This document shows, one piece after another, positions 1 to 64,000 of a DNA stretch of 64,000 nucleotides. The DNA comes from Candidatus Bathyarchaeota archaeon (GTDB lineage: Archaea; Thermoproteota; Bathyarchaeia; Bathyarchaeales; Bathycorpusculaceae), in contig JAOZHS010000002.1 in the NCBI GenBank assembly GCA_026014745.1, positions 372,001-436,000 of the forward strand, given 5' to 3'. The notes beneath the pieces were generated by a model, which had not been told where the DNA came from, did not search any database, and was given only the letters and a program-made list of their open reading frames with translations. Each line of letters begins with the position of its first letter. Within the stretch, counting starts at the first letter, position 1. Both the position numbers and the translations under genes were made by a program.

Positions 1-7
1 TCGGTTA

Positions 8-937
8 TCAGTTAGCGTTTTTTGCAATCCAATCCCCCACTGCAGTCATTGTTGGTCTATCCCGAATGCCATAATTATCGAAATCACTATTCCAATACAC
101 CAGCCAGCAGCCCTTCAAACCCATGTTCCTAAACAGAGTGAGCCCCTTAATGATAAAATCAGTCTGGGCTTGACTGTCGCCCGTGGACATGCCGAACTCG
201 GTTATCACCACATCTTTACCAGTGATTTGATGCAGGTTATTGATGAAATGCGGCGACAAAACCAGAAAAGACTCCATGAAAATATCTAAACCTACAAAGT
301 CCAGTTTGCTGCTAAGCTCCATAGGCACATTGATACGCAAAACGTAGCCAATGCCAAAGTTAGTATAGTACTGCACAGGCAAATTGTGGGCAGTTATGGT
401 TTGATACATTAAGTCAAATTTTGAGGTTAACTCGTCATCAGTAAAAAGCGAACCCACAGTCCAGCTTTGGGACAATTCAGGCTCATTTAACACCTGAATG
501 TAGGAGAGGTGACTGCCCCAACGGTCCAGATAATAATCGATTTTCTCAACGGGACAAGCGTTTTGAACCACTAAAGCAACCTCTAAACCCGCGTTGTCGG
601 TGGCGGCGAAGAACTCGTCGGCTTTGAGGTTCATGGTGTCGTTGTAGTCTTCAGGGTTACATTCAAGCGTTATACGAATAACTTTGAAGCCTAAATCGTG
701 AATACGCACAACTTCGCCGCTGATTTGGGTCAAGTTGTCCTGTTCAAAAACATAATGGATACCGACTTTGAAGTCGGAATTCTGATTTTTCTCAGCCTGC
801 GCAAAATGCTGGTAGGGAAAGAAAACCTGCAAAAACACCAAGCAGATACAAAGCGAGATTATGATGAGGTTCTTGATTAAACTCTTATTTGTAAACCCCA
901 CAAATGCTCCAACAACGCTTGAAACCAGCTTGTTCAT
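8..937 (-). CDS. Membrane-anchored clan GH-A-like glycoside hydrolase
   Basis: The 309-aa product has a hydrophobic N-terminal segment (about residues 22-40), so it is anchored or secreted. The rest reads as a (beta/alpha)8 glycosidase of clan GH-A. The motif QVLNEPE holds the likely acid/base Glu152, and VVITEFGMS holds the likely nucleophile Glu247, the usual pair at the ends of strands 4 and 7. A GIHYVFEQ start and a C-terminal GCWLVYWNS strand fit the fold. It probably acts on an extracellular polysaccharide; the substrate cannot be read from sequence. It is a single gene with no operon partner. Family-level assignment is fairly safe, the GH number is not. Confidence 0.72.
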   Translation of the reverse strand: MNKLVSSVVGAFVGFTNKSLIKNLIIISLCICLVFLQVFFPYQHFAQAEKNQNSDFKVGIHYVFEQDNLTQISGEVVRIHDLGFKVIRITLECNPEDYNDTMNLKADEFFAATDNAGLEVALVVQNACPVEKIDYYLDRWGSHLSYIQVLNEPELSQSWTVGSLFTDDELTSKFDLMYQTITAHNLPVQYYTNFGIGYVLRINVPMELSSKLDFVGLDIFMESFLVLSPHFINNLHQITGKDVVITEFGMSTGDSQAQTDFIIKGLTLFRNMGLKGCWLVYWNSDFDNYGIRDRPTMTAVGDWIAKNAN

Positions 938-1016
938 AGACCAGCATTATACATAGGTTGATGTTATATATTTTAATGAAAAAAGCGGGCTCCAAAAAGA
1001 ATGGAGCTGAAACAGC

Positions 1017-2168
1017 TTAATAGAAACTCTGAATCGGCGAGTCTTCTGCGACAGGTTCAGCGTTGAGCGGCGTGATTTTGGTTTTAGTGAGAGCTTTGAT
1101 GTTGTTGAAGTCACTCATTTCGCCATAGCTAACTAAAGTGATTGCGGTTCCTTCTTCGCCTTTGCGTGCGGTTCTGCCAATGCGGTGGAAATAGACTGGG
1201 GGATCATTGGGTACATCGAAGTTGATGATGTGGGTGATTCCTTCTATATCTAAGCCTCTTGCGGCAACATCAGTTGCAACTAGAAGGCTGCATCTGCCAA
1301 CTTTGAAGTCGTTAATGGCACGGTCGCGTTGCGCTTGAGTGAAGCCTGCGTGGAGCACTTGGGTACGGAAGCCTTTCTTGTAGAGTTGGTCAGCAAGTCG
1401 ACTGGTTTCATGGCGGGTGCGACAGAAAATGATGGCTTTGTCGACGCGGTCATCGTGGAGAATTTCGCAGAGGGCACCGAGTTTGCTGCCTTGATTTACA
1501 ACGGTGTAGTATTGTTTCATTTGGGTGAGGGCGATTTCGTCTTTGCTGACAAGGATTTTCTCTGGGTTTTTGAGGTAGCGGTTACAGACGCGCCACACAG
1601 AGTCATCCATGGTTGCGCTGAAAAGGCTCGTTTGGCGTTCACGCGGAGTTTTGGAGAGGATATATTCTACGTCTTCTGTGAAGCCCATGTCAAGCATGCG
1701 GTCAGCTTCGTCAAGAACCACAATGCGTACACCTGATAGGTTAAGTACGCGGCGTTCCATAAGGTCAATGAGTCTGCCGGGTGTGCCGACAACGATTTGG
1801 ACACCGCTGGCTAAACTGTGGATTTGTTTGTTAATTGATTCTCCGCCGTAAACGGCTAAAACTTTGATGCGTGAATATTTGCCGAATTTTGATAGGTTAT
1901 CGGCAACTTGCACCGCTAATTCGCGTGTAGGAACCAAAACTAGTCCTTGGACGCCGCGGACTTCACGGTCGAGCCGCTGAACCATTGGGACGCCGAATGC
2001 GGCGGTTTTGCCTGTTCCAGTTTGAGCTTGCCCAATAACGTCTTTGCCTTCAAGCAAAGGAGTGATAGCTTGGGCTTGAATCGGAAAAAGCTGGTCAAAC
2101 CCGAGTTCAGATATACTTCTTTGGACTTCGTTGCTTAATGATAAGTCCTTAAAGGATTGAATTTGCAT
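1017..2168 (-). CDS. DEAD-box RNA helicase
   Basis: The 383-aa ATP-dependent RNA helicase has a full motif set: Q motif near residue 30, Walker A AQTGTGKT (48-55), PTREL (80-84), VVGTPGR, DEAD (153-156), SAT (184-186), and in the second RecA domain ARGLD and HRIGRTAR (328-335). It has only the two-domain core plus a short tail, like archaeal and small RhlE/CshA-type enzymes. It likely unwinds structured RNA in mRNA decay, ribosome assembly or cold adaptation. It is monocistronic. The 5' region contains a small CCCGA/TCGGG hairpin near 2311-2324 that may belong to either flanking gene. Confidence 0.95.
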   Translation of the reverse strand: MQIQSFKDLSLSNEVQRSISELGFDQLFPIQAQAITPLLEGKDVIGQAQTGTGKTAAFGVPMVQRLDREVRGVQGLVLVPTRELAVQVADNLSKFGKYSRIKVLAVYGGESINKQIHSLASGVQIVVGTPGRLIDLMERRVLNLSGVRIVVLDEADRMLDMGFTEDVEYILSKTPRERQTSLFSATMDDSVWRVCNRYLKNPEKILVSKDEIALTQMKQYYTVVNQGSKLGALCEILHDDRVDKAIIFCRTRHETSRLADQLYKKGFRTQVLHAGFTQAQRDRAINDFKVGRCSLLVATDVAARGLDIEGITHIINFDVPNDPPVYFHRIGRTARKGEEGTAITLVSYGEMSDFNNIKALTKTKITPLNAEPVAEDSPIQSFY

Positions 2169-2412
2169 TTTTTATCGTTACTTCTTCTGCCACAGGATTT
2201 TTCATGGATTCGCATAGAAGCTGTTTTTGGAGCTTTGGATACATGAGTTAATGTGACAGCCCAAAATGGTGTTCGCGCGTATAAAAACATTTAGCAAATT
2301 TTAATGCAAACCCGATGTTTCGGGATTAACGATTATGCTGTGGTTGTGTAGGCACAGTCACATACCCATAAAACCATACGGGTTACACTCCCTACACTTG
2401 GAGAGAACACAA

Positions 2413-2685
2413 ATGAGTAAAAACAAAGCCAAAAAAGCGCCACCCTACTTCTACGACGGCCCACCCCTAGACGAGGCAGAACGTGAAGAAGAAACCGATG
2501 ACATTTACGACACTGGAACCCGCGAAGAAATGCTTGAAGACGACGAAATCACCGCAGCCGAAGAGGGCTTCATGCGGGGACACGAACAAGAGCCACCCAG
2601 CAAAAAAGTCACCCGAAAAAACGCCATCAGCCACACCGACACCATCGCAGATGAATTAGCAAAAGAAGACGCAGAAGAAGACTAA
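2413..2685 (+). CDS. Small highly acidic hypothetical protein
   Basis: The frame is open from 2335, but the ATG at 2413 is preferred because GGAGAG lies just upstream and the protein then begins MSKNKAKK. The 90-aa product has a short basic, Pro/Tyr-containing head (KKAPPYFYDGPPLDEAE), followed by a very acidic stretch rich in Glu and Asp and a mixed tail. No enzyme motif, membrane segment or cysteine pair is visible. Composition suggests a disordered accessory protein, possibly for nucleoprotein or ribosome work, but this is only inference. Its stop overlaps the end of the convergent gene by 4 bp. Confidence 0.6.
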   Translation: MSKNKAKKAPPYFYDGPPLDEAEREEETDDIYDTGTREEMLEDDEITAAEEGFMRGHEQEPPSKKVTRKNAISHTDTIADELAKEDAEED

Positions 2686-3929
2686 CGCCTATTTTTTCTA
2701 AAAAGCACCACCACAGCTAAGCAGCCAACAATAACCAACACCGCAACTAAAAGCAGCCCCACCGGAAAAGGAACAGAGGGGGAACCAGACGCAGACGCGG
2801 TGAATACTACGGATACATTGTGGTCGCCCGCATTGAGTTGGGTCCACACGTAATAGTTTTTTTCGTCTTGAGTGTAGCCTTGATTTGGCGCTTGTTGGGT
2901 GTCAATGTATATTTGGGGATAGGTTGGGGTGTAGGTTAGGTTTTGTTTGGGTATGGTCAAGTTGGCTGTGCCCGCTTTGAGGGTGGACAAGTTGAAGTTG
3001 AAAGTAGTTGTGCGAGCCTCTGGGTCTGCTGTTAGGGTGAGGTGGGTTATTTGGGCGTTGGTGCGGTTTCCGTTTAGGGTAAAATTCAATTCTTGCTGCA
3101 CAGGAGACGGCGACGGCTCCTTAGTAGGAGTTGGCCGAGGCGAAGCCGAAGCTGTAACAGTAGGCTTGGGGGTAGCGGCAGTTATCGGAGGGGAAGTAGC
3201 CACTGTTTGGGGAATCGAAGCGGCGTCCGAAATATCTAACCGTACATTAGACACATCCACTTCATGCTGCCCCATGCCCTGCCACCACCAATCCTCCCCC
3301 ATGCCCACAATCAAAGTAATAGGGTGCACCCTATCAGTGAACTGCGCCTGCGCTGCAAAAATCACCGCCGCCCCATTTACCGCCAAAGTTACTGTCCCCT
3401 TTGAGTTATCTACCGTCAAATCCAGATGATACCATGTGTTGCTGACAGGAGCTGCACCCGCCGACTGAACCGCATACGTGTAGATGGGGTTGCCGCCAAT
3501 CCAAATCGCCCAAGCAGCACATGCGTCAATGCCTACGCCGAAGTTGCCCTGATTGCCGCTTAAGTCGGTGGAGTCGCATAGGTAGAGGAAGAATATGGCG
3601 GTGGAGCCTTGGGAAAGACCATTGGGGACTTTGGTGAAGTAGAAGTCTGCGGAGGCAACAATTGTGCTGTTGGGAGTGGAGGTGAAGCCTCCCGCTCTAA
3701 GCAAAGAATAGGTGCAGATCCCAGCGGAGGCAGGCGCAGGCACCACGAATCGGGCAACACCGTTGGTGACGGTTTGGCTGGCGCCCGGTCCAACATCGGT
3801 TTGAGTCCAGCCTGCAAAGTTGCCAGACGAGAAGTTATCCGAAAAAACCAGTCCCGCACCGCAAAAGGGCATGACGGCAACGGAGAGGAAGAACAGCATT
3901 GCTAAAAATGCGGGTAGCTTTCGATTCAA
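2682..3929 (-). CDS. Surface protein with LamG/concanavalin-like domain and C-terminal anchor
   Basis: The longest frame begins at 4043, but the TTG at 3929 gives a classic signal peptide (MNRKLPAFLAMLFFLSVAV) and is preferred; 415 aa. The ectodomain starts DNFSSGNFAGWTQTD, typical of concanavalin-A-like jelly-roll domains that bind or cleave carbohydrate. A Pro/Thr/Ser linker follows (TPKPTVTASASPRPTPTKEPSP), then a beta-sandwich stretch with the end DEKNYYVWTQLNAGDHNVSVVF. A closely similar end ([20 protein letters not shown]) occurs in the NHL protein at 22948-25560, so this looks like a shared juxtamembrane module. One membrane helix and basic FRKNRR close the protein. Function beyond a cell-surface role is unknown. 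Confidence 0.65.
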   Translation of the reverse strand: MNRKLPAFLAMLFFLSVAVMPFCGAGLVFSDNFSSGNFAGWTQTDVGPGASQTVTNGVARFVVPAPASAGICTYSLLRAGGFTSTPNSTIVASADFYFTKVPNGLSQGSTAIFFLYLCDSTDLSGNQGNFGVGIDACAAWAIWIGGNPIYTYAVQSAGAAPVSNTWYHLDLTVDNSKGTVTLAVNGAAVIFAAQAQFTDRVHPITLIVGMGEDWWWQGMGQHEVDVSNVRLDISDAASIPQTVATSPPITAATPKPTVTASASPRPTPTKEPSPSPVQQELNFTLNGNRTNAQITHLTLTADPEARTTTFNFNLSTLKAGTANLTIPKQNLTYTPTYPQIYIDTQQAPNQGYTQDEKNYYVWTQLNAGDHNVSVVFTASASGSPSVPFPVGLLLVAVLVIVGCLAVVVLFRKNRR

Positions 3930-4179
3930 AATGCCACATCCTAGGGGATAATTAGACAAGTCTTTGATTGACCCAAAAATCATCATATCTACAGCCGCGC
4001 CAACAATAAAAACGAAACGACAGCCAAACGCATAAGCCGCCAAACCAACGTTAACCCAGCCACAGCAACCTATGCATAGAGGGTTTGGAGGGGGGCACGG
4101 CGCTTTATGTGAATTTGACCACTAACCATAAAAGCGAGAAGGATGCAATCAGTGTTGAGGCTACTGTTTACCCGTGTCG

Positions 4180-4320
4180 ATGCGTGATCCAGTTTGTGGA
4201 ACTGTCTTAGACGAGAATACTGCGAAGTTTAAGATTTCTTACGAAGGCGAAACCTACCATTTCTGCAGTCTCGTCTGCAAAAAACGCTTCAAACGCCAAC
4301 CCACCAAATTCGTAAAATAA
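4180..4320 (+). CDS. Mini YHS-domain protein
   Basis: This 46-aa ORF reads MRDPVCGTVLDENTAKFKIS and continues with a Tyr-His-Phe-Cys element, then Cys-Lys-Lys-Arg-Phe. That is a complete YHS domain: DPVCG near the start, a (Y)HFCS core and a second Cys. YHS domains occur alone or fused to metal ATPases and oxidoreductases and are thought to bind metal. No clear ribosome binding site is visible, so a leaderless or slightly upstream GTG (4173) start is possible. It sits between two minus-strand genes and is probably transcribed alone. Confidence 0.75.
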   Translation: MRDPVCGTVLDENTAKFKISYEGETYHFCSLVCKKRFKRQPTKFVK

Positions 4321-4327
4321 AAGTTGG

Positions 4328-5605
4328 CTAAAGGGTTTCTCCGCGGGATATATCCATCATCATGAAACCTGACGCCATTTTCGGGTAGAAGTCCGTGCTT
4401 TTTTCAGGCAGCAATTCGTGCTGTACCGCGATGGTGGCAACAGTTTTTGCGCTGATAGGGTTTACTAGAAATGCAAGGGTTGCTTCGCCGTCTTGGATTT
4501 TCTTTAGGGCAGTTTTGGTCCAGCGTACATAGAGGATGGTGTCGTCGAGGTTTAGTTCGCCGGTTTTTAGGATAACTTTGAAGACGATGTCGCGGAGAAT
4601 GACAACGTCAAAGATTTTGGTGTCTTTAGAGACATTTTCGTTAACGAAGTCATAAACGGCTTTATCATGCTTGAGCAACAGTCCAAAGGCGTGTTTGCCA
4701 TCGTAGACACAAAACGCGTGCTCGTTAAAGTGGCTGGTAAGATAGCTTTCGATGGCTTCGGTAGTGGGTTTGACTTCTTGGAGGTCAAAGAAGCATCGGA
4801 AACGCTCCATAACTTCGGGGGTTAAAGTGTGGTTTTTTAGGAGCCTATGTGTCGGCAACACGACTAGACCCTCATCCTGTACGGGCACCAGATATGCCAT
4901 GTGAAAGTTGAAAGCGTCATCAGGACGCCAGTTGCCTTTGGCGCGCATCTCATCGCGGTAGGCAAGGGCACTTTCGTATCTGTGGTGACCATCGGTTATG
5001 ACAATTGGCTTATCAGCAAGCTCGGCTTGTAGCGCTTTGATTTTCTGGGGGTCGGTTACTTTCCAAACGGTTTGCTTGACGCCTAAGGAGTCGGTGGCTT
5101 TGATTATGGGCGGGGTTTTGGCGACTTCATCAAAGAAGGCGAGGGTTTTGCGTTGGGGGTCTTGGTAGATGAGGAAGATGTGTTCGAGGTCTTTTTGGAC
5201 AGTACGGAGCATGTTGAGGCGGTCGGCTTTGGGCGCTTTGTAGGTGCGTTCATGGGGGAAAACGATGTTTTCTTCGTACGGATAGAGCCTCATTGCGGCA
5301 ATAACGCCAGTACGTTGGTAGGTTTTGCCGTCCAAAGTGAATTCTTGACGAGAAATAAAGAGCGCTGGAGCAGACTCTTTTTGCATTACATCCTCGTTTA
5401 GCCAAGTTTGGATGCGTTGGTTGGCAACGTTATATTTGTCAGCTTCCAACGGGAGAATAAGGCGGCAGTAATTGTAGGGGGACTGCTCGTAGTATTCTTT
5501 TTGCATTTGGGCGTCGATTTTGTCGTAGGGTTGTGTGATGAGGCTTTCGGGGTCGCCTGCTTTTGACGTGTAAGTTATTGCCTTAAACGGTCTAATATCA
5601 ACCAA
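4328..5605 (-). CDS. DUF1015 family protein (SerA-linked)
   Basis: The 425-aa protein matches the DUF1015 family. It has the N-terminal (D)IRPFKAITY motif, VFPHERT near 116-122, and the family signature DGHHRYE at 205-211. The D-G-x-H-R element resembles the ParB/sulfiredoxin-like fold signature also seen in free serine kinase SerK, but the relation is inference. It follows serA by 10 bp and closes the operon aminotransferase-serA-DUF1015, an arrangement I recall from other anaerobes. A role in serine or phosphoserine metabolism is therefore likely. No phosphoserine phosphatase is seen nearby, so it could fill that missing step. Confidence 0.85.
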   Translation of the reverse strand: MVDIRPFKAITYTSKAGDPESLITQPYDKIDAQMQKEYYEQSPYNYCRLILPLEADKYNVANQRIQTWLNEDVMQKESAPALFISRQEFTLDGKTYQRTGVIAAMRLYPYEENIVFPHERTYKAPKADRLNMLRTVQKDLEHIFLIYQDPQRKTLAFFDEVAKTPPIIKATDSLGVKQTVWKVTDPQKIKALQAELADKPIVITDGHHRYESALAYRDEMRAKGNWRPDDAFNFHMAYLVPVQDEGLVVLPTHRLLKNHTLTPEVMERFRCFFDLQEVKPTTEAIESYLTSHFNEHAFCVYDGKHAFGLLLKHDKAVYDFVNENVSKDTKIFDVVILRDIVFKVILKTGELNLDDTILYVRWTKTALKKIQDGEATLAFLVNPISAKTVATIAVQHELLPEKSTDFYPKMASGFMMMDISRGETL

Positions 5606-5615
5606 CGGGGTCAGC

Positions 5616-6521
5616 TCACGATATATCTTTCTTTTTTAGCGCATCTATAACCGCATTAGCTATTTGTATGCTTGCCTTCAGTTGTGCCTCATGCGTTTGG
5701 GCGCCAATATGAGGCGTAGCTATAACGTTTGGTAAGGTTAGTAGTTTGGGGTTTTTGGGTGGTTCCTCTTCAAAGACATCGACAGCGGCACCTGCAACTT
5801 TGCCCGTTACGAGAGCTTGGTAGAGGGCTTCTTGGTCAACGACTCCACCTCGACTGCAGTCGATAATGCGTACGCCAGTTTTCATAAGGTCAAATTCTTT
5901 GGTGGAGATTAAATGGCGGGTTTTTGGGGTAAGCGGGACATGTAGAGTAATGTAGTCTGCTTTGGGAAGCATCTCCGCGAGGGGAACAAAGCGGTCAACC
6001 ACACATTCTTCCACGGGCAAAACATGCATGCCTAACGCTATAGCTAAACGTTCAACTGTTTTGCCAATGTAACCACAACCGATGACACCCAGCGTTTTGC
6101 CGTTGATTTCGGTACCCATCAGTTTTTCTTTTTCCCATTTCCCCTCTCTCAATGTCAGGGTGCCCTGTACAATGTTGCGGCTCAAGGCTATCATATGACC
6201 GATGGCGAGTTCTGCCACACTCAAATAAGAAACATGAGGGGTATTGACAAGGGTGATGCCGAGAGTTTTGGCGCGTTCAAAGTCAACATTGTCAAGTCCT
6301 TCACCTGCGCGTCCGATTACCTTAAGGTTTTTAGCGTTTTCGAGAAGTTCGCCGCGGACTTTGGTGGCGGAACGAACGATTAGCACATCAAAGTCGCCGA
6401 TGATTTTGGGGAGCTCAGGTTTGGGTATAGTCCAACCGCAAGTAACCTCATAGCCTTGATTTTGGAGGCACTTTATGCCTTCATCTGCTATGCGGTCACT
6501 TACGAGGACTTTTATGGTCAC
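5616..6521 (-). CDS. serA: D-3-phosphoglycerate dehydrogenase
   Basis: The 301-aa NAD-dependent 2-hydroxyacid dehydrogenase carries out the first step of serine synthesis, 3-phosphoglycerate to 3-phosphohydroxypyruvate. The Rossmann motif GCGYIG lies at 148-153. Catalytic Arg is in CSRGG (Arg224), the acidic residue lies in the FEEEPP region, and His271 is in TPHIGAQT. It is a short form that ends after the substrate domain, without the C-terminal ACT domain that gives serine feedback inhibition in longer enzymes. It overlaps the upstream aminotransferase by 4 bp, so the two are translationally coupled. Other 2-hydroxyacids are possible substrates, but the neighbours favour SerA. Confidence 0.88.
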   Translation of the reverse strand: MTIKVLVSDRIADEGIKCLQNQGYEVTCGWTIPKPELPKIIGDFDVLIVRSATKVRGELLENAKNLKVIGRAGEGLDNVDFERAKTLGITLVNTPHVSYLSVAELAIGHMIALSRNIVQGTLTLREGKWEKEKLMGTEINGKTLGVIGCGYIGKTVERLAIALGMHVLPVEECVVDRFVPLAEMLPKADYITLHVPLTPKTRHLISTKEFDLMKTGVRIIDCSRGGVVDQEALYQALVTGKVAGAAVDVFEEEPPKNPKLLTLPNVIATPHIGAQTHEAQLKASIQIANAVIDALKKKDIS

Positions 6522-7594
6522 GCTAATCCCCAGAGTTCATCAATTAAAGCAATCACTTCTTTGATGCCCGAGAGGTTCCATTCACCCATGTGACCTATGC
6601 GGAAGGTTTTTTCTGCCATCTTGCCATAGCCACCGCTGATTAGGAAGCCGTGCTCGCCAAGTTTTTGGTTAAGTTCCTTTACGTTTTTGCCTAACGTGTT
6701 GGTTATGCAGCTAACTGTTATGGATTCGTAGCCAGGTTCGGGGTACATGGCGAAGTGTTTCTTTGCCCATGCCTGAGTGTAGTTTGCCATGTCGAGGTGA
6801 CGTTGGTAGACTTTGTCGTAGGTTTCTTCAAGCAATAGATCCATGCGTTTGTTGAGGGCGTAGAGCAGGGAAATGTTTGGGGTAAAGGGAGTTTGATGTT
6901 TCTTTTCAAACTCGAATATATCCACGAGGTCAGTGTAAGCACCGCGGTTAGGAACTTCTTTGGCGCGTTCGATAGCGCGGTTAGATACTAACGCGACAGC
7001 TAAGCCAGGGGGTAAAGCGAAGCATTTCTGGGTGCTGCCAAAGAGGACATCGCAGTTGAATTCTTGGGGGAAGGTTTTGTCACCTGCCATGGAAGAAACT
7101 GCGTCTACAGCGAAGATTATGTCAGGGTATTCTTTTTTGACCATTTTGCCGATTTCAGCGACTGGGCTTCTAACGCCTGTGGATGTTTCGTTGTGGCAAA
7201 TGGTGAGGGTGTCGTATTTGCCGCCTGCAAGTTTTTCGGCGACCATTTCGGGTTTGATGGCTTTACCCATCTCGACTTCTAGGATGTCGGTTTCTTTGCC
7301 GCATGCTTTTAGTGTCTGGGCACAGCGTTGTGAGAAAGCGCCGTTGACGCATGCGAGTGCTTTTTGTTTAACGATGCTTCGACCAACGATGTCAAACCAC
7401 AGGGTGCCTGAGCCAGTGGTGACGGTTGGTTGGTAGTCGGGGGTTAATTGGAAGTATCGGCTGATTTTATCGGTGATTCCGCCGTAGAGGTCGGAGAACG
7501 CTGTTTCTCTATGACCAATTAAAAACTGAGTTTGTTCATTTAGGATTTCTTTACTTACTTCTGTGGGACCCGGAATCAAGAGTTTCTTATGCAT
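6518..7594 (-). CDS. Class V aminotransferase (phosphoserine / serine-pyruvate type)
   Basis: The frame extends to 7672, but homologues start at MHKKLLIPGPTEV, so the ATG at 7594 is taken (358 aa). The LIPGPT element, the ICHNETSTG stretch, DAVSSMAG, and the PLP-binding Lys190 in GSTQKCFALPPG mark a fold-type I class V aminotransferase of the serine-pyruvate/alanine-glyoxylate group. In archaea such enzymes replace SerC. As the first gene of the operon with serA, it likely converts 3-phosphohydroxypyruvate to phosphoserine. A serine-glyoxylate or alanine-glyoxylate activity cannot be excluded from sequence. Confidence 0.85.
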   Translation of the reverse strand: MHKKLLIPGPTEVSKEILNEQTQFLIGHRETAFSDLYGGITDKISRYFQLTPDYQPTVTTGSGTLWFDIVGRSIVKQKALACVNGAFSQRCAQTLKACGKETDILEVEMGKAIKPEMVAEKLAGGKYDTLTICHNETSTGVRSPVAEIGKMVKKEYPDIIFAVDAVSSMAGDKTFPQEFNCDVLFGSTQKCFALPPGLAVALVSNRAIERAKEVPNRGAYTDLVDIFEFEKKHQTPFTPNISLLYALNKRMDLLLEETYDKVYQRHLDMANYTQAWAKKHFAMYPEPGYESITVSCITNTLGKNVKELNQKLGEHGFLISGGYGKMAEKTFRIGHMGEWNLSGIKEVIALIDELWGLA

Positions 7595-7843
7595 AGATAA
7601 GCCTTCAGCAAAAGAGGTTAGCCTTAATAATATAAGGCTTATGTGCACAACTTCATGCGTTTTAATCAACAAAAATGCTAAGAAGCCACAAAACCAACCC
7701 TGCGGTTTTGTTTAGAGGCGATTTTGCTTTTGATTCGACAAAGCAAATTGAGGGATTGTTGTGGTTTGGGGAATATGTCGAGTTTTGAAATCTGATTATT
7801 ATGCTATCATGCTGACCTCTGAATTAAGAGGAAAATAAGAGGC

Positions 7844-8203
7844 ATGTATGTGGCTAAACCACAAATAACCCAAGCATTCCCAAGCTTAGTGCTAGTCCTG
7901 ATGGGTTTGATGGATTGTGCAACCACAGCAGTAGGCGTCATCTACGCAGGCGCAGTGGAAGCCAACCCAGTCCTTACAGGGTTAGTTAACACAAACATCG
8001 CAGGGTTTATGCTGCTAAAGATAGGGGCAACCCTCTTCACAGCCGCAAGTTTAATTCTAGCCAAAAGAGCCCTAAACCAAAGTGAAAACAAGGAAAGCAA
8101 AAACTACAAGATTTTCCAAGCACTGTTCAAAATCAGCTACGTTGGATTATTGTCTTTCATGATAATTGTTGTGGTAAATAATCTGCTGGTTCTTTTTGCT
8201 TAA
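7844..8203 (+). CDS. DUF5658-like small membrane protein
   Basis: The 119-aa protein has three hydrophobic helices (about residues 13-33, 50-70 and 95-118). The first helix contains MDCATTAVGVIYAGAVEANPVL, which fits the D-x-x-T-T ... G-x-x-E-x-N-P signature of the DUF5658 family of archaeal and bacterial membrane proteins of unknown function. The conserved Asp, Thr pair and Glu lie in or at the membrane and might serve transport or catalysis; this is inference. A CCTCT/AGAGG inverted repeat lies just before the start at about 7823-7838. It converges on the TrmB gene, with a 4-bp overlap. Confidence 0.6.
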   Translation: MYVAKPQITQAFPSLVLVLMGLMDCATTAVGVIYAGAVEANPVLTGLVNTNIAGFMLLKIGATLFTAASLILAKRALNQSENKESKNYKIFQALFKISYVGLLSFMIIVVVNNLLVLFA

Positions 8204-8988
8204 GGGCTTGTTTTCTTTGAGTTCCACAATTTGTCATAATATGTTGTGGCTAAAAATATCATGTTAGGGCTGTTAGACCATAAACTCGGCAGTAACTCAT
8301 GCCCCCGAACGGACAGGGTGAGTTGTTGACGGTCAAAAATGTGCATGCCAAAATGGATAGGACCATCATAATACCTCGCGTGAAAGAAGGGCTCATCCAG
8401 CAGAGGTTCCCAAAACACGAACGCTGAATCTTGGCTTTCAGGTCTATGCGTGATTAAGCGAGTTTCGATTTGCCGCTGTTTTAGCATACCTCTAAGAAAG
8501 TTCCATTCATCCCCAACTTTGCTGGGAACGCCCCGAAGAGGCACGAGGATATCTAGGGTGTTTTGGCATTGTTTAGTCATTTTTTCATGTAAACGAAGAA
8601 GAAGAGACAACTCGGAGGTAATCACAAACTGTGTGTCTTCCTCAGAAGGGGATACTTTTTCTTCCATTGAAGAGAGGCTCTCAACTAATGAACCTGACCG
8701 TTTGAGCAGACTGGTGTATTCTCGTTTTTTATAGTCAACCAAAATGGAAACCGCATTCTGAATCGGCGTAGCGATATACATTGTGGGGGAACCGATTATT
8801 TTTTCCACCAACCCCAACTTCTGCAACGTCGGCATAATCCGATAAATATCCTGCCGAGCCACAGTCGAAACACGAGCAATCGTCTTTGCATCAGACTTCT
8901 TCAACTTAACCAAAGTCAAATACGTCAAAGACTGAACGTAACTCAACCCAAAATCCATCAAAGTCTGAATATCGTCTTCTTTAATCAT
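8200..8988 (-). CDS. TrmB-family transcriptional regulator (copy 1)
   Basis: The 262-aa protein has an N-terminal winged helix of TrmB type: LMDFGLSYVQSLTYLTLVKL, then DIYRIMPTLQKLGLVEKIIG, residues about 6-66. A short coiled-coil linker (70-110) is followed by a C-terminal sensor-like domain with MHIFDRQQLTLSVRGHELLPSLWSN. In TrmB proteins this C-terminal half binds sugar or other ligands. It lies 29 bp downstream of a paralogue on the same strand and no ribosome binding site is visible at its own start. Its DNA-binding half is identical in DNA to that of the paralogue, while the C-terminal half is only about half identical in protein. Confidence 0.85.
   Translation of the reverse strand: MIKEDDIQTLMDFGLSYVQSLTYLTLVKLKKSDAKTIARVSTVARQDIYRIMPTLQKLGLVEKIIGSPTMYIATPIQNAVSILVDYKKREYTSLLKRSGSLVESLSSMEEKVSPSEEDTQFVITSELSLLLRLHEKMTKQCQNTLDILVPLRGVPSKVGDEWNFLRGMLKQRQIETRLITHRPESQDSAFVFWEPLLDEPFFHARYYDGPIHFGMHIFDRQQLTLSVRGHELLPSLWSNSPNMIFLATTYYDKLWNSKKTSP
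8792..8970. repeat. 179-bp identical repeat, copy 1 (HTH-coding)
   Basis: These 179 bp are identical, base for base, to 9592-9770 and encode the TrmB winged helix of the two tandem regulators. The match ends abruptly at both sides. Identity at silent positions points to recent duplication or gene conversion limited to the DNA-binding half. Confidence 0.95.
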
Positions 8989-9017
8989 AGCGCATCTACT
9001 TTAGGAGGTTGTCTTTT

Positions 9018-9788
9018 TTACCATAATTTATTGAAGTAGGTAAGAGCCAACTGGACTATGTTAGGATTGTTAGACCACAAACTGGGAAGGATTTCATGCT
9101 TACCTACTGATAAAGTAAATTGTTTACGGTCAAATATATGCATAAAAACTGGTATAGGCGCAGAAGTGTATTTTATTTGGAATAGAGGGTTCTTTAGCAG
9201 AGGCGTCCAAAACATAAAGTAAGTCTCGTTGTCTTGGGGCTTTTCAGTTATCAACCTAATTTTTATTTGATTTTTTTGCCTAACGGTTTCGTTGACGCGG
9301 AACCATTGTTCCTCTACTTTTCGGGAATATTTACTCAAAGGCATCATAATGTCAAGTGTGCTTTGGCAATCCGAGGTTAATTTTTCGTGCAGTTTAAGCA
9401 GAAGGGACAACTCGGAAATAAGTACAAATTGAGTGTCATCAGCCCCCAAAGAGATCTCTTCATCACTTTTGGGGAAATTATTGATCAGCAAATCAGTTTT
9501 TTCGATTAAGGTATCGTATTCTCTTTTTTTGTTTTCTAAAAGATTAGTGATTGCATTATTTATGGGGGTTGCTCGATATAATGTGGGGACGCCGATTATT
9601 TTTTCCACCAACCCCAACTTCTGCAACGTCGGCATAATCCGATAAATATCCTGCCGAGCCACAGTCGAAACACGAGCAATCGTCTTTGCATCAGACTTCT
9701 TCAACTTAACCAAAGTCAAATACGTCAAAGACTGAACGTAACTCAACCCAAAATCCATCAAAGTCTGAATGTTCTCATCGCTAATCAT
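9018..9788 (-). CDS. TrmB-family transcriptional regulator (copy 2)
   Basis: The 256-aa paralogue of the downstream regulator has the same TrmB winged helix at residues about 6-66, a coiled-coil linker, and a C-terminal domain ending MHIFDRKQFTLSVGKHEILPSLWSN. A strong GGAGGAG ribosome binding site precedes the ATG, unlike copy 1, so this is probably the first gene of a two-gene unit. The identical DNA-binding half predicts that both regulators recognise the same operators, while their diverged C-terminal halves may sense different ligands. The large surface-protein gene just upstream on the same strand is a plausible target, by position only. Confidence 0.85.
   Translation of the reverse strand: MISDENIQTLMDFGLSYVQSLTYLTLVKLKKSDAKTIARVSTVARQDIYRIMPTLQKLGLVEKIIGVPTLYRATPINNAITNLLENKKREYDTLIEKTDLLINNFPKSDEEISLGADDTQFVLISELSLLLKLHEKLTSDCQSTLDIMMPLSKYSRKVEEQWFRVNETVRQKNQIKIRLITEKPQDNETYFMFWTPLLKNPLFQIKYTSAPIPVFMHIFDRKQFTLSVGKHEILPSLWSNNPNIVQLALTYFNKLW
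9592..9770. repeat. 179-bp identical repeat, copy 2 (HTH-coding)
   Basis: Second copy of the 179-bp sequence at 8792-8970, with no differences found when the two were read side by side. Confidence 0.95.
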
Positions 9789-9939
9789 TAGGTATTCTCC
9801 TCCATTTTATGGAGATTCGTTTTTTAAGCGTTTGCTATATTTCTCTGACTCCCAATTTTCCAATCAAAAAAAATTGTATAAAACTCTGAATATTTTCATT
9901 AAATACTTGATGCTCAAGGGCTTCGCAAAACAATTAAAT

Positions 9940-9966
9940 TATTAAAAAAATAAAAAAAGAAAAGGG
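9940..9966 (-). terminator. U-tract terminator of the PQQ surface-protein gene
   Basis: Directly after the stop of the minus-strand gene ending at 9979, the minus strand carries several long T runs broken by single bases. This is the form of archaeal intrinsic/FttA-assisted termination sites. No stem is needed and none is seen. Confidence 0.55.
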
Positions 9967-9978
9967 TTGGTTGGTTTT

Positions 9979-12432
9979 TTATGGCCGTTTTCTAAGTAGC
10001 AGAAGCGCTAAGACCACGCCAACTAACAGGATTGCAACGATTATTCCAGCGACTGCTGGAACAAAGTACATGTCAGCCATGGACTGTGGTGGTTCTGGGG
10101 AAGGTGTAGCTGTGGGTGCGGGGTCTGCAACGACGAAAGCGGTTTCAGAGTGGGCTGGCCAGTAAGAGTTGGATCCTGCGAAGGTAGCGTATACGGTGTA
10201 TTTGCCTGAAATGTCAGGACACCATTCATAGCTGTAGAAGCCGTTGGCGTCGCTGGTTGTTTCACCGATGTTGCGGTAGTTTCCGTTGGCGTCAAGGACG
10301 TCAAGGGTTACTTTAACACCAGTTGCGTTGGTTGGTCGTTCGCCTTGCTGGTAGACGTATTGCATCCAGTCGGACATGCTTTCGTCAGAGACTGCGGGCA
10401 CTCCTTCTGGGAAGCGGCTGGTTTGTACGTTTTGGCTTGTGCCTACTGAGATGTCAGTGACTGTTCCTTTGATTAGAACGCTTGCGGGCATGGTAACTGA
10501 AACGTCGGGTGCATCGACAGTAACTTGGCTTGGGCCTTTACCGAAGCAGTAGATGAAGTTGTCGTATTGGCTGAATGTAACGAGTTGTCCGTCAGCGACT
10601 GCTGGTGCTGCGAACCAACCGTTTTGGCGCCAAATTTCATCGCCTGTTGTTGCGTTAACACAAACGATTTTTGCGCCGCGTGTCAGTGGGTGGCTTGGGC
10701 TGTGTTCACCGGTGGCAGCATAGATTTTTCCGTCAACCGCAACGTGCATACCTGCTGCGAGAGGCCATGTGCCGTAAGGTGTTTCGTAGCCTGAGTCGCC
10801 AATGTAGTAGTTCCAGTCGTTGTTTCCAGTTTCCATGTCGTAGCAATGGATCATGCCGTCGTATGCAACTGCGTACAGTTTGCCGTAAGCAATCACTGGA
10901 CTTGAAGCACCAAGACCGTTAACGCTAGTGGTGTACATACCCCAAGCGTTTTCATAAGGTTCAGTGGGGCCCCAAATCTTTTTACCAGTGGTGGCATCAA
11001 AGCCGTACCATTGCATTGTTTCCTGTCGGAACCATGCGAATTTACCGTCAACTTCTCCTGTGAAGAAGAAGTTTGCAAATGCTGAAGCTGAGCTTGTTTG
11101 GTTAAAGGTGAAGAGTAGGCGTCCGTCTTCTGTGCTGTAGCCTGTAACAACAATCGAGCCGTTCACAACTGTGTTGGCACAGATTATTGTGTTTTTACCT
11201 AATTGAGCGATGCCGGGTGATCCAGGTACGTCAGTAACAGTGTTGTTCCATTCAATACCCTTGGACCAGTCAATTCTTGCGCCTGCAACAGGTCGCCATT
11301 GCCAACCATAGGGGTTACCTGGGCTGTTTGCGACTATGCATTTGGTTGAGTTCCACTTGAGTACCCAGTTGTTTGCACCGCTAACTATGTAGCCAATTAG
11401 GTTGCCGTTAGCATCGATTGTGAATCTTGCTCCGCTGGTAGCGTTAACGATTTGTAGAATTTCAACGCCGGTATTTGCATCATACATTTTGTAGGTGCTT
11501 CCAGACATTGACCAGAGGTATGGGAATGCGCCGTGTTGGTTGGGGCAGTCAAAGTTCAAGACTTGTCCGCAACTAATGGTTGTACCGTTTTGGAACCAGA
11601 GTTCTTCGCCAGTAGCCATGTCAATACATCTCAAACCCAAGTTTGATGATCCGCCTAAGCGTGCGTTGACGTAAATCTTGCCATTAATGATAACAGTGTT
11701 TGACCATTTGTTTTCATAAGAAGCGCCACTGTAGTAGCCTATGTCGCCTAATTCGGAACTTGCAAGACCGCCGATTTGTAACTCTTTTGTCCACATTATG
11801 TGGGCGCTGTCTGGTGCACTTCCGGTTTCTACCCAATTGGTTAAACCGTTAACAGAGGCACCATAGAGGGCGGCTATGCCGTACCAGTTGTTTGCGATGC
11901 TTACCCATCCGCGGTTGGTTGCTTGGATAGGTCTAGTCCAGTATTCGGTTGGCAGAGGTGCATTAATCACATCAGGGATTGGCTCATCTTGGACTTCTAA
12001 GATAAGTTCTGGTGATTCAGCGGCTTTCATGGTGAGGTCGCCGATGACTTCACCCGGATAAGTGAATTGCAGAGTATAGTTGCCTGTTTGTTCGGGTGCC
12101 CAAGTAACGAATACTGATGCGACAGGGTCAGAATCTTCAGTAATAGTTTCAACACTGCCATCGGGTGCAGTGATGGTTAAAGTGTAGTCTTGCCAGACTT
12201 TGGTAGGTTGACCGGGGTAGGCAGTTGTCGGGACTAAGTCGAGCCACATGACGATTAAGGTATTTTGGCCGACGCCGACAGGGTTGGGTCTGATGGATAG
12301 GAATGCGTATGGTTGACGTTCAGTAGCTGCTGATGCGAATGGTGCTACAAAAGCCATCATAGAGAGCAAAAGTAAGCCTGTGATTGCGATTGCTAAGACT
12401 TTAGTTTTTTTATTAATTTTTTCTGTATTCAT
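9979..12432 (-). CDS. PQQ-like beta-propeller surface protein (paralogue 1)
   Basis: The 817-aa protein has a signal peptide (about 1-35), an N-terminal Ig-like domain, and the hinge PLPTEYWTRPI. It then has a propeller with repeated blades of the form G(E/K)LYAVAYDGMIHCYDMETG and AKIVCVNATTGDEIW, typical of PQQ/BamB-like WD-related propellers. After CFGKGPSQVTVDAPDVSV comes a carboxypeptidase-regulatory-like beta-sandwich (GVKVTLDVLDANGNYRNIG), a short Pro-rich stretch and one C-terminal membrane helix with an RKRP tail. It is displayed outside the cell; quinoprotein activity is not implied. A paralogue with the same domain order is at 38607-41285 on the other strand. Confidence 0.82.
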   Translation of the reverse strand: MNTEKINKKTKVLAIAITGLLLLSMMAFVAPFASAATERQPYAFLSIRPNPVGVGQNTLIVMWLDLVPTTAYPGQPTKVWQDYTLTITAPDGSVETITEDSDPVASVFVTWAPEQTGNYTLQFTYPGEVIGDLTMKAAESPELILEVQDEPIPDVINAPLPTEYWTRPIQATNRGWVSIANNWYGIAALYGASVNGLTNWVETGSAPDSAHIMWTKELQIGGLASSELGDIGYYSGASYENKWSNTVIINGKIYVNARLGGSSNLGLRCIDMATGEELWFQNGTTISCGQVLNFDCPNQHGAFPYLWSMSGSTYKMYDANTGVEILQIVNATSGARFTIDANGNLIGYIVSGANNWVLKWNSTKCIVANSPGNPYGWQWRPVAGARIDWSKGIEWNNTVTDVPGSPGIAQLGKNTIICANTVVNGSIVVTGYSTEDGRLLFTFNQTSSASAFANFFFTGEVDGKFAWFRQETMQWYGFDATTGKKIWGPTEPYENAWGMYTTSVNGLGASSPVIAYGKLYAVAYDGMIHCYDMETGNNDWNYYIGDSGYETPYGTWPLAAGMHVAVDGKIYAATGEHSPSHPLTRGAKIVCVNATTGDEIWRQNGWFAAPAVADGQLVTFSQYDNFIYCFGKGPSQVTVDAPDVSVTMPASVLIKGTVTDISVGTSQNVQTSRFPEGVPAVSDESMSDWMQYVYQQGERPTNATGVKVTLDVLDANGNYRNIGETTSDANGFYSYEWCPDISGKYTVYATFAGSNSYWPAHSETAFVVADPAPTATPSPEPPQSMADMYFVPAVAGIIVAILLVGVVLALLLLRKRP

Positions 12433-12694
12433 TTATTTATTTCTCCGGAATAATTTTTCCGTGGCAACATAGTCGCAGGGAGTTCATTTAAGCGCTTGTA
12501 TAAAGGAGTACTTTAGACAGCTATAGCGTAGAACAAGATAACCGATAAAATGGTCTTTTTTACCGCTTCAGCCTCAAAACGTCAAGCATCCTAATATTTG
12601 TTAGGGGCAACCAAACACAAATCAAATATGTAGGTGCCTGATACATCTAAAACATAGCAGTTGCAAAACCCAAAATTAAAGAAACCCTTAACTG

Positions 12695-12703
12695 CTTATA
12701 TAG
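12695..12703 (+). promoter_or_regulatory. TATA box of sepF
   Basis: CTTATATAG is centred about 25 nt before the sepF ATG at 12724. Archaeal TATA boxes lie about 25-27 nt before the start of transcription, so sepF mRNA is predicted to be leaderless. No ribosome binding site is seen, which agrees. Confidence 0.65.
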
Positions 12704-12723
12704 AGAATATAGGTTGAATTCAG

Positions 12724-13299
12724 ATGCCATTTAACCTCTTCCACAAAAAGAAAGAACCCGAAGAAGAAGCAACAGCTATGCCACCTCAAGAAGAAACACC
12801 AAATCAAGAAACAGCCACCGAGACGCTACCCAAAGAAGACGCACCACAAGAACAGCCAACCACAGAAGCCCCAACCACTTCACCCGAAGAAACAACAACC
12901 CAAGAACCAGCCGCCGCAGCCGTTGAAACAGAACCAGAGCAACCCCCCGAACCAGTCACAACAGCACCCACAGAAGAAACAAAAGCCCCCGAGGCACCCG
13001 CCAAAACTTATCTAAAAGCCATGCCCCTTCGAGAACTTTCAGACGTAGATACCATAAAAGCCGAAGTTGAAAACGGCAACATCATCATTCTCAAGGTAAC
13101 ACCGCTTGCCGCCAAAAGCATAGAGGACGTAAAAACCGCCATAAATGACCTCTATGAGTTTAGTGAAACCAGCGGCGGCGACATCGCACGTTTAGGTGAA
13201 GAACGTGTGGTTGTTTGTCCAAAAAATGTTAGAGTTTGGCGTGAAAAGACACCCGCACCGGTTGTTAAAAATCAAGGGCTGCCAACTTCAGCAGCGTAA
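12724..13299 (+). CDS. sepF: Cell division protein SepF
   Basis: The 191-aa protein starts with an amphipathic, basic head (MPFNLFHKKK), the membrane-targeting element of SepF. A long Glu/Pro/Thr-rich linker follows (about 12-95), then the conserved SepF core (about 97-180): YLKAMPLRELSDVDTIKAEV, GNIIILKVTPLA, and GGDIARLGEERVVVCPKNVRVW. Archaeal SepF anchors FtsZ to the membrane at midcell. FtsZ is not in this window. The linker is unusually long and repetitive. The gene is predicted to be leaderless and monocistronic. Confidence 0.92.
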   Translation: MPFNLFHKKKEPEEEATAMPPQEETPNQETATETLPKEDAPQEQPTTEAPTTSPEETTTQEPAAAAVETEPEQPPEPVTTAPTEETKAPEAPAKTYLKAMPLRELSDVDTIKAEVENGNIIILKVTPLAAKSIEDVKTAINDLYEFSETSGGDIARLGEERVVVCPKNVRVWREKTPAPVVKNQGLPTSAA

Positions 13300-13422
13300 C
13301 CGTCTATTTTTAGAACAACCAACAATTTAGTTGCTAGACAATTTCTGCTGAATTCTGTGGAACTATCGGTTTCCAGAAATGGAAAAGGTTTGGCGTGAAA
13401 AACCGCCGATACTATTTTGCTC

Positions 13423-15348
13423 TTAGAGTAGCCTGTATGTTTCCAGAATTGCTGGAACTACCGTATTTATGCCAGCTTTGTTGTCTAAGAAGTTGGCGAA
13501 CCCTATGGTTTTTTGTTTTTCACCGTGAACCACAAAGATTCGCTCAGGCTTCGGGTTAAGATGCGTTAGATAGTTGACGAGTTGGCGACGGTCAGAGTGA
13601 CCAGAGAATCCATCTACGGTTTCCACTTGCATTTTAACGGAGAACGCAGCCATTTTGCCTTCGTTATCCATCATAGTGACTTCGCCTACGCCTTTCTGTA
13701 CGCGTCTGCCCATTGTGCCTTCGATTTGGTAACTGACAAAGACGATAGTGTTACGTTCGTCACTAGCCCAGTTTTTGAAATACTCAATTACAGGACCGCC
13801 TTCGAGCATGCCTGATGTAGCGAGGACAACACAGGGTTCACCTTCCATTATGCTTGACCGTTGGCTTGGGTGATCAACTATAGTGAAGTAGTCGGATTGG
13901 AAGGGATTGATTTCTTCGTGGAGGATGCTGTGGCGAACTTCGCGGCCTAGATATTCTGGGTATGCAGTGTGGATGGCGGTGGCTTCGGATATCATGCCTT
14001 CGATGAAAACGGGGGCTTCCTTCATCAAGCCGCGTTTCATGTAGCCGTCGATGATTAGCATAACTTCTTGTGCTCTACCGACTGCTGGAACAGGGATGAG
14101 AACTTTGCCTTTTCGCTCCAAGGTTTGGTTAATGATACGGGTCATTGCCTCTTCAGCTTCTACGCGGCTGGGCATAAAGTCCTCAGCGCCGCCGTAAGTT
14201 GATTCAGTAACGACTGTTTCGATGCGTGGAAACTCTGTTGCTGCAGCTTCGAGCAACATGGTGCGGGCGAATTTGTAGTCGCCTGTGTAGACGATGTTAT
14301 GTAACCCTTCACCGATGTGTAGGTGCACCATTGAGCCGCCCAAGATGTGTCCAGAGTTGTGTAATGTTAGACGAATATCGGGTGCAATGTCTGTGACTAC
14401 GCCAAACCGCAGAGGAATAGTGTGAAGAACACATTCGCGGACATCTTTTTGGTCATACATTGGAGTAACGCCTTGTTTGCTGGCGACGTCAAGGTAATCA
14501 AGCTGAAGCATAGTCATTAGATTGGAGGTTGGCGCGGAACAGTAGATGGGCCCATCATAACCGTATTTGTAGAGGAACGGCACAAGACCACAGTGGTCAA
14601 GGTGAGCGTGGCTAATCACGACCGCGTCAAGCGAGTCAATTTGGAATTCGGGGGAATCAAACCGTGGGAACCCCTCAAAGGGCCTGTTGGAACCAGGGTT
14701 AATGCCGCAGTCAAGCAGTACACTGCTTTCGCGGGTTTTTATGAGGAATGCTGAGCGTCCTACTTCTTGAGCGCCACCCAAAACCGTCATTCGAATGTCT
14801 CCGACATCATAGCTTTTTGGTCGGAAAATCCGTTCGCCTACAGTTCGGAGGATGCGCTCGCGTTCTTTACTCTCCGAGTGGAGATAGTGACGCATGTGAG
14901 TAACAATTTTGCTTTTGATAGGTGGAGAACGCAGAACATGAGGACGCCATTTGGTTTTCTTGATTATTTCCTGCAAAACAGCGCCGTTTCTGCCTATGAC
15001 TAAGCCGGGTTTTTTGGTTTCTATGATGATTTCGCCGAGGCTGGGGTCGAAGTTTATGTCTGTGATTTCGGCTTCAGCAGGGATAACTTCGCGTGCGATA
15101 CGTTCCGCTTCCATTTCAGGGATACGCACAGAGGGGTCGGGTCGGATAACAATACGTTTACGGATAACGCCGACGATTTCAGCGACTATGCTGCTTTGAT
15201 CTACAAGAATTTCGGGGCGTTTGGTGTAAACCGCAAGCATCGGTCCTTCATATTCGATGCGGGTAACTTCAGCTTCGCGGGGAACTTTTTGAAGAATATA
15301 TTGACTAATCTCTATCTTGTCTTTCTCTTTTTCTTGCGTTCGTGCCAC
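13423..15348 (-). CDS. fttA: Transcription termination factor FttA (aCPSF1), beta-CASP ribonuclease
   Basis: The 641-aa protein has two N-terminal KH domains (about 10-70 and 75-150; second GxxG is GRNG, 119-122), a metallo-beta-lactamase domain with HAHLDH (247-252) binding two zinc ions, and an inserted beta-CASP domain. A final His motif lies in FSGHSDRRQL. This is the archaeal CPSF73 homologue that cleaves nascent RNA at U-rich sites and terminates transcription. It agrees with the many U-tract ends in this window. It starts 4 nt after the end of psmB on the same strand, so proteasome and termination factor are co-transcribed. Confidence 0.95.
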   Translation of the reverse strand: MARTQEKEKDKIEISQYILQKVPREAEVTRIEYEGPMLAVYTKRPEILVDQSSIVAEIVGVIRKRIVIRPDPSVRIPEMEAERIAREVIPAEAEITDINFDPSLGEIIIETKKPGLVIGRNGAVLQEIIKKTKWRPHVLRSPPIKSKIVTHMRHYLHSESKERERILRTVGERIFRPKSYDVGDIRMTVLGGAQEVGRSAFLIKTRESSVLLDCGINPGSNRPFEGFPRFDSPEFQIDSLDAVVISHAHLDHCGLVPFLYKYGYDGPIYCSAPTSNLMTMLQLDYLDVASKQGVTPMYDQKDVRECVLHTIPLRFGVVTDIAPDIRLTLHNSGHILGGSMVHLHIGEGLHNIVYTGDYKFARTMLLEAAATEFPRIETVVTESTYGGAEDFMPSRVEAEEAMTRIINQTLERKGKVLIPVPAVGRAQEVMLIIDGYMKRGLMKEAPVFIEGMISEATAIHTAYPEYLGREVRHSILHEEINPFQSDYFTIVDHPSQRSSIMEGEPCVVLATSGMLEGGPVIEYFKNWASDERNTIVFVSYQIEGTMGRRVQKGVGEVTMMDNEGKMAAFSVKMQVETVDGFSGHSDRRQLVNYLTHLNPKPERIFVVHGEKQKTIGFANFLDNKAGINTVVPAILETYRLL

Positions 15349-15352
15349 AGTT

Positions 15353-15997
15353 TTAACTTCCTACTTTGAGAAGCTTACTTTTCTCTTCATCAGTTAATTC
15401 CTTGTAACCATTACTATCAATAACGATGATGTTGTAGCTGTTGCCGCTTGCGACATCACGTTTCATAGCAGCATTCACTGCTTTAGCGATTGTAGGAAGC
15501 ATCTCTGAAATAGTCATACCCTCACGGTACTTATCTTCTAAAATGCCATAAGCCAACGGTGAACCAGAACCTGTAGAAACTGATTTTTCCTCAGTTAAAC
15601 TGCCATAGGGATCCAGGTTAAAGACATGTGGTCCCGAGTCATCTATGCCGCCGACGAGAACTTGAGTTGCGAGGGGCACATAACGGTTTTGGAAGAGGAT
15701 GTTTGCGACCAGTCGTGCCGCAGCGCTAATGGGGATGGGTCGGTTTAGGTTAACTTTGTAGAGTTGAGCGTTAGCAATCAAGATGTCCACGACGCGTTGT
15801 GCATCTGCCACGGTCCCGGCAATGGTCATGCCTAGGTGGTCATCGATTTTGTAGACTTTTTTGCCGAATTTGTGAGCTACATAGAAACCCATCGTTACAC
15901 GAGTATCCGAGGCCAAGATTACGCCGTCTTTGCAGACGACACCGATCGTAGTTGTCCCTTTCAGGACTAGTTGGCTAGCTGGACTATTTTGTGACAT
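15353..15997 (-). CDS. psmB: Proteasome subunit beta
   Basis: The 214-aa 20S core peptidase subunit has a short propeptide (MSQNSPASQLVLKG) that is removed so that Thr15 of TTTIG becomes the N-terminal nucleophile. Asp and Lys of the active site lie in ILASDTRVTMG and HKFGKKVYKID, and the closing GTGSPLAYGILE motif is present. The frame is open to 16036, but the ATG at 15997 has GGGAG upstream and gives the normal propeptide length, so it is preferred. Alpha subunits and the PAN ATPase are not in the window. It is the first gene of the psmB-fttA pair. Confidence 0.93.
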   Translation of the reverse strand: MSQNSPASQLVLKGTTTIGVVCKDGVILASDTRVTMGFYVAHKFGKKVYKIDDHLGMTIAGTVADAQRVVDILIANAQLYKVNLNRPIPISAAARLVANILFQNRYVPLATQVLVGGIDDSGPHVFNLDPYGSLTEEKSVSTGSGSPLAYGILEDKYREGMTISEMLPTIAKAVNAAMKRDVASGNSYNIIVIDSNGYKELTDEEKSKLLKVGS

Positions 15998-16185
15998 ATT
16001 TTGGTGCTCCCTAAAACTCCGTTTGTGGGATGCCATCCACTAGGAAGTAGCAACATGTAATCTTTCCGAGGGATTTATTAATATTTCGCCGAAGCACAAC
16101 AAAGTGCCTTTTATGTTAAAAAACTGCAATGACCGAGCAGCCCGGCCATGCAGTGGATATTATTGGGGTTTAGCAGCGGTTTATG

Positions 16186-16377
16186 TTAGATAAATGAGCG
16201 CTGATAGCAGTCTTCGTGCCGTACAGCCGAGCCTTTACGGGAAGCTACCCTTTGCCCCTCCACAATTGGTTTATGACAGATGGCGCAGAAGATGTGACCA
16301 TCTTTTTGCATACGGATAAGGAGTCTGTGGTTTATCACATAATGGTTTATTGCCATATTCTTCACACACTTCTCCAT
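16186..16377 (-). CDS. Small zinc-binding hypothetical protein
   Basis: The 63-aa protein has one treble-clef-like motif: CAICHKPIVEGQ, a basic hinge VASRKGSAV, then RHEDCYQ. The Cys-x2-Cys/His and the final His-x2-Cys could bind one zinc ion. The N-terminal 22 residues are less informative, and an internal Met (MAINH or MQKDG) could be the true start. Upstream lies the composite TTAGTCAAG element shared with two other genes. Between this gene and psmB a Cys-free hairpin (about 16124-16155) may mark a transcript end. Function is unknown. Confidence 0.6.
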   Translation of the reverse strand: MEKCVKNMAINHYVINHRLLIRMQKDGHIFCAICHKPIVEGQRVASRKGSAVRHEDCYQRSFI

Positions 16378-16427
16378 TGGTTTACCATTGGTTTAGTAGC
16401 GGTAAAATGGGTTTTCGTCAATAATTC

Positions 16428-16460
16428 TTGACTAATCTTAGTCAAACTTTCTTGACTAAG
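16428..16460 (-). promoter_or_regulatory. Composite TTAGTCAAG element (copy A)
   Basis: Reading toward the gene at 16377, the strand shows CTTAGTCAAGAAA, TTTGACTAAG and then TTAGTCAAGAATTATT. The first two parts form a perfect CTTAGTCAA/TTGACTAAG inverted repeat with a 6-nt gap. The element ends 50 nt before the ATG. The same arrangement and orientation occurs before the genes at 17986 and 44383, suggesting a shared regulator. The 16378-16734 gap holds this element and the queT leader. Confidence 0.55.
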
Positions 16461-16638
16461 CAAAAAGATGGTCAATTTATAGGGTAAACCGTGATTCAAC
16501 TGGAGTTGACAAAGAACCAGGCTCAGAATAGCACCCTCAAAGAGTCCTTTTGCGAATATAATAAACAGGTAACCACAACAAGCTACGCCACCAACACTGC
16601 AGACAAAGGCGAAAACTGGTTCACAACGTTTTTAGGCA

Positions 16639-16694
16639 ACAACGCCGTTGTAGGGCAAACTGGCGGGTGAGTGGACCTCCCACCCGTTCCGCCA
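16639..16694 (+). other. Structured leader upstream of queT-queC
   Basis: Two stems can be drawn in the queT leader: ACAAC/GTTGT (16639-16651, loop GCC), and either CGGGTG/CACCCG (16664-16669 with 16681-16686) or the competing TGGCGG/CCGCCA (16661-16666 with 16689-16694). Mutually exclusive stems before a queuosine-precursor operon suggest a cis-regulatory RNA. I cannot match it to a known preQ1 riboswitch class by eye. Confidence 0.35.
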
Positions 16695-16734
16695 CACAAA
16701 AATAAAACCCGGGAGTAGGGAGGAAAAGAAAAAC

Positions 16735-17217
16735 TTGAAGATACCAACCAAAGATTTAGCCCTAACCACAATCTACGCTGCACTATATGCAGCATTAGTC
16801 GTTGTATTATCACCAATCTCTTTTGGAGTCGCACAATTCCGCATAGCCGGAGCACTGCGACCCGCCATAGCAAAAAAATGGGTCCTAGCCTTCGGCTACG
16901 GACTTGGCGCGCTGGTCGGCAACTTTTTTAGCCCCTTCGCAGGACCATGGGACCTCGTATTCATGCCCCTCATGAGCGTAGCTGCAGGGTTGGCAGGATA
17001 CTTTGTGGCTAAGCGGTTCGGCGGCAACTATTTTGTCAGCGGCGCCGTCACCGCAGTCATCACTGCGTTAAGCCTAAGTTTCATGTTTGAGCAACTCGGC
17101 ATCTCGCCGTTTCTGATTGCCATTGGTCCCCTGTTGGCAACGGAGTTTGCGGCTATCCTCATCGGCGGTGTAGTCTTTAGTTTAATCGATAAACGTTTCA
17201 AATGGTGGAAAAAATGA
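16735..17217 (+). CDS. queT: QueT family queuosine-precursor transporter (ECF S component)
   Basis: The 160-aa membrane protein has about five or six helices, with the N-terminal TTIYAALYAALVVVLSPISFG and the central GLGALVGNFFSPFAGPWDLVFMPLMS that mark the QueT family. It is the substrate-binding S component of an energy-coupling-factor importer for 7-deazaguanine precursors. The start is TTG at 16735, supported by GGGAGG upstream. Its TGA overlaps the queC ATG, so the two are coupled. The general ECF ATPase and T component are not in this window. Import alongside QueC suggests the cell can both make and take up preQ0-type bases for archaeosine or queuosine-like tRNA modification. Confidence 0.85.
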   Translation: MKIPTKDLALTTIYAALYAALVVVLSPISFGVAQFRIAGALRPAIAKKWVLAFGYGLGALVGNFFSPFAGPWDLVFMPLMSVAAGLAGYFVAKRFGGNYFVSGAVTAVITALSLSFMFEQLGISPFLIAIGPLLATEFAAILIGGVVFSLIDKRFKWWKK

Positions 17218-17870
17218 CAGAAAACAAAAAATGTGTAGTTGTCCTAAGCGGCGGTCCCGACAGCGCCACAGTTGCGTATTGGGCTAAAGCGCAAGGATAC
17301 CAAATTTACCCCATAACCTTCAACTACGGTCAAATAGCACTTAAAGAAACCCAAGCAGCTCAACAAATAGCATCAAAACTCGGCACCACAACTAAAATCA
17401 TCAACCTCTCTGCACTTAAAGAAATCTACAGTGACGTAACCCCCCTCTGCAACACCAACATCCCCCTAACCAGCGAGTTTAGCGCCCCCATCATCGTACC
17501 GTTTCGCAATGCCATCTTCCTCTCCGCCGCTGTCGCCTACGCCGTCACCGTGGGCGCAACCAAAATCTTCTATGGCGCACAGGGCAGCGATGAACCCTTC
17601 TACCCCGATTGTCGACGCGAATTCTACGAAGCGTTTGAAAAAGCGGCGAGGCTTGGAACCTCCGAGGACATAACCATAAAGGCACCATTTAGCGGCAGCA
17701 AAAAATCTCAGCTCATCCGTGAAGGGGCTAAGCTGGGTGTGCCGTTTGAGTTAACTTGGTCCTGCTACCGTGACGAAGAAGCACACTGCGGGGTATGCGA
17801 GTCGTGTGTGAACCGCAAAAAGGCGTTCAGCGAAGCAGGCATTCCTGACCCCACAAAATACGAAGCATAA
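17214..17870 (+). CDS. queC: 7-cyano-7-deazaguanine (preQ0) synthase
   Basis: The 218-aa enzyme converts 7-carboxy-7-deazaguanine to preQ0 with ATP and ammonia, for archaeosine in tRNA. The PP-loop SGGPDS lies at 12-17 and the zinc site is Cys184, Cys192, Cys195 and Cys198 in SCYRDEEAHCGVCESC. The canonical order differs slightly (SGGPDS in place of SGGxDS) but is common in archaea. The frame is open from 17202, but the ATG at 17214 forms an ATGA overlap with queT and has GGTGG upstream, so it is preferred. No other preQ0 pathway gene (queD, queE, folE) is nearby. Confidence 0.92.
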   Translation: MTENKKCVVVLSGGPDSATVAYWAKAQGYQIYPITFNYGQIALKETQAAQQIASKLGTTTKIINLSALKEIYSDVTPLCNTNIPLTSEFSAPIIVPFRNAIFLSAAVAYAVTVGATKIFYGAQGSDEPFYPDCRREFYEAFEKAARLGTSEDITIKAPFSGSKKSQLIREGAKLGVPFELTWSCYRDEEAHCGVCESCVNRKKAFSEAGIPDPTKYEA

Positions 17871-17883
17871 GAGCACGATGTTT

Positions 17884-17935
17884 TTAAGTCAAGAAATGTT
17901 GACTGGTCTCTCGGCGGCGTTAGTCAAGGATTCTT
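17884..17935 (+). promoter_or_regulatory. Composite TTAGTCAAG element (copy B)
   Basis: Upstream of the Kelch gene the plus strand shows TTAAGTCAAGAAATG, TTGACT, a GC-rich insert, and TTAGTCAAGGATTCTT followed by AACGAAAAC. The proximal TTAGTCAA box ends 58 nt before the ATG. TTAGTCAAGGATTCTT is identical over 16 nt to the copy before the gene at 44383. Confidence 0.55.
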
Positions 17936-17985
17936 AACGAAAACGCATTTATCACCAGCCATAGAGACAACCTATAGAGCTTGGC

Positions 17986-19437
17986 ATGAACAAAAAAATA
18001 ATCGTCGCAATACTAGCTATCACAATTCTATCCAGCTTAGCAATTATACAGTTAACAAACCGCGAACCTACAAGCGACAAACCGATTGCCCACCAGCCCA
18101 GTGCTAACACCGTTCTCTCCTCAGCTCCAGCAGATTCCTGGACAACCAAAACACCAATACCCGAAGGCGGGTCAAAGGCGGCAGTGGTTAACGGCAAAAT
18201 CTACGTTTTCGGAACCCACTCCAACTATGAGTACAACCCCGCGAACGATTCATGGCAACATAAGGCATCTATCCCGACGCCGCGAAGCTCCTATGGAGTC
18301 GCTGTTTGCGAAAACAAAATCTATGTTATTGGAGGATACTGCAACGACTCATCATGAAGAATAAACGAAGTGTATGATCCAGCGACCGATTCTTGGCAGA
18401 CAAAAACATCAATGCCTACAAGCAATAGTCAGATGAATGCAGAAACGGTGAATGGAAAAATCTACGTGATTGGAGGAAGAACAGGCGGTCAATATAGCAC
18501 CACTAACTTCACAGAGGTATATGATCCAGCCACGGATTCATGGTCAAAAGCAGCGTCCATACCTTACGCCGTTTCCACTTTTGGTTCAGCCGTAGTCGAT
18601 AACAAAATCTATGTAATCGGAGGACAAGCCGAATTCCATAAACCGATGAACCCAGGATTTGTGCAAATTTACGATACCAAAACAGACACCTGGAGCCAGG
18701 GCGCAAGGCATCCAATGCCCGCGTGGGTACAAGAAGCTGCCGCAGCCACAACCGGCACATTTGCCCCTAAACGAATCTATGTCTTAGGCGGCGTAAAATC
18801 TTTCGCTGACTCATTAAGCCAGAACTTTGTCTATGACCCCGCTACGGATTCTTGGAACACCGCTGCCTCGATGCCTTGTCCCCGAACTGGATTCGGCGTC
18901 GCGGTAATCGACGACTTGATCTATGCAATTGGAGGCGGCGACGGCTGGAACGGACAAAATTACAACCATCAATACACACCTTTAGGTTATAGATCAACGA
19001 TTCCGCCACCTTCCGAGTTGCTGGTTGTCCCTGACGACTACCCAACCCTAGGAGCAGCCATGGATAACCTCCAAGCAGGAGGCACCATCTACGTTAAAAA
19101 CGGCAACTACAACCTGCAAACCCTGAACATCATAAAACCGCTAAAGATAATCGGTGAAAATCCGGAAAAAACAATTATCGAAAGTGACTTTTATAATTTT
19201 ACTCCGGCAGTTAGAGTTGCTTCAGACAACGTCCAAATAGTCAACTTGACTTTTAACAGCAAATACAACTGGCCAGGCGGTATCGTAGGGTACAGTAACA
19301 ACTCAGAAGTGAGACAATGCATTTTCTTAACATTCGAGAAAGCTGTGGAGTTAACTGGCGCAAACAATACAATAACAAACAACACCGTCATAGACATCTA
19401 TGGTAAGGTTATTCTAAGCGGTTCTCAAGCCAAATAA
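17986..19437 (+). pseudogene. Kelch-propeller plus beta-helix exoprotein gene split by an in-frame UGA
   Basis: One reading frame of 484 codons is interrupted at codon 124 (18355-18357) by UGA. The first part (17986-18354) gives a signal peptide and two Kelch blades (NGKIYVFG, ENKIYVIGG). The same frame continues through RINEVYDPATDSW into four more blades (18370 onward), then a right-handed beta-helix like NosD/pectin-lyase folds (VVPDDYPTLGAAMDNLQAGG). The junction falls in the variable loop between blades, where one base change from GGA would restore Gly. Options are a recent nonsense mutation, a sequencing error, or readthrough. UGA is a normal stop elsewhere in the window. There is no C-terminal anchor. 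The TTAGTCAAG element lies upstream. Confidence 0.75.
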
Positions 19438-19481
19438 CCGAGTATACAATCAAGTGGCACGGACAACCTACCGAACAAAAA

Positions 19482-20555
19482 TTAGAACAACGTTTTTTGT
19501 TTTTCGCAGGATTCAAGGCCTGAAACCCTAACGCCGATAAGCCTGATTTTTCTATCTGTTCCCAGATAAGGCATCGACAGTTCTTTGGCGGTTTTCTTTA
19601 TGTCCATCGTGCGGTTGGTTAGGCGGGGTAGGGTTTTGCTTTTGGTGTGGGTTTCGAAGCCTTGGTAGCGGATTTTTACGGTTACGGTTTTGAACAGGAG
19701 GTGCTGGTCGGTTGTTTCTTTCCAGACAGCGTCAGAGAGTTCTTCGAGGGCTTGCAAAATCGCTGCGGAGTCGGCGGTGTCCTCCTCAAATGTCGCTTCA
19801 TGGCTCACACTCTTGACGCCTTCGCGTGCCTCAACTTCGCTTTTGTCTACTCCCTTGGCTGACAGGTGCATCTGCACGCCCATAACCCCAAACATCGACG
19901 CCAACGCCGAAGGATCATAGTGTGCTAAGTCGCCGATGGTTTTCACTCCGAGGGCGTTCAGTTTGGCTTCGGTTTTGCGTCCAACCCACAAAAGCTTCCG
20001 CACGGGAAGGGGTTCAAGGAATTTTTGGGCGTCTTCCTCTTTTACGACTGTTAAGCCGTCGGGTTTCTGGTAGTCGCTGGCTACTTTGGCGATGAGCTTG
20101 TTGGGTCCGACTCCGATGGATGCCGTAAGGTGCTCTTTCGCTTTTATTTCTGCTTTTATTTGATCAGCTAATGCTTCGGCTTCGGTCCAGTCGGAGACTT
20201 TGCCGGTTACGTCAAGGAAGGCTTCGTCGATGCCCCATTGCTCAAACTTACATGCGTACATGCGGGCAATCGCCATAATTTCGGCTGAAACCTTGATGTA
20301 GAGGGGATAATTCGGCGGCAAATACACCGCGTTTGGGCAAAGTCGCCAAGCCTGCGAGATGGGCATGCCGCTGCGGACGCCTGCGGCTCTGGCTTCATAG
20401 TTGCTTGTGCTCACGACACCTCTGCCTTTGCCTTCTTTTGGGTCTGCTCCGACGACTAAGGGCTTACCTTTAAGCTCAGGTCGTTCGCGTGTCTCCACGG
20501 CTGTGTAAAAGTGATCCATGTCGAGATGGAAGATGAAGCGTTTTTTCTCCTTCAT
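19482..20555 (-). CDS. dinB: DNA polymerase IV (Y family)
   Basis: The 357-aa translesion polymerase of Dpo4/DinB type has the palm motif FHLDMDHFYTAVE with catalytic Asp12 and the second site GIDEAFLDV with Asp110 and Glu111. SNYEARAAGVRSGMP marks the fingers. The thumb contains the helix-hairpin-helix VGRKTEAKLNALGVKTIGDLA. The little-finger domain closes at 240-345 with LFKTVTVKIRYQGFETHTKS. The end KQKTLF may be a PIP-like sliding-clamp peptide. It likely bypasses DNA lesions; it is monocistronic and lies far from the end-joining operon. Confidence 0.93.
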   Translation of the reverse strand: MKEKKRFIFHLDMDHFYTAVETRERPELKGKPLVVGADPKEGKGRGVVSTSNYEARAAGVRSGMPISQAWRLCPNAVYLPPNYPLYIKVSAEIMAIARMYACKFEQWGIDEAFLDVTGKVSDWTEAEALADQIKAEIKAKEHLTASIGVGPNKLIAKVASDYQKPDGLTVVKEEDAQKFLEPLPVRKLLWVGRKTEAKLNALGVKTIGDLAHYDPSALASMFGVMGVQMHLSAKGVDKSEVEAREGVKSVSHEATFEEDTADSAAILQALEELSDAVWKETTDQHLLFKTVTVKIRYQGFETHTKSKTLPRLTNRTMDIKKTAKELSMPYLGTDRKIRLIGVRVSGLESCEKQKTLF

Positions 20556-20605
20556 GCAGACCTATGAAGCCTGTGCCTGTCTGCAAATTTGAACCTATCG
20601 ACGCT

Positions 20606-20980
20606 TTAGCTACCGCTTGCCTCTTTATCCTCTAGTTCCATTGCTTCCCGTATTAACTCGACTTCCCGCACCGTCAACGGCTTATTCGTCGCTTTCAAAA
20701 CAATGCGTTCTTGCCAGCCACAGTCAAGACACTCATAACTGGGCGGCACCAACCCTATATGGCCCCACATGTCTCCGCCTGTACTTTTGGCTCGGCGTAC
20801 GCGGGGGCTTTTACATTTGGGGCACACTTGGATATCGAAGCGTTCGCCCTGCTTTTTGAGCTCCTCAAGCGCCTCAGTAACTTCAATAGCGTTTTGGATA
20901 GCGGTTTCTTCTTGCACCTCTTGGATGAGGGCAAGTTGAGATTTTTTGCGTTTTTTCTTCTGCGTTTGAGTTTCAGCCAT
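20606..20980 (-). CDS. Zinc-ribbon hypothetical protein
   Basis: The 124-aa protein has a Lys-rich start (KKKRKKSQLAL), a helical segment (20-45), then a zinc ribbon with CPKCKSPRVRRAKS at about 53-66 and CLDCGWQERIVLKATN near 84-99. The spacing fits a TFIIS/transposase-like ribbon that can bind nucleic acid. The tail is acidic. Similar short ribbon proteins are common in archaea and have no assigned role. It is divergent from the membrane-bound regulator at 21068. Confidence 0.65.
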   Translation of the reverse strand: MAETQTQKKKRKKSQLALIQEVQEETAIQNAIEVTEALEELKKQGERFDIQVCPKCKSPRVRRAKSTGGDMWGHIGLVPPSYECLDCGWQERIVLKATNKPLTVREVELIREAMELEDKEASGS

Positions 20981-21067
20981 ACCGTTGCCTCTGATTCTGT
21001 ATTAGCCACGGCTATAGAAAGGGTTTCTGGTACAAGCTTTTACGAGTAGTACAGTAGTTGACAGAAT

Positions 21068-21754
21068 ATGATAAATAGACGACGGCAAACGTTTTCAAGA
21101 TTAGCCTTGAACCAAAAAACCGCCCTAGCAATCTTGCTCACCCTGCTTGCCCTTTCCGTTTGCTTCTCCGCAACAGCCACAGCCACAAACTCGTTCCCGT
21201 TACCTGGAACCCAGCAGGTAGATGACCTAAAACTTACAGCGACAGTCCCCCTCATAATCGCAACAAGCTTACATTCCAACACGCATGTACTTGACCAGCC
21301 GACAAGACAAGAAATCTATACCTTTATCAAAGACAATCCAGGCGTGCATTTTCGGGGCATCTGCAACGGGTTAGAATTGTCGGTCGGAGTAGTGCAATAT
21401 CATTTAGACGTGCTCGAACACACTGGGCTTATTGAAAGCTATGGCGACGGACAGATTAAACGGTTTTTCCAAGCCGACACGTTTACTGGAACACAGATGC
21501 AGCTTATTTCGCTGGTTAAGCATCAAACGACAGGGCAGATTTTAGAAATTTTAGTCCAAAGCGGTAACTTGCTCCATCGAGACCTCGCCACTGAGTTGGG
21601 AGTGTCATCGCAGGCGTTGACATGGCAGATGAATCAACTCAAAAATGCAGGCTTAATCCAATCAGAAAAAATCGGAGTGAACGTTGAGTACTGTTTAGTG
21701 AATGCTGATGCCATAAAGTGGGCCTTCGACCTAATCCACAATTCCAATTCATAA
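21068..21754 (+). CDS. Membrane-anchored tandem winged-helix regulator
   Basis: The 228-aa protein has one hydrophobic segment (about 18-40, ALAILLTLLALSVCF), a loop, and two winged helices: residues about 78-137 (QPTRQEIYTFIKDNPGVHFRG, LSVGVVQYHLDVLEHTGLI) and about 150-210 (TTGQILEILVQSG, LGVSSQALTWQMNQLKNAGLI). This tandem layout with a membrane tether is common in archaea. It would place a DNA-binding domain at the inner face of the membrane and could respond to an external signal. The target is unknown; nothing in the intergenic region shows an obvious operator. Confidence 0.75.
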   Translation: MINRRRQTFSRLALNQKTALAILLTLLALSVCFSATATATNSFPLPGTQQVDDLKLTATVPLIIATSLHSNTHVLDQPTRQEIYTFIKDNPGVHFRGICNGLELSVGVVQYHLDVLEHTGLIESYGDGQIKRFFQADTFTGTQMQLISLVKHQTTGQILEILVQSGNLLHRDLATELGVSSQALTWQMNQLKNAGLIQSEKIGVNVEYCLVNADAIKWAFDLIHNSNS

Positions 21755-21919
21755 CCGCCCCTAAAAGAAAACAAAGTTTGTGGCTGAAAAGTAAATTGCT
21801 TAAACGTGCAAGGGCACACAAGCAACTTGCTAAAAACGGTCTAACCACACCCCGTTTATCAAATAAGCCCTAAATATAGTTGCAAAATCCATAAGAACCC
21901 CCAAACCCAACCCTCTAGT

Positions 21920-22282
21920 ATGACAAAAGCACAACAAAAACAACAAACCCTCGACGAAATCCTCACCAGCCTCACCCCCAACCAAAGAACCACCGTCCAA
22001 AACCTCCGCACACTCATAAAAAATACCCTCCCCCAAACCTTAGAAATAGTAAAACAAGGAAAAATTGTCTACAAACTCGGCACCAAAGACTTCGTTTGGA
22101 TTAGCCACTACAGCGAACACATAGACCTTGAATTTGCCATGGGCGCAAGCATAGCTTCCGAGCACCTAAGAAGCCGTGGCGTCGCGGAACACAGCGCAAA
22201 CGTCCGCCACATCGAGGTCACTGACTTTTGGCGGCTTCAAGGGGAACTGGCACGGCTACTTAATGATGCTGCAGCGTTGTAA
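21920..22282 (+). CDS. DUF1801 domain protein
   Basis: The 120-aa protein fits the DUF1801/YdhG-like fold: an N-terminal helix pair (EILTSLTPNQRTTVQNLRTLIKNTLPQ), then LEIVKQGKIVYKLGTKDFVWISHYSEHIDLEF, a hydrophobic strand pair, and a C-terminal helix. The family is small, cytoplasmic and has no proven function; some members lie near stress and repair genes. It is a single gene with C-rich third positions, like several other plus-strand genes here. Confidence 0.65.
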   Translation: MTKAQQKQQTLDEILTSLTPNQRTTVQNLRTLIKNTLPQTLEIVKQGKIVYKLGTKDFVWISHYSEHIDLEFAMGASIASEHLRSRGVAEHSANVRHIEVTDFWRLQGELARLLNDAAAL

Positions 22283-22405
22283 AAACCGACAAACAATGCC
22301 GCATCCCCGCCTTACTCCTTAACTGCGGGGCTACAATCTTCAGAGAACCGAAATTAAGGGTGAATCCTAGTTGTTAAAGAAAAAAATTGGTTGATATTTT
22401 GCTCT

Positions 22406-22726
22406 TTATTGAGGTGGGGGTGGAGGTGGTGAGTTGCTGGGTGCATTGTTTACGGTTACGTTGACGTTTACGTCTTTTTTGTCTTTTTTGAAGAACATCA
22501 TGAGAATCGAGAACACTAGCCAAGCGATGAATCCGTAGATGACGCCATTGAACACCGAGATTATCACTGTAATTGAGCTTATGCCTGCAATTAAGTAAGC
22601 TGCCGCTGCTTCAGTTCCAGGCAAGACTGCGTTGTATATGGCCAATCCTGGAGGTATGCCGACATTAACTATAGTCATTAAAACTAGCAGAGCAAACACG
22701 CCTAAGAATACTAATGCGCCTTTCAT
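22406..22726 (-). CDS. Small membrane protein with polyproline tail
   Basis: The 106-aa protein has three hydrophobic stretches (about 3-22, 40-60 and 62-80), then a basic stretch KKDKKDVNVNVTVNNAP and a tail of six prolines. The VNVNVTVNN strand and Pro tail resemble short cytoplasmic adaptors in archaeal membrane proteins, but I do not recognise a family. It is monocistronic and divergent from the NHL surface protein. Confidence 0.55.
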   Translation of the reverse strand: MKGALVFLGVFALLVLMTIVNVGIPPGLAIYNAVLPGTEAAAAYLIAGISSITVIISVFNGVIYGFIAWLVFSILMMFFKKDKKDVNVNVTVNNAPSNSPPPPPPQ

Positions 22727-22947
22727 ATTCTGCCCTGACTCGTTTATTCAACGGTTTTAAATATAAGCTTTGCCAGCGAGGGCATGCTAGCCTACTATAT
22801 GACTCAATTTTAGGATAGTTGGTCGGTCAGCGTTTGTCAGCCAGGTTTTTTTCAAGCTTGTGGTGAGCGCCCATTTCAGAGCACTTAGGCGAAAACGCGG
22901 GATTGTTTGTTGGGTTAACAACTTACACACTTTCTTAGGTAGGTGAT

Positions 22948-25560
22948 TTGTTAATTTTTGCTATTAAGAAGGTTCATGAATTGAATAAATCACTTGTAAG
23001 TCAAAGACTTGCGATTTTCTTCACAATAACAATCATAACCATAGTCCTATTAGCAACCCCCCCTTCGTTTGTACATGCTGAAACATACAGCTACATAACA
23101 CAATGGGGCACCTATGGCTCTGGGAACAGCCAATTCACCTCGGCCAGCAATATCGCTGCGGACAGTTCAGGAAATATCTATGTAGCTGACACAGGCAACA
23201 ACAGGATTCAAAAATTCAGCAGCAACGGACAATACATCACCCAATGGGGCAGCTATGGTAGCGAGAATGGCCAATTCAGCTCACCATACGGTATTGCTGT
23301 TGACAGTTTAGGAAACATATACGTAGTAGACCAAGGCAATAGCCGGATCCAGAAATTCACAAGCGACGGTACATACAGCACACAATTTGGCTCATCAGGA
23401 AGTGAGAATGGCCAATTCAGCTCACCATACGGTATTGCCATCGATAGCTCAGGAAATATCTATGTAGCTGACACAGGCAACAACAGGATTCAAAAATTCA
23501 GCAGCAACGGACAATACATCACCCAATTGGGTACCTTTGGTAGTGAAAACGGTCAATTTGCTTTTCCTGAGGCTGTTGCAGTTGATAGTTCAGGCAACGT
23601 CTATGTAACTGATACAGGCAATAATCGGGTTCAGAAATTCACAAGCGACGGTACATATAGCACACAATGGGGCTCCTCAGGTAGCGAGGATGGACAATTT
23701 ACCAGTCTTGGGAGTTTAACTGTTGATAGCTCAGGATATGTCTATGTAACGGATAAAAGCAGTAGTCGAGTTCAGAAATTCAGTGGTGATGGTGCTTATC
23801 TTGTACAGTTTGGCTCCGAAGGTAGCGGGGACGGCCAGTTCAGTGAACCTTTTGGCATTGTTGTTTATTCAGGAAGTATATATGTGGTTGATACAAATAA
23901 TTTCCGGGTTGAGAAATTTACTATAGTAGACCCAACAACGCCTACTCCAAGTCCTTCTCCGACAGCCACACCGACGCCAACCCCGACGGTTGCTCCTACA
24001 GCTACGCCTACACCTTCACCGTCTCCATCACCCTCACCGAGTCCAACTCCTTCACCAACGCCCTCACCAACTCCAACACCAACACCTACGGCTACTCCAA
24101 CACCTCGACCAACACCGTCTCCCACTCCAAGACCGACTGCAACCCCAACGCCTAGTCCCACAGCTTCACCTACACCATTGCCAACAGCTGCACCTACTCC
24201 AACACCAATTCCAACACCAACATACAATTACGTAACACACTGGGGAACTAGAGGTAGTGAAAACGGCCAATTCCTCTCGCCAACAGGTATAGCTGTTGAC
24301 AGCCAAGGATACGTGTACGTAACTGACTATACTAATAGTCGTGTTGTAAAATTCAGTGCCACTGGTTCATACGTCACTCAATGGAACCTCACTGGTAACG
24401 GAGGCAAATTAAACAATCCTTATGGTGTTGCTGTTGATAGTTCTGGGAACGTCTACGTGGCTGACTACGGAAATAATAGGATTGTAAAATACACTAACAC
24501 GGGCACGTACATTTCTCAATGGGGTTCAGAGGGAAGTGGAACTGGCCAATTTAGCCACCCTACGGGTGTTGCTGTTGATAGTTCTGGGAACGTCTACGTG
24601 GCTGACTCAGGCAATAGTCGGATTCAAAAATTCACCAGTGATGGTACATACATTTCTCAATGGGGTTCCAAGGGTACCGGAACCAACCAATTCGACCGCC
24701 CTATTGGTGTTGCTGTTGATAGCTCTGGAAATGTTTACGTAGCTGACTCGATATCGAACGTATACAAGGGGTCCGCATCAAACCTACGGATTGAGAAATT
24801 CACAAATACCGGCACATACATTACGCAATGGGGCCCCAAGGTCAGTGGGTCTGACGATTTCTCATTCACGAATGCTGTTGCAGTTGATAGTGCGGGATAT
24901 GTATATGTATCTGACTTATTCAGAAGTAGTGTTTACAAATTTACCGGCGATGGCACATTTATTACGCGCTGGGGCGAATATGGCAGTAAGAACGGTCAAT
25001 TTAATGGCAATGTTGGCGTTGCTGTTGATGCCTTTGGTTACGTGTATGTAACTGACACAGACAATTCTCGTGTCCAGAAATTCTCGCCCTCAACAACAAT
25101 GCAAGCAACAGCAAGCAATGGCGCGACAGTTGATATAAAAATCACTGGAACTGTAGACAGCTCTCAGATGTCTAACATTAAAATCACAACAAATCAAGCA
25201 ACAAAAACAACAACGCTAAGCTTTACTGTTACGGGTCAAAGTGGAACAACTGGATTTGGCATTATAACTATTCCTAAAAGTGCAGTAGCCTATGGAACAA
25301 CACCCGTAGTTAGCATTGATGGAGCAAAAATCAAAACCCAATTCTATACGGTAGACACAGACAACTATTATGTCTGGTACAACACCAACTTCAGTACACA
25401 CACTATAACAATGGAATTCACAGCTGACGCACCAACCCAATCCTCGCTTGCCACCAACATCATCGTTGCATGCGCCGTCATAATTTTGGCTGTATTGGTG
25501 ATTGGAGTTTTTATGAAGAGGAGAAACCGCGAAATAACTAAGAATTGGATAAAGCATTAA
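22948..25560 (+). CDS. Giant NHL-repeat surface protein with Pro/Thr stalk
   Basis: The 870-aa exoprotein starts at TTG 22948 (AGGTAGGTG upstream). It has a signal segment (about 24-46), a first six-bladed NHL propeller, a Thr-Pro stalk of about 95 residues (near 331-428), a second NHL propeller, a juxtamembrane beta domain and a C-terminal helix with KRRNR. Blades follow [20 protein letters not shown] and QKF(S/T)SDGTY. NHL propellers bind proteins or glycans; in archaeal cell walls they probably serve adhesion. Several blades are near-identical in DNA (for example 23163-23245 and 23444-23526), showing recent internal duplication. The juxtamembrane module is shared with the gene at 2682-3929. 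Confidence 0.85.
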
Positions 25561-25699
25561 ATGAGGAAAAGCAGGCTTGGCGGGTTTCCGCTTTGCTCTG
25601 CCGCAATTCTTACTTTTTATGTTATTATCGTTGGTTGTTTAGTGTGGTTTCAGAAGGGTTTGTATATCTAGTTGGCTTTTACAAGTTGCTGTTGTAGTT

Positions 25700-25777
25700 G
25701 GGTGAGTAGCTCAGTACGGATAGAGCACCAGCCTCCTAAGTTGGGGGTCGAGGGTTCAAATCCCTCCCCACCCGCCA
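25700..25777 (+). tRNA. tRNA-Arg (CCU)
   Basis: A full cloverleaf can be drawn: acceptor GGGTGAG with CCCACCC (one A-C mismatch at pair 6), D stem GCTC/GAGC, anticodon stem CCAGC/GTTGG, loop CTCCTAA with anticodon CCU, T stem GAGGG/CCCTC with TTCAAAT, discriminator G and an encoded CCA. No intron is seen. It lies between the NHL gene and the glycerol-3-phosphate operon. Confidence 0.92.
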
Positions 25778-25787
25778 TCAACTAACG

Positions 25788-26156
25788 TCAGTTTGTCTTT
25801 TTTGAGATATTTTTTGTAGCCACTATGTTAACGCCCGTGTCAAAGACGTTTTGGATTATTGCTTCTCCAATTTTGATGGGTGCTTCTACTTCAACGTTTG
25901 AGAGCAAATTCATAGCGTCAAAGATCCTGCTTTTAGGTATCGGTTTGTTTGTCCTCACACTTACTAAAGGCAGAACACCGTGCTTCACTTTCACAGTTGT
26001 TGTCAAGGTTCGTACAGGATTAGACATTTCTTTTTCGGCATACTCCAGCCCGACTTTGCAGCGATTTCCGCTTAAGGCACGGATCACTGTTTCGTCATAA
26101 TCAACAGCGAGATAGCAACCCATAGGGCAGCCAATGCAGATGATTTCTTTCTTCAT
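25788..26156 (-). CDS. DUF1667 protein (glycerol-3-phosphate oxidation partner)
   Basis: The 122-aa protein starts MKKEIICIGCPMGCYLAVDY. The Cys-x2-Cys-x3-Cys motif is the DUF1667 signature, probably a metal or iron-sulfur site; a further Cys lies in SGNRCKVGLEYA. It is the last gene of a three-gene operon after two flavoproteins and overlaps the middle gene by 4 bp. This trio replaces GlpABC in many anaerobes that lack the bacterial GlpC. Its role is probably electron transfer from the flavoproteins, by association and not by direct proof. Confidence 0.82.
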   Translation of the reverse strand: MKKEIICIGCPMGCYLAVDYDETVIRALSGNRCKVGLEYAEKEMSNPVRTLTTTVKVKHGVLPLVSVRTNKPIPKSRIFDAMNLLSNVEVEAPIKIGEAIIQNVFDTGVNIVATKNISKKTN

Positions 26157-27406
26157 TTCTCTAAAACCTCAACTTTAAGGGATTTAATATCGCGGGTTTC
26201 GTTTTCCTTGAGTTTTATCTTGATCATTTGGGCGGGATGGACTTTACGAAACTTGACTGTTTTAAATTGTGTTTCTTTATCAAAGAACCCGATAGTCACA
26301 TCTTCGCCGGGGCAGGTCACACGAATCGACAATTCAAGGTCAACGCCGCGACAGATGCTTTGGGGCAAAACGTATCGAATTTTTTCTCCTGCTTCAATTG
26401 GAATTCTTTTCCCTCTTTGAACCTTTCCGAGAACGTAATTTGCCGCACTTCTTCCGGCCTTCTCCGCTTCGAGAGTGACAAAATCCACTACATCGTGAAC
26501 ATGAAGAACGTTCCCACACGCAAAAACTCCAGAAATGGAGGTTTCAAGATTTTCGTCAACGATGGCTCCCCCCGTAACTTCACTGAGTTTGACACCAAAA
26601 TTCTTTGAAAGGTCATTTTCTGGAATCAAACCTATAGAGAGCATCAGTGTGTCACAGGTTAACTTTTGTTCTTTTCCTTTGATTGGCTTCAAATCCTTAC
26701 CTACAGGAGAGATTGTGACCGCTTCAACCCGATTCTGCCCATGGATTTCGGTAACTGTATGTGAAAGAAGAAGCGGAATATCATAGTCAATTAGGCATTG
26801 CTGAATATTCCGCGGCAGACCGTTGGTGTGTGGAAGAATCTCAACAACGGCGTGGACTTTAGCGCCTTCTAACGTAAGTCGACGCGCCATAATCAAACCT
26901 ATGTCGCCCGAACCGAGAATTACAACGTCTTTGCCAACCATCACATTTTTCAAGTTAATGAGATTCTGGGCTACACCCGCAGTATACACTCCCGCTGGTC
27001 TTGTTCCTGGAATGCAAATCTGACCACGGGTACGCTCACGACAACCCATAGCAAGAACTATGGCTTTGGCGTCAAAACAAAACAGGCCCTTAGGACTCGC
27101 AACATACACCTTTTTTTCAGGCGTGACTTCAAGTACCATGCTATCAAGCATGTAAGGGATTTTCAATACCTTCAGTTCATCAACGTATCTTAGAGCATAT
27201 TCAGGACCAGTCATTTGCTCTTTAAAGAGCTCAAGACCAAAACCATCATGTATACACTGAGGCAGAATGCCACCGAGCCAACCGTTCCGCTCTACAACAA
27301 TTAAATTTTGAAGACCGCTTTTCTTTGCACTGATGGCCGCAGCTAACCCCGCCGGCCCTGCACCAATCACAACCAAATCAACTTTTTGAGGCGGCAACTC
27401 ACTCAC
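26153..27406 (-). CDS. FAD-dependent pyridine-nucleotide-disulfide-type oxidoreductase
   Basis: The 417-aa protein has an FAD-binding GAGPAGLAA near the N-terminus, a second dinucleotide motif GSGDIGLIMARR for NAD(P)H, and the FAD-closing GVFACGNVLHVHDVVD. It lacks a redox-active CxxxxC pair next to the FAD site. The longest frame starts at 27439, but GTG 27406 has GGGAGGG 8 nt upstream and overlaps the previous gene by only 8 bp, so it is preferred. In this operon it likely passes electrons between the glycerol-3-phosphate dehydrogenase and NAD or a ferredoxin. Confidence 0.8.
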   Translation of the reverse strand: MSELPPQKVDLVVIGAGPAGLAAAISAKKSGLQNLIVVERNGWLGGILPQCIHDGFGLELFKEQMTGPEYALRYVDELKVLKIPYMLDSMVLEVTPEKKVYVASPKGLFCFDAKAIVLAMGCRERTRGQICIPGTRPAGVYTAGVAQNLINLKNVMVGKDVVILGSGDIGLIMARRLTLEGAKVHAVVEILPHTNGLPRNIQQCLIDYDIPLLLSHTVTEIHGQNRVEAVTISPVGKDLKPIKGKEQKLTCDTLMLSIGLIPENDLSKNFGVKLSEVTGGAIVDENLETSISGVFACGNVLHVHDVVDFVTLEAEKAGRSAANYVLGKVQRGKRIPIEAGEKIRYVLPQSICRGVDLELSIRVTCPGEDVTIGFFDKETQFKTVKFRKVHPAQMIKIKLKENETRDIKSLKVEVLEK

Positions 27407-28874
27407 TTTTTTTGCCCTCCCGCAGATGTTTTGTTCCACCTATGAACAACGGTGAATCTAAATTCTTCAACTTAATCTCTTCAGGGGATAACCCGTATTC
27501 TTCTTTTAGAATCTCTACAATTTTGGGTAAACAGAAGCCCCCTTGGCATCTGCCCATACCTGCGCGGGTTCGGTATTTCACCGAGGAAATTGTTTTCTTT
27601 GAAATCGGGTTGTTTAACGAGTCTAAAACTTCCAGTTTAGATACCTGTTCACACCTGCAGACAATTTCGCCATATGCAGGGTTTGATTTAATCAAAGAAG
27701 CTTGTTGAGGTCTTGATGCTTCGCTAAAAGGAGTTAGTCTTTTACGGATAGGATTAAAATCTGTTTTTTCTTTCAGGTCCCTTTTCTCTTTAATCATTTG
27801 AACAACCAATTTCGCAATTGCAGGCGAAGCGGTGAGACCGGGAGACTCCATGCCTATTAGGTTAATGAAGTTTTCAATGTCTTCTTGGATGACGAAGTCA
27901 CGAGACCCTTTCTCGTCGGGGGGAGTAATCTTGGACCTAACAGCAGAAAAACCGTAAATAACTTGGTTTAGGGGAATGGAGGGAAGTAAACTCTTAGCGC
28001 CCTCAATTAGTTGCCGAATCTTTTCTTTACTTGTCCTTGTGTCTTCCCTCTCGTTGATGAATTCTTCACTAGGTCCAATCAATATGTTTCCATCCACGGT
28101 GGGCGTGAGATGAACACCCAAGACTCCTGCGATTTTTGGGGGCACCGGATAGACCAGGCTATTGATTAAGTCGCGGCAATTCTTGTCAAGGATAAGATAT
28201 TCGCCACGGCAAGGAAACAGTTTGTACCTATCAACACCAATCATAGCGGAGATTTTGTCAGCGAAGAGACCTGCACTATTCACAACAAGCTCTGCGTGGA
28301 AGACGCCCTGATTTGTTGTAACTTTGTATCCGCTGTTTACCTGTTCTATTGTTGAAACTTGTGTGTTGACGTTAACTTCCACCCCATTGTTTAAGGCATT
28401 CTCAGCTAAGGCAATTGTGAAAAGATAAGGAGAAACGATTCCCGCCACAGGAGAATATAACGCATAGCGGGCATCCAAGCGCGGTTCTCGTTTTTTGAGT
28501 TCTTCCCCCGAAATTATATCTAATTCTTTGACGCCATTTCCTTCCCCAACAGCTTTTAAACCTTCTAAGGCTTCGAGTTCCTCTTCTGTTCGGGCAATTA
28601 CATATTTTCCGCAGAGTTTGCAAGGTACATAAAGTTGCTTCGCCAACTCTGGAAACATCAGTCGTCCCTCAACACACAGTTTAGCCTTCAAACTTCCTTT
28701 CAGATAGTAAAGACCAGTATGAAGGACCCCGCTGTTACCTTTGCTAACGCCCGAACCTACGTCGGTTTCCTTCTCCAACAGCACTGTTTTGATTTTGAAT
28801 TTTGATAATTCTCTTGCGATGGCACAGCCTATTACGCCAGCACCAATCACCAATACGTCACAGTTACGGTTCAC
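27399..28874 (-). CDS. FAD-dependent glycerol-3-phosphate dehydrogenase, GlpA-like with BFD [2Fe-2S] domain
   Basis: The protein is 491 aa from GTG 28874, chosen because it starts just before the FAD motif DVLVIGAGVIGCAIARELS; the frame is open to TTG 28901. A DAO-type core (about 5-365) has LLEKETDVGSGVSKGNSGVLHTGLYY and GMESPGLTASPAI. The C-terminal BFD-like domain has four cysteines, in IVCRCEQ and GRCQGGFC. This is the GlpA-like catalytic subunit that oxidises sn-glycerol-3-phosphate to dihydroxyacetone phosphate. 2-hydroxyglutarate oxidase is an alternative for the fold. In archaea the product could also serve lipid glycerol turnover. It is first in the operon. Confidence 0.82.
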   Translation of the reverse strand: MNRNCDVLVIGAGVIGCAIARELSKFKIKTVLLEKETDVGSGVSKGNSGVLHTGLYYLKGSLKAKLCVEGRLMFPELAKQLYVPCKLCGKYVIARTEEELEALEGLKAVGEGNGVKELDIISGEELKKREPRLDARYALYSPVAGIVSPYLFTIALAENALNNGVEVNVNTQVSTIEQVNSGYKVTTNQGVFHAELVVNSAGLFADKISAMIGVDRYKLFPCRGEYLILDKNCRDLINSLVYPVPPKIAGVLGVHLTPTVDGNILIGPSEEFINEREDTRTSKEKIRQLIEGAKSLLPSIPLNQVIYGFSAVRSKITPPDEKGSRDFVIQEDIENFINLIGMESPGLTASPAIAKLVVQMIKEKRDLKEKTDFNPIRKRLTPFSEASRPQQASLIKSNPAYGEIVCRCEQVSKLEVLDSLNNPISKKTISSVKYRTRAGMGRCQGGFCLPKIVEILKEEYGLSPEEIKLKNLDSPLFIGGTKHLREGKKSE

Positions 28875-29010
28875 GATGTGTCGTCTCTTTCTCAATAGCA
28901 ACTATAGAAAGACAAGATAGCATGTACACGGATAAATTTGTTATCAAGTCCTAACGTAGCCCGCGCAGGTTGACACCAAAAATTACTTTTCAGCTCTGTT
29001 CTGATGCAGC

Positions 29011-29040
29011 CCATCTGTAGGTTCAAATCCCCCTCATCCA
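29011..29040 (+). other. tRNA 3'-end-like fragment
   Basis: The sequence GTAGGTTCAAATCC followed by CCCTCATCCA resembles a T-loop and the 3' acceptor strand with CCA. A matching 5' half is absent upstream and the T stem is poor. It may be the relic of a tRNA or of an integration site. The rest of 28902-29132 shows only an AT-rich promoter-like stretch before the TRAM gene. Confidence 0.25.
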
Positions 29041-29132
29041 TCACTGAACTCTTATTTTACCAAATAACCTCAAAAAAACAGATTAAGATTTAAAAGATAT
29101 GCACGCATCATACCAAAAAGCAGTGTTTCTGA

Positions 29133-29372
29133 ATGGTTCATAGAAGAGTACGAGGCGGCAAATACAAAATAAATTATGCCGGTCCACCAGTCCCAGTTTC
29201 AGTGGGCGACGAATTGGACGTCAACATAATCGGTACGCATCCGAGCGGAGCTGGAATGACAAGCATTCGCGGCTATACCATAGTGGTACCTAACGCCAAG
29301 CCCAGAGAACGAGTGAAAATAAGGGTAACCCAGGTTAACGCGAAAAACGTGACTGGCCAAATAATTCAATAA
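29133..29372 (+). CDS. TRAM-domain RNA-binding protein
   Basis: The 79-aa single-domain protein has the TRAM beta-barrel pattern: PVSVGDELDVNIIGTHPSGAGMTSIRGYTIVVPNAKPRERVKIRVTQVNAKNVTGQII as successive strands. Free-standing TRAM proteins in archaea bind structured RNA and act as cold-shock-like RNA chaperones. The Arg-rich head (HRRVRGGK) supports RNA contact. It is monocistronic. Confidence 0.85.
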   Translation: MVHRRVRGGKYKINYAGPPVPVSVGDELDVNIIGTHPSGAGMTSIRGYTIVVPNAKPRERVKIRVTQVNAKNVTGQIIQ

Positions 29373-29489
29373 AGTTTTGCATAACCACAAAAGGGGTTAT
29401 GCTCCGTTTTTGTATACCTAAGCCAAGTTGCCTGTTAATTCACAAGTCATATTAATTCATCAAAAAGATTGAGTGCTGGAGGCAGGTCG

Positions 29490-30134
29490 GTGGCGGATTG
29501 GACTCCAACAGAGCTGGAGAAGAAACTTTCTAACATAAAACTCGCTGTAACCATCCCTGTTAATCTCTACATAGAAGGGACACAGAGAGTTCTTGATTTA
29601 TCACAAATGGAACAAATACTCAGCCAATCAAAACATATCTCAATTAGTGATTGTGCCTGCCGAAAGAAAATCCGAAAATGCGAAGCGCCACTCGATGTTT
29701 GTTTTAGTTTGGATGAGCGAGCAGAGAAATTGGCGAAGAAGGGATCAGCTCGGAAAGTAAGTTTGGCGGAGGCACTTGATGCGCTTAGGCGGTCTCATGA
29801 GGCAGGGTTGGTGCATTTAACAATTACTTACCAGGGAAAAGATAAGCCTGAAGTTGTCTGCAGTTGTTGCTCTTGTTGCTGTCACTCTTTGAGTGGGCTG
29901 ATTAGGTTTGGAATGCCTGACGCCGTGGTCGCAAGTAAATATGTCGCCCAAATAGACTCGGACAAATGTGTAAATTGTGGAAAATGCATCTCGAGATGCC
30001 AGTTTAAAGCAAGAAGAATTGAAAACGGTCAAGTAAGCTATGAGGTTAAGCGTTGTTTTGGTTGTGGAGTTTGCGTGAGCACATGCCCAACCGGCGCCAT
30101 TTCACTCGTAGAAAGGAAGAACCGTAACCGCTAG
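29490..30134 (+). CDS. Iron-sulfur protein with 2[4Fe-4S] ferredoxin domain and Cys-rich N-terminal half
   Basis: The longest frame begins at 29469, but GTG 29490 is preferred because GGAGG lies 7 nt upstream; 214 aa. The N-terminal half carries DCACRKKIRKCEAP and DVCFSLDE, then CSCCSCCCH at about 131-139, a set of Cys clusters seen in a family of archaeal/anaerobe ferredoxin-like proteins. The C-terminal domain has CVNCGKCISRC and CFGCGVCVSTCPTG, the two-cluster ferredoxin motifs. It probably transfers electrons to an unknown flavoprotein or heterodisulfide-type partner. It is unlinked to a clear operon. Confidence 0.8.
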   Translation: MADWTPTELEKKLSNIKLAVTIPVNLYIEGTQRVLDLSQMEQILSQSKHISISDCACRKKIRKCEAPLDVCFSLDERAEKLAKKGSARKVSLAEALDALRRSHEAGLVHLTITYQGKDKPEVVCSCCSCCCHSLSGLIRFGMPDAVVASKYVAQIDSDKCVNCGKCISRCQFKARRIENGQVSYEVKRCFGCGVCVSTCPTGAISLVERKNRNR

Positions 30135-30218
30135 AGGAAAAATGCTTCGCCATCGCCATCTTGAGCTACTTAGTCTATTTAGCAAATCCTTTTAACAGGC
30201 AAAAACTGATTCAAAACC

Positions 30219-30653
30219 ATGTCCACCACTAAGACGATGGTTGTTGATTGGAAAGGCAATCTCCGATTAACAGCAAAAAACGAGAAGGGACTAACGGTTA
30301 ATTTTGACGCTCCAAAAGAGCACGGCGGAGAAGAAACCGCGCTTTCCCCCATGGAAAACGTGTTGGCAAGTCTCGCTTCATGTAGCAGTTTCCATGTCTT
30401 GACCATCCTTAAAAAGAAAAGACTCAGAGTCACCGATTACAGCGTGGAAGCCACAGCGGAGAGACGAGAAGAACCACCCCGCGTTTTCACAAAAATCCAC
30501 CTAAAATACACAGTTAAAGGCGTAAATATTACTCCTGAAGCGGTGGCGAGTGCAATTAAACTCTCGGAAGAAAAATATTGTTCTGTAGGGGGGATGCTGC
30601 AGAAAGCGGTGCCCATAACGTCGTCATTTGAAATTGTGATGGATAATACCTGA
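30219..30653 (+). CDS. OsmC/Ohr family peroxiredoxin-like protein
   Basis: The 144-aa protein has the two reactive cysteines of the family, Cys55 in SLASCSSFHV and Cys121 in EKYCSVGGML, and the preceding SPMENVLAS motif. OsmC proteins reduce organic hydroperoxides through these cysteines, using lipoyl or thiol donors. The presence of both argues for an active enzyme in oxygen or peroxide defence. It sits downstream of an iron-sulfur protein, about 85 nt away on the same strand, but with its own TATA-like sequence, so it may be transcribed alone. Confidence 0.88.
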   Translation: MSTTKTMVVDWKGNLRLTAKNEKGLTVNFDAPKEHGGEETALSPMENVLASLASCSSFHVLTILKKKRLRVTDYSVEATAERREEPPRVFTKIHLKYTVKGVNITPEAVASAIKLSEEKYCSVGGMLQKAVPITSSFEIVMDNT

Positions 30654-30687
30654 AGAGAGCGTTTAGTAAAATCGCCGCCTACAGTGC

Positions 30688-31512
30688 ATGCTAACCGTTA
30701 CTTTTTGGAACTGCATACTATTATTAGGCGTGACTGCGCTAAATTGTTATAAGGGGTTTAGATTGGACAGGAACAGTTTGGTGTTTGTGGTTTTAGTTGT
30801 GATTTTGGCTTTGGTTTTGGTAGTGGGCTTTGTTAACCAAGTTGAACAGAACAACAGAAAAGAAGCAATCAAATCGCTTGTTTTAGACGCAGCCAACCTT
30901 ATCTCAACTGACGGCGAATCGGCTTTTGGGCAGTTTAGGCAGCAGGGCAGCGAATGGTTCCAAGGTGACACCTACGTCTTTGTTTGGCAAACCGATGGGT
31001 TACGGCTTGTTTATCCTCCTGACCCTACGGGGGAAGGACAAAACATGACGGGATTGATGGATGCTACGGGTAAACCGATTGGAAGACTCTTCATAAACGC
31101 TGCACTGAGCCAAAATGAGGAGGGCTGGGTGGATTATTTGTGGCCTAAACCCGGCGAAACCACACCTTCACCTAAACAAACCTTCATCAAGGGCATCCAA
31201 ACTAACCAGGGAATGTTACTTGTGGGCTCGGGGCTCTACATTGAGAGCTACGAGAACGCGTTGGCACCATTACAGTATGTCTCCGTTGTCGTGGAGGGTG
31301 TGATTGCAGCGATGGGGTTAGTCGTGGCGCTGAAACAGAAGCGGCTTTTTGGTTATGGAATATTTTTGACCTTTATCATCTATGTCTTCTATGATTTGGC
31401 AAGGTTGACATCCATCGAAATCTCTAACGACATTTTATATCCAGTCTTTTTTGTTGCCACACTCTCCATGCTATGGGTTGTCATCCTGATTTACAAAGAA
31501 AAAAGGCACTAG
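30688..31512 (+). CDS. Membrane sensor with single Cache domain
   Basis: The 274-aa protein has a first membrane helix near 32-50 and then an extracellular sCache-type domain (about 52-190): FVWQTDGLRLVYPP, NMTGLMDATGKPIGRLF, EGWVDYLWPKPGE, and GMLLVGSGLYIESY. Three or four more helices follow (about 195-270), with no kinase, HAMP or methyl-accepting domain. Cache domains bind small ligands such as carboxylates or amines. The signal output is unclear; a partner protein is likely. An alternative TTG start at 30763 (MDRNSLVF) has AAGGGG upstream and may be the true one. Confidence 0.72.
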   Translation: MLTVTFWNCILLLGVTALNCYKGFRLDRNSLVFVVLVVILALVLVVGFVNQVEQNNRKEAIKSLVLDAANLISTDGESAFGQFRQQGSEWFQGDTYVFVWQTDGLRLVYPPDPTGEGQNMTGLMDATGKPIGRLFINAALSQNEEGWVDYLWPKPGETTPSPKQTFIKGIQTNQGMLLVGSGLYIESYENALAPLQYVSVVVEGVIAAMGLVVALKQKRLFGYGIFLTFIIYVFYDLARLTSIEISNDILYPVFFVATLSMLWVVILIYKEKRH

Positions 31513-31818
31513 GCTTCTTAAGCGGAGCCAAGTGTTCGCTTCTTTTTATTTTAGGACAGTTACATTTGGGCTAGTGGGTTACTGGATGGTTGGCTGAAAT
31601 CGACACCAGTATTTTTCTTCATTTCTGATATATACCATAAGTCAAAGGGGTCCTTGGAAACCGTAAAAGACGCGAAAACTGCAAAAAGTCCAATAATTAC
31701 TAGTGATTGAGGAGTTATCAAGTATTCGGTTTTGAACTTGTTTGCGCTTTTTACCCTAACCCCTTATTTCATTGAACTTAAGTAAACTTTATTTCAACGC
31801 TGACTTCTACCCTTAGGC
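31513..31818. other. Intergenic region without recognised gene
   Basis: The first 40 nt hold a T-rich stretch (CTTCTTTTTATTTTAG) suited to end the Cache gene. A TATA-like TGATATATACC lies near 31627. I see no short ORF with coding character, repeat or tRNA. Confidence 0.4.
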
Positions 31819-32589
31819 ATGCGCGTCCCAGCTACGGTACTCCTTATTCTACTATTATCCGGTTGCTTCCTGCTTATGCTTGAAACACCTCGACTCGCCC
31901 AAGCGCAAATCAGCCCCGACGTGCCCCAATTCAGCCTAAAAATCAACGACCAATCCTACGACGTAGAACCTCGCAGCACCACCGACCCCTTCACCGGCGA
32001 ACAAGTCAAAATCAGCGATGGGTTCCACGTTGACAAGAAGTTCATAGACTTAATCATCGAAAACCCTGACACTCACTCCTTTTACAGCGTTGTTAATGAG
32101 AGCGTCGTAAAGCTCTACTACAACATCAGGGTTAAGACGAATCTTGACGATAATTGGCGCAGTGATACAAATTCGTCCAGTAATTTGGCGCCTACTGAGG
32201 AATCCAATTACACTATAGTACCTTTTGGATATGGCTCACAGAATCTGGGAGGCTTTAGAATTTGGCTGGGTGACCTTGCGCCGGGAACAACGGTGGATTT
32301 CCAAGTGCGCGCCATTGATGGATTCTACACCAAAACAACCGAAGAGGATCCTATCTGCTGGCGCCTCACCGAATTTAACGTCTTCCACGAGACAGGCCAT
32401 AGCGGTTGGAGCGAAACCCAAACCATAACCATACCTGAAACGCCAACTGCTACGCCTACAGAACCTGCAGCCACAAGCTCAAATATCATAGGTGCCCCTT
32501 CCACCTTGCCTGTATTGGCGGTTGTCGGTGTCACCGTGGCTGTTTTAGTAACGGCGCTATTTTTTCGATGGAAAAATAGGCACTCATAA
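31819..32589 (+). CDS. Anchored surface protein with fibronectin-like ectodomain
   Basis: The 256-aa protein has a signal peptide (VPATVLLILLLSGCFLLML), an ectodomain of about 175 residues starting PQFSLKINDQSYDVEP, a short Thr/Pro linker and a C-terminal membrane helix with RWKNRHS. The ectodomain pattern (YYNIRVKTNLDDNW, DLAPGTTVDFQVRAIDG) resembles a fibronectin type III-like sandwich, and an end SEWSETQTI-like strand is seen (SGWSETQTITIP). Similar proteins with the same ends are abundant in Bathyarchaeia and probably belong to the cell envelope. Ligand unknown. Confidence 0.65.
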   Translation: MRVPATVLLILLLSGCFLLMLETPRLAQAQISPDVPQFSLKINDQSYDVEPRSTTDPFTGEQVKISDGFHVDKKFIDLIIENPDTHSFYSVVNESVVKLYYNIRVKTNLDDNWRSDTNSSSNLAPTEESNYTIVPFGYGSQNLGGFRIWLGDLAPGTTVDFQVRAIDGFYTKTTEEDPICWRLTEFNVFHETGHSGWSETQTITIPETPTATPTEPAATSSNIIGAPSTLPVLAVVGVTVAVLVTALFFRWKNRHS

Positions 32590-32665
32590 TATATGGACTG
32601 AATTCAGTTTTGTTTGAGGTAACAATAAATGCCCCAAAACCTTCTTTTTCCAGAAGGTTTACGCT

Positions 32666-33010
32666 ATGATGAAAAGAGTTGCCCACGCCATCCTTTCTAG
32701 ACCCGCCACAGAAAAGTATCCAGAAAAAAAGGCGGAGGTAGCAGAAAATTTTCGAGGGCAACCCATCTTGGACAGCTCTGCGTGTATTGGCTGTAGTTTG
32801 TGTTGTCGAAACTGTCCCGCGAAGGCCATAACCATGGTTGAGGTGGATGGAAAGAAGCGTCCCCAATTCGATTTGTCCGCTTGCATCTTTTGTTATCAAT
32901 GCGTGGATATCTGCCCAAAAAAGGCTATCCATCAAAGCAGTAATTTTGAGTTGGCGACTACCGATAAAGCCTCGCTTATTATCAAGCCTAAGTCCCCTGA
33001 CCAGCCATAG
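32666..33010 (+). CDS. 2[4Fe-4S] ferredoxin, EchF/HycF/NuoI-like
   Basis: The 114-aa protein has an N-terminal stretch VAHAILSRPATEKYPEKKAEV, as in the membrane-hydrogenase subunit EchF and complex I subunit NuoI. Two four-cysteine motifs follow: CIGCSLCCRNCPAKAI and CIFCYQCVDICPKKAI. In those complexes the protein links soluble ferredoxin to the hydrogenase or quinone module. No other hydrogenase subunit is in view, so here it is an orphan electron carrier or part of a complex encoded elsewhere. Confidence 0.82.
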   Translation: MMKRVAHAILSRPATEKYPEKKAEVAENFRGQPILDSSACIGCSLCCRNCPAKAITMVEVDGKKRPQFDLSACIFCYQCVDICPKKAIHQSSNFELATTDKASLIIKPKSPDQP

Positions 33011-33029
33011 CCAGATTGCGGTGAAGACA

Positions 33030-33170
33030 TTAGATGTGTTTCGTGTGATAATGTGCTTCTTTGAAGGTTACACCACAATTGTTGCAACGGTAAACTTGTA
33101 TGCAGAATGCTGAATTTTCAAGCTTTTTAATTGAAGTTAGCGGTTTTCCGCATACGTTACAGTCAACCAT
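33030..33170 (-). CDS. Mini zinc-ribbon protein
   Basis: This 46-aa ORF (MVDCNVCGKPLTSIKKLENS at the start) has CNVC and, after 18 residues, CNNC, followed by a His-rich end (AHYHTKHI). The pattern is a C-x2-C ... C-x2-C ribbon with a possible added His-x3-His, like a C2H2 finger (C-N-N-C-G-V-T-F-K-E-A-H-Y-H-T-K-H). It may bind RNA or DNA. It is convergent with the ferredoxin gene. Its length is below usual annotation thresholds, but the metal ligands support it. Confidence 0.65.
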   Translation of the reverse strand: MVDCNVCGKPLTSIKKLENSAFCIQVYRCNNCGVTFKEAHYHTKHI

Positions 33171-33480
33171 TCAAGCACCCGAGCAAGAGAATACTTGGCT
33201 TGATGATATTTGAGCGCTTGTTGTTTGCTAGTAACAGTCACAATTCCGAAAATGTCAGACAAATAACAACCAAAAAACGCCATCAATATGATTTAACACA
33301 GAACCGGTAAAACAAAAATTCAAGAATAGTGAACTGTTGAACAGTTGTACAGTTAGTCGCTCAAGCGCCAGCGAAACCAACCAACCCCCAAGAGTCCATT
33401 CACCGGTAACCTCTCCGAAAAGGGCAAAAGAACCAGAAATATAGAAAGATAACGAGGGTAGAGGAGGGAAAGAGAGAGCG

Positions 33481-33628
33481 CAGGTTGAGCCTAAACCTCG
33501 ACGGCATACACTGGCTCTGTTCTTTAGCACTTTCAAAGTCGCTTTCTTTGATGTTATCTCCGTTGCGCTCTTTAGCAGTTACTTCAGATCAGTTTTCGTG
33601 TCACCGTGAAGCCTGTTCCTCAACCTGC
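33481..33628 (-). ncRNA. Putative structured RNA, unit 1 of a three-member family
   Basis: Read on the minus strand, the unit starts GCAGGTTGAGGAACAGGCTT and ends GGTTTAGGCTCAACCTGC, so its ends form a 10-bp stem. Conserved inner blocks GAAYA-GCTTCAC and GGTTTAG(R) are shared with units 2 and 3, as is a central CTAAAG...GATAAC. A TATA-like TTATATC lies about 26 nt upstream. A pyrimidine-rich stretch after 33481 could end the RNA. No good ORF fits it. The rest of the 33171-33786 gap shows nothing else I recognise. Confidence 0.6.
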
Positions 33629-33650
33629 AAGAGACTACGCCCAAACATAA

Positions 33651-33657
33651 GATATAA
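33651..33657 (-). promoter_or_regulatory. TATA-like promoter of RNA unit 1
   Basis: TTATATC on the minus strand, with the following GGGCGTAGTCTCTTG kept between the two promoter copies. The distance to the terminal stem is the same (24 nt edge to edge) as for the promoter at 38412. Confidence 0.5.
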
Positions 33658-33742
33658 TTCTATGTTGTTGCGGCAAGCCACCCACGCTTAGGGCTGTTTT
33701 TTCATATCCAAACGGCAGGGTCATGCAGCAAAACTAATAAAC

Positions 33743-33771
33743 AGTGCTACTAATTTCTAATTTAGTATTAC
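33743..33771 (+). promoter_or_regulatory. Paired AGTGTTAC-type operator (site 1)
   Basis: AGTGCTAC (33743-33750) and AGTATTAC (33764-33771) are spaced 21 bp, two turns of the helix, with an AT-rich middle. A better-conserved pair with the same spacing is at 34467-34495. The second half-site lies directly before the AAGAGGA ribosome binding site of the gene at 33787. Confidence 0.5.
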
Positions 33772-33786
33772 CTAAGAGGATTCGCC

Positions 33787-34026
33787 ATGGAAAAAAACGC
33801 ACCCCACAACATCACACAAACATTCAAAACCCGCCAAATCACCCGCGTATTCGAACCCATAGAAGATGAAATAGCACTAATCACCGCTAACGCCCAATTC
33901 AAATACACCACCTGCAAAACCGACCAAAATACCCTAAAATTAACCCTAGCCTACATAGAAGACACCAAGAGAATCATAATTATGCTAAAAGCCCGCATGG
34001 AACTCCTACAAGAAAGCCAAAGCTAG
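33787..34026 (+). CDS. Small helical hypothetical protein
   Basis: The 79-aa protein (MEKNAPHNITQTFKTRQITR at the start) is mainly helical with a C-terminal amphipathic segment (IEDTKRIIIMLKARMELLQE). No cysteine motif, membrane helix or known domain is seen. A clear AAGAGGA ribosome binding site precedes the ATG. Its promoter shares the paired AGTGTTAC operator with the divergent membrane genes 0.7 kb away, so the three genes are probably co-regulated. Third positions are rich in A and C, as in other local genes. Confidence 0.6.
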   Translation: MEKNAPHNITQTFKTRQITRVFEPIEDEIALITANAQFKYTTCKTDQNTLKLTLAYIEDTKRIIIMLKARMELLQESQS

Positions 34027-34136
34027 TTATGCCCCAAGCTTAGCGGCGCAGTTAGTGAAAAAAGCAATTTCCATAAAGATATGCTAAGGCACATTACAGA
34101 AAAAGAAAAGTGGTGGGGTGAGGGCTCTGGCTTGAT

Positions 34137-34436
34137 TTATGAGGGTTTTCTTTTGAATATTACGTGTTTGGGGTCTTTTAGCAACAAAGCGCCTTCCCAT
34201 ACTGCGAGGCCCACAATCACCATGACGCCGCTTAGGACTGATGCTTCGATTGATACTTCAAAGAATTCTCCTCCGCCCTCCATCAGGTAGGGCACTACGT
34301 GGTCAACGAGCACCATTATTGTTGTACCCCAGAATATCAGGCTAAGGTACTTGAGTTGGTATTTGTCGTTTTCAGCTTGCGTGTACCATATTGCGGTTGT
34401 GATTGTTGCCGCGAATGCTAGGATGATTAGCCACAT
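34137..34436 (-). CDS. Small membrane protein, partner 1 of a divergent pair
   Basis: The 99-aa protein has three hydrophobic helices (about 1-18, 29-50 and 64-85) and a basic end (FKRKPS). Helix 2 contains LSLIFWGTTIMVLVDHVVPYL. The neighbouring divergent gene has LNAMLWGGVVILAAEHVFHGE at the same place, so the two may be distant homologues with a conserved Trp-Gly and Asp/Glu-His in the membrane. A GGAGG ribosome binding site is present. Function is unknown; an ion or metal role for the acidic-His pair is speculation. Confidence 0.6.
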   Translation of the reverse strand: MWLIILAFAATITTAIWYTQAENDKYQLKYLSLIFWGTTIMVLVDHVVPYLMEGGGEFFEVSIEASVLSGVMVIVGLAVWEGALLLKDPKHVIFKRKPS

Positions 34437-34466
34437 ATTTGGTTACCTCCGTTACGCTTATAACCT

Positions 34467-34495
34467 AGTGTTACGATATTTAAATTTAGTGTTAC
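34467..34495. promoter_or_regulatory. Paired AGTGTTAC operator (site 2), divergent promoter
   Basis: Two exact AGTGTTAC copies (34467-34474 and 34488-34495) are spaced 21 bp and flank ATATTTAAATTTA, which can serve as a TATA box in both directions. It controls the divergent membrane genes at 34436 and 34515. Confidence 0.6.
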
Positions 34496-34514
34496 TAAGG
34501 AGAGGAAAATAAAA

Positions 34515-34892
34515 ATGGCATGCTTCTTAGCACCAATGGCGCTCGCAATCGTAATGACAATCGTACAAGTACTAACTAGACACAGCGAACTATCGCATAA
34601 ACTAAAACTAAGCGCACTAAACGCAATGCTATGGGGAGGCGTAGTCATTCTTGCCGCCGAACACGTCTTCCACGGCGAAATAACCGCATGGGCACCCTAC
34701 CTAACCGCCATGTCATCACAGGCCGACACCGCAGTCATGCTATCTGAAATCGCCAGCATAGGCGGATCAATGACTTTAGCCATATCGGGAACTTGGGTGG
34801 CGATGCTTGCAGTGAACTCACTAATGATGAAGCGGATTGCAATCAAAGACCAAATGAGCCCACTTAGCAGACCAATCAGCACAACAAAATAA
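34515..34892 (+). CDS. Small membrane protein, partner 2 of a divergent pair
   Basis: The 125-aa protein has three to four hydrophobic helices (about 2-20, 31-50, 66-80 and 82-104) and a basic end. It is divergent from, and perhaps distantly related to, the 99-aa membrane protein. Both share the segment (F/L)WG-x4-(V/L)-x2-(D/E)H. A GGAGAGG ribosome binding site lies upstream. The shared AGTGTTAC operator suggests they act together, possibly as a two-subunit membrane complex. I do not recognise the family. Confidence 0.6.
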   Translation: MACFLAPMALAIVMTIVQVLTRHSELSHKLKLSALNAMLWGGVVILAAEHVFHGEITAWAPYLTAMSSQADTAVMLSEIASIGGSMTLAISGTWVAMLAVNSLMMKRIAIKDQMSPLSRPISTTK

Positions 34893-34960
34893 TCAAGCCG
34901 TCAAAAAAGAGACAGCTTAAACAATCACCTTTCTTTTTTATCCACCACAAATCAGGGGGG

Positions 34961-35743
34961 CTACCTAAATTTTGCGGCGCGGTTAGCTATCAAAGCGGCT
35001 ACTGCTCCAGCCGCTACACCCGAATCAATGTTAACGACCGCCAGCCCGAGTGAACAAGACTGCAACATCGCCATCAGTGTGCCTACACCTTTCTCGCCAA
35101 ACCCATAACTGTTCGAGGTCGGCACGGCAATAACGGGCACATCTACCATCCCCGCAACCACCGAGGCTAAAGCGCCTTCACGTCCCGCCACCACAACCAC
35201 AACATCCACGTCGGCAGCTACAACTGCTTTTAGGGGTTCAAGGAGCCGATGAATCCCTGCGACTCCGACATCATAGAAGGCAGATACGGCACAACCCATT
35301 TCTTGGGCGATAATTGTTGCTTCTTCGGCAACGGGTATGTCTGAGGTTCCTGCCGTTAAGACCCCGATTCTGCCTCCACTGGGTTTAGTGTGGAAGGTTT
35401 TGGTTTTTATGATTACCATCTTTGCCTTATCATTAACCTCCACAGAGGCGTCGCTGTCTGCAAAACAAGCCTTAACCGCTGCGATGTGAGCGTCACTGCA
35501 TCTGCTTATGAGGGCGCGTCCGCACCGTTCAACCATACGCCGCGCGATGGCTGCCACGTCTGGGGGGGTTTTGCCTTCTGCCAACACAACCTCGGGCACG
35601 CCTTTGCGTAAGCCTCGGTTTCCATCGAGCCGCGCTAAACAGCCCACATCATCGATAGCAAGTAACTGTAGCATTTTTTCGGCTTCGACAATGGTGAGTT
35701 CTTTGGCGGCGACTTTGCCTAAAATATCTCTAAGAGATGACAT
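34961..35743 (-). CDS. larB: Nickel-pincer cofactor carboxylase LarB
   Basis: The 260-aa LarB carboxylates and hydrolyses nicotinate adenine dinucleotide to pyridinium-3,5-biscarboxylate mononucleotide, step one of nickel-pincer (NPN) cofactor synthesis. The C-terminal part is related to PurE: GVLTAGTSDIPVAEEA, FYDVGVAGIHRLL, VVVVVAGREGALASVVAGMV, and AVPTSNSYG. It is divergent from larC, which with larE completes the pathway. The intergenic region has a TATA-like ATAATATATC that may serve both. No larA is in view. Confidence 0.93.
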   Translation of the reverse strand: MSSLRDILGKVAAKELTIVEAEKMLQLLAIDDVGCLARLDGNRGLRKGVPEVVLAEGKTPPDVAAIARRMVERCGRALISRCSDAHIAAVKACFADSDASVEVNDKAKMVIIKTKTFHTKPSGGRIGVLTAGTSDIPVAEEATIIAQEMGCAVSAFYDVGVAGIHRLLEPLKAVVAADVDVVVVVAGREGALASVVAGMVDVPVIAVPTSNSYGFGEKGVGTLMAMLQSCSLGLAVVNIDSGVAAGAVAALIANRAAKFR

Positions 35744-35818
35744 AAGCAGACAATATTTAAAAAACGCATCATAATATATCTATTATGCTTGCCTAAACCA
35801 AACGCTTTTGTGATAACT

Positions 35819-37063
35819 ATGTTGACTGACAACAAAATTTTGGTAATTGATTGCCAAGCTTCAGGTGTAGCCGGAGACATGATTTTAGGCGCCCTAATAG
35901 ACTTAGGCGCAGACCAAAGCAAAATTGTTTCAGCCATAAAAACGCTGGAAGCCCCAGAGTTTGGCTACGAAAACCTCCACATAGACATAAAAGAGGTTCT
36001 CCGCGGCGAGTTTAGAGCCACACAAATCGACGTGACCTCAAAAACTGCACATAAGCGTCATGGCAGCCAACTCATCGAAATCGTGCAAAAAGCCGCAGCC
36101 AACCTCAACCTAACACCGAAAGCTCAAGCATTCGCTTCTGGAGTCATCCAAACCCTAATTCGCGCCGAAGCAACCCTTCATCAAACCGGCTTTGATGACG
36201 CCCACCTCCATGAAGTTGCACTAGTTGATACTGCAGCGGAGATTTTGGGAGTAGCTGCCGCGTTGGAGGATTTGGGGTTGTTTGAGGCAAAAATCGTTTC
36301 AACTTCTCTGGCGGTGGGGGGTGGCACGTTTAGGTTTTCGCATGGTGTAACGTCTGCTCCTGCGCCTGCGACGTTGGCGATTTTGCAGTCCAAGAATTTT
36401 CCCTTCCACGGTGGACCCATCGAAGCAGAGTTGGCAACGCCTACTGGCGCGGCGATTCTGGTTAATTTGGTTGATGAAGTCAGCAGGTTCTATCCCGCGG
36501 TTGTGCCGTTGCGTGTGGGTTATGGGGCTGGAACTAAAGAATTCAAAGAGATGCCCGCAGTTTTGCGCTTAACCATAGGCAGTAGCCAAAATGACGGATT
36601 GACGCGGGACGAAATCGCGGTTTTAGAAACTAACGTTGACGATGTCACTGGGGAAACGTTGGGTTACACGTTTGATAAGCTGTTGGCGGAGGGCGCTAAA
36701 GATGTCAGTTTAATCCCCATGTACACCAAGAAGAACCGCCCCGGAACAATCATCAAAGTCATAGCGGACCAAAAAGACGCCGCCCACCTCTCCAAAGTGC
36801 TTATTGATGAGACGGGTACGTTGGGAGTCCGCGTCTACTACTGTGAGCGGCATATCATCAATCGAGAAGTCCACACTGTCGATTTGCTTCTTTTTGGCAG
36901 CAAAGAAACGGTGCGCTTAAAAGTTGCCAAGAACGCTCAAGGCCGAATAATCCGCATCAAACCCGAATACGAGGACCTAAAAAGGCTGGCAGAGAAAACG
37001 GGGAAGCCGCTTCGGGAGCTCATGGAGTTGGCGGTGGCAAAGATGAAAGAAAAATTTCCTTAG
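35819..37063 (+). CDS. larC: Nickel insertion protein LarC
   Basis: The 414-aa protein inserts nickel into the thiolated pincer ligand in a CTP-dependent reaction, the last step of NPN synthesis. It starts with VIDCQASGVAGDMILGALID, has a His-rich metal region (TLHQTGFDDAHLHEVALVDT) and a C-terminal half with ETNVDDVTGETLGY. In lactobacilli it is made through a ribosomal frameshift between larC1 and larC2. Here it is one uninterrupted frame. The longest frame starts at TTG 35789; ATG 35819, which aligns with homologues, is preferred. larE follows after 9 bp. Confidence 0.92.
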   Translation: MLTDNKILVIDCQASGVAGDMILGALIDLGADQSKIVSAIKTLEAPEFGYENLHIDIKEVLRGEFRATQIDVTSKTAHKRHGSQLIEIVQKAAANLNLTPKAQAFASGVIQTLIRAEATLHQTGFDDAHLHEVALVDTAAEILGVAAALEDLGLFEAKIVSTSLAVGGGTFRFSHGVTSAPAPATLAILQSKNFPFHGGPIEAELATPTGAAILVNLVDEVSRFYPAVVPLRVGYGAGTKEFKEMPAVLRLTIGSSQNDGLTRDEIAVLETNVDDVTGETLGYTFDKLLAEGAKDVSLIPMYTKKNRPGTIIKVIADQKDAAHLSKVLIDETGTLGVRVYYCERHIINREVHTVDLLLFGSKETVRLKVAKNAQGRIIRIKPEYEDLKRLAEKTGKPLRELMELAVAKMKEKFP

Positions 37064-37072
37064 AGGGCTACC

Positions 37073-37891
37073 ATGGAGTTGCTTGAACGTAAACTTGAGC
37101 TGCTCAAGAAGTTTATTGCTGAAAAGGGCAAGGACGGCGTGGTAGTGGCGTTTTCAGGCGGCGTAGACAGCTCTACTTTAGCTGCGATTTGCCATGAGGT
37201 TTTAGGTGACAGAGCTGTCGCGGTCATTGCTCAATCCCCAACTTATAGCAATGCGGAAATGGTGGACGCCAAACTAACTGCACAAAACATTGGCATACCT
37301 CTCTACGTGATAGAAACCAACGAGCTAGAGAACCCTGATTTTAGGCGTAATCCTGAAAACCGCTGCTATTTCTGCAAAAAAGAACTCCTCCAAACCTTAC
37401 TGGCCTACGCGCAAAAGCTGGGGTTTGAGGCGGTTTTTGAAGGCACTAACCATTCGGATTTAAGTGGGCATCGACCTGGCTTAAGAGCAGTTCAAGAAAC
37501 CCCTAACGTTTACAGCCCATGGATGGAAACAGGGTTTAGTAAAGAGGAAATTCGCCAAGTTGCTAAACAACGGGGGCTTTCGGTGGCGGATAAGCCTGCG
37601 TTGGCGTGTTTAGCGTCGCGGATACCGTTTAATGTGGAGATTACTGCGGAGAAGTTGCGAAGAGTTGAGCAGGCAGAGCAGGCTGTTAGGGCTATTGTGG
37701 GTGTTGTGCAGATTCGGGTGCGGGACCACGACGGGTTGGCACGCATAGAAGTTGACCCAACAGAGCGTGTAAGGTTTTGCAGTGCAGAGGTCATGGATAA
37801 GGTGGCAGCGGCGCTTAAGCAGTTGGGCTTTAGGTATGTAACAGTTGATTTAGAGGGCTACCGTCAGGGGAGCATGCTAAAAACCCTTTAG
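37073..37891 (+). CDS. larE: ATP-dependent sulfur transferase LarE
   Basis: The 272-aa PP-loop enzyme (SGGVDSS at 28-34) adenylates the pincer precursor carboxylates and converts them to thiocarboxylates. The segment KPALACLASRIPF holds Cys179, aligned with the sacrificial cysteine of lactobacillus LarE, so a sulfur-sacrifice mechanism is predicted. A CYFCK motif at 98-102 is also present and could hold a metal or iron-sulfur cluster as in some other LarE forms. It is the second gene of larC-larE. The NPN product presumably serves a LarA-type racemase or epimerase encoded elsewhere. Confidence 0.92.
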   Translation: MELLERKLELLKKFIAEKGKDGVVVAFSGGVDSSTLAAICHEVLGDRAVAVIAQSPTYSNAEMVDAKLTAQNIGIPLYVIETNELENPDFRRNPENRCYFCKKELLQTLLAYAQKLGFEAVFEGTNHSDLSGHRPGLRAVQETPNVYSPWMETGFSKEEIRQVAKQRGLSVADKPALACLASRIPFNVEITAEKLRRVEQAEQAVRAIVGVVQIRVRDHDGLARIEVDPTERVRFCSAEVMDKVAAALKQLGFRYVTVDLEGYRQGSMLKTL

Positions 37892-38087
37892 TCTTGTACA
37901 GGGACTGCCCAATTGAGTTGCTATAGACCTTACTGTCCTCCCTTGTTGGCGGGGATTTTTACTGGTTTTCAACATGCTAATGCGCTTGTTTTGCGCCAAT
38001 AGTGACCTACCCCCCTTAGGTTTCTGCATAGAACCACTAATAGGATCCAAATAGGCTACAAATAGAAAGGAATACCGTTAGCTTATA

Positions 38088-38229
38088 CCAGTTGGGTCTA
38101 AACCCCACTTTGGCACGTACTTCACCAGAAGTGCTTACCAAACGCAAAATTTGAGGCAATCGCCTTTCTGCATTTTAGTAGTAACCTGTGGTCTATACAC
38201 ACGCCATGTGAAGCGTATTCCCCAACTGG
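38088..38229 (-). ncRNA. Putative structured RNA, unit 3 of the family
   Basis: On the minus strand the unit begins CCAGTTGGGGAATACGCTTC and ends GTTTAGACCCAACTGG. The terminal 9-bp stem CCAGTTGGG/CCCAACTGG differs from units 1 and 2 by three compensated pairs. A second stem GGCGTGTG/TACGTGCC (with G-U pairs) and a GGC/GCC hairpin sit inside. It lies 17 nt after unit 2 with no promoter of its own, so the two are probably made as one transcript. The remaining 37892-38087 gap shows nothing I recognise. Confidence 0.55.
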
Positions 38230-38246
38230 TCACCATCTGAGAAGGA

Positions 38247-38388
38247 CAGGTTGAGTCAAAACCCCACGTTTTTTCTCTCATAAGTCCATAAGTTCTTTTC
38301 AGGTCCTTTCTTGACGTTATCTTTGTCAGGTCCTTTAGGAGTAGCTTATGGTTTTAAGGAGGTTTCGTGAAGCGTATTCCTCAACCTG
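38247..38388 (-). ncRNA. Putative structured RNA, unit 2 of the family
   Basis: On the minus strand the unit begins CAGGTTGAGGAATACGCTTC and ends GGGGTTTTGACTCAACCTG. The terminal stem CAGGTTGAG/CTCAACCTG has 9 perfect pairs. Inside, CCATAAG/CTTATGG gives a 7-bp stem and TGAC/GTCA a small central hairpin around AAAGATAAC. It is followed by unit 3 and preceded by TTATATC at 38412-38418. Confidence 0.6.
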
Positions 38389-38411
38389 CAAGAGACTACG
38401 CCCAACCATCG

Positions 38412-38418
38412 GATATAA
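38412..38418 (-). promoter_or_regulatory. TATA-like promoter of RNA units 2 and 3
   Basis: TTATATC on the minus strand, centred 27 nt before the first base of the unit 2 stem. The 17 nt just before the stem, TTGGGCGTAGTCTCTTG, are identical to those before unit 1. Confidence 0.5.
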
Positions 38419-38606
38419 CGATATGCTGCATCAACATGCTAGCCACAAATAAGCTCCACAAATAGCCAGTATACATAATAAAAAAGCTAGTTTTTTTGAA
38501 TTTTATACAGACTATTTAGCGGTTAATTATAAATACACCTGAATTTGATAACAGACTTATAGCAAGCAAGTTAACTTGTTTGCAAAAAACGAAAGGAAAT
38601 CTGAAA

Positions 38607-41285
38607 ATGCATAAAAAACAGTCTATAATTTTGGCATTATTTCTAATGCTGATAATGTCTCTTAGCTTTATTCCCCTGCAAACAGCACGCAACGTAGGAT
38701 ACAAGTATCCCACTTGGTGCTACTGCGTTGTCAGCAACGACGTAATTGGCGTAGGGCAAACGGAAAAAATCATCTTCTGGATCAACAGCGTACCACCCAC
38801 CGCAAACGGACAATACGGCGACCGATGGAAATTCACAGTCGACATCATGAAACCTGACGGAACCAACGACACCATAGGACCAATAACTTCCGACTCAGTG
38901 GGAAGCGGCTACACCATGTACGTTCCCGCAGAACCCGGCAACTACACGGCTGTCGTGAAATTCCCCACAACCGTAATCACAGGGTTACCCTTCAAACCCG
39001 GCGTGCCAGACGCCCAACAACAAGGTTACGCATCCATCAACGACACCTACTACGCAAGCATAAGCGACCCCACACCATTCACAGTACAGCAAGACCCTAT
39101 ACCGCTTTGGCCTGAAACACCCCTACCAAGCGCATACTGGACGCGACCAATCAACAGCGCCAACATCTACTGGTACACCCTCGCTGGCGACTGGCTAGAC
39201 ATGGTTGGCTCATTTGGAGGCAACAACAACGCCCAAACCAATGGCCCAACAACCAGCTTCGGATATGGTCTAGCCCCTGAAAGCGCCCACATAATGTGGT
39301 CAACCCAAGGATTTACCGGAGGCATCATGGACGAAAGATTCAACGACTACACCTACGTAACTTCACACTACGGCGGATTATCCTTCTCGCCCCTAGTTCT
39401 TGACGGCAAAATCTACTATAATGCCATAAACCCCCAAATGAGCGAAGGCTGGTACTGCCTAGACCTCTACACGGGCAAGCAACTCTACTTCCACAACACC
39501 ACCGGCCCAGTAACAGGAGTCGGAGGCGGCATGTTCGACAACTACGGCTCCATCCCAACAGAGGCACTCTCATTCGCACAGATATACGACCCCGAATTAG
39601 ACAACCAAATGGGCGGATACCCCTACCTATGGAGCATGTCAGCAGCTACCCCAAACACTTGGATGATGTTTGACGCATACACAGGCAGCTACATCTGCAG
39701 CATAAACAACGTCCCATCAGGAACCAACTTCTTCGGCATGACCTCAGCATGGGGCACCGGAGTATACGGCAAAGACGGAAGCATACTCAGATACAACATT
39801 GCAGGAACACCCGGCCCAAGCCCATTCGCACCCGCTGGACCACCCTTCTACCTGCAATGCTGGAACTCAACCCAAGCTATCTGGTGGAAAGGCACCCAAC
39901 AAATGTACCAAAAAGGTGACTACTCAGGATTCTCAAGCAACAACTATGCCAGCTGGAGACCATACCTCAACTACACCTATGACGGAAGCCACGCCTACTC
40001 CCTCAATGTCTCGCTTCCATGGACATCATCATCAGGCAGCATCCAAACCATACGCGAAGACAAATACGTCATCGGCGGAGCTGCAGGCAGCAACAACGAA
40101 CAAGGCATCACACCAGGATACCTCTGGGCACTAAACTTAGACCCCTCCAAAGGCGCATTAGGCGCACTACTATGGAACGTAACATTCACGCCACCCTCTT
40201 CTGCAGGCAACAAAACCGTAAGCATGGGAACCGTTGACCCCGAAGACGGAGTCTTCCTATTCTCTTGCACCCAGACCCGAACCCGATGGGGCTACGACCT
40301 CGCAACGGGAAAACATATCTGGCAAAGCGAACCTGAAGAACCCATGAAATACTACGGCATGAGCAACACCAACATCTACGAAGGCAAACTCTACTCAGGA
40401 ACCTACCTCAACGGCGGCATCTTAGTCTGCTACAACATAACCACCGGCGAAGTACTCTGGAAATATGAACCCAAACAAATCGGCTACGAATCACCCTTCG
40501 GAGACTTCCCCGCAGAAATCGCATGCATCGCAGACGACAAAATATTCATCTACTCCAGCCCACTCTGGCGCACACAACCGCTCTGGCGTGGTTCATATGT
40601 ACGCTGCATCAACGCAACCGACGGCACAGAAATCTGGAAAATCCTCCACTACGGCAACGTAATCGTCGCAGACGGCTACGCGATAGGCCTCAACTATTAT
40701 GACAACAAAATCTACTGCTACGGCAAAGGACCCAGCCAATTAACCGTCACAGCCCCCGACGCAGGCGTAGACCTCGGCAAATCAGTCATTATCAGCGGCA
40801 CAGTCACCGACATCTCACCCGGCACCAAACAAACCGAGCAAGCAGCCAGATTCCCCAACGGTGTACCCGTAGTTTCAGATGAAAGCCAAGAAGCATGGAT
40901 GGAATTCGTGTATGAGCAGCAATCCGAACCCACAAACGCAACTGGCGTCGAAGTACAAATCGACGTGATAGACGGCAACGGCAACTTCCGCAACATCGGC
41001 ACCGCCCTCACAGACGCATCAGGCTTCTACAGCTTAAACTGGTTCCCCGACATCCCCGGCAAATACACCGTTAGCGCAAGCTTTGAAGGCTCCAGAGCCT
41101 ACTGGCCCTCCCACTCGCAGACAGCGTTTGCAGTTGACGAAGTAAGCAGCCAACCAACCCAGCAGCCCATAACTGCAGAGCCCCAATCCGACGCATACCT
41201 CATCGTAGGTGCAGCAGTAGCCATAATCATCGCCATAGCAGTCGTGGGTGCACTCATTCTGGTAGCTGTGAAAAAACGCCCATAA
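38607..41285 (+). CDS. PQQ-like beta-propeller surface protein (paralogue 2)
   Basis: The protein is 892 aa from ATG 38607, with AAAGGAAA upstream; the frame is open from TTG 38580. It has a signal peptide (about 1-27), an N-terminal Ig-like domain, the hinge PLPSAYWTRPI, a long propeller with blades like GKLYSGTYLNGGILVCYNITTGEVLW, then CYGKGPSQLTVTAPDAGV, a carboxypeptidase-regulatory-like sandwich, and a C-terminal membrane helix with KKRP. The order matches the gene at 9979-12432. It has a larger, aromatic-rich insert in the propeller. It likely forms part of the outer envelope; ligand unknown. Confidence 0.82.
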   Translation: MHKKQSIILALFLMLIMSLSFIPLQTARNVGYKYPTWCYCVVSNDVIGVGQTEKIIFWINSVPPTANGQYGDRWKFTVDIMKPDGTNDTIGPITSDSVGSGYTMYVPAEPGNYTAVVKFPTTVITGLPFKPGVPDAQQQGYASINDTYYASISDPTPFTVQQDPIPLWPETPLPSAYWTRPINSANIYWYTLAGDWLDMVGSFGGNNNAQTNGPTTSFGYGLAPESAHIMWSTQGFTGGIMDERFNDYTYVTSHYGGLSFSPLVLDGKIYYNAINPQMSEGWYCLDLYTGKQLYFHNTTGPVTGVGGGMFDNYGSIPTEALSFAQIYDPELDNQMGGYPYLWSMSAATPNTWMMFDAYTGSYICSINNVPSGTNFFGMTSAWGTGVYGKDGSILRYNIAGTPGPSPFAPAGPPFYLQCWNSTQAIWWKGTQQMYQKGDYSGFSSNNYASWRPYLNYTYDGSHAYSLNVSLPWTSSSGSIQTIREDKYVIGGAAGSNNEQGITPGYLWALNLDPSKGALGALLWNVTFTPPSSAGNKTVSMGTVDPEDGVFLFSCTQTRTRWGYDLATGKHIWQSEPEEPMKYYGMSNTNIYEGKLYSGTYLNGGILVCYNITTGEVLWKYEPKQIGYESPFGDFPAEIACIADDKIFIYSSPLWRTQPLWRGSYVRCINATDGTEIWKILHYGNVIVADGYAIGLNYYDNKIYCYGKGPSQLTVTAPDAGVDLGKSVIISGTVTDISPGTKQTEQAARFPNGVPVVSDESQEAWMEFVYEQQSEPTNATGVEVQIDVIDGNGNFRNIGTALTDASGFYSLNWFPDIPGKYTVSASFEGSRAYWPSHSQTAFAVDEVSSQPTQQPITAEPQSDAYLIVGAAVAIIIAIAVVGALILVAVKKRP

Positions 41286-41309
41286 CTCTTCCCCTCTTTT
41301 CTTTTTTTG
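41286..41309 (+). terminator. U-tract terminator after the second PQQ gene
   Basis: Right after the stop, the plus strand holds pyrimidine runs ending in CTTTTTTTG. This fits archaeal termination and lies before the tRNA-Leu gene. Confidence 0.5.
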
Positions 41310-41387
41310 TCCCTGTTCTTGAGCAGAATTCGGTAGACGCTAAACACAAAACTTAAACAATACTTTGTAGAGTGTATCGGTGCTGGT

Positions 41388-41512
41388 GGCGGGGTATCCG
41401 AGCCAGGTCTAAATAGGTGGCCAGACACCGCAAGGTGCACCTAAGATATGGAGGAGGACTTAAGATCCTCTGGCGCAGGCCTTCGTGGGTTCAAGTCCCA
41501 CCCCCGCCACCA
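41388..41512 (+). tRNA. tRNA-Leu (UAA) with expanded D-loop, probable intron
   Basis: Acceptor GGCGGGG/CCCCGCC, D stem TCC/GGA, anticodon stem GAGGA/TCCTC with loop CTTAAGA (anticodon UAA), a class II variable arm, T stem GTGGG/CCCAC, discriminator A and encoded CCA are all present. Between AGGTCTAAAT and GATATGGA the D-loop carries an extra hairpin (41415-41442): AGGTG/CACCT outside and CACC-GCAA-GGTG inside. It is best read as a non-canonical archaeal intron at the D-loop, to be removed by the splicing endonuclease. The exact splice sites cannot be set by eye. Confidence 0.88.
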
Positions 41513-41691
41513 CTTCCTTAAAAATACTGGGGGTTTATCCCTGGCAAACCCCAACAGTATTTTTTAAAAATCTAGGATCGCATTTGGCTGTTTTTCTTAT
41601 TGAATTTGAGGAGCTTTCTAAAGGATTTTACAAAACCTTAAAAATAATCCATAGTTAAAGGTTAAATAACAATCTTCTGAATGGGAATAGT

Positions 41692-42658
41692 ATGCGTAAA
41701 ATCCGAGTATTTGTCAGTTCCTCCCTCTTAGAGCTTGAAAATGAAAGGGAGATGGCTCTAGAAACTATAAACCAGTTGAATATGGAGCCAGTAATGTTCG
41801 AACAACTCCCAGCAATGGACAAAAATCTCGAAAGCGCATATTTGGATGAAATAAAAAATTCGAATATTTTTGTCGCTATTTTATGGAAGGACCTTACCGA
41901 AGCTGTAGAAAAAGAGTTTAACACAGCAATTGAGCTTGGAGTTCCCGTGTTGCTTCTTGTCAAAACGATTACCTACCGTGAAGCAAGAACACAAAAACTT
42001 GAGAGCTTTTTGAGCGGAAATACTCAAATTGAACTAAACCAAGGAATTCAATATGTTCCTTTCCGAAAAAAGTTTCGAACCTTACGGGAACTTGAAAGAG
42101 AATTAAAGGAAGGCTTGATGAATCTTGTTTCTAGCAGATTTATAGAGCCTGCTTTAACTTCGACTAGTATTGAGACCACGTGGAAAACTGCGATAAACGT
42201 CATCAAAAATGCCAAAAGGCGTCTTTTGATAGTTGTAAAAACCCCTCAAATGCTATTAGGGCTAAGACCCTATGGTTCTGAACAAAAGAATTACTTAGAA
42301 GAGTCTTTTTTTTAAAGCAGTTGAAGCATGGATTGATTTATTGAAACAAGACGAGCACCGCCGATTTTTGTATCTATACTCTTTGGAACACACCAAAGAA
42401 GAAATATCAAAATACAATTTGCAGAACATTTTTGAAGCGAACTTGGAAAAATATAAAAAAATTGAAAACGAGACTAAAGGCAGATTTGAAATAGGTTCAA
42501 TGCAGGAATTCCCAGGTCAAATTTTGGTCGGCGACAACACTTTCGGAATCCAATTTAGAGCGCCTAAAGACAAAGTGTTTTCTGTTTTTCGACAAGATGC
42601 AAGTATTGCTGAAAATCTTTTTGAAACTTTTCTTGAATACAAAGCTCAGAACCGATAA
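41692..42658 (+). pseudogene. DUF4062 (TIR-like) gene with a +1 frameshift at a T8 run
   Basis: The first frame (41692-42315) starts IRVFVSSSLLELENEREMA, the DUF4062 signature, a domain related to TIR folds that occurs in signalling and defence proteins. It stops just after T8 (42306-42313). Removing one T joins it to the frame ending at 42658, giving about 321 aa: ...YLEESFF-KAVEAWIDLLKQDEHRRF... The C-terminal half has a helical section and GQILVGDNTFGIQFRAPKD, like the effector half of TrmB-type proteins. The shift may be decay, a sequencing slip or programmed slippage. It lies 180 bp after tRNA-Leu, a common integration place. Confidence 0.7.
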
Positions 42659-42859
42659 AGAGATACTACGCCATAACTGCAGGGGTCACGGAGTCAAACA
42701 AGCCGCCTCTGTGAAGCTTTTGGGTAGCTTGAGTCTGCATCCACAATAGCTGTGTAATCATTAGCCAGCAAGTGGAATTTGTGCTTGTAACAAAACTATA
42801 AATCAGTACCCAACCTATGCCTATCGTGTCTTTAGTTTTTGTTCTTGGAGCAGTGTCAA

Positions 42860-43585
42860 ATGGTAAGTTGGCTTTGGGCTTTTAGAAGCATTTTAGCCCG
42901 CGTAACAGGGACGAACACAACCGAGACGGCCATAATAATTCCTTATGGCAGACACAGCTATGGTCCACGTCCTAAGCTGGTCGGGGTAGGAGGCGCCAAA
43001 GAAAGGGAGGTTACGCTTAAAAAATCAGCTGGCAGCCGGATAGGAAATTTCTGCTCTATCTCGGCGGGGCTTGTGTTTACCTTTTTAGACAAGCACAATT
43101 ACCATTGGGGGTCAACCTACCCTTTCTACGCATTCTATGATGCTTGGAAATATGATGTGCCGCCCAACTATATCAAAGGCGAATTTGACGTATCAACGTT
43201 TGAAGCTAACCCCATTATCATCGAGAACGATGTTTGGATAGCCAGCAACGTTACAGTAAAAGAAGGCGTGACCATCGGGAACGGTGCAGTTGTTGCAATG
43301 GAGTCTTTGGTTACGAAAGATGTTCCGCCCTACGCAGTGGTGGGAGGTTGCCCTGCGAGAATTATTAAGTACCGTTTTGAGCCAGAGCAGATTGAAGAGT
43401 TACTTAAAATTGCTTGGTGGAACTGGTCGGACGAAAAAATCAGTCAATTTGTTCCGCTGTTGATGTCTGAAGATATTGATGCGTTCATAAGTGCCGCCAA
43501 AAAATCAACAGAGTCAACGACAGAGACTGGCGAAAAACCGAGTATAACTGAGTCGCTTAGCGTTCCGTTACACTATGCTGAGTAA
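42860..43585 (+). CDS. CatB/XAT-like hexapeptide acetyltransferase
   Basis: The protein is 241 aa from ATG 42860 (GGAG upstream; frame open from TTG 42839). It is a left-handed beta-helix acyltransferase: [25 protein letters not shown] with the likely catalytic His, then [57 protein letters not shown], and a closing helix WWNWSDEKI. This is the XAT/CatB branch that acetylates sugars, polysaccharides or antibiotics. Near surface-protein genes, a glycan substrate is likely, by inference. The last 40 residues are low-complexity. Its stop abuts the convergent gene. Confidence 0.85.
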
Positions 43586-44383
43586 TTACGGTAGCTTGAG
43601 GGTTAGCTTTCTCCGAAATATTACTGTAATAGTCAATATAGTCAAAATCAGAAAGATAATTACTATTATGGACAAGAACTCAGGCACAGCGGGCATAAGA
43701 GCTGGATTTGGAGATTGAGTGGGCATCGGAGTTTTTGTTGGGGCGATAGAGGATGAGGGTGAAATTACATAAGAACTCTTTATTTCATCTACTGTTGTAG
43801 AATCGCAATGAGCGAATTGAAAAAGCTCAATACTTTCACTAGCTGAAATATCATACTGTTTCTGTGCAAACGGAATAATACCTTCCGTAACGTACTCTGA
43901 TACTGCAATGACATTTACTTGCAAGCTATGGCCTCCATGGCTTACATTCACGGCTGCGGAAAACTCTGTTACTTTAGGCAAATAATAGGTGATTCCAAAA
44001 CCGCAAGGTGTGCCATTCCATAGAACAAATGATTGCCCATCAACTATGCAAGTTATAGACCGTAGCGTGTTTTGTCCAACAACCACGGTATCAGAATTAT
44101 CTGTTAATGAAGTTGGCAGTTTAAAACTTTTATTTGTTACCCATGAGTCCGGTTGAATTATTGTTATGTTCAATGGAACTGGATTGCTATAGCACACAGC
44201 TGGATGGTTGTATTCTGTTCTTTTTGGGGAGTTAATGATTATTTGGGGCGGATCTCTAATAGGCGGTATGGGTGAAGCCGACGTTCCCCAAGATGGATTA
44301 GCATCTGTCACTTGAACCAACGCAAAGGATTCCATTGAGAAAAGCATCACAAGAAGAGCTAATACTATAACGGGCTTTCTCAT
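43586..44383 (-). CDS. Anchored surface protein, hypothetical
   Basis: The protein is 265 aa from ATG 44383 (frame open to TTG 44392). It has a signal peptide (MRKPVIVLALLVMLFSMESF), an ectodomain starting PPQIIINSPKRTEYNHPAVCYSN, which in related archaeal proteins is the first strand of a beta-sandwich, a Pro/Thr linker (APTKTPMPTQSPNPA) and a C-terminal membrane helix ending RRKLTLKLP. Two Cys in the ectodomain may form a disulfide. The upstream region carries the TTAGTCAAG element also found before two other genes. Function unknown. Confidence 0.65.
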   Translation of the reverse strand: MRKPVIVLALLVMLFSMESFALVQVTDANPSWGTSASPIPPIRDPPQIIINSPKRTEYNHPAVCYSNPVPLNITIIQPDSWVTNKSFKLPTSLTDNSDTVVVGQNTLRSITCIVDGQSFVLWNGTPCGFGITYYLPKVTEFSAAVNVSHGGHSLQVNVIAVSEYVTEGIIPFAQKQYDISASESIELFQFAHCDSTTVDEIKSSYVISPSSSIAPTKTPMPTQSPNPALMPAVPEFLSIIVIIFLILTILTITVIFRRKLTLKLP

Positions 44384-44438
44384 TGCTACCAAGTATGCAC
44401 TATTAATGTTGCTTTTAAGAAGTTTTTCGTAAAGAATC

Positions 44439-44469
44439 CTTGACTAACCTATTCAAAGTTTCTTGACTA
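44439..44469 (-). promoter_or_regulatory. Composite TTAGTCAAG element (copy C)
   Basis: Reading toward the gene at 44383, the strand shows CTTAGTCAAGAAAC, TTTGAATAGG and TTAGTCAAGGATTCTTTACG. The proximal box ends 55 nt before the ATG. Orientation and distance match the copies before 16377 and 17986. Confidence 0.55.
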
Positions 44470-44600
44470 AGCCCTTCCGATTAGCCTAAAGGGCTTCAAA
44501 AAACGCCGCCAACATGTGCCACACACGTTGCTAAAATTATAGGGGTTTTCCCACACGAACCCTTTCATATTTTTTGTTAGAACCTTGCTTTAAGCAGAGT

Positions 44601-45383
44601 TTAGTTGAAGGATGCTAAAGATGGCGTTCGACCAAGCGGTTTTGTTGGCACCAACTTAGAGAACAACTCTATGTCGCTTGGTGGATAACCTGAGTAATAT
44701 TTCGCGAAATATCCGAACATAGGCGTTTTTGGCAGGTAGGGCTTTAGTGTGGCTGCCCACGTTTGTAGGTCGCTTGCGCGGTCAACTTCGACTTTGCCCA
44801 AGGTGCCGTTGACTGCGGCGCGGTCGCCTTCCCAACGCATGTACAAGAAATCCGCCGTAACCTCGCGAGTCTCACGCATAAGGGGACTGTCTGCCCACGC
44901 CAACGCCACGCCCAACCGCCGCAGCAAATCGTAGAAGTCCTTGTTGAGCCAGCTTTTGTGGCGAACTTCAACCACGTACCGCAGCGTCTTAGGCAGCTTT
45001 GAAAGGTACGCTTCTAAATCTGCAAAGTGGCTAGCGGCAAAACTGGGTGGAAACTGCAGCAGCAAAGCGCCCAACTTTTCGCCCAGCAACTTGACGCGCT
45101 CCAGAAAAACGTCAGTTTCGGCGTCTGTGCCCTTGAGCATTTTGATGTGGGTGATGAGTTGGGGGAATTTGAGGGAAAACTTGAACCCTTCGGGTACCTG
45201 CGCTTTCCAGTTTTGCACCATTTGTTGGGTGGGGATGCGATAGAAGCTGCTGTCCACCTCGACGGTGCTGAAGTGGGTAGCGTAGTAGTGGAGGTAGTCT
45301 TTGGGGGCGGTTTTGGTGGGGTAAAATTTTCCAAGCCAGAAATTGTAGCTCCAGCCAATCGTGCCCAAATATAACTCAGACAT
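44601..45383 (-). CDS. DUF72 (YecE-like) protein
   Basis: The 260-aa protein of the DUF72 family, a TIM-barrel fold, opens with LYLGTIGWSYNFWLGKFYP and contains FSTVEVDSSFYRIP and FKFSLKFPQLITH. It has no proven activity; a nuclease-like or sugar-phosphate site has been proposed from structure. It is the last gene of the end-joining operon and overlaps ligD by 8 bp. This tight link suggests a role in DNA end repair in this organism, an inference worth testing. Confidence 0.85.
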   Translation of the reverse strand: MSELYLGTIGWSYNFWLGKFYPTKTAPKDYLHYYATHFSTVEVDSSFYRIPTQQMVQNWKAQVPEGFKFSLKFPQLITHIKMLKGTDAETDVFLERVKLLGEKLGALLLQFPPSFAASHFADLEAYLSKLPKTLRYVVEVRHKSWLNKDFYDLLRRLGVALAWADSPLMRETREVTADFLYMRWEGDRAAVNGTLGKVEVDRASDLQTWAATLKPYLPKTPMFGYFAKYYSGYPPSDIELFSKLVPTKPLGRTPSLASFN

Positions 45384-46839
45384 TGTCTTTTCCCTTCAGC
45401 ATCAACCAGTCCTTTTGGTCCTCTGCTTTCTTGAGGCGTACCAACACGTAGCGTCCTTTGAGGCGTTCGCCGTTGAGGGTGAACTCGATTTTGTCTTGTT
45501 CCCAGAGTTTGGGGGTGTAGTGTCCTTTGTCCCAGATTTTCACGGTTCCCGCGCCGTATTGTCCTTTGGGGATTTCGCCTTCGAAGCTGGCGTATTCGTA
45601 GGGGTGGTCTTCAGTTTCGACGGCTAGACGGCGGGTGCTGGTGTCTTGGGGGATGCCTTTGGGGACTGCCCAGCTTTTGAGGACTCCGTCTTTTTCGAGA
45701 CGGAAGTCGTAGTGGAGGTTGCGGGCGTGATGCTCTTGAACCACGAAGATTAGGGGGTCGTAGGGTTTGGTTTCGCCTGGGGGTTCAGGGGTTTCTGAGA
45801 AGCTACGTTTGGAAGTGTATTCGGCAAGTTTAGGGTTTTCTTCTGAAGGGATCTTTGTTTTTTCAGGTTTTAGGGGTTCCATCTCTTTTTTCTCCACAAT
45901 TTGGTCTAACGTGCATTGGTTAGGTTTTTTATCGTCGCGGAGCCGCTTATACCGTCCCATCCGCAACCGTTGGTCATGGGTCACGACTTGATAGGCAACC
46001 TCAACGACGAGTTTAGGCTCCAACCACGTTACGACGTCACCTGTTTCGGGCTTGAAGGGGACGGTTTCGGTTCGGAGTTTCTCGAATTTTTCTTTTAACT
46101 CTTTTAGGGTTTTTTGGGTGAAGCCAGTGCCCACTTTTCCCACATAAACAGGTGTACCCTCCCCATCGTAGAGCCCTAAGAGTAGGGCACCGAAGGTGTG
46201 CCTGCGGGATTCTTCACCTTGAGTGAACCCGAAAATTACGCAGTCACAGGTTTTGAGCTTCTTAATTTTTAGCCAGCTCCCTGTGCGCAAGCCTTCCTCG
46301 TATGGGCTGCTCTTCTTTTTGGCTACCACGCCCTCCAAGCCGCGCTGTAGGGCTAATTGGAAGTAGGCTTCTCCGCGTTCTTCAATGTAATCGCAGAGCA
46401 GCACGTTTTTGCCTTCTTTTAGCGACTCTTTTAGGATACTTTTACGCTGCATCAAGGGCAGATCAACGAGGGATTCGCCGTTTTTTTCGAGTATATCAAA
46501 CACGATGTAAACTGCAGGTGTCCGTTGGGATTGCCGCTCAATCTCGCGTTGCCCAACCGCTTGCCCCCTCTCAAGCAGTCGCTGAAAATCGGGTACACCA
46601 CCCGCCATAACAACGATTTCCCCATCTACCACAATTTTGCTGCCGAGGCTGGTGAGTTCTTGCAGCTCAGGAAAATTCTGCTTCAACTCTTTGCCGCTTC
46701 GACTCCGCAAACTAAAAGGTTCCTCAATGTATGCGAGGGCTCGGAATCCGTCCCATTTGACTTCAAATATCCAGTCGGCGTCGGTGAAGGCGTCTTCGGC
46801 GACTTTGGCAAGCATAGGCTGGTAGAGGTGACGAGTCAT
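45376..46839 (-). CDS. ligD: End-joining DNA ligase with C-terminal 3'-phosphoesterase (LigD LIG-PE)
   Basis: The 487-aa protein has an N-terminal ATP-dependent ligase (about 1-310) with the adenylated lysine Lys28 in EVKWDGFR, motif III-IV region KIVVDGEIVV and VVAKKKSSPYEEG, and an OB fold with WLEPKLVVEVAY. A Glu/Lys/Pro linker follows (about 312-360), then a 3'-phosphoesterase domain with HHARNLHYDFRLE (His371, His376, Asp378). It seals double-strand breaks and trims 3' ribonucleotides or phosphates. The ligase-first order differs from the mycobacterial Pol-PE-Lig fusion. It overlaps ku by 4 bp. Confidence 0.93.
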   Translation of the reverse strand: MTRHLYQPMLAKVAEDAFTDADWIFEVKWDGFRALAYIEEPFSLRSRSGKELKQNFPELQELTSLGSKIVVDGEIVVMAGGVPDFQRLLERGQAVGQREIERQSQRTPAVYIVFDILEKNGESLVDLPLMQRKSILKESLKEGKNVLLCDYIEERGEAYFQLALQRGLEGVVAKKKSSPYEEGLRTGSWLKIKKLKTCDCVIFGFTQGEESRRHTFGALLLGLYDGEGTPVYVGKVGTGFTQKTLKELKEKFEKLRTETVPFKPETGDVVTWLEPKLVVEVAYQVVTHDQRLRMGRYKRLRDDKKPNQCTLDQIVEKKEMEPLKPEKTKIPSEENPKLAEYTSKRSFSETPEPPGETKPYDPLIFVVQEHHARNLHYDFRLEKDGVLKSWAVPKGIPQDTSTRRLAVETEDHPYEYASFEGEIPKGQYGAGTVKIWDKGHYTPKLWEQDKIEFTLNGERLKGRYVLVRLKKAEDQKDWLMLKGKDNV

Positions 46840-47672
46840 TTCTGCTCCAACTGCTTAAGGGTTTCCCGTAGCGCCGCCATGAGGTTTTTTGCTTCAGCTT
46901 CGGGAGGTTTCTCAACAATGATTTTTTCGCCTTTGAGTTTCTTGGCGACCAGCGCTTCAACTTTCTTTTGGTAAGTATCCTCAAATTCAGATATGTCGAA
47001 TTCGCCTGAGAGGTCGTTAACGATTTTTATGGCAAGGTCTAATTCGACCTTCTCGGGTTGGGGAAGGTTGCCGAGTTTCTCAAAATCCTGCGGATCCACC
47101 ACATCATAGGCATAACGCAGCGTCGTTAGCACTAACGCGCCTTTGTATGGGTGAAGCAGCGCGGGGTACTCTTTGGTTCGAAGCGTGATACGAGCCGCAC
47201 CCGCCTTGTTTGTCCGTTGCAACGCGTTAAGGAGAAGGCTGTAGGCTTCTTTGCTCTTATCAGGCAACAACGCGTAGGTACGGTCAAAATAGACAGGGTC
47301 CACGGAGAAGTAATCTACAAACTTGCTGATGCGGATGCGTTTGTCGGAGTCGGGTCGAACCGCGTCTAACTCGTTTTTCTCAAAAACCACGTACTCGTCT
47401 TTGGCGACTTCGTAGCCGCGAACCACCTCATTCCAAGGCACAATGGCGTCGTCTTTGGTGCACATCTTTACGTATTTGAGGGGTTGCCCATCAGTTTTAT
47501 GCAGAAAATGAAAGGTGACCCCGCGGTCATAAATCATCGAGTACAACTTGACGGGAACATTGACTAAGCCTATTGTAATGCTACCCGACCATATGGAGCG
47601 CGTGGGGGTGGCTGCACTGGTTTTCTCAGTTTGCTCTTGATCGGTTTGGGGTGGTTCTTGTTCTAAACCCAA
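46836..47672 (-). CDS. ku: Ku end-binding protein
   Basis: This homodimeric Ku of bacterial/archaeal type (278 aa) encircles DNA ends and recruits LigD. The core begins RSIWSGSITIGLVNVPVKLYSMI. HFLHKTDGQPLKYVKMCTKD and GYEVAKDEYVVFEKNELD follow, and it ends in a helical C-terminus with LMAALRETLKQLEQK. The frame opens at 47702, but TTG 47672 has GGAGG 7 nt upstream (47680-47684) and is preferred. The N-terminal tail before the core is Gln/Glu-rich and variable. It lies between the polymerase and ligase genes. Confidence 0.94.
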   Translation of the reverse strand: MGLEQEPPQTDQEQTEKTSAATPTRSIWSGSITIGLVNVPVKLYSMIYDRGVTFHFLHKTDGQPLKYVKMCTKDDAIVPWNEVVRGYEVAKDEYVVFEKNELDAVRPDSDKRIRISKFVDYFSVDPVYFDRTYALLPDKSKEAYSLLLNALQRTNKAGAARITLRTKEYPALLHPYKGALVLTTLRYAYDVVDPQDFEKLGNLPQPEKVELDLAIKIVNDLSGEFDISEFEDTYQKKVEALVAKKLKGEKIIVEKPPEAEAKNLMAALRETLKQLEQK

Positions 47673-47756
47673 AAGGTTTCCTCCAAAAACGGCAATATCC
47701 AAAAGTATCTATTGGGCTTCGAGGGTTTAACCTTTTTCAAAAACCAAGCAGGCGTA

Positions 47757-48641
47757 CTAGAGTCTAAGTTTTGCTTGATGCGCAAAAAGTTCCCGCCAAG
47801 GATTACTTTGCCGCTGAGCCACGTTGGAGAGGTTAAAATCTGAGGGTTCGATTCCGCGGTGTACCTCGCGCCAGTCCAGCGGCGTTGAAACCGTCGCATT
47901 GGGAGTCGGACGGACGCTATAAGGCACAACCATGGTGCGCATCGGGGAATTCTGGAGATAATCCACAAACACCTTGCCAGGTTTCTTGGTATCTTTGAAT
48001 TCAGAGACAATCATGCTGCTTTCTCCCGCGAGGGCTATGCCGACTTTGTGGACAAACACGCGAGTCTGCTCAAAAGTATGCTCCGCCTTAACGGGGACAA
48101 CAACATGTAAACCTTTTTTGCCCGAGGTCTTCACAAACGGCGTGTAGCCTAAGCTTTCAAGTTTGTCTTTTAGGAGTAATGCCGCGTCGGCAGCGTCGCT
48201 TAAGGTTGCGGGGGGCTCAGGGTCAACGTCGAAGAAGAGGAGGTCAGGGTGGTCGATGTCTTTGGTGGTGGAGAAGGGCATGTGGATTTCGAGCGCCGCC
48301 AAGTTTGCCAGCCAAATCAGGGTGTCGAGGTCGTTGCAGACAATGTAGTTAACGTCGCGTTTGCTGGCTGTTGAGTAGATGCCAAAGGTTTGGACCCAGT
48401 TGGGGGTGCCTTCAGGCGCGTTTTTCTCGAAAAAGCTTGTTTTTTGTCCTTCTACGCCGTCGGGGTAGCGGGTTAGGACGAGGGGACGGTTTTTTATGAG
48501 GGGGAGAAGTTTGGGGGCGACTTTGATGTAGTATTCGATGACTTGGGCTTTGGTTGCGCCTATTTGGGGGTAGAAGATTTTGTCGAGGTTTTTGAGGTTT
48601 ACTTTGGTTAGCTGCTTTAATTCATCAGAGTCGTTGGTCAT
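47757..48641 (-). CDS. LigD-type primase-polymerase (PolDom)
   Basis: This stand-alone AEP-family polymerase (294 aa) adds ribo- or deoxynucleotides at DNA ends and bridges breaks. It has NLDKIFYPQIGATKAQVIEYY, RPLVLTRYPDG, catalytic FFDVDP (two Asp), and SGKKGLHVVVP for nucleotide binding, plus VFVDYLQN. ATG 48641 is chosen over GTG 48650 because GGTGA lies just upstream. It is the first gene of the operon; ku follows after 84 bp (54 bp to the longest ku frame). In mycobacteria this activity is fused within LigD; here it is a separate chain. Confidence 0.93.
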   Translation of the reverse strand: MTNDSDELKQLTKVNLKNLDKIFYPQIGATKAQVIEYYIKVAPKLLPLIKNRPLVLTRYPDGVEGQKTSFFEKNAPEGTPNWVQTFGIYSTASKRDVNYIVCNDLDTLIWLANLAALEIHMPFSTTKDIDHPDLLFFDVDPEPPATLSDAADAALLLKDKLESLGYTPFVKTSGKKGLHVVVPVKAEHTFEQTRVFVHKVGIALAGESSMIVSEFKDTKKPGKVFVDYLQNSPMRTMVVPYSVRPTPNATVSTPLDWREVHRGIEPSDFNLSNVAQRQSNPWRELFAHQAKLRL

Positions 48642-48731
48642 CCTTGTCACCGTAAAAGGGAGTAAACTTGTTTATTGTTATGTGGAGTCTTAGCTTTTTG
48701 TTTTGTGGAAAACAAATGAGGCGACCATCGG

Positions 48732-48780
48732 ACTGTACAATTATGCTTGTTTTAGCCTGAAAAATCGTTTTTTGTACAGT
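48732..48780. promoter_or_regulatory. Inverted ACTGTACA/TGTACAGT pair between the end-joining operon and the OB-fold gene
   Basis: ACTGTACA (48732-48739) and TGTACAGT (48773-48780) are perfect inverted copies. Each contains the palindrome TGTACA, and their starts are spaced 41 bp. TATA-like sequences lie at 48786 (CTATATAG) and 48806 (TAGTATAAAT). The site probably controls both divergent units. Confidence 0.5.
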
Positions 48781-48907
48781 TACACCTATATAGGGAACCT
48801 GTTAATAGTATAAATTGCGGAATTTAATCAAGGATAAGTAAATTTTGGCTATCCGTTTGCTTGTTTCGAGATTATTCGCTAAATAAACATGGGGGAGAAA
48901 ACACCAT

Positions 48908-49531
48908 ATGAAATCCAAAAAACCCACACTCGAAGACCAGCTTGCCTTCATCTCAGCGCAGCATGATGTTTACCCAACGGAGCTCTTCCAAGCTCTAACT
49001 CAAGCTAAAGGAGAAAGCAAAGTAGCCGTAGGAGACTTAAATGTTGAATACCGCGGCGACGTCAACGACCAAGCCATCTTTTTAATAACCAAAGACGGCA
49101 AAGTCGTCGCTCAATTCCGTGTTCCAATTAGCACCCTACAAAGTGGCGACGTTTCCTTTGACAGTTCCATGGGCTCTACTCGCGTGCGCAAAGAAATCGC
49201 CCGACAAAGCCCCGTACCTTCACATTATAAGGTACAAGACCTCCGCGTTGGCATGAAAAAAATCAACATAAACGCCGAAGTCCTCGAAACCGCCCAACCC
49301 TCCAAAGTTCACACCCAATTCCGAGACAACGCAATCGTCTCCAACGCCGTCATAGGCGATGACTCAGGAACAGTTCTGCTTTGCCTCTGGGATCAACAGG
49401 TCGGGTCGGTTCACGTTGGCGACTGCATCGAAGTCAAAAACGCGCATGTGGCGATGTTTAAAGGAGAAAAGCAGCTGCGTCTAGGCAAAAACGGTTCGGT
49501 GACCGTTTTAGAAAAACCACTTGAAAACTAA
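48908..49531 (+). CDS. OB-fold (RPA/SOSS-B-like) nucleic-acid-binding protein
   Basis: The 207-aa protein has an N-terminal alpha/beta half (1-110) with LNVEYRGDVNDQAIFLITKDGKVVAQF, and a C-terminal OB fold (about 115-200) with VQDLRVGMKKININAEVLETAQP, NAIVSNAVIGDDSGTVLLCLWDQQVGSVHVGDCIEVKNAHV. The latter resembles archaeal RPA and human SOSS-B1. It is divergent from the end-joining operon and shares its control region, so it may protect single-stranded DNA at breaks. GGGGGAG precedes the ATG. Confidence 0.78.
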   Translation: MKSKKPTLEDQLAFISAQHDVYPTELFQALTQAKGESKVAVGDLNVEYRGDVNDQAIFLITKDGKVVAQFRVPISTLQSGDVSFDSSMGSTRVRKEIARQSPVPSHYKVQDLRVGMKKININAEVLETAQPSKVHTQFRDNAIVSNAVIGDDSGTVLLCLWDQQVGSVHVGDCIEVKNAHVAMFKGEKQLRLGKNGSVTVLEKPLEN

Positions 49532-49618
49532 ACCCACCATTTTTTTGGTGCAGTAATTTCTTTTACCTGATTAAATTGCAGTAGCTTCGCTTGTATCGTC
49601 TAGGTTTTTTTACAAAAA

Positions 49619-50113
49619 TTAGAAATCGAAGGTGGAAGCTGCCGCATCCGTTGGAGGCGGTGGAGAGGCAGGTTTGGCTTTTTTCTTTTTACGAAACAAC
49701 ACAACCCCAACAACTGCAACCGCAGCCGCCACAGCCACAACTGCAATTATGATTATCAATGTGTAATCTGGTTGAGACCCAGACACCAGTCCATTGTTTT
49801 CGTTATACGTGCCGTCTGAGGGGGTGCCTATGAAATCGGGTCGTGTAAAATTGCCGTCACCACTTGGTCCGCCAGGCATGGTTCCATTGAAACCGCCTGG
49901 ACCACCCATTCCGCCATCGGGGAAGGTGCCGTTGAATCCGCCAGGTCCCATGCCACCATCAAATCCCGGGCTGGGCATGGTTCCGTCTAATGGGGGCTGT
50001 TGGGGATTAAAAGTTTGAGCTGACACTCCATTGTTGATTACTATGAAAGCAAGCAGCAGTGTTGCCGTTGCAAGAGCAAGGGTTAAGAGTTTTCTGGTTT
50101 GGGTTATCGGCAA
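49619..50113 (-). CDS. Gly/Pro-rich anchored surface protein
   Basis: The 164-aa protein starts at TTG 50113 with GGAG upstream. A signal peptide (about 8-30) precedes a Gly/Pro/Phe/Asn repeat region (MPSPGFDGGMGPGGFNG, FPDGGMGGPGGFNG), a membrane helix (about 118-140) and a basic, Pro-rich tail with KKKKAKPASPPPP. The repeats look disordered, like elastic or matrix proteins. No enzyme motif. Repetitive Gly/Pro DNA gives a spurious reverse frame at 49794-50018. Confidence 0.6.
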   Translation of the reverse strand: MPITQTRKLLTLALATATLLLAFIVINNGVSAQTFNPQQPPLDGTMPSPGFDGGMGPGGFNGTFPDGGMGGPGGFNGTMPGGPSGDGNFTRPDFIGTPSDGTYNENNGLVSGSQPDYTLIIIIAVVAVAAAVAVVGVVLFRKKKKAKPASPPPPTDAAASTFDF

Positions 50114-50305
50114 GGGTTCTTTTTCTCCTTAAAGCCTTAGTTAGCCAGCGGTTAGGTCGGGGGCGGATATAATATTTTACCAGATTGTTACCCAAAACAA
50201 AAGTCGGCTGAAAATCATAAGCCCTTTTCGCCATGAAAGGCACCTAAAGAGAAAAAGTCAGCTACGGATTACACTGAATTGAAAAAGAAAAAATGAAAAA
50301 GAGAG

Positions 50306-50680
50306 TTAGACGTATTTTTGTTCGTTGTAGCAGTACCAGCGGTTATACTGGGCAATCCACGTTAGAGGTTTGCCGCAGGTTGGGCAAGCCTGTGCAGAAG
50401 CTGATTGCGCTGGTTGGGCAGGTTGAGCGGTTGCCTGAGGTTGAACGAACTGCTGTTTAACCGCTTGTGGTTTAACAACTACAAAGTCCGCGGCGCCTTG
50501 GACATCTTCCCAGTCTATAATCAGGGTTTCTCCCGTTGCTTTTACTACTTTGAGGGATACACCCATACTTCCAATCTTAAAAATGACATCTTGAATTGTA
50601 CCAAGCAGATGACCTTGAGCGTCGATAACCTGCATGGATAATAATGCATCTCGAGTTAGGGGTTTGTCGGATTTCTCCAT
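50306..50680 (-). CDS. PRC-barrel domain protein with C-terminal zinc knuckle
   Basis: The 124-aa protein begins with a PRC-barrel-type beta fold (LLSMQVIDAQGHLLGTIQDVIFKIGSMGVSLKV), followed by VIDWED and a Gln/Ala/Pro linker. The end has CPTCGKPLTWIAQYNRWYC, a ribbon-like knuckle. PRC barrels occur in RimM, photosynthetic reaction centres and archaeal CdvA; here the role is unknown. It is monocistronic. Confidence 0.72.
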   Translation of the reverse strand: MEKSDKPLTRDALLSMQVIDAQGHLLGTIQDVIFKIGSMGVSLKVVKATGETLIIDWEDVQGAADFVVVKPQAVKQQFVQPQATAQPAQPAQSASAQACPTCGKPLTWIAQYNRWYCYNEQKYV

Positions 50681-50848
50681 AATCTCACACCGATTGATTA
50701 TTAGTAGTGGATGGTTTTAAGAATTTTCTGGTTTACCAATAAACAAATCGTGACAAATACTGCTTTCAACAACCAAATTTTTTTGTTGTCTGTTTTAAAG
50801 CAAGGGCTAAATAGGTTGAAAACCGTTTATTAGTTAAAGGTGTTTTGC

Positions 50849-51052
50849 ATGTCTGAGAAATTTGATCTTTCTTCAGAGGGAGTTACAAAGATTAAGCAAG
50901 CAGCCAACGAATTCAAAGACACACTTCTCACCTACTTCAAGGAACATAACGTGGAAATCAAAGAATGGAAATTCGCGGTCTCAAACAGCGAAGAGAGCTT
51001 TGAAGTTGATGCAGCCGTTAAAATCGTTGTTAAACCCAAAAAAACTCCTTAA
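50849..51052 (+). CDS. Small conserved-looking hypothetical protein
   Basis: The protein is 67 aa from ATG 50849, with AAAGGTG upstream; the frame is open from GTG 50840. It reads as one helix pair plus two strands (VEIKEWKFAVSNSEESFEVDAAVKIVVKP). The pattern helix-helix-beta-beta and the Lys-Pro-Lys end suggest a small folded domain. No family recognised. A TATA-like CTAAATAG lies about 40 nt upstream. Confidence 0.6.
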   Translation: MSEKFDLSSEGVTKIKQAANEFKDTLLTYFKEHNVEIKEWKFAVSNSEESFEVDAAVKIVVKPKKTP

Positions 51053-51075
51053 CCTCTTTTTTATTCGGATACCCG

Positions 51076-52194
51076 TTAGTCTATTTTGTTTTTAGATGAT
51101 GACGGAACGGTGACTTGTGGCATAATCGGGTCACTTTGAATACTTAGCGTCATTGATGGTTTCAGCCCCAGCAAATTGATGAGAGGATACCCAATGAGCA
51201 CTTGGCACCAAAATGTAATTAACCGTGACAGGGTGGTTGCTGCTACAGCTATCGCGACTGGCACACCATAGAGCGAAAATAGGTTGATAAGGGTGATTTC
51301 CACGGCTCCTACAGGGAAGCCAGCGGTCAAGGTTTCCACAGTTGAAGCTACACAATAAACTGTCGCCAAATCCAAAATGCCGATTTGGCTAAACCCTAAT
51401 GAATAAAATATCATAAGGTAAACCATGAGGTTACAGAACCAAGCTATCACCGCGAATATGGCAGGTTTTATTAGCATACGTGGATTTTTGCGGTAGGTTC
51501 GGAAGGCTTCGCTAAAAGAGAAAAGGGCTTTTTGGAGATTCTCTTTTTCCTGTTCTTGCTTTGCTGGTCGCTTCACAATCACCGCGATTATGCGCATTAA
51601 AAAGTTGACTAATTTTTCGGCAGCGCCTTCTTTGAAGGCTAAATACAAAATTGCAGCCAAAATCGTCACGGTTCCAGCCGTAATGAGCGTGACAATTGTT
51701 AGCAAAAAACTTGGTATGGTATGGCTTAGAGCCAACGCGATGAAACCGATGATTAAGCCGCCCGTATATACGAAGGTGCTTAGCATGCGGGAGCTTATGA
51801 CCGTCGCTGAGGATACCCCGACATCAGCTTGTGGTTCCCTTTGGGCGAGGTAAATGCGCGTGGCTTCGCCACAGACCGTTTCGCAGGGGATGACCATTTC
51901 GACAAAGTTGCCGATCCAATTGTAAAGCATGATACGGCGGAACCTGATTTGGACACGTAGAGCGTTAAGAAGATTGTACCAGATTAGGGAATCAAAAAAA
52001 ACCGCCAGTACAACCGCCAAAATCGCTAACGAATAAAAGATAGCGTAATTCTTCAAATCCAGAGTGCTTAGCAACGAAATGAAGCCAGCAAAGTCCCCGA
52101 AGAATAGCAGATACAAAATGAAAGCAACAAGACCCACAGCTAATAAAGCAAGGGACTTGCGGTTAGGGTAATTGGGCGCTCGTAGATTTTGCAA
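51076..52194 (-). CDS. Lysylphosphatidylglycerol-synthase-like TM flippase (UPF0104/COG0392)
   Basis: The 372-aa integral membrane protein has about eight helices. The motifs ILYNWIGNFVEMVIPCETVCGEATRIYLAQ and VETLTAGFPVGAVEITLINLFSLYGVP match the MprF/YbhN flippase domain (COG0392). The catalytic C-terminal transferase of full MprF is missing, so it probably moves a lipid or glycolipid across the membrane. It starts at TTG 52194 with an AGG-type site upstream. Substrate in archaea is unknown. Confidence 0.85.
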   Translation of the reverse strand: MQNLRAPNYPNRKSLALLAVGLVAFILYLLFFGDFAGFISLLSTLDLKNYAIFYSLAILAVVLAVFFDSLIWYNLLNALRVQIRFRRIMLYNWIGNFVEMVIPCETVCGEATRIYLAQREPQADVGVSSATVISSRMLSTFVYTGGLIIGFIALALSHTIPSFLLTIVTLITAGTVTILAAILYLAFKEGAAEKLVNFLMRIIAVIVKRPAKQEQEKENLQKALFSFSEAFRTYRKNPRMLIKPAIFAVIAWFCNLMVYLMIFYSLGFSQIGILDLATVYCVASTVETLTAGFPVGAVEITLINLFSLYGVPVAIAVAATTLSRLITFWCQVLIGYPLINLLGLKPSMTLSIQSDPIMPQVTVPSSSKNKID

Positions 52195-52315
52195 TAAATT
52201 CCTGCCTCAATACAGGCTAGAGGTGTGAACCCAAACATGCATTCAGTTATATTTATGTCAATTGCAGAAAACGACTTAACAGAAAAGCAACGGCAAAAAA
52301 CAGGATAAGGGACTG

Positions 52316-52888
52316 TTACTCGAGGGGGATTTCCCAGTAACTGATTATATCTCCCTTCACCCATTTACCGCCTAGACCGCGGACAACATCATTGATGTCA
52401 TCCCATTCAGCCTTCAAAAACTGCACAGGCTTCACCACGACTACATCGCCTTTTACAGTGAAGCTGAGGATTTTGCGCTGGTCAGGGCTGAACTCGTTTT
52501 CCATTTTTGCGGCATACCGGTTGATTGGTGGCTGGGTCAGGGACGGTCTTGCGACAGGAGGTTCAGGTTTAGCTTCTACTTTGGCGACTGGGGCAACTGG
52601 AGTCGGTGGAATTTCAGGCGCTACGACTGGAGCAGGAACATCTATGGTTGGGGTGGTTAAGACGGGTTCGGTGGGGGCTTCTAGTTTGTATTCAGGGGTA
52701 GGTTGGTTTTGAGGGGCGTCTTCGAAGGTAGCGCTATGGATAACGGCGGTGACTTGTTTTGTGTAGAGGTCTAGTTTTATGTCGAGAAGTTCCATGTCAG
52801 CAGGTAAGTTGGCGGCGAGAGAGGGCTTTTTTCCTTGCATTAGCTCGACGAGCGTTTCAGGGGTTAGTTTTATGGTTCGGATTTTCAT
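52316..52888 (-). CDS. Hypothetical protein with Pro-rich linker and conserved C-terminal domain
   Basis: The 190-aa protein has an N-terminal piece (MKIRTIKLTPETLVELMQGK) and LDIKLDLYTKQVTAVIHS strands. A long Pro/Val/Ala linker (about 65-125) leads to a C-terminal domain (about 130-190) with RKILSFTVKGDVVVVKPVQFLKAEWDDINDVVRGLGGKWVKGD. The latter has WD and GGKW elements and could bind nucleic acid or protein. No cysteine or membrane segment. I do not know the family. Confidence 0.6.
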   Translation of the reverse strand: MKIRTIKLTPETLVELMQGKKPSLAANLPADMELLDIKLDLYTKQVTAVIHSATFEDAPQNQPTPEYKLEAPTEPVLTTPTIDVPAPVVAPEIPPTPVAPVAKVEAKPEPPVARPSLTQPPINRYAAKMENEFSPDQRKILSFTVKGDVVVVKPVQFLKAEWDDINDVVRGLGGKWVKGDIISYWEIPLE

Positions 52889-52969
52889 TTATCCGTTCAC
52901 TGGGTTCTTTGTAGGTTAGGCGCTAACTTAAAAGTATTGGACAAGATTGTGGCAAAAGAAAAAAGATGG

Positions 52970-53596
52970 TTAAATGTTGGCTTGTTTTTTGCGTTTTCTC
53001 CATTCAGCGAATGTGCCTGAGTAGACGCCCCAGCTTTTGAGACGTGGCGTGATTGTTCGGAGCAGCGCGGGGCAAACGATTATTTGGACTGCGAAGTTGA
53101 GGGCGAAGGTGGCGGCGAGTACGAATAGGAAGGAGAAGTCTCCGATTAAGCTGAAGCCCAGTATTCCGATGTTGAAGAGGTAGGTGTATTGCCAAAGGAT
53201 GTAGGCGGTTCCTATGAAGAGGCTCAGGGCGTAAACTGCTATAAGGATGAGGAGGTTGCGTTTTGATTTGAGGTTTGCGACGTTTTGAGGGATAAGGAGC
53301 CAGTTTATTGAGAATATGATTAGGGCGGTGACTGATTCGACCCACGCGGCGTATGGTGGTACGGCTTCGACGTAGACGCCTCCTATGAAAGCGCCAATCA
53401 TGCTGCCGGCGAGTCCGTACCAGCCGAACCATAAGGGGAGGACGCCTAGCAGGACGGCGGGGAGGTATAAGACGGTGAAGCCGGGGAGCATGCCGGGGGC
53501 GGAGCCGTAGAATAGGATTGCGTAGAGGGCGGCGACGACGGCCATTATGGAGATTTGTTTTGCTTTACTTTGTTGTTGTATCATCGGGGGGTTCAA
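52970..53596 (-). CDS. ECF-transporter-S-like membrane protein
   Basis: The 208-aa protein has five or six helices. The start ISIMAVVAALYAILFYGSAPGM resembles S components of energy-coupling-factor importers, with a short Gly/Pro loop after helix 1 and GLAGSMIGAFIGGVYVEAVPPYAAWVESVTA in the middle. The substrate is unknown. The TTG at 53596 is listed; ATG 53584 is an alternative. An 18-bp perfect palindrome lies 58 bp upstream and may bind the regulator that senses the transported compound. Confidence 0.65.
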   Translation of the reverse strand: MNPPMIQQQSKAKQISIMAVVAALYAILFYGSAPGMLPGFTVLYLPAVLLGVLPLWFGWYGLAGSMIGAFIGGVYVEAVPPYAAWVESVTALIIFSINWLLIPQNVANLKSKRNLLILIAVYALSLFIGTAYILWQYTYLFNIGILGFSLIGDFSFLFVLAATFALNFAVQIIVCPALLRTITPRLKSWGVYSGTFAEWRKRKKQANI

Positions 53597-53653
53597 TCCA
53601 GGGTTGGGGTTTGAGGGCTTCCACGGGGTGAATGCATAAAAGGCTTATCGCCT

Positions 53654-53671
53654 GTATTACATATGTAATAC
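53654..53671. promoter_or_regulatory. 18-bp perfect palindrome (operator-like)
   Basis: GTATTACATATGTAATAC reads the same on both strands. It lies 58 bp before the transporter-like gene starting at 53596 and about 190 bp before the gene at 53865. It is a typical dimeric repressor site. Confidence 0.55.
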
Positions 53672-53864
53672 ACGATTAACTGTGCTTATAAAAGCCACAA
53701 AACCCCAAAATAACCAAGCTAAACAAAAAAATACAGCAAAACAAGACAAAAAGAAAAAGTCTCAGCCCATCTTAGTTTTGTCAGTAGCCTAAAAACTCAA
53801 ATGTTATATTAGTGGAGCCCCATATCGCCTAGGTACTCTGGCTGCTTAGGGAGTAGACCTAACT

Positions 53865-55217
53865 ATGAGTGCACCCACAAGCACTAAACAACCCAGTCAA
53901 GGAGTACTCTCCACTAAAACTCAAGCAATCGCCATAGGTTTAGTTTTAGCCATAATAGGCGCCTTAGTCTGCAATTCCTTTGCCAAAGACTCCCTAACAA
54001 ACTATGCAGGCTTTGGCATGATGCTAGCTGGTATAGGCATATTCATTTTGGCGATGTTTGCAACCGCCGCCGCAACTCTTCGAAACCGCACAAGCCACGC
54101 AGACCCCAACCTTCCAAAAATCCGCAGCCCAAACATGCTCTATCTTAGTGTTTGGTCACTTGGAGTCGGCGTATTCCTAACAGTCATAGGCTTTATGCTA
54201 AGCAACACCTACGCGAAATACACAATTCTAAACGACGTAGGCTATCAAATGCTGCTTGGCGGCTCGTTAGTCGCCCTCGTAGGCATAGCCGGCGCAATCG
54301 TATCAACTGGACAAATCAAGCGCCCCTCAAATCAGCCCCTCACCCAACAGCAACAACAAAAAATGTACCATATAGAAATCCAGAAAAGCCAACTGATGGG
54401 CCAAATAACCCTCGCTGCAGGCGTTGCAATAACCATCGCGGGCTACTTTGTTGCAGGTAACTACGCTAAAGAGACAATCGAAAACTATGCAGGATTTGGC
54501 ACGCTACTAATCGGCATAGCCATCTTAAGCGTCGGAGTATCCCAAACTGTCGCTATGTTTCTAAGGAACCGCTGGAACCTCATGGAATACTGCGCAAGCG
54601 AAGACCAACCCAGAGTAATGTTAGGAAGCATCTGGGCAATCAGCATCGGAGCAATGCTAGTCATCGACGGTTCTCTAATCGCAAGCTCCTACGCCAAAAA
54701 CACAATCATGAATTACGCGGGCTTTGGAATGCTACTAGCGGGTACAGCGGTTTTTGTTTACGGTATGTTTGTAACGGCTCGACTCTCAGCCATGTCCGCA
54801 ATGGGGTACATTTCAAGCAAAAGAGCGCTACCCAAAACAGCCGACAACTGTGAACCAAAACCGAAAATAGACCTCACAAAACGCCTGCAAGACTTCGGCA
54901 AAAACTTGGTTAAAACAAGCGCTATCCTAAACCTCGCAGGCGTCATGTTCTCCATTGGCTTGCTCTTCTTCAGCCTATGGCAACTAGACTTAATCGTTAG
55001 TGGACCCGTGTGGTGGGAATCAAGCGCAGGAGGTGCGGGTTGGAGTTGGCCAGGGCCAGGCGCCTATGCTAATGACTACTTCCAATGTTTTATTTGGAAA
55101 ACCACAATCGGACAAGCTTACGACACCCTGTTCATGCTGGTATTTATTTCATTCATTGTGTTGTTTGCTAGCGCGTTCTTCTGGCCACGGTTCCGAAATA
55201 AACAACCTGAAAATTAA
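53865..55217 (+). CDS. Four-repeat membrane protein
   Basis: The 450-aa protein is built from four repeats of about 85-95 residues, each with two helices and the motif (S/N)xYAKxTIxNYAGFGMLLxG: SFAKDSLTNYAGFGMMLAG, NTYAKYTILNDVGYQMLLGG, GNYAKETIENYAGFGTLLIG, and SSYAKNTIMNYAGFGMLLAG. A C-terminal part adds two more helices flanking a Trp/Gly-rich loop (VWWESSAGGAGWSWPG). It looks like a duplicated helical hairpin, perhaps forming a ring or sensor. I do not recognise it. A leader hairpin AGGTACTC/GAGTagACCT sits just before the start. Confidence 0.65.
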   Translation: MSAPTSTKQPSQGVLSTKTQAIAIGLVLAIIGALVCNSFAKDSLTNYAGFGMMLAGIGIFILAMFATAAATLRNRTSHADPNLPKIRSPNMLYLSVWSLGVGVFLTVIGFMLSNTYAKYTILNDVGYQMLLGGSLVALVGIAGAIVSTGQIKRPSNQPLTQQQQQKMYHIEIQKSQLMGQITLAAGVAITIAGYFVAGNYAKETIENYAGFGTLLIGIAILSVGVSQTVAMFLRNRWNLMEYCASEDQPRVMLGSIWAISIGAMLVIDGSLIASSYAKNTIMNYAGFGMLLAGTAVFVYGMFVTARLSAMSAMGYISSKRALPKTADNCEPKPKIDLTKRLQDFGKNLVKTSAILNLAGVMFSIGLLFFSLWQLDLIVSGPVWWESSAGGAGWSWPGPGAYANDYFQCFIWKTTIGQAYDTLFMLVFISFIVLFASAFFWPRFRNKQPEN

Positions 55218-55235
55218 AGGGCACAATATCTGAAG

Positions 55236-55601
55236 TTAGTCAGCGGGCACTTTCATTTCAAGCAGGTCTAAGTCTGATTGCAAGGTTCGGTGCTGAGCTT
55301 CAAGAAAAGTTGGTTGCTTAGGAAAAAACACTTGACTTTTACCCTCCCGCCGTTTATCCAACAATCCCATGGCGTGCATTTCGTTGAGGTTTTTGCTTTC
55401 GAAAGCTCTTGCGCGCCCAGTCACGCGACTTAGTTGAGTTGCAGTTGCACAGCCAAGTTTGGTTAGAGCCATAAAAGTGGGCAGAAATCTGTGGGATACC
55501 TGAATCTGTACCTGGGGCATGGCGTTTACTTTGGCGTCGATAGCGTCTAGTTTTTTTAGGATACGGTCTAAAGTTAAACCGATTTGAAACATGTTCTTCA
55601 T
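55236..55601 (-). CDS. Winged-helix regulator, MarR-like
   Basis: The protein is 121 aa from ATG 55601 (AGGTAG upstream; frame open to 55640). A coiled-coil start (LDRILKKLDAIDAKV) precedes a winged helix: FLPTFMALTKLGCATATQLSRVTGRARAFESKNLNEMHAMGLLDKRREGKSQVFFP. It is likely a DNA-binding repressor. It converges on the four-repeat membrane gene, and the PadR gene lies upstream on the same strand. Target unknown. Confidence 0.7.
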   Translation of the reverse strand: MKNMFQIGLTLDRILKKLDAIDAKVNAMPQVQIQVSHRFLPTFMALTKLGCATATQLSRVTGRARAFESKNLNEMHAMGLLDKRREGKSQVFFPKQPTFLEAQHRTLQSDLDLLEMKVPAD

Positions 55602-55760
55602 TGTTCCGCTACCTAAAGAAAACATTAAAAAATAAAACATTAGAATAATGTTGTAGCTTCGGAATTGGAAGGGCTATCACTCAGGCGTTTAGCCTTTAGT
55701 TTTTGTTGTGACTTTATGTTCTGACCTGTTTTTTTGGCTCAGAGGGCGTTTATTTGGTTT

Positions 55761-56114
55761 TTATCTGAATTTTGTGTTGACAGAAACTGTGTTTCTTAAA
55801 AAGTCCTGAAGAGGTTCATAGGCTCGCAACAGTTTGGTTGTATCGCGGTTTTCTGTTATTCGATATACCCGTTTGTTGCCGATCAGGAAGCCTTCAATCA
55901 GGTTTTCTCTCTCCATGGCATAGAGAGTCCCATAGACTGTGCCTGAACTGAGTGAAACACCGAACCTTTTTTGGAGGTATGCCATCACATCGTAGCCGCT
56001 CATCATACCCTTCTTAATTTCGTTTAAGATGAGTATGTCCATAAAGTCCCTGACAACCCTCTTTTTTAGGTCCGTTGTGACGGACAAAAAAATCACCATA
56101 ACATTTAGGTACAC
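55761..56114 (-). CDS. PadR-family transcriptional regulator
   Basis: The 117-aa protein has a classic PadR winged helix: DFMDILILNEIKKGMMSGYDVMAYLQKRFGVSLSSGTVYGTLYAMERENLIEG and the wing FLIGNKRVYRITENRD. Its C-terminal dimer helix is short. The start may be the internal Met at 56099. PadR proteins sense small phenolics or drugs in other organisms; here the ligand and target are unknown. Confidence 0.85.
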   Translation of the reverse strand: MYLNVMVIFLSVTTDLKKRVVRDFMDILILNEIKKGMMSGYDVMAYLQKRFGVSLSSGTVYGTLYAMERENLIEGFLIGNKRVYRITENRDTTKLLRAYEPLQDFLRNTVSVNTKFR

Positions 56115-56183
56115 AAAACAATATATTTATTGTCACGCCACGGAGTATTCGAAATCCGAATATGCAACAACTTTTAAATCCTA

Positions 56184-56198
56184 CTCGTTCTAAACGAG
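56184..56198. promoter_or_regulatory. CTCGTT/AACGAG inverted repeat
   Basis: CTCGTTCTAAACGAG has 6-bp arms and a 3-nt centre. It lies between the PadR gene and the small ORF at 56237, just after a TATA-like CTTTTAAATCC. It is a candidate operator for PadR autoregulation. Confidence 0.4.
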
Positions 56199-56236
56199 AT
56201 AATTAGCTACAACAGCCCAAAGACGGTTGCCCAGAC

Positions 56237-56395
56237 ATGCCCAAAAAATTGCTTCTAGAAATTAGCCTCATCCAAGAAAGCGAAAACACGCCAAACAACC
56301 AAATCATAAAAGAGATCAGCGAAGACATCAAAACTGGCAGATGCATTATCCCTTGGTGTAGCTCGGAACTAAAAATAATCCAAGTGGCCGAGTAA
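56237..56395 (+). CDS. Small hypothetical protein
   Basis: The 52-aa ORF (MPKKLLLEISLIQESENTPN at the start) is charged and has IKEISEDIKTGRCIIPWCSSELKIIQVAE at the end, with two Cys and a Trp. Codon use matches neighbouring plus-strand genes. It follows the inverted repeat at 56184 and a TATA-like box. The reverse strand has a longer frame, but its composition is less protein-like. Function is unknown; the call is tentative. Confidence 0.45.
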   Translation: MPKKLLLEISLIQESENTPNNQIIKEISEDIKTGRCIIPWCSSELKIIQVAE

Positions 56396-56522
56396 CATCC
56401 TAACTGATTATGCACAGCCTATGTGTCAAGCGGAGATAGATCTAAAATATTTTTGGTAGAAAAGGCGTCCGTGCAATAGAGTATTTTATAAAAATTGTTT
56501 TAGGCAGTTAACCGAGTGCCTT

Positions 56523-56675
56523 TTGCACCAAAACCCTGTTGACAAGTTGTTAAGTCAATTAGAAGAGGAAATTGGTGAGTCTGTTCCTACTCCAACGGTC
56601 AAGAAAACCCCGACGAAAGGGAGAGGGGCTCCTCAACCGCTTCACAGGCTCTCCTCACCAACACACAAGCACTAA
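56523..56675 (+). CDS. Possible small ORF (tentative)
   Basis: A frame from TTG 56523 encodes about 50 aa with DKLLSQLEEEIGESVPTPTV followed by a basic Lys/Pro/Arg tail. A TATA-like TTTTATAAA lies about 35 nt upstream, but no ribosome binding site is seen. The acidic helix and basic tail look protein-like. It accounts for most of the 56396-56742 gap, in which I see nothing else. Confidence 0.3.
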   Translation: MHQNPVDKLLSQLEEEIGESVPTPTVKKTPTKGRGAPQPLHRLSSPTHKH

Positions 56676-56719
56676 TCTGGTTGATTTAAACTTATGCAAA
56701 AAGCAATACTGATTATTGA

Positions 56720-59163
<2,444 letters not shown>

Positions 59164-59300
59164 TTTTTGTCCTCTTTTTTATGATTTATTAGCGTTACCA
59201 AGATAAGCGCTAATAATCATTATGAAATGGAAAACAACACGAGCGATCAACAGTTTTATCGAATAAAAATACTTATTTTGAATCAGTTACAACAAAACGC

Positions 59301-59810
59301 TTAGGGACGTGGTCGTTTAAAGAGTTCTTGCCGCCACTTTTCCTCCCAACTCGACCACCCCGTCTTCACCAAACCCTCACGCAAATTCGGCATCTCCGCT
59401 ACCCAATCCAAAAAACCCCAAAACCGCTGCTTCTCTTTCAATAACTCCTCAGGTACACCTTTTTCAACGCACCACCGAACAAACGCTGCCTCAACCATTC
59501 CATGCAGGTCACCCGTAGACTCCACCACCTGAACCTTAAACCCAAACTTATCCAACCGCTCAACAACACTAGAAAGAACATACTCAGAACTGACCTTAAT
59601 GCAGGTATCTTCGTCGGGCTGCATAACAGAGACGATTTCGTCGGCAATTTTGGCGGCGTCTTGGAGGTATTTTTTGTTTTGAAAGTTTGGAGGCTGAAAT
59701 GATGTGACGGAGATTCGGCGTTCCATAAGCATAGGGTTGGGGGGTTTTAGGGCTCCGACTACCACGCCTAAGAGCAGGTCACTCCAGCCTGCAGCGTCAA
59801 TCAGAATCAT
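59301..59810 (-). CDS. Hypothetical protein with possible RNase H-like fold
   Basis: The protein is 169 aa from ATG 59810 (AGGAAAA upstream); the frame is open to GTG 59852. It begins MILIDAAGWSDLLLGVVVGAL, where an Asp ends strand one, then a second strand ERRISVTSF, VQVVESTGDLHGMVEAAFVRW later, and a Trp-rich helical end. The order strand-Asp, strand, strand, Asp-helix is reminiscent of RNase H-like nucleases, but this is a weak inference. It is monocistronic and divergent from the malate dehydrogenase gene. Confidence 0.5.
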   Translation of the reverse strand: MILIDAAGWSDLLLGVVVGALKPPNPMLMERRISVTSFQPPNFQNKKYLQDAAKIADEIVSVMQPDEDTCIKVSSEYVLSSVVERLDKFGFKVQVVESTGDLHGMVEAAFVRWCVEKGVPEELLKEKQRFWGFLDWVAEMPNLREGLVKTGWSSWEEKWRQELFKRPRP

Positions 59811-59983
59811 TTTTCCTGGGAGATAACAGTCCAGCGCCAAACCAAATCCCACAGTCTATTATTCTTGCAGGATTGCTTAATATTTAACGCAGAAAACCGG
59901 AGATTTGCATGTAAAAGGGGAAGTTTTAGGTTTTGGATAGCTTTAATTGGATGAGTTGATTTTGTATCTTGGGGGCTTTTAGG

Positions 59984-60958
59984 ATGAAAACAACTGCAAC
60001 AAAAGTCGCCATTGTCGGCGCAGGTTTTGTAGGAACAACCTTCGCATATTCCCTGCTTATCCGCGGGATAGCGCCTGAAATTGTTCTAATTGACACCGAT
60101 AAAGATAGAGCCGAAGGAGAAGCAATGGATTTGAGTCACGGATTACCCTTTGTGGGACCCGTGAAACTGTGGGCAGGGGATTACCCCGACTGCAAAGACG
60201 CAGACATCGTAGTTATAACAGCGGGTGCAGCAAGAAAAGCGGGGCAATCTCGCCTTGAATTGGCGGCACAAAATTATGCGCTCATGAAAGACATAATCCC
60301 CAACGTAACCAAACACAACAAAGAAGCCATCCTTCTTATGGTAACCAACCCCCTAGACGTCATGACATACACGGCGCTGAAGCTTTCAGGATACCCTCAA
60401 ACCAAAGTAATTGGCAGCGGAACCGTCTTAGACACGGCACGGCTGCGTTTTGCACTCAGCGAATATTTAGACGTAGACCCCCGAAACGTTCATTCCTATA
60501 TCATCGGAGAACACGGTGACAGTGAAGTCCCAGTCTGGAGCTTAGCCACAGTCGCGGGTATGCGCCTTAAAGAGTACTGTCCACTCTGCAATATTCCATA
60601 CGACCCAAATTACTTCGATGAACTCTTCATTAAAGTGCGAGACGCAGGCAAAGAAGTCATCCGACGCAAAGGACGAACCAATTACAGTATCGGCTTAAGC
60701 TTAACCCGAATCGTTGAAAGCATCATCCGTAACGAAAACTCGATTTTAACGGTTTCCTGTTACCTTGAAAACTATCATGGCGTAAGCGATGTATGTTTGA
60801 GTGTGCCGGCTGTTGTTAATCGGGATGGAATCCGAAAAATAATAGACCTACCGCTAACTTCCAGAGAAGAGACCGCTTTTCAGCGGTCCGCTGAGGCAGT
60901 CAAGGAAATCAACAAGTCAGTTGGCTTAGCACCCAAGATAGATTTAGCAGCAACATAG
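59984..60958 (+). CDS. LDH-family malate dehydrogenase
   Basis: The protein is 324 aa from ATG 59984 (frame open from TTG 59969). It has GAGFVG at 12-17 and Asp37 for NAD, catalytic His177 in IIGEHGDSEVP, and DTARLR for substrate. At the specificity position (102 in LDH numbering), within AARKAGQSR, lies Arg84, six residues before Arg90. Lactate dehydrogenases have Gln there; Arg is typical of malate dehydrogenases. It is therefore predicted to interconvert oxaloacetate and malate in an incomplete or reductive TCA path, although overall likeness to L-lactate dehydrogenase is strong. It is a single gene. Confidence 0.85.
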   Translation: MKTTATKVAIVGAGFVGTTFAYSLLIRGIAPEIVLIDTDKDRAEGEAMDLSHGLPFVGPVKLWAGDYPDCKDADIVVITAGAARKAGQSRLELAAQNYALMKDIIPNVTKHNKEAILLMVTNPLDVMTYTALKLSGYPQTKVIGSGTVLDTARLRFALSEYLDVDPRNVHSYIIGEHGDSEVPVWSLATVAGMRLKEYCPLCNIPYDPNYFDELFIKVRDAGKEVIRRKGRTNYSIGLSLTRIVESIIRNENSILTVSCYLENYHGVSDVCLSVPAVVNRDGIRKIIDLPLTSREETAFQRSAEAVKEINKSVGLAPKIDLAAT

Positions 60959-61020
60959 TTTACACAGCGTTTGAGTAAAAGCGTAAATGTTATAACAAAA
61001 CATAGCCACAGCTAAATTCG

Positions 61021-61749
61021 ATGACAAACCCAGGTTTTAGTCAAATAAATCCTCAAACCAAAGCCAAAATAAAACTGGCCACGTTGGTTGTCGTTGTAAC
61101 CCTGCTTGTCGCAGTCTTCATGTACTACTTTACTCCCAAACAGTTTCGCTATGACAATTGGACATTTGTCATCTTCAACATCGTGCTCTTCAGCTTGTTC
61201 TTGTTGTTTGCTACTTCCCGCAAAAAACTCAACCGCCTCCCTAACAGCGTCTACGTTGCCTTCATTGTCGCCTTATTCGCCGAAATGTATGGCATACCCC
61301 TAACCATGTACTTCTTCATGGGTTTCTTCGGATACATGGACATCTTCAGCCTCGAATTTCTAATCACCCAAATAACTGGCCAAACACCTTTCTACATCTT
61401 CTACAACTCCTACGTGTTCCCATTCTCCAAAATTATAATCGGAATCGGCATATTACTGGTGATTTTTGGGTGGTACCAAATCTTTGCAGCCAAAGGCGAA
61501 CTCGTCACCACCGGCCTCTACAAGTACATTCGCAACCCCCAATACGTCGGCTTTCTGCTTATAACGGGCGGATTGAACATTCAATGGTTAACTATTATCA
61601 CAACAGCGCTATGGCCAGTCCTTGCAGTCCTGTATTATCGGCTGTCTAAGATTGAGGAAAAAGAATCTGAAGCCAGATATGGCGAAGCATTCTTGGAATA
61701 CAAGCGGAAAACACCAGCGTTCATTCCTCGCATAAAATTCAGAAAATAA
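61021..61749 (+). CDS. PEMT/ICMT-like membrane methyltransferase
   Basis: The 242-aa protein has about six membrane helices. The C-terminal part has the SAM-binding signature of isoprenylcysteine/phospholipid methyltransferases: GLYKYIRNPQYVGFLLI, then RLSKIEEKESEARYGEAFLEYKRKTPAFIP. It may methylate a lipid or isoprenoid-linked thiol. The substrate cannot be read. A U-tract terminator follows directly. Confidence 0.8.
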   Translation: MTNPGFSQINPQTKAKIKLATLVVVVTLLVAVFMYYFTPKQFRYDNWTFVIFNIVLFSLFLLFATSRKKLNRLPNSVYVAFIVALFAEMYGIPLTMYFFMGFFGYMDIFSLEFLITQITGQTPFYIFYNSYVFPFSKIIIGIGILLVIFGWYQIFAAKGELVTTGLYKYIRNPQYVGFLLITGGLNIQWLTIITTALWPVLAVLYYRLSKIEEKESEARYGEAFLEYKRKTPAFIPRIKFRK

Positions 61750-61770
61750 CTTCTCCTTTTCTTTTTTTAG
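61750..61770 (+). terminator. U-tract terminator
   Basis: Directly after the methyltransferase stop: CTTCTCCTTTTCTTTTTTTAG, a typical archaeal transcript end. Confidence 0.5.
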
Positions 61771-61843
61771 GTCGCTTGTAGTGACAGGGTGCTTACACAC
61801 ATCTTTATTAGATTTCTCTAGCTGCCTTTTGAGGGTGATTTGT

Positions 61844-61963
61844 ATGCATCATTACAGGAAGTCTCTGGTTGTTGCAGGCATTGGGGCTGTCATGGCGGCT
61901 GTAGGTTTAGGAATGTTTGTGAAGGCTAAAAAAGAAGAAAAACACCACTGCTGCTGCAGATAA
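61844..61963 (+). CDS. Single-pass mini membrane protein with CCC tail
   Basis: The 39-aa protein has one hydrophobic helix with glycines (VVAGIGAVMAAVGLGMFV), a basic stretch KAKKEEKHH and a final CCCR. GAGGGTGAT lies upstream of the ATG. The His-His-Cys-Cys-Cys end could bind metal or carry a lipid. It is below the usual length for annotation, but its composition is convincing. Function is unknown. Confidence 0.55.
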   Translation: MHHYRKSLVVAGIGAVMAAVGLGMFVKAKKEEKHHCCCR

Positions 61964-62039
61964 CTAACAACTCCGCAGCCTCCAATGTGCGGAGTAATTG
62001 GGCATAAACTAAATACCTTAAAGCATGTTACGTTTGGGT

Positions 62040-62891
62040 ATGGCATACCAGCCAAGGATAAATTCGCCTCGACGCAGCCCAAATGAATTCAAAAAGCCAC
62101 TTCGAGAGAGGCGTAAAGACAAAAAACGCAGCCCCCGCCACAACCCGTCCCTCGAAGAGAAGCTTACTCCAAGTGTGCGTGACGTATCCGAGGCTACGCT
62201 TAAGCGGCTGCATACGTTGGGTAACCAAAAATTTGGTTCCTCCCCTTTTAGCCAACATTTCGACCGCTGGATAACCATAGTTGAGATTGTCATTGCAGAG
62301 TTTGAAGCCCACCCAAACATCACGGTTGACGAGCAATATGTAAAGGAGCGTGAGCAGGCGCTCGCAGTCATAAAGCTGCAGTTAGAAGAACGCCGTAAAA
62401 AAGAGGCTACTCTGGAACAGGAAATAAAAAACCTCGCCGACTGCAAAATCAACATCAAAAAAATCAACGCCGAATACGCCAAACACGCCAGCACCATTAG
62501 GGCTCGAAAAAGAAGCAAACTAAAACGTCTCTACGCGACCGTTGAGGATCTCAAAAAGGAGCAAGAAATGATTGTTCAACTAAAGGCGGGCTTTTTCCGA
62601 GGACTCTCCAAAAAGGAGAAGGAACAAAAAGAAGTAGCCATTGCTCAGCAGATAGATGAGAAACAGCGGGCGCTGGAGCTAGTTTTGTTAGAGTATTCTG
62701 TTGCCCAAAAAACGCTTCGGGAAGAGTATGAGAGAAAAAGGGAACCCGAAGTGGAGCAAATGAAGGTTTTCCGCAAAAACGTAGAAAGCCTTGAGACGGA
62801 TGGTTCTTTGGAGGAGCGCTGGTTTGCCTGTGAAGCCCTCATTGACGCGGTTAACTCTTTTCTGCAGAGAAGCACCCTCAAACCGAATTAA
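62040..62891 (+). CDS. Coiled-coil protein
   Basis: The protein is 283 aa from ATG 62040 (frame open from 62025). A basic, Pro/Arg-rich head (about 1-45: RRSPNEFKKPLRERRKDKKRSPRH) precedes a conserved-looking folded part (50-95) with FSQHFDRWITIVEIVIAEFEAHP, then a long coiled coil (about 95-245) of Lys/Glu heptads, and a closing WFACEALIDAVNSFL helix. No membrane helix. It could be a structural or nucleic-acid-associated scaffold. Family not recognised. Confidence 0.62.
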   Translation: MAYQPRINSPRRSPNEFKKPLRERRKDKKRSPRHNPSLEEKLTPSVRDVSEATLKRLHTLGNQKFGSSPFSQHFDRWITIVEIVIAEFEAHPNITVDEQYVKEREQALAVIKLQLEERRKKEATLEQEIKNLADCKINIKKINAEYAKHASTIRARKRSKLKRLYATVEDLKKEQEMIVQLKAGFFRGLSKKEKEQKEVAIAQQIDEKQRALELVLLEYSVAQKTLREEYERKREPEVEQMKVFRKNVESLETDGSLEERWFACEALIDAVNSFLQRSTLKPN

Positions 62892-62903
62892 GTCGGACTA
62901 AGG

Positions 62904-63098
62904 TTAATCGTCAAAGATGAATAGGTCGTCGAGGGTGGTGTTTAGGGCTTTGGCGATGTCGTGGGCAAGTTTAATGGAGGGGTTGTATTCGCCTTTTTCT
63001 ATGAAGAGGATGGTTTCGCGGCGGACGCCTACTTTTCGGGCAAGGTCCTCTTGGGTAAGGTTGTAGCGTGCCCTGAACTCTTTAATTTTGGTTCTCAA
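62904..63098 (-). CDS. XRE-type HTH regulator
   Basis: The 64-aa single HTH domain has [56 protein letters not shown]. This is the small Cro/YgzD-type regulator found beside DUF2178 or similar membrane proteins. It starts at TTG, which overlaps the TGA of the upstream gene. The pair is probably an autoregulated membrane-signal unit. Confidence 0.9.
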
Positions 63099-63502
63099 GC
63101 TCGTCTCTTCCGCATAAGGTAAATGTAGGATATTGCAAACACTAAGCCGCTGATAAGGACTACTGCTCCAGAAACTTGGTCTGTGGGCAGTTCGTAGTTG
63201 AAGATTATGTCTACGAAAAGAGGGGCGAAGACTGCGCTCCAGATTGCGGCTATGAAGGCGTAGTAGCCTGCTTGGTAGGTTATGTTTTTTGTTCTTTCGT
63301 CTCCGACGGGGAGTCCTTTTGAGACGTTTTTGGTCATGTCGCTTAGGATGTAGAGGGCGAAGATGACTATTATTACGATTATGGCGAGGATGGCGATTTC
63401 GTCGTATTGGATGGATTGGGTGTTTGTTAGGTAGAGTGTTAGGGTTACGAGGACTATTGCGACAACCATGATTCCGAGGGTTATGAGGAGTTTTGATTTC
63501 AT
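63095..63502 (-). CDS. DUF2178 membrane protein
   Basis: The protein is 135 aa from ATG 63502 (frame open to GTG 63511). It has four hydrophobic helices as two hairpins: [39 protein letters not shown], then [17 protein letters not shown] and [19 protein letters not shown]. The loop [17 protein letters not shown] is the DUF2178 motif (D-E-R). It is coupled to the XRE regulator downstream. Likely a membrane sensor that controls the HTH partner; mechanism unknown. Confidence 0.85.
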
Positions 63503-63575
63503 TTTAACCACTTTTGTTATTTATAGCTAATAATATGTTAGATAAACATAACAAATATTTAAGCCTTGCCAACAA

Positions 63576-63590
63576 CCCCCCCCCCCCCCC
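63576..63590. repeat. C15 homopolymer
   Basis: A run of 15 cytosines lies between the DUF2178 and GNAT genes. Such runs are unstable in replication and in sequencing; its exact length should be treated as uncertain. Confidence 0.9.
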
Positions 63591-63628
63591 AACCGCCAAA
63601 GACAAAAACAAAACCCCTCAAAAAACAG

Positions 63629-64000
63629 CTAAAAATCTTCCCGAACCAACCGATACAAAAACCACTCCAAACAACGCGCCCCATTCCGCTCATAAAACAC
63701 CTGCGCAGACCGATTCCACTTCAACACCGAAAACTCAATCCGACCACAACCCTCCTGCTTAGCAACCTCCTTTATGAAAGCAAAAATTTTCGACCCCACC
63801 CCGTGTCCGCGGTACTCTTCGAGCACAAAAATATCCTCCAAAAACAGCGTAGGCAAGGCAAGAAAGCTCGAGTAGGTAAAAAAGTAGATAAAGTAAGCGA
63901 CAGGTTTGCCGTTGACCGCGCCGATGTAGGCTTGGTATCGGGGGTTGGTGGCTAAGCAGTCGCGGCGCAGCCTTTCTTTGGCTTCCTCGTCGGGCGGAGC
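63629..64000 (-). CDS. GNAT N-acetyltransferase (5' end outside window)
   Basis: The last 123 residues are present; the frame is open to the window edge. The acetyl-CoA loop is seen in LEEYRGHGVGSKIFAFIKEVAKQEGC, followed by RIEFSVLKWNRSAQVFYERNGARC, typical of GNAT fold strands 4-5. Upstream PRYQAYIGAVNGKPVAYFIYFFTYSS gives strands 2-3. A diamine or small-amine acetyltransferase (spermidine-type) is likely from the FLEDIFV motif. The start lies beyond 64000. Confidence 0.88.
   Translation of the reverse strand, partial: APPDEEAKERLRRDCLATNPRYQAYIGAVNGKPVAYFIYFFTYSSFLALPTLFLEDIFVLEEYRGHGVGSKIFAFIKEVAKQEGCGRIEFSVLKWNRSAQVFYERNGARCLEWFLYRLVREDF

Follow-up and report, generated by a model that had tools for sequence, protein, structure and literature searches.

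Evidence that gene conversion affected only the DNA-binding half of two tandem TrmB-family regulators beside a secreted beta-propeller gene in a Bathyarchaeota archaeon

RESULTS

Tandem regulator genes and an identical tract

Two neighboring open reading frames, A and B, on the minus strand of the window (the whole stretch of 64 kb that was analyzed) encode regulators with a TrmB-type helix-turn-helix (HTH) and are separated by a spacer of 29 bp (Table 1). They are 61% identical overall. Their longest identical run, found at an offset of 800, is exactly 179 nt long and takes in residues about 7 to 66 of each protein, most of the PF01978 HTH domain (residues 10 to 76). A and B differ in codons 1 to 6, in the spacer, in the upstream DNA, and in everything beyond residue 66, and the edges of the tract are sharp: identity is 62% over positions 8771 to 8791, 67% over positions 8971 to 8988, and 31% in the spacer. 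Identity at third codon positions is 0.98 to 1.0 within the tract but falls to 0.37 over the C-terminal part, and the C-terminal halves share 49% amino acid identity. The preliminary description of this DNA had reported HTH-coding parts that are identical even at silent sites beside halves that have strongly diverged, and both observations hold. No third copy of the tract was found elsewhere in the 2.7-Mb genome (three contigs), where it occurs only twice, and a search of the tract against plasmid DNA gave no match.

Table 1. Coordinates of the features discussed, numbered from the first letter of the window
Feature	Position	Strand	Remarks
Gene A, TrmB-HTH regulator	8200..8988	-	262 aa; TrmBL2-like architecture; downstream member of pair
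Gene B, TrmB-HTH regulator	9018..9788	-	256 aa; upstream member of pair
Identical tract in A	8792..8970	-	179 nt; residues about 7-66; winged HTH including recognition helix
Identical tract in B	9592..9770	-	179 nt
TATA-like/left flank TTTAAGCGTTTG (plus-strand reading)	9823..9834	-	Putative B-A promoter
Secreted PQQ-like beta-propeller gene, proposed target	9979..12432	-	817 aa; PF13360; paralogue family
Extended candidate element	12485..12523	+	TATA-like TTTAAGC on beta-propeller side; 22/31 consensus positions
Candidate operator palindrome	12496..12520		TTGTATAAAG-GAGTA-CTTTAGACAG; sole perfect genome match to pattern

Other repeats were also observed. A dispersed repeat of 70 to 165 bp in this genome, with copies about 76 to 93% identical, lies at positions 37943 to 38056 of the window and at loci L082 (6421 to 6534), L068 (1691 to 1854), and L028/L031. 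An 81-nt direct repeat (79% identical) occupies positions 33605 to 33685 and 38366 to 38446 of the window, 4.8 kb apart, and positions 23092 to 25083 hold an array of 141-nt (47-codon) repeats with units 65 to 79% alike.

Protein architecture

Both proteins match the TrmB family profile PF01978 (8.9e-14 for A and 7.7e-14 for B; 51.5 and 51.7 bits against a cutoff of 25.6). A profile of 20 relatives (A4) aligns over positions 2 to 260 of 264 with residues 1 to 263 of TrmBL2 (5bpd), a whole-length match (3.6e-12), and the full chain of winged HTH, dimerization helix, and C-terminal domain that characterizes TrmBL2 is present in the A/B family. The relatives' profile also matches PLD-fold proteins across the C-terminal half, and the active phospholipase D motif HxKxxxxD is degenerate in both proteins (HFGMHIFD in A and PVFMHIFD in B). 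Past the HTH there is no fitting Pfam match to a sugar-binding domain at an E value of ≤1, and the proteins end where TrmBL2 ends. Scores against the NCBIfam equivalogs for TrmB/TrmBL1 sugar sensors are 26 to 46 bits, compared with cutoffs of 600 to 650 bits. The AlphaFold model of A has a mean pLDDT of 55, which is too poor for a fold search. The proposal that the two proteins sense different ligands is not supported, as their C-terminal half matches TrmBL2, a protein without the sugar-binding subdomain found in TrmB and TrmBL1 (PMC4877046); the C-terminal halves are thus better described as putative effector domains, TrmBL2-type and PLD-like, than as shown ligand domains.

In TrmB, the dimerization helix comes after the winged HTH (PMC4158304). 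The corresponding region of A and B (alignment columns 81 to 100) is 35% identical in amino acids, and since it lies outside the tract and has diverged, the two proteins may prefer homodimers over heterodimers.

Evidence for a recent conversion event

Several lines of evidence favor gene conversion. First, third-position identity in the HTH minus that in the C-terminal part averages 0.01 over 2,211 pairs drawn from the family (standard deviation of 0.077). It is 0.61 for A and B and 0.28 for the next-highest pair, leaving A/B as the sole strong outlier. Second, purifying selection is insufficient, because a pair of relatives with 98% amino acid identity in the HTH conserves just 78% of its third positions. 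Under such protein constraint the probability of 60 identical third positions out of 60 would be 0.78^60, or about 3e-7, and both chance and purifying selection were therefore rejected as causes of the tract. Third, A and B are sisters in the tree of C-terminal halves (support of 100/100), and their identity in this region compares with 36 to 42% for the next relatives. The silent sites of the C-terminal part look saturated, so that, with sister C termini, the duplication is old and the homogenization recent. An island of identity that includes silent sites, set within older sister paralogues, is what defines ectopic gene conversion, and its restriction to the DNA-binding half, as had been proposed from first inspection, is well supported by these sequence comparisons.

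A search of 91 family genomes yielded no orthologous A/B pair. Twelve further TrmB pairs from the relatives and this genome, tandem or clustered, showed no conversion; their longest identical runs are 7 to 25 nt. The concerted evolution of the 5′ half for which the preliminary description had suggested looking in orthologous pairs was not seen among the pairs compared, and recurrent concerted evolution was rejected. Because the other pairs show only such short runs, the tract looks like the product of one recent short conversion event, not a habit. Its direction is weakly indicated by composition: GC3 is 0.55 to 0.57 in the tract, 0.45 in the remainder of A, and 0.40 in the remainder of B, and the family average of GC3 does not differ between HTH and C-terminal parts. 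As the tract is closer to the remainder of A than to that of B (z of 1.3 against 2.3), A may be the likelier donor.

A tandem pair in another genome of the same genus (G031, locus L073) is likewise located downstream of a beta-propeller gene and has identical 14-amino-acid recognition helices (IDRANVYRTIKQLQ), with C termini 34% identical and DNA that has diverged without conversion. This pair provides independent support for tandem regulators having one specificity. In genome G015, a 6.3-kb contig carries a duplicated TrmB gene, with one copy at each end (L083, 1 to 757 and 5566 to 6322); the copies are 93% identical over 757 bp, and this contig may be repeat bounded.

Alternative explanations

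The conversion may be real but selectively neutral, an accidental exchange of a short tract that changed nothing in regulation, between genes whose HTHs already recognized the same site. We regard this as an even proposition. Short-patch gene conversion is known in Sulfolobus (PMC4471258), the event seems to be single, without recurrence in other tandem pairs, and the G031 pair indicates that a shared specificity can persist in the absence of conversion. Nothing decisive stands against neutrality, which bears only on the consequence of the event and is compatible with both the event itself and a shared operator.

The remaining alternatives dispute the conversion itself. If recombination with another paralogue had supplied a recent tandem duplicate with a different C-terminal half, an identical 5′ half beside a diverged 3′ half would be equally expected. 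This is improbable, since A and B are nearest to each other in their C-terminal halves and codons 1 to 6 and the upstream DNA differ too, so that the tract is an island within two diverged genes; replacement of the C-terminal half was rejected on the sister relationship.

Slightly less probable again is homogenization of both HTH regions by assembly or polishing. The source organism, like its relatives, is probably known from metagenome assembly only, but the unique flanks are only about 60% alike, past what polishing homogenizes, and both copies lie in complete open frames in a genome of three contigs. A collapsed repeat is not indicated, because the tract occurs just twice in this genome. 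Extreme constraint on the DNA itself (by an overlapping antisense gene, an RNA, or an internal operator) would explain identity at silent sites but is effectively ruled out, because the HTH DNA of the closest relatives is just 57 to 62% identical to the tract, without such constraint in the family.

Association of TrmB-type regulators with beta-propeller genes

The 817-aa protein encoded next to the pair has, as read by eye, an N-terminal signal-like segment and a C-terminal hydrophobic segment. The A/B pair is located downstream of its gene on the same strand, whereas the closest relatives of A and B are oriented divergently from their beta-propeller genes. Paralogues of this PQQ-like secreted protein number dozens per genome, and a second one in the window lies at positions 38520 to 41285.

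This genome has about 35 beta-propeller places and 32 TrmB-HTH genes, 16 of which are located ≤2 kb from a beta-propeller gene (2.4 expected; maximum of 10 in 2,000 shuffles). The same holds for 18 of 31 such genes in genome G062 (2.9 expected; shuffle maximum of 10) and for 8 of 22 in G031 (1.2 expected; shuffle maximum of 8, with two contig sizes approximated). Half of the TrmB-HTH genes adjoin a beta-propeller gene, often divergently or in arrays (e.g., at L070, L074, and L078). A search of open-license literature found nothing on point for beta-propellers in Bathyarchaeia, although earlier reports may exist.

Operator elements in relatives

In relatives, regulators with the recognition helix of A and B (ARQDIYR) are divergent from secreted beta-propeller genes and have a common palindrome, TTTAAGCnTTTGTAACAAGTGnnnCTTCTGACAA, and the consensus of the element in these intergenic regions is nnTTTAAGCnTTTGTAACAAGTGnnnCTTCTGACAAAnn. 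Scored as present at ≥20 of 31 consensus positions, the element accompanies 13 of the 14 regulators whose helix is of the ARQ[DE][ILV]Y type versus 4 of 25 others (Fisher 3.5e-6), with a consensus built mostly from loci of the same ARQ type as the tested group. Among the four exceptions, one regulator lacks part of its N terminus, and another has an ARQ gene on the other side of the same intergenic region. Regulators with a second helix type, A[PS]QDVYR, are accompanied by a different element, TAAGNNANCCGACTACCAA, at four of four distinct loci (L007, L038/L086, L070, and L074), and this element was found at no other locus among 95. A third possible element, seen by eye as TTTTTAAAAA followed by GTGCA...TGCAC, occurs beside RAHxY- or RSSTY-type helices in intergenic regions (L070 at 8497 and L076 at 4431 and 8152).

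Candidate operator in the window

The best match to the relatives' consensus on either strand of the window is the extended element, which lies at a distance of 53 bp from the start codon of the adjoining beta-propeller gene and has the orientation seen in relatives. One of 30 simulated 64-kb windows reached a score of 22 anywhere, and we consider the match good but not overwhelming. The pattern TTGTNNNAAGN5CTTNNNACA has a single perfect match in the 2.7-Mb genome, the core TTGTATAAAG-GAGTA-CTTTAGACA; the pattern was fixed after the window site had been seen, so that the relatives' consensus is the fair test. Four further sites depart from the pattern at one position: two lie immediately upstream of beta-propeller genes, the third is downstream of a beta-propeller gene, and the fourth is inside an unrelated open reading frame. 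The window site was absent among the best candidates of a whole-genome profile search (R1), which found other sites in this genome. No intact operator was found in B's own promoter, beside TTTAAGCGTTTG.

The candidate palindrome is directly upstream of the TATA-like TTTAAGC. TrmB-family sites upstream of BRE/TATA elements go with activation (PMC4158304), and by analogy activation would be the likelier sign here, with BRE occlusion possible instead.

DISCUSSION

An old duplication, a recent conversion of the HTH, and a candidate shared operator controlling the beta-propeller gene probably together explain the locus, and we hold this joint explanation with reasonable confidence. We propose the following. 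(i) A and B would descend from a TrmBL2-like regulator that was devoted to the neighboring secreted beta-propeller gene and was long ago duplicated in tandem. (ii) After their silent sites had become saturated, a single nonreciprocal exchange of at least 179 bp, as the sequences show, copied the winged-HTH segment of one gene onto the other. (iii) A and B would most likely bind the candidate palindrome and control the beta-propeller gene. (iv) As the dimerization helix and PLD-like domain were left unconverted, separate homodimers could answer different signals at one operator.

Now that A and B have the same recognition helix, a common operator is most likely, and the prediction that they act on one operator set is plausible: it gains from the candidate operator before the adjacent gene and from the G031 pair with identical helices. 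Control of the adjoining gene by both regulators through one candidate operator is the best reading of the sequence. Counting against it, A and B have the same orientation as their proposed target and are downstream of it, whereas the relatives are divergent, and the promoter of B lacks an intact operator.

The nearest characterized homologue is TrmBL2 of Pyrococcus furiosus and Thermococcus kodakarensis (PDB 5BPD, 5BOX, and 5BQT), which resembles A and B in length (about 262 aa) and domain order; all share a winged HTH, a dimerization helix, and a PLD-like domain, without a sugar-binding extension. TrmBL2 is an abundant chromatin protein that can bind DNA nonspecifically (PMC4877046). Unlike TrmBL2, A and B are two of about 32 paralogues in this genome and adjoin a beta-propeller gene that is preceded by a specific candidate operator. 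With TrmB/TrmBL1 (PDB 3QPH) they share the TrmB-type HTH and palindromic operators near BRE/TATA elements (a candidate in the case of A/B), and the TGM of TrmBL1 has an N5 spacer (PMC4158304). In contrast to TrmB/TrmBL1, A and B lack a C-terminal sugar-binding domain, and the candidate operator differs from TACTN3AGTA and TATCACN5GTGATA. The exchange itself resembles short-patch conversion in Sulfolobus (PMC4471258) in being a short nonreciprocal tract between homologous sequences, but the A/B tract closely matches one functional module, the DNA-binding domain, in genes otherwise about 57% identical in DNA. The open-license literature searched held nothing on point about gene conversion between DNA-binding domains of prokaryotic regulators, although earlier reports may exist.

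Of these observations, the cassettes that pair regulators with beta-propellers and have helix-specific operators are the more novel. They may represent a large lineage-specific system of TrmBL2-like regulators and secreted beta-propellers in which helix and operator have codiversified, with one code for each cassette class, and in which conversion rewired a second regulator onto the operator of one cassette, a view that we put forward tentatively, at somewhat less than even probability.

If true, the A/B pair would be a clean case in which copying a DNA-binding module between paralogues gave a promoter a further regulatory input in a single step. Such natural rewiring by module copying would place a second, differently tuned regulator on one operator. 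To our knowledge, few regulators have been studied in the uncultured Bathyarchaeota. With dozens of regulator/beta-propeller pairs per genome, the cassette family may offer a route to regulator-operator codes and to the assignment of targets in these organisms.
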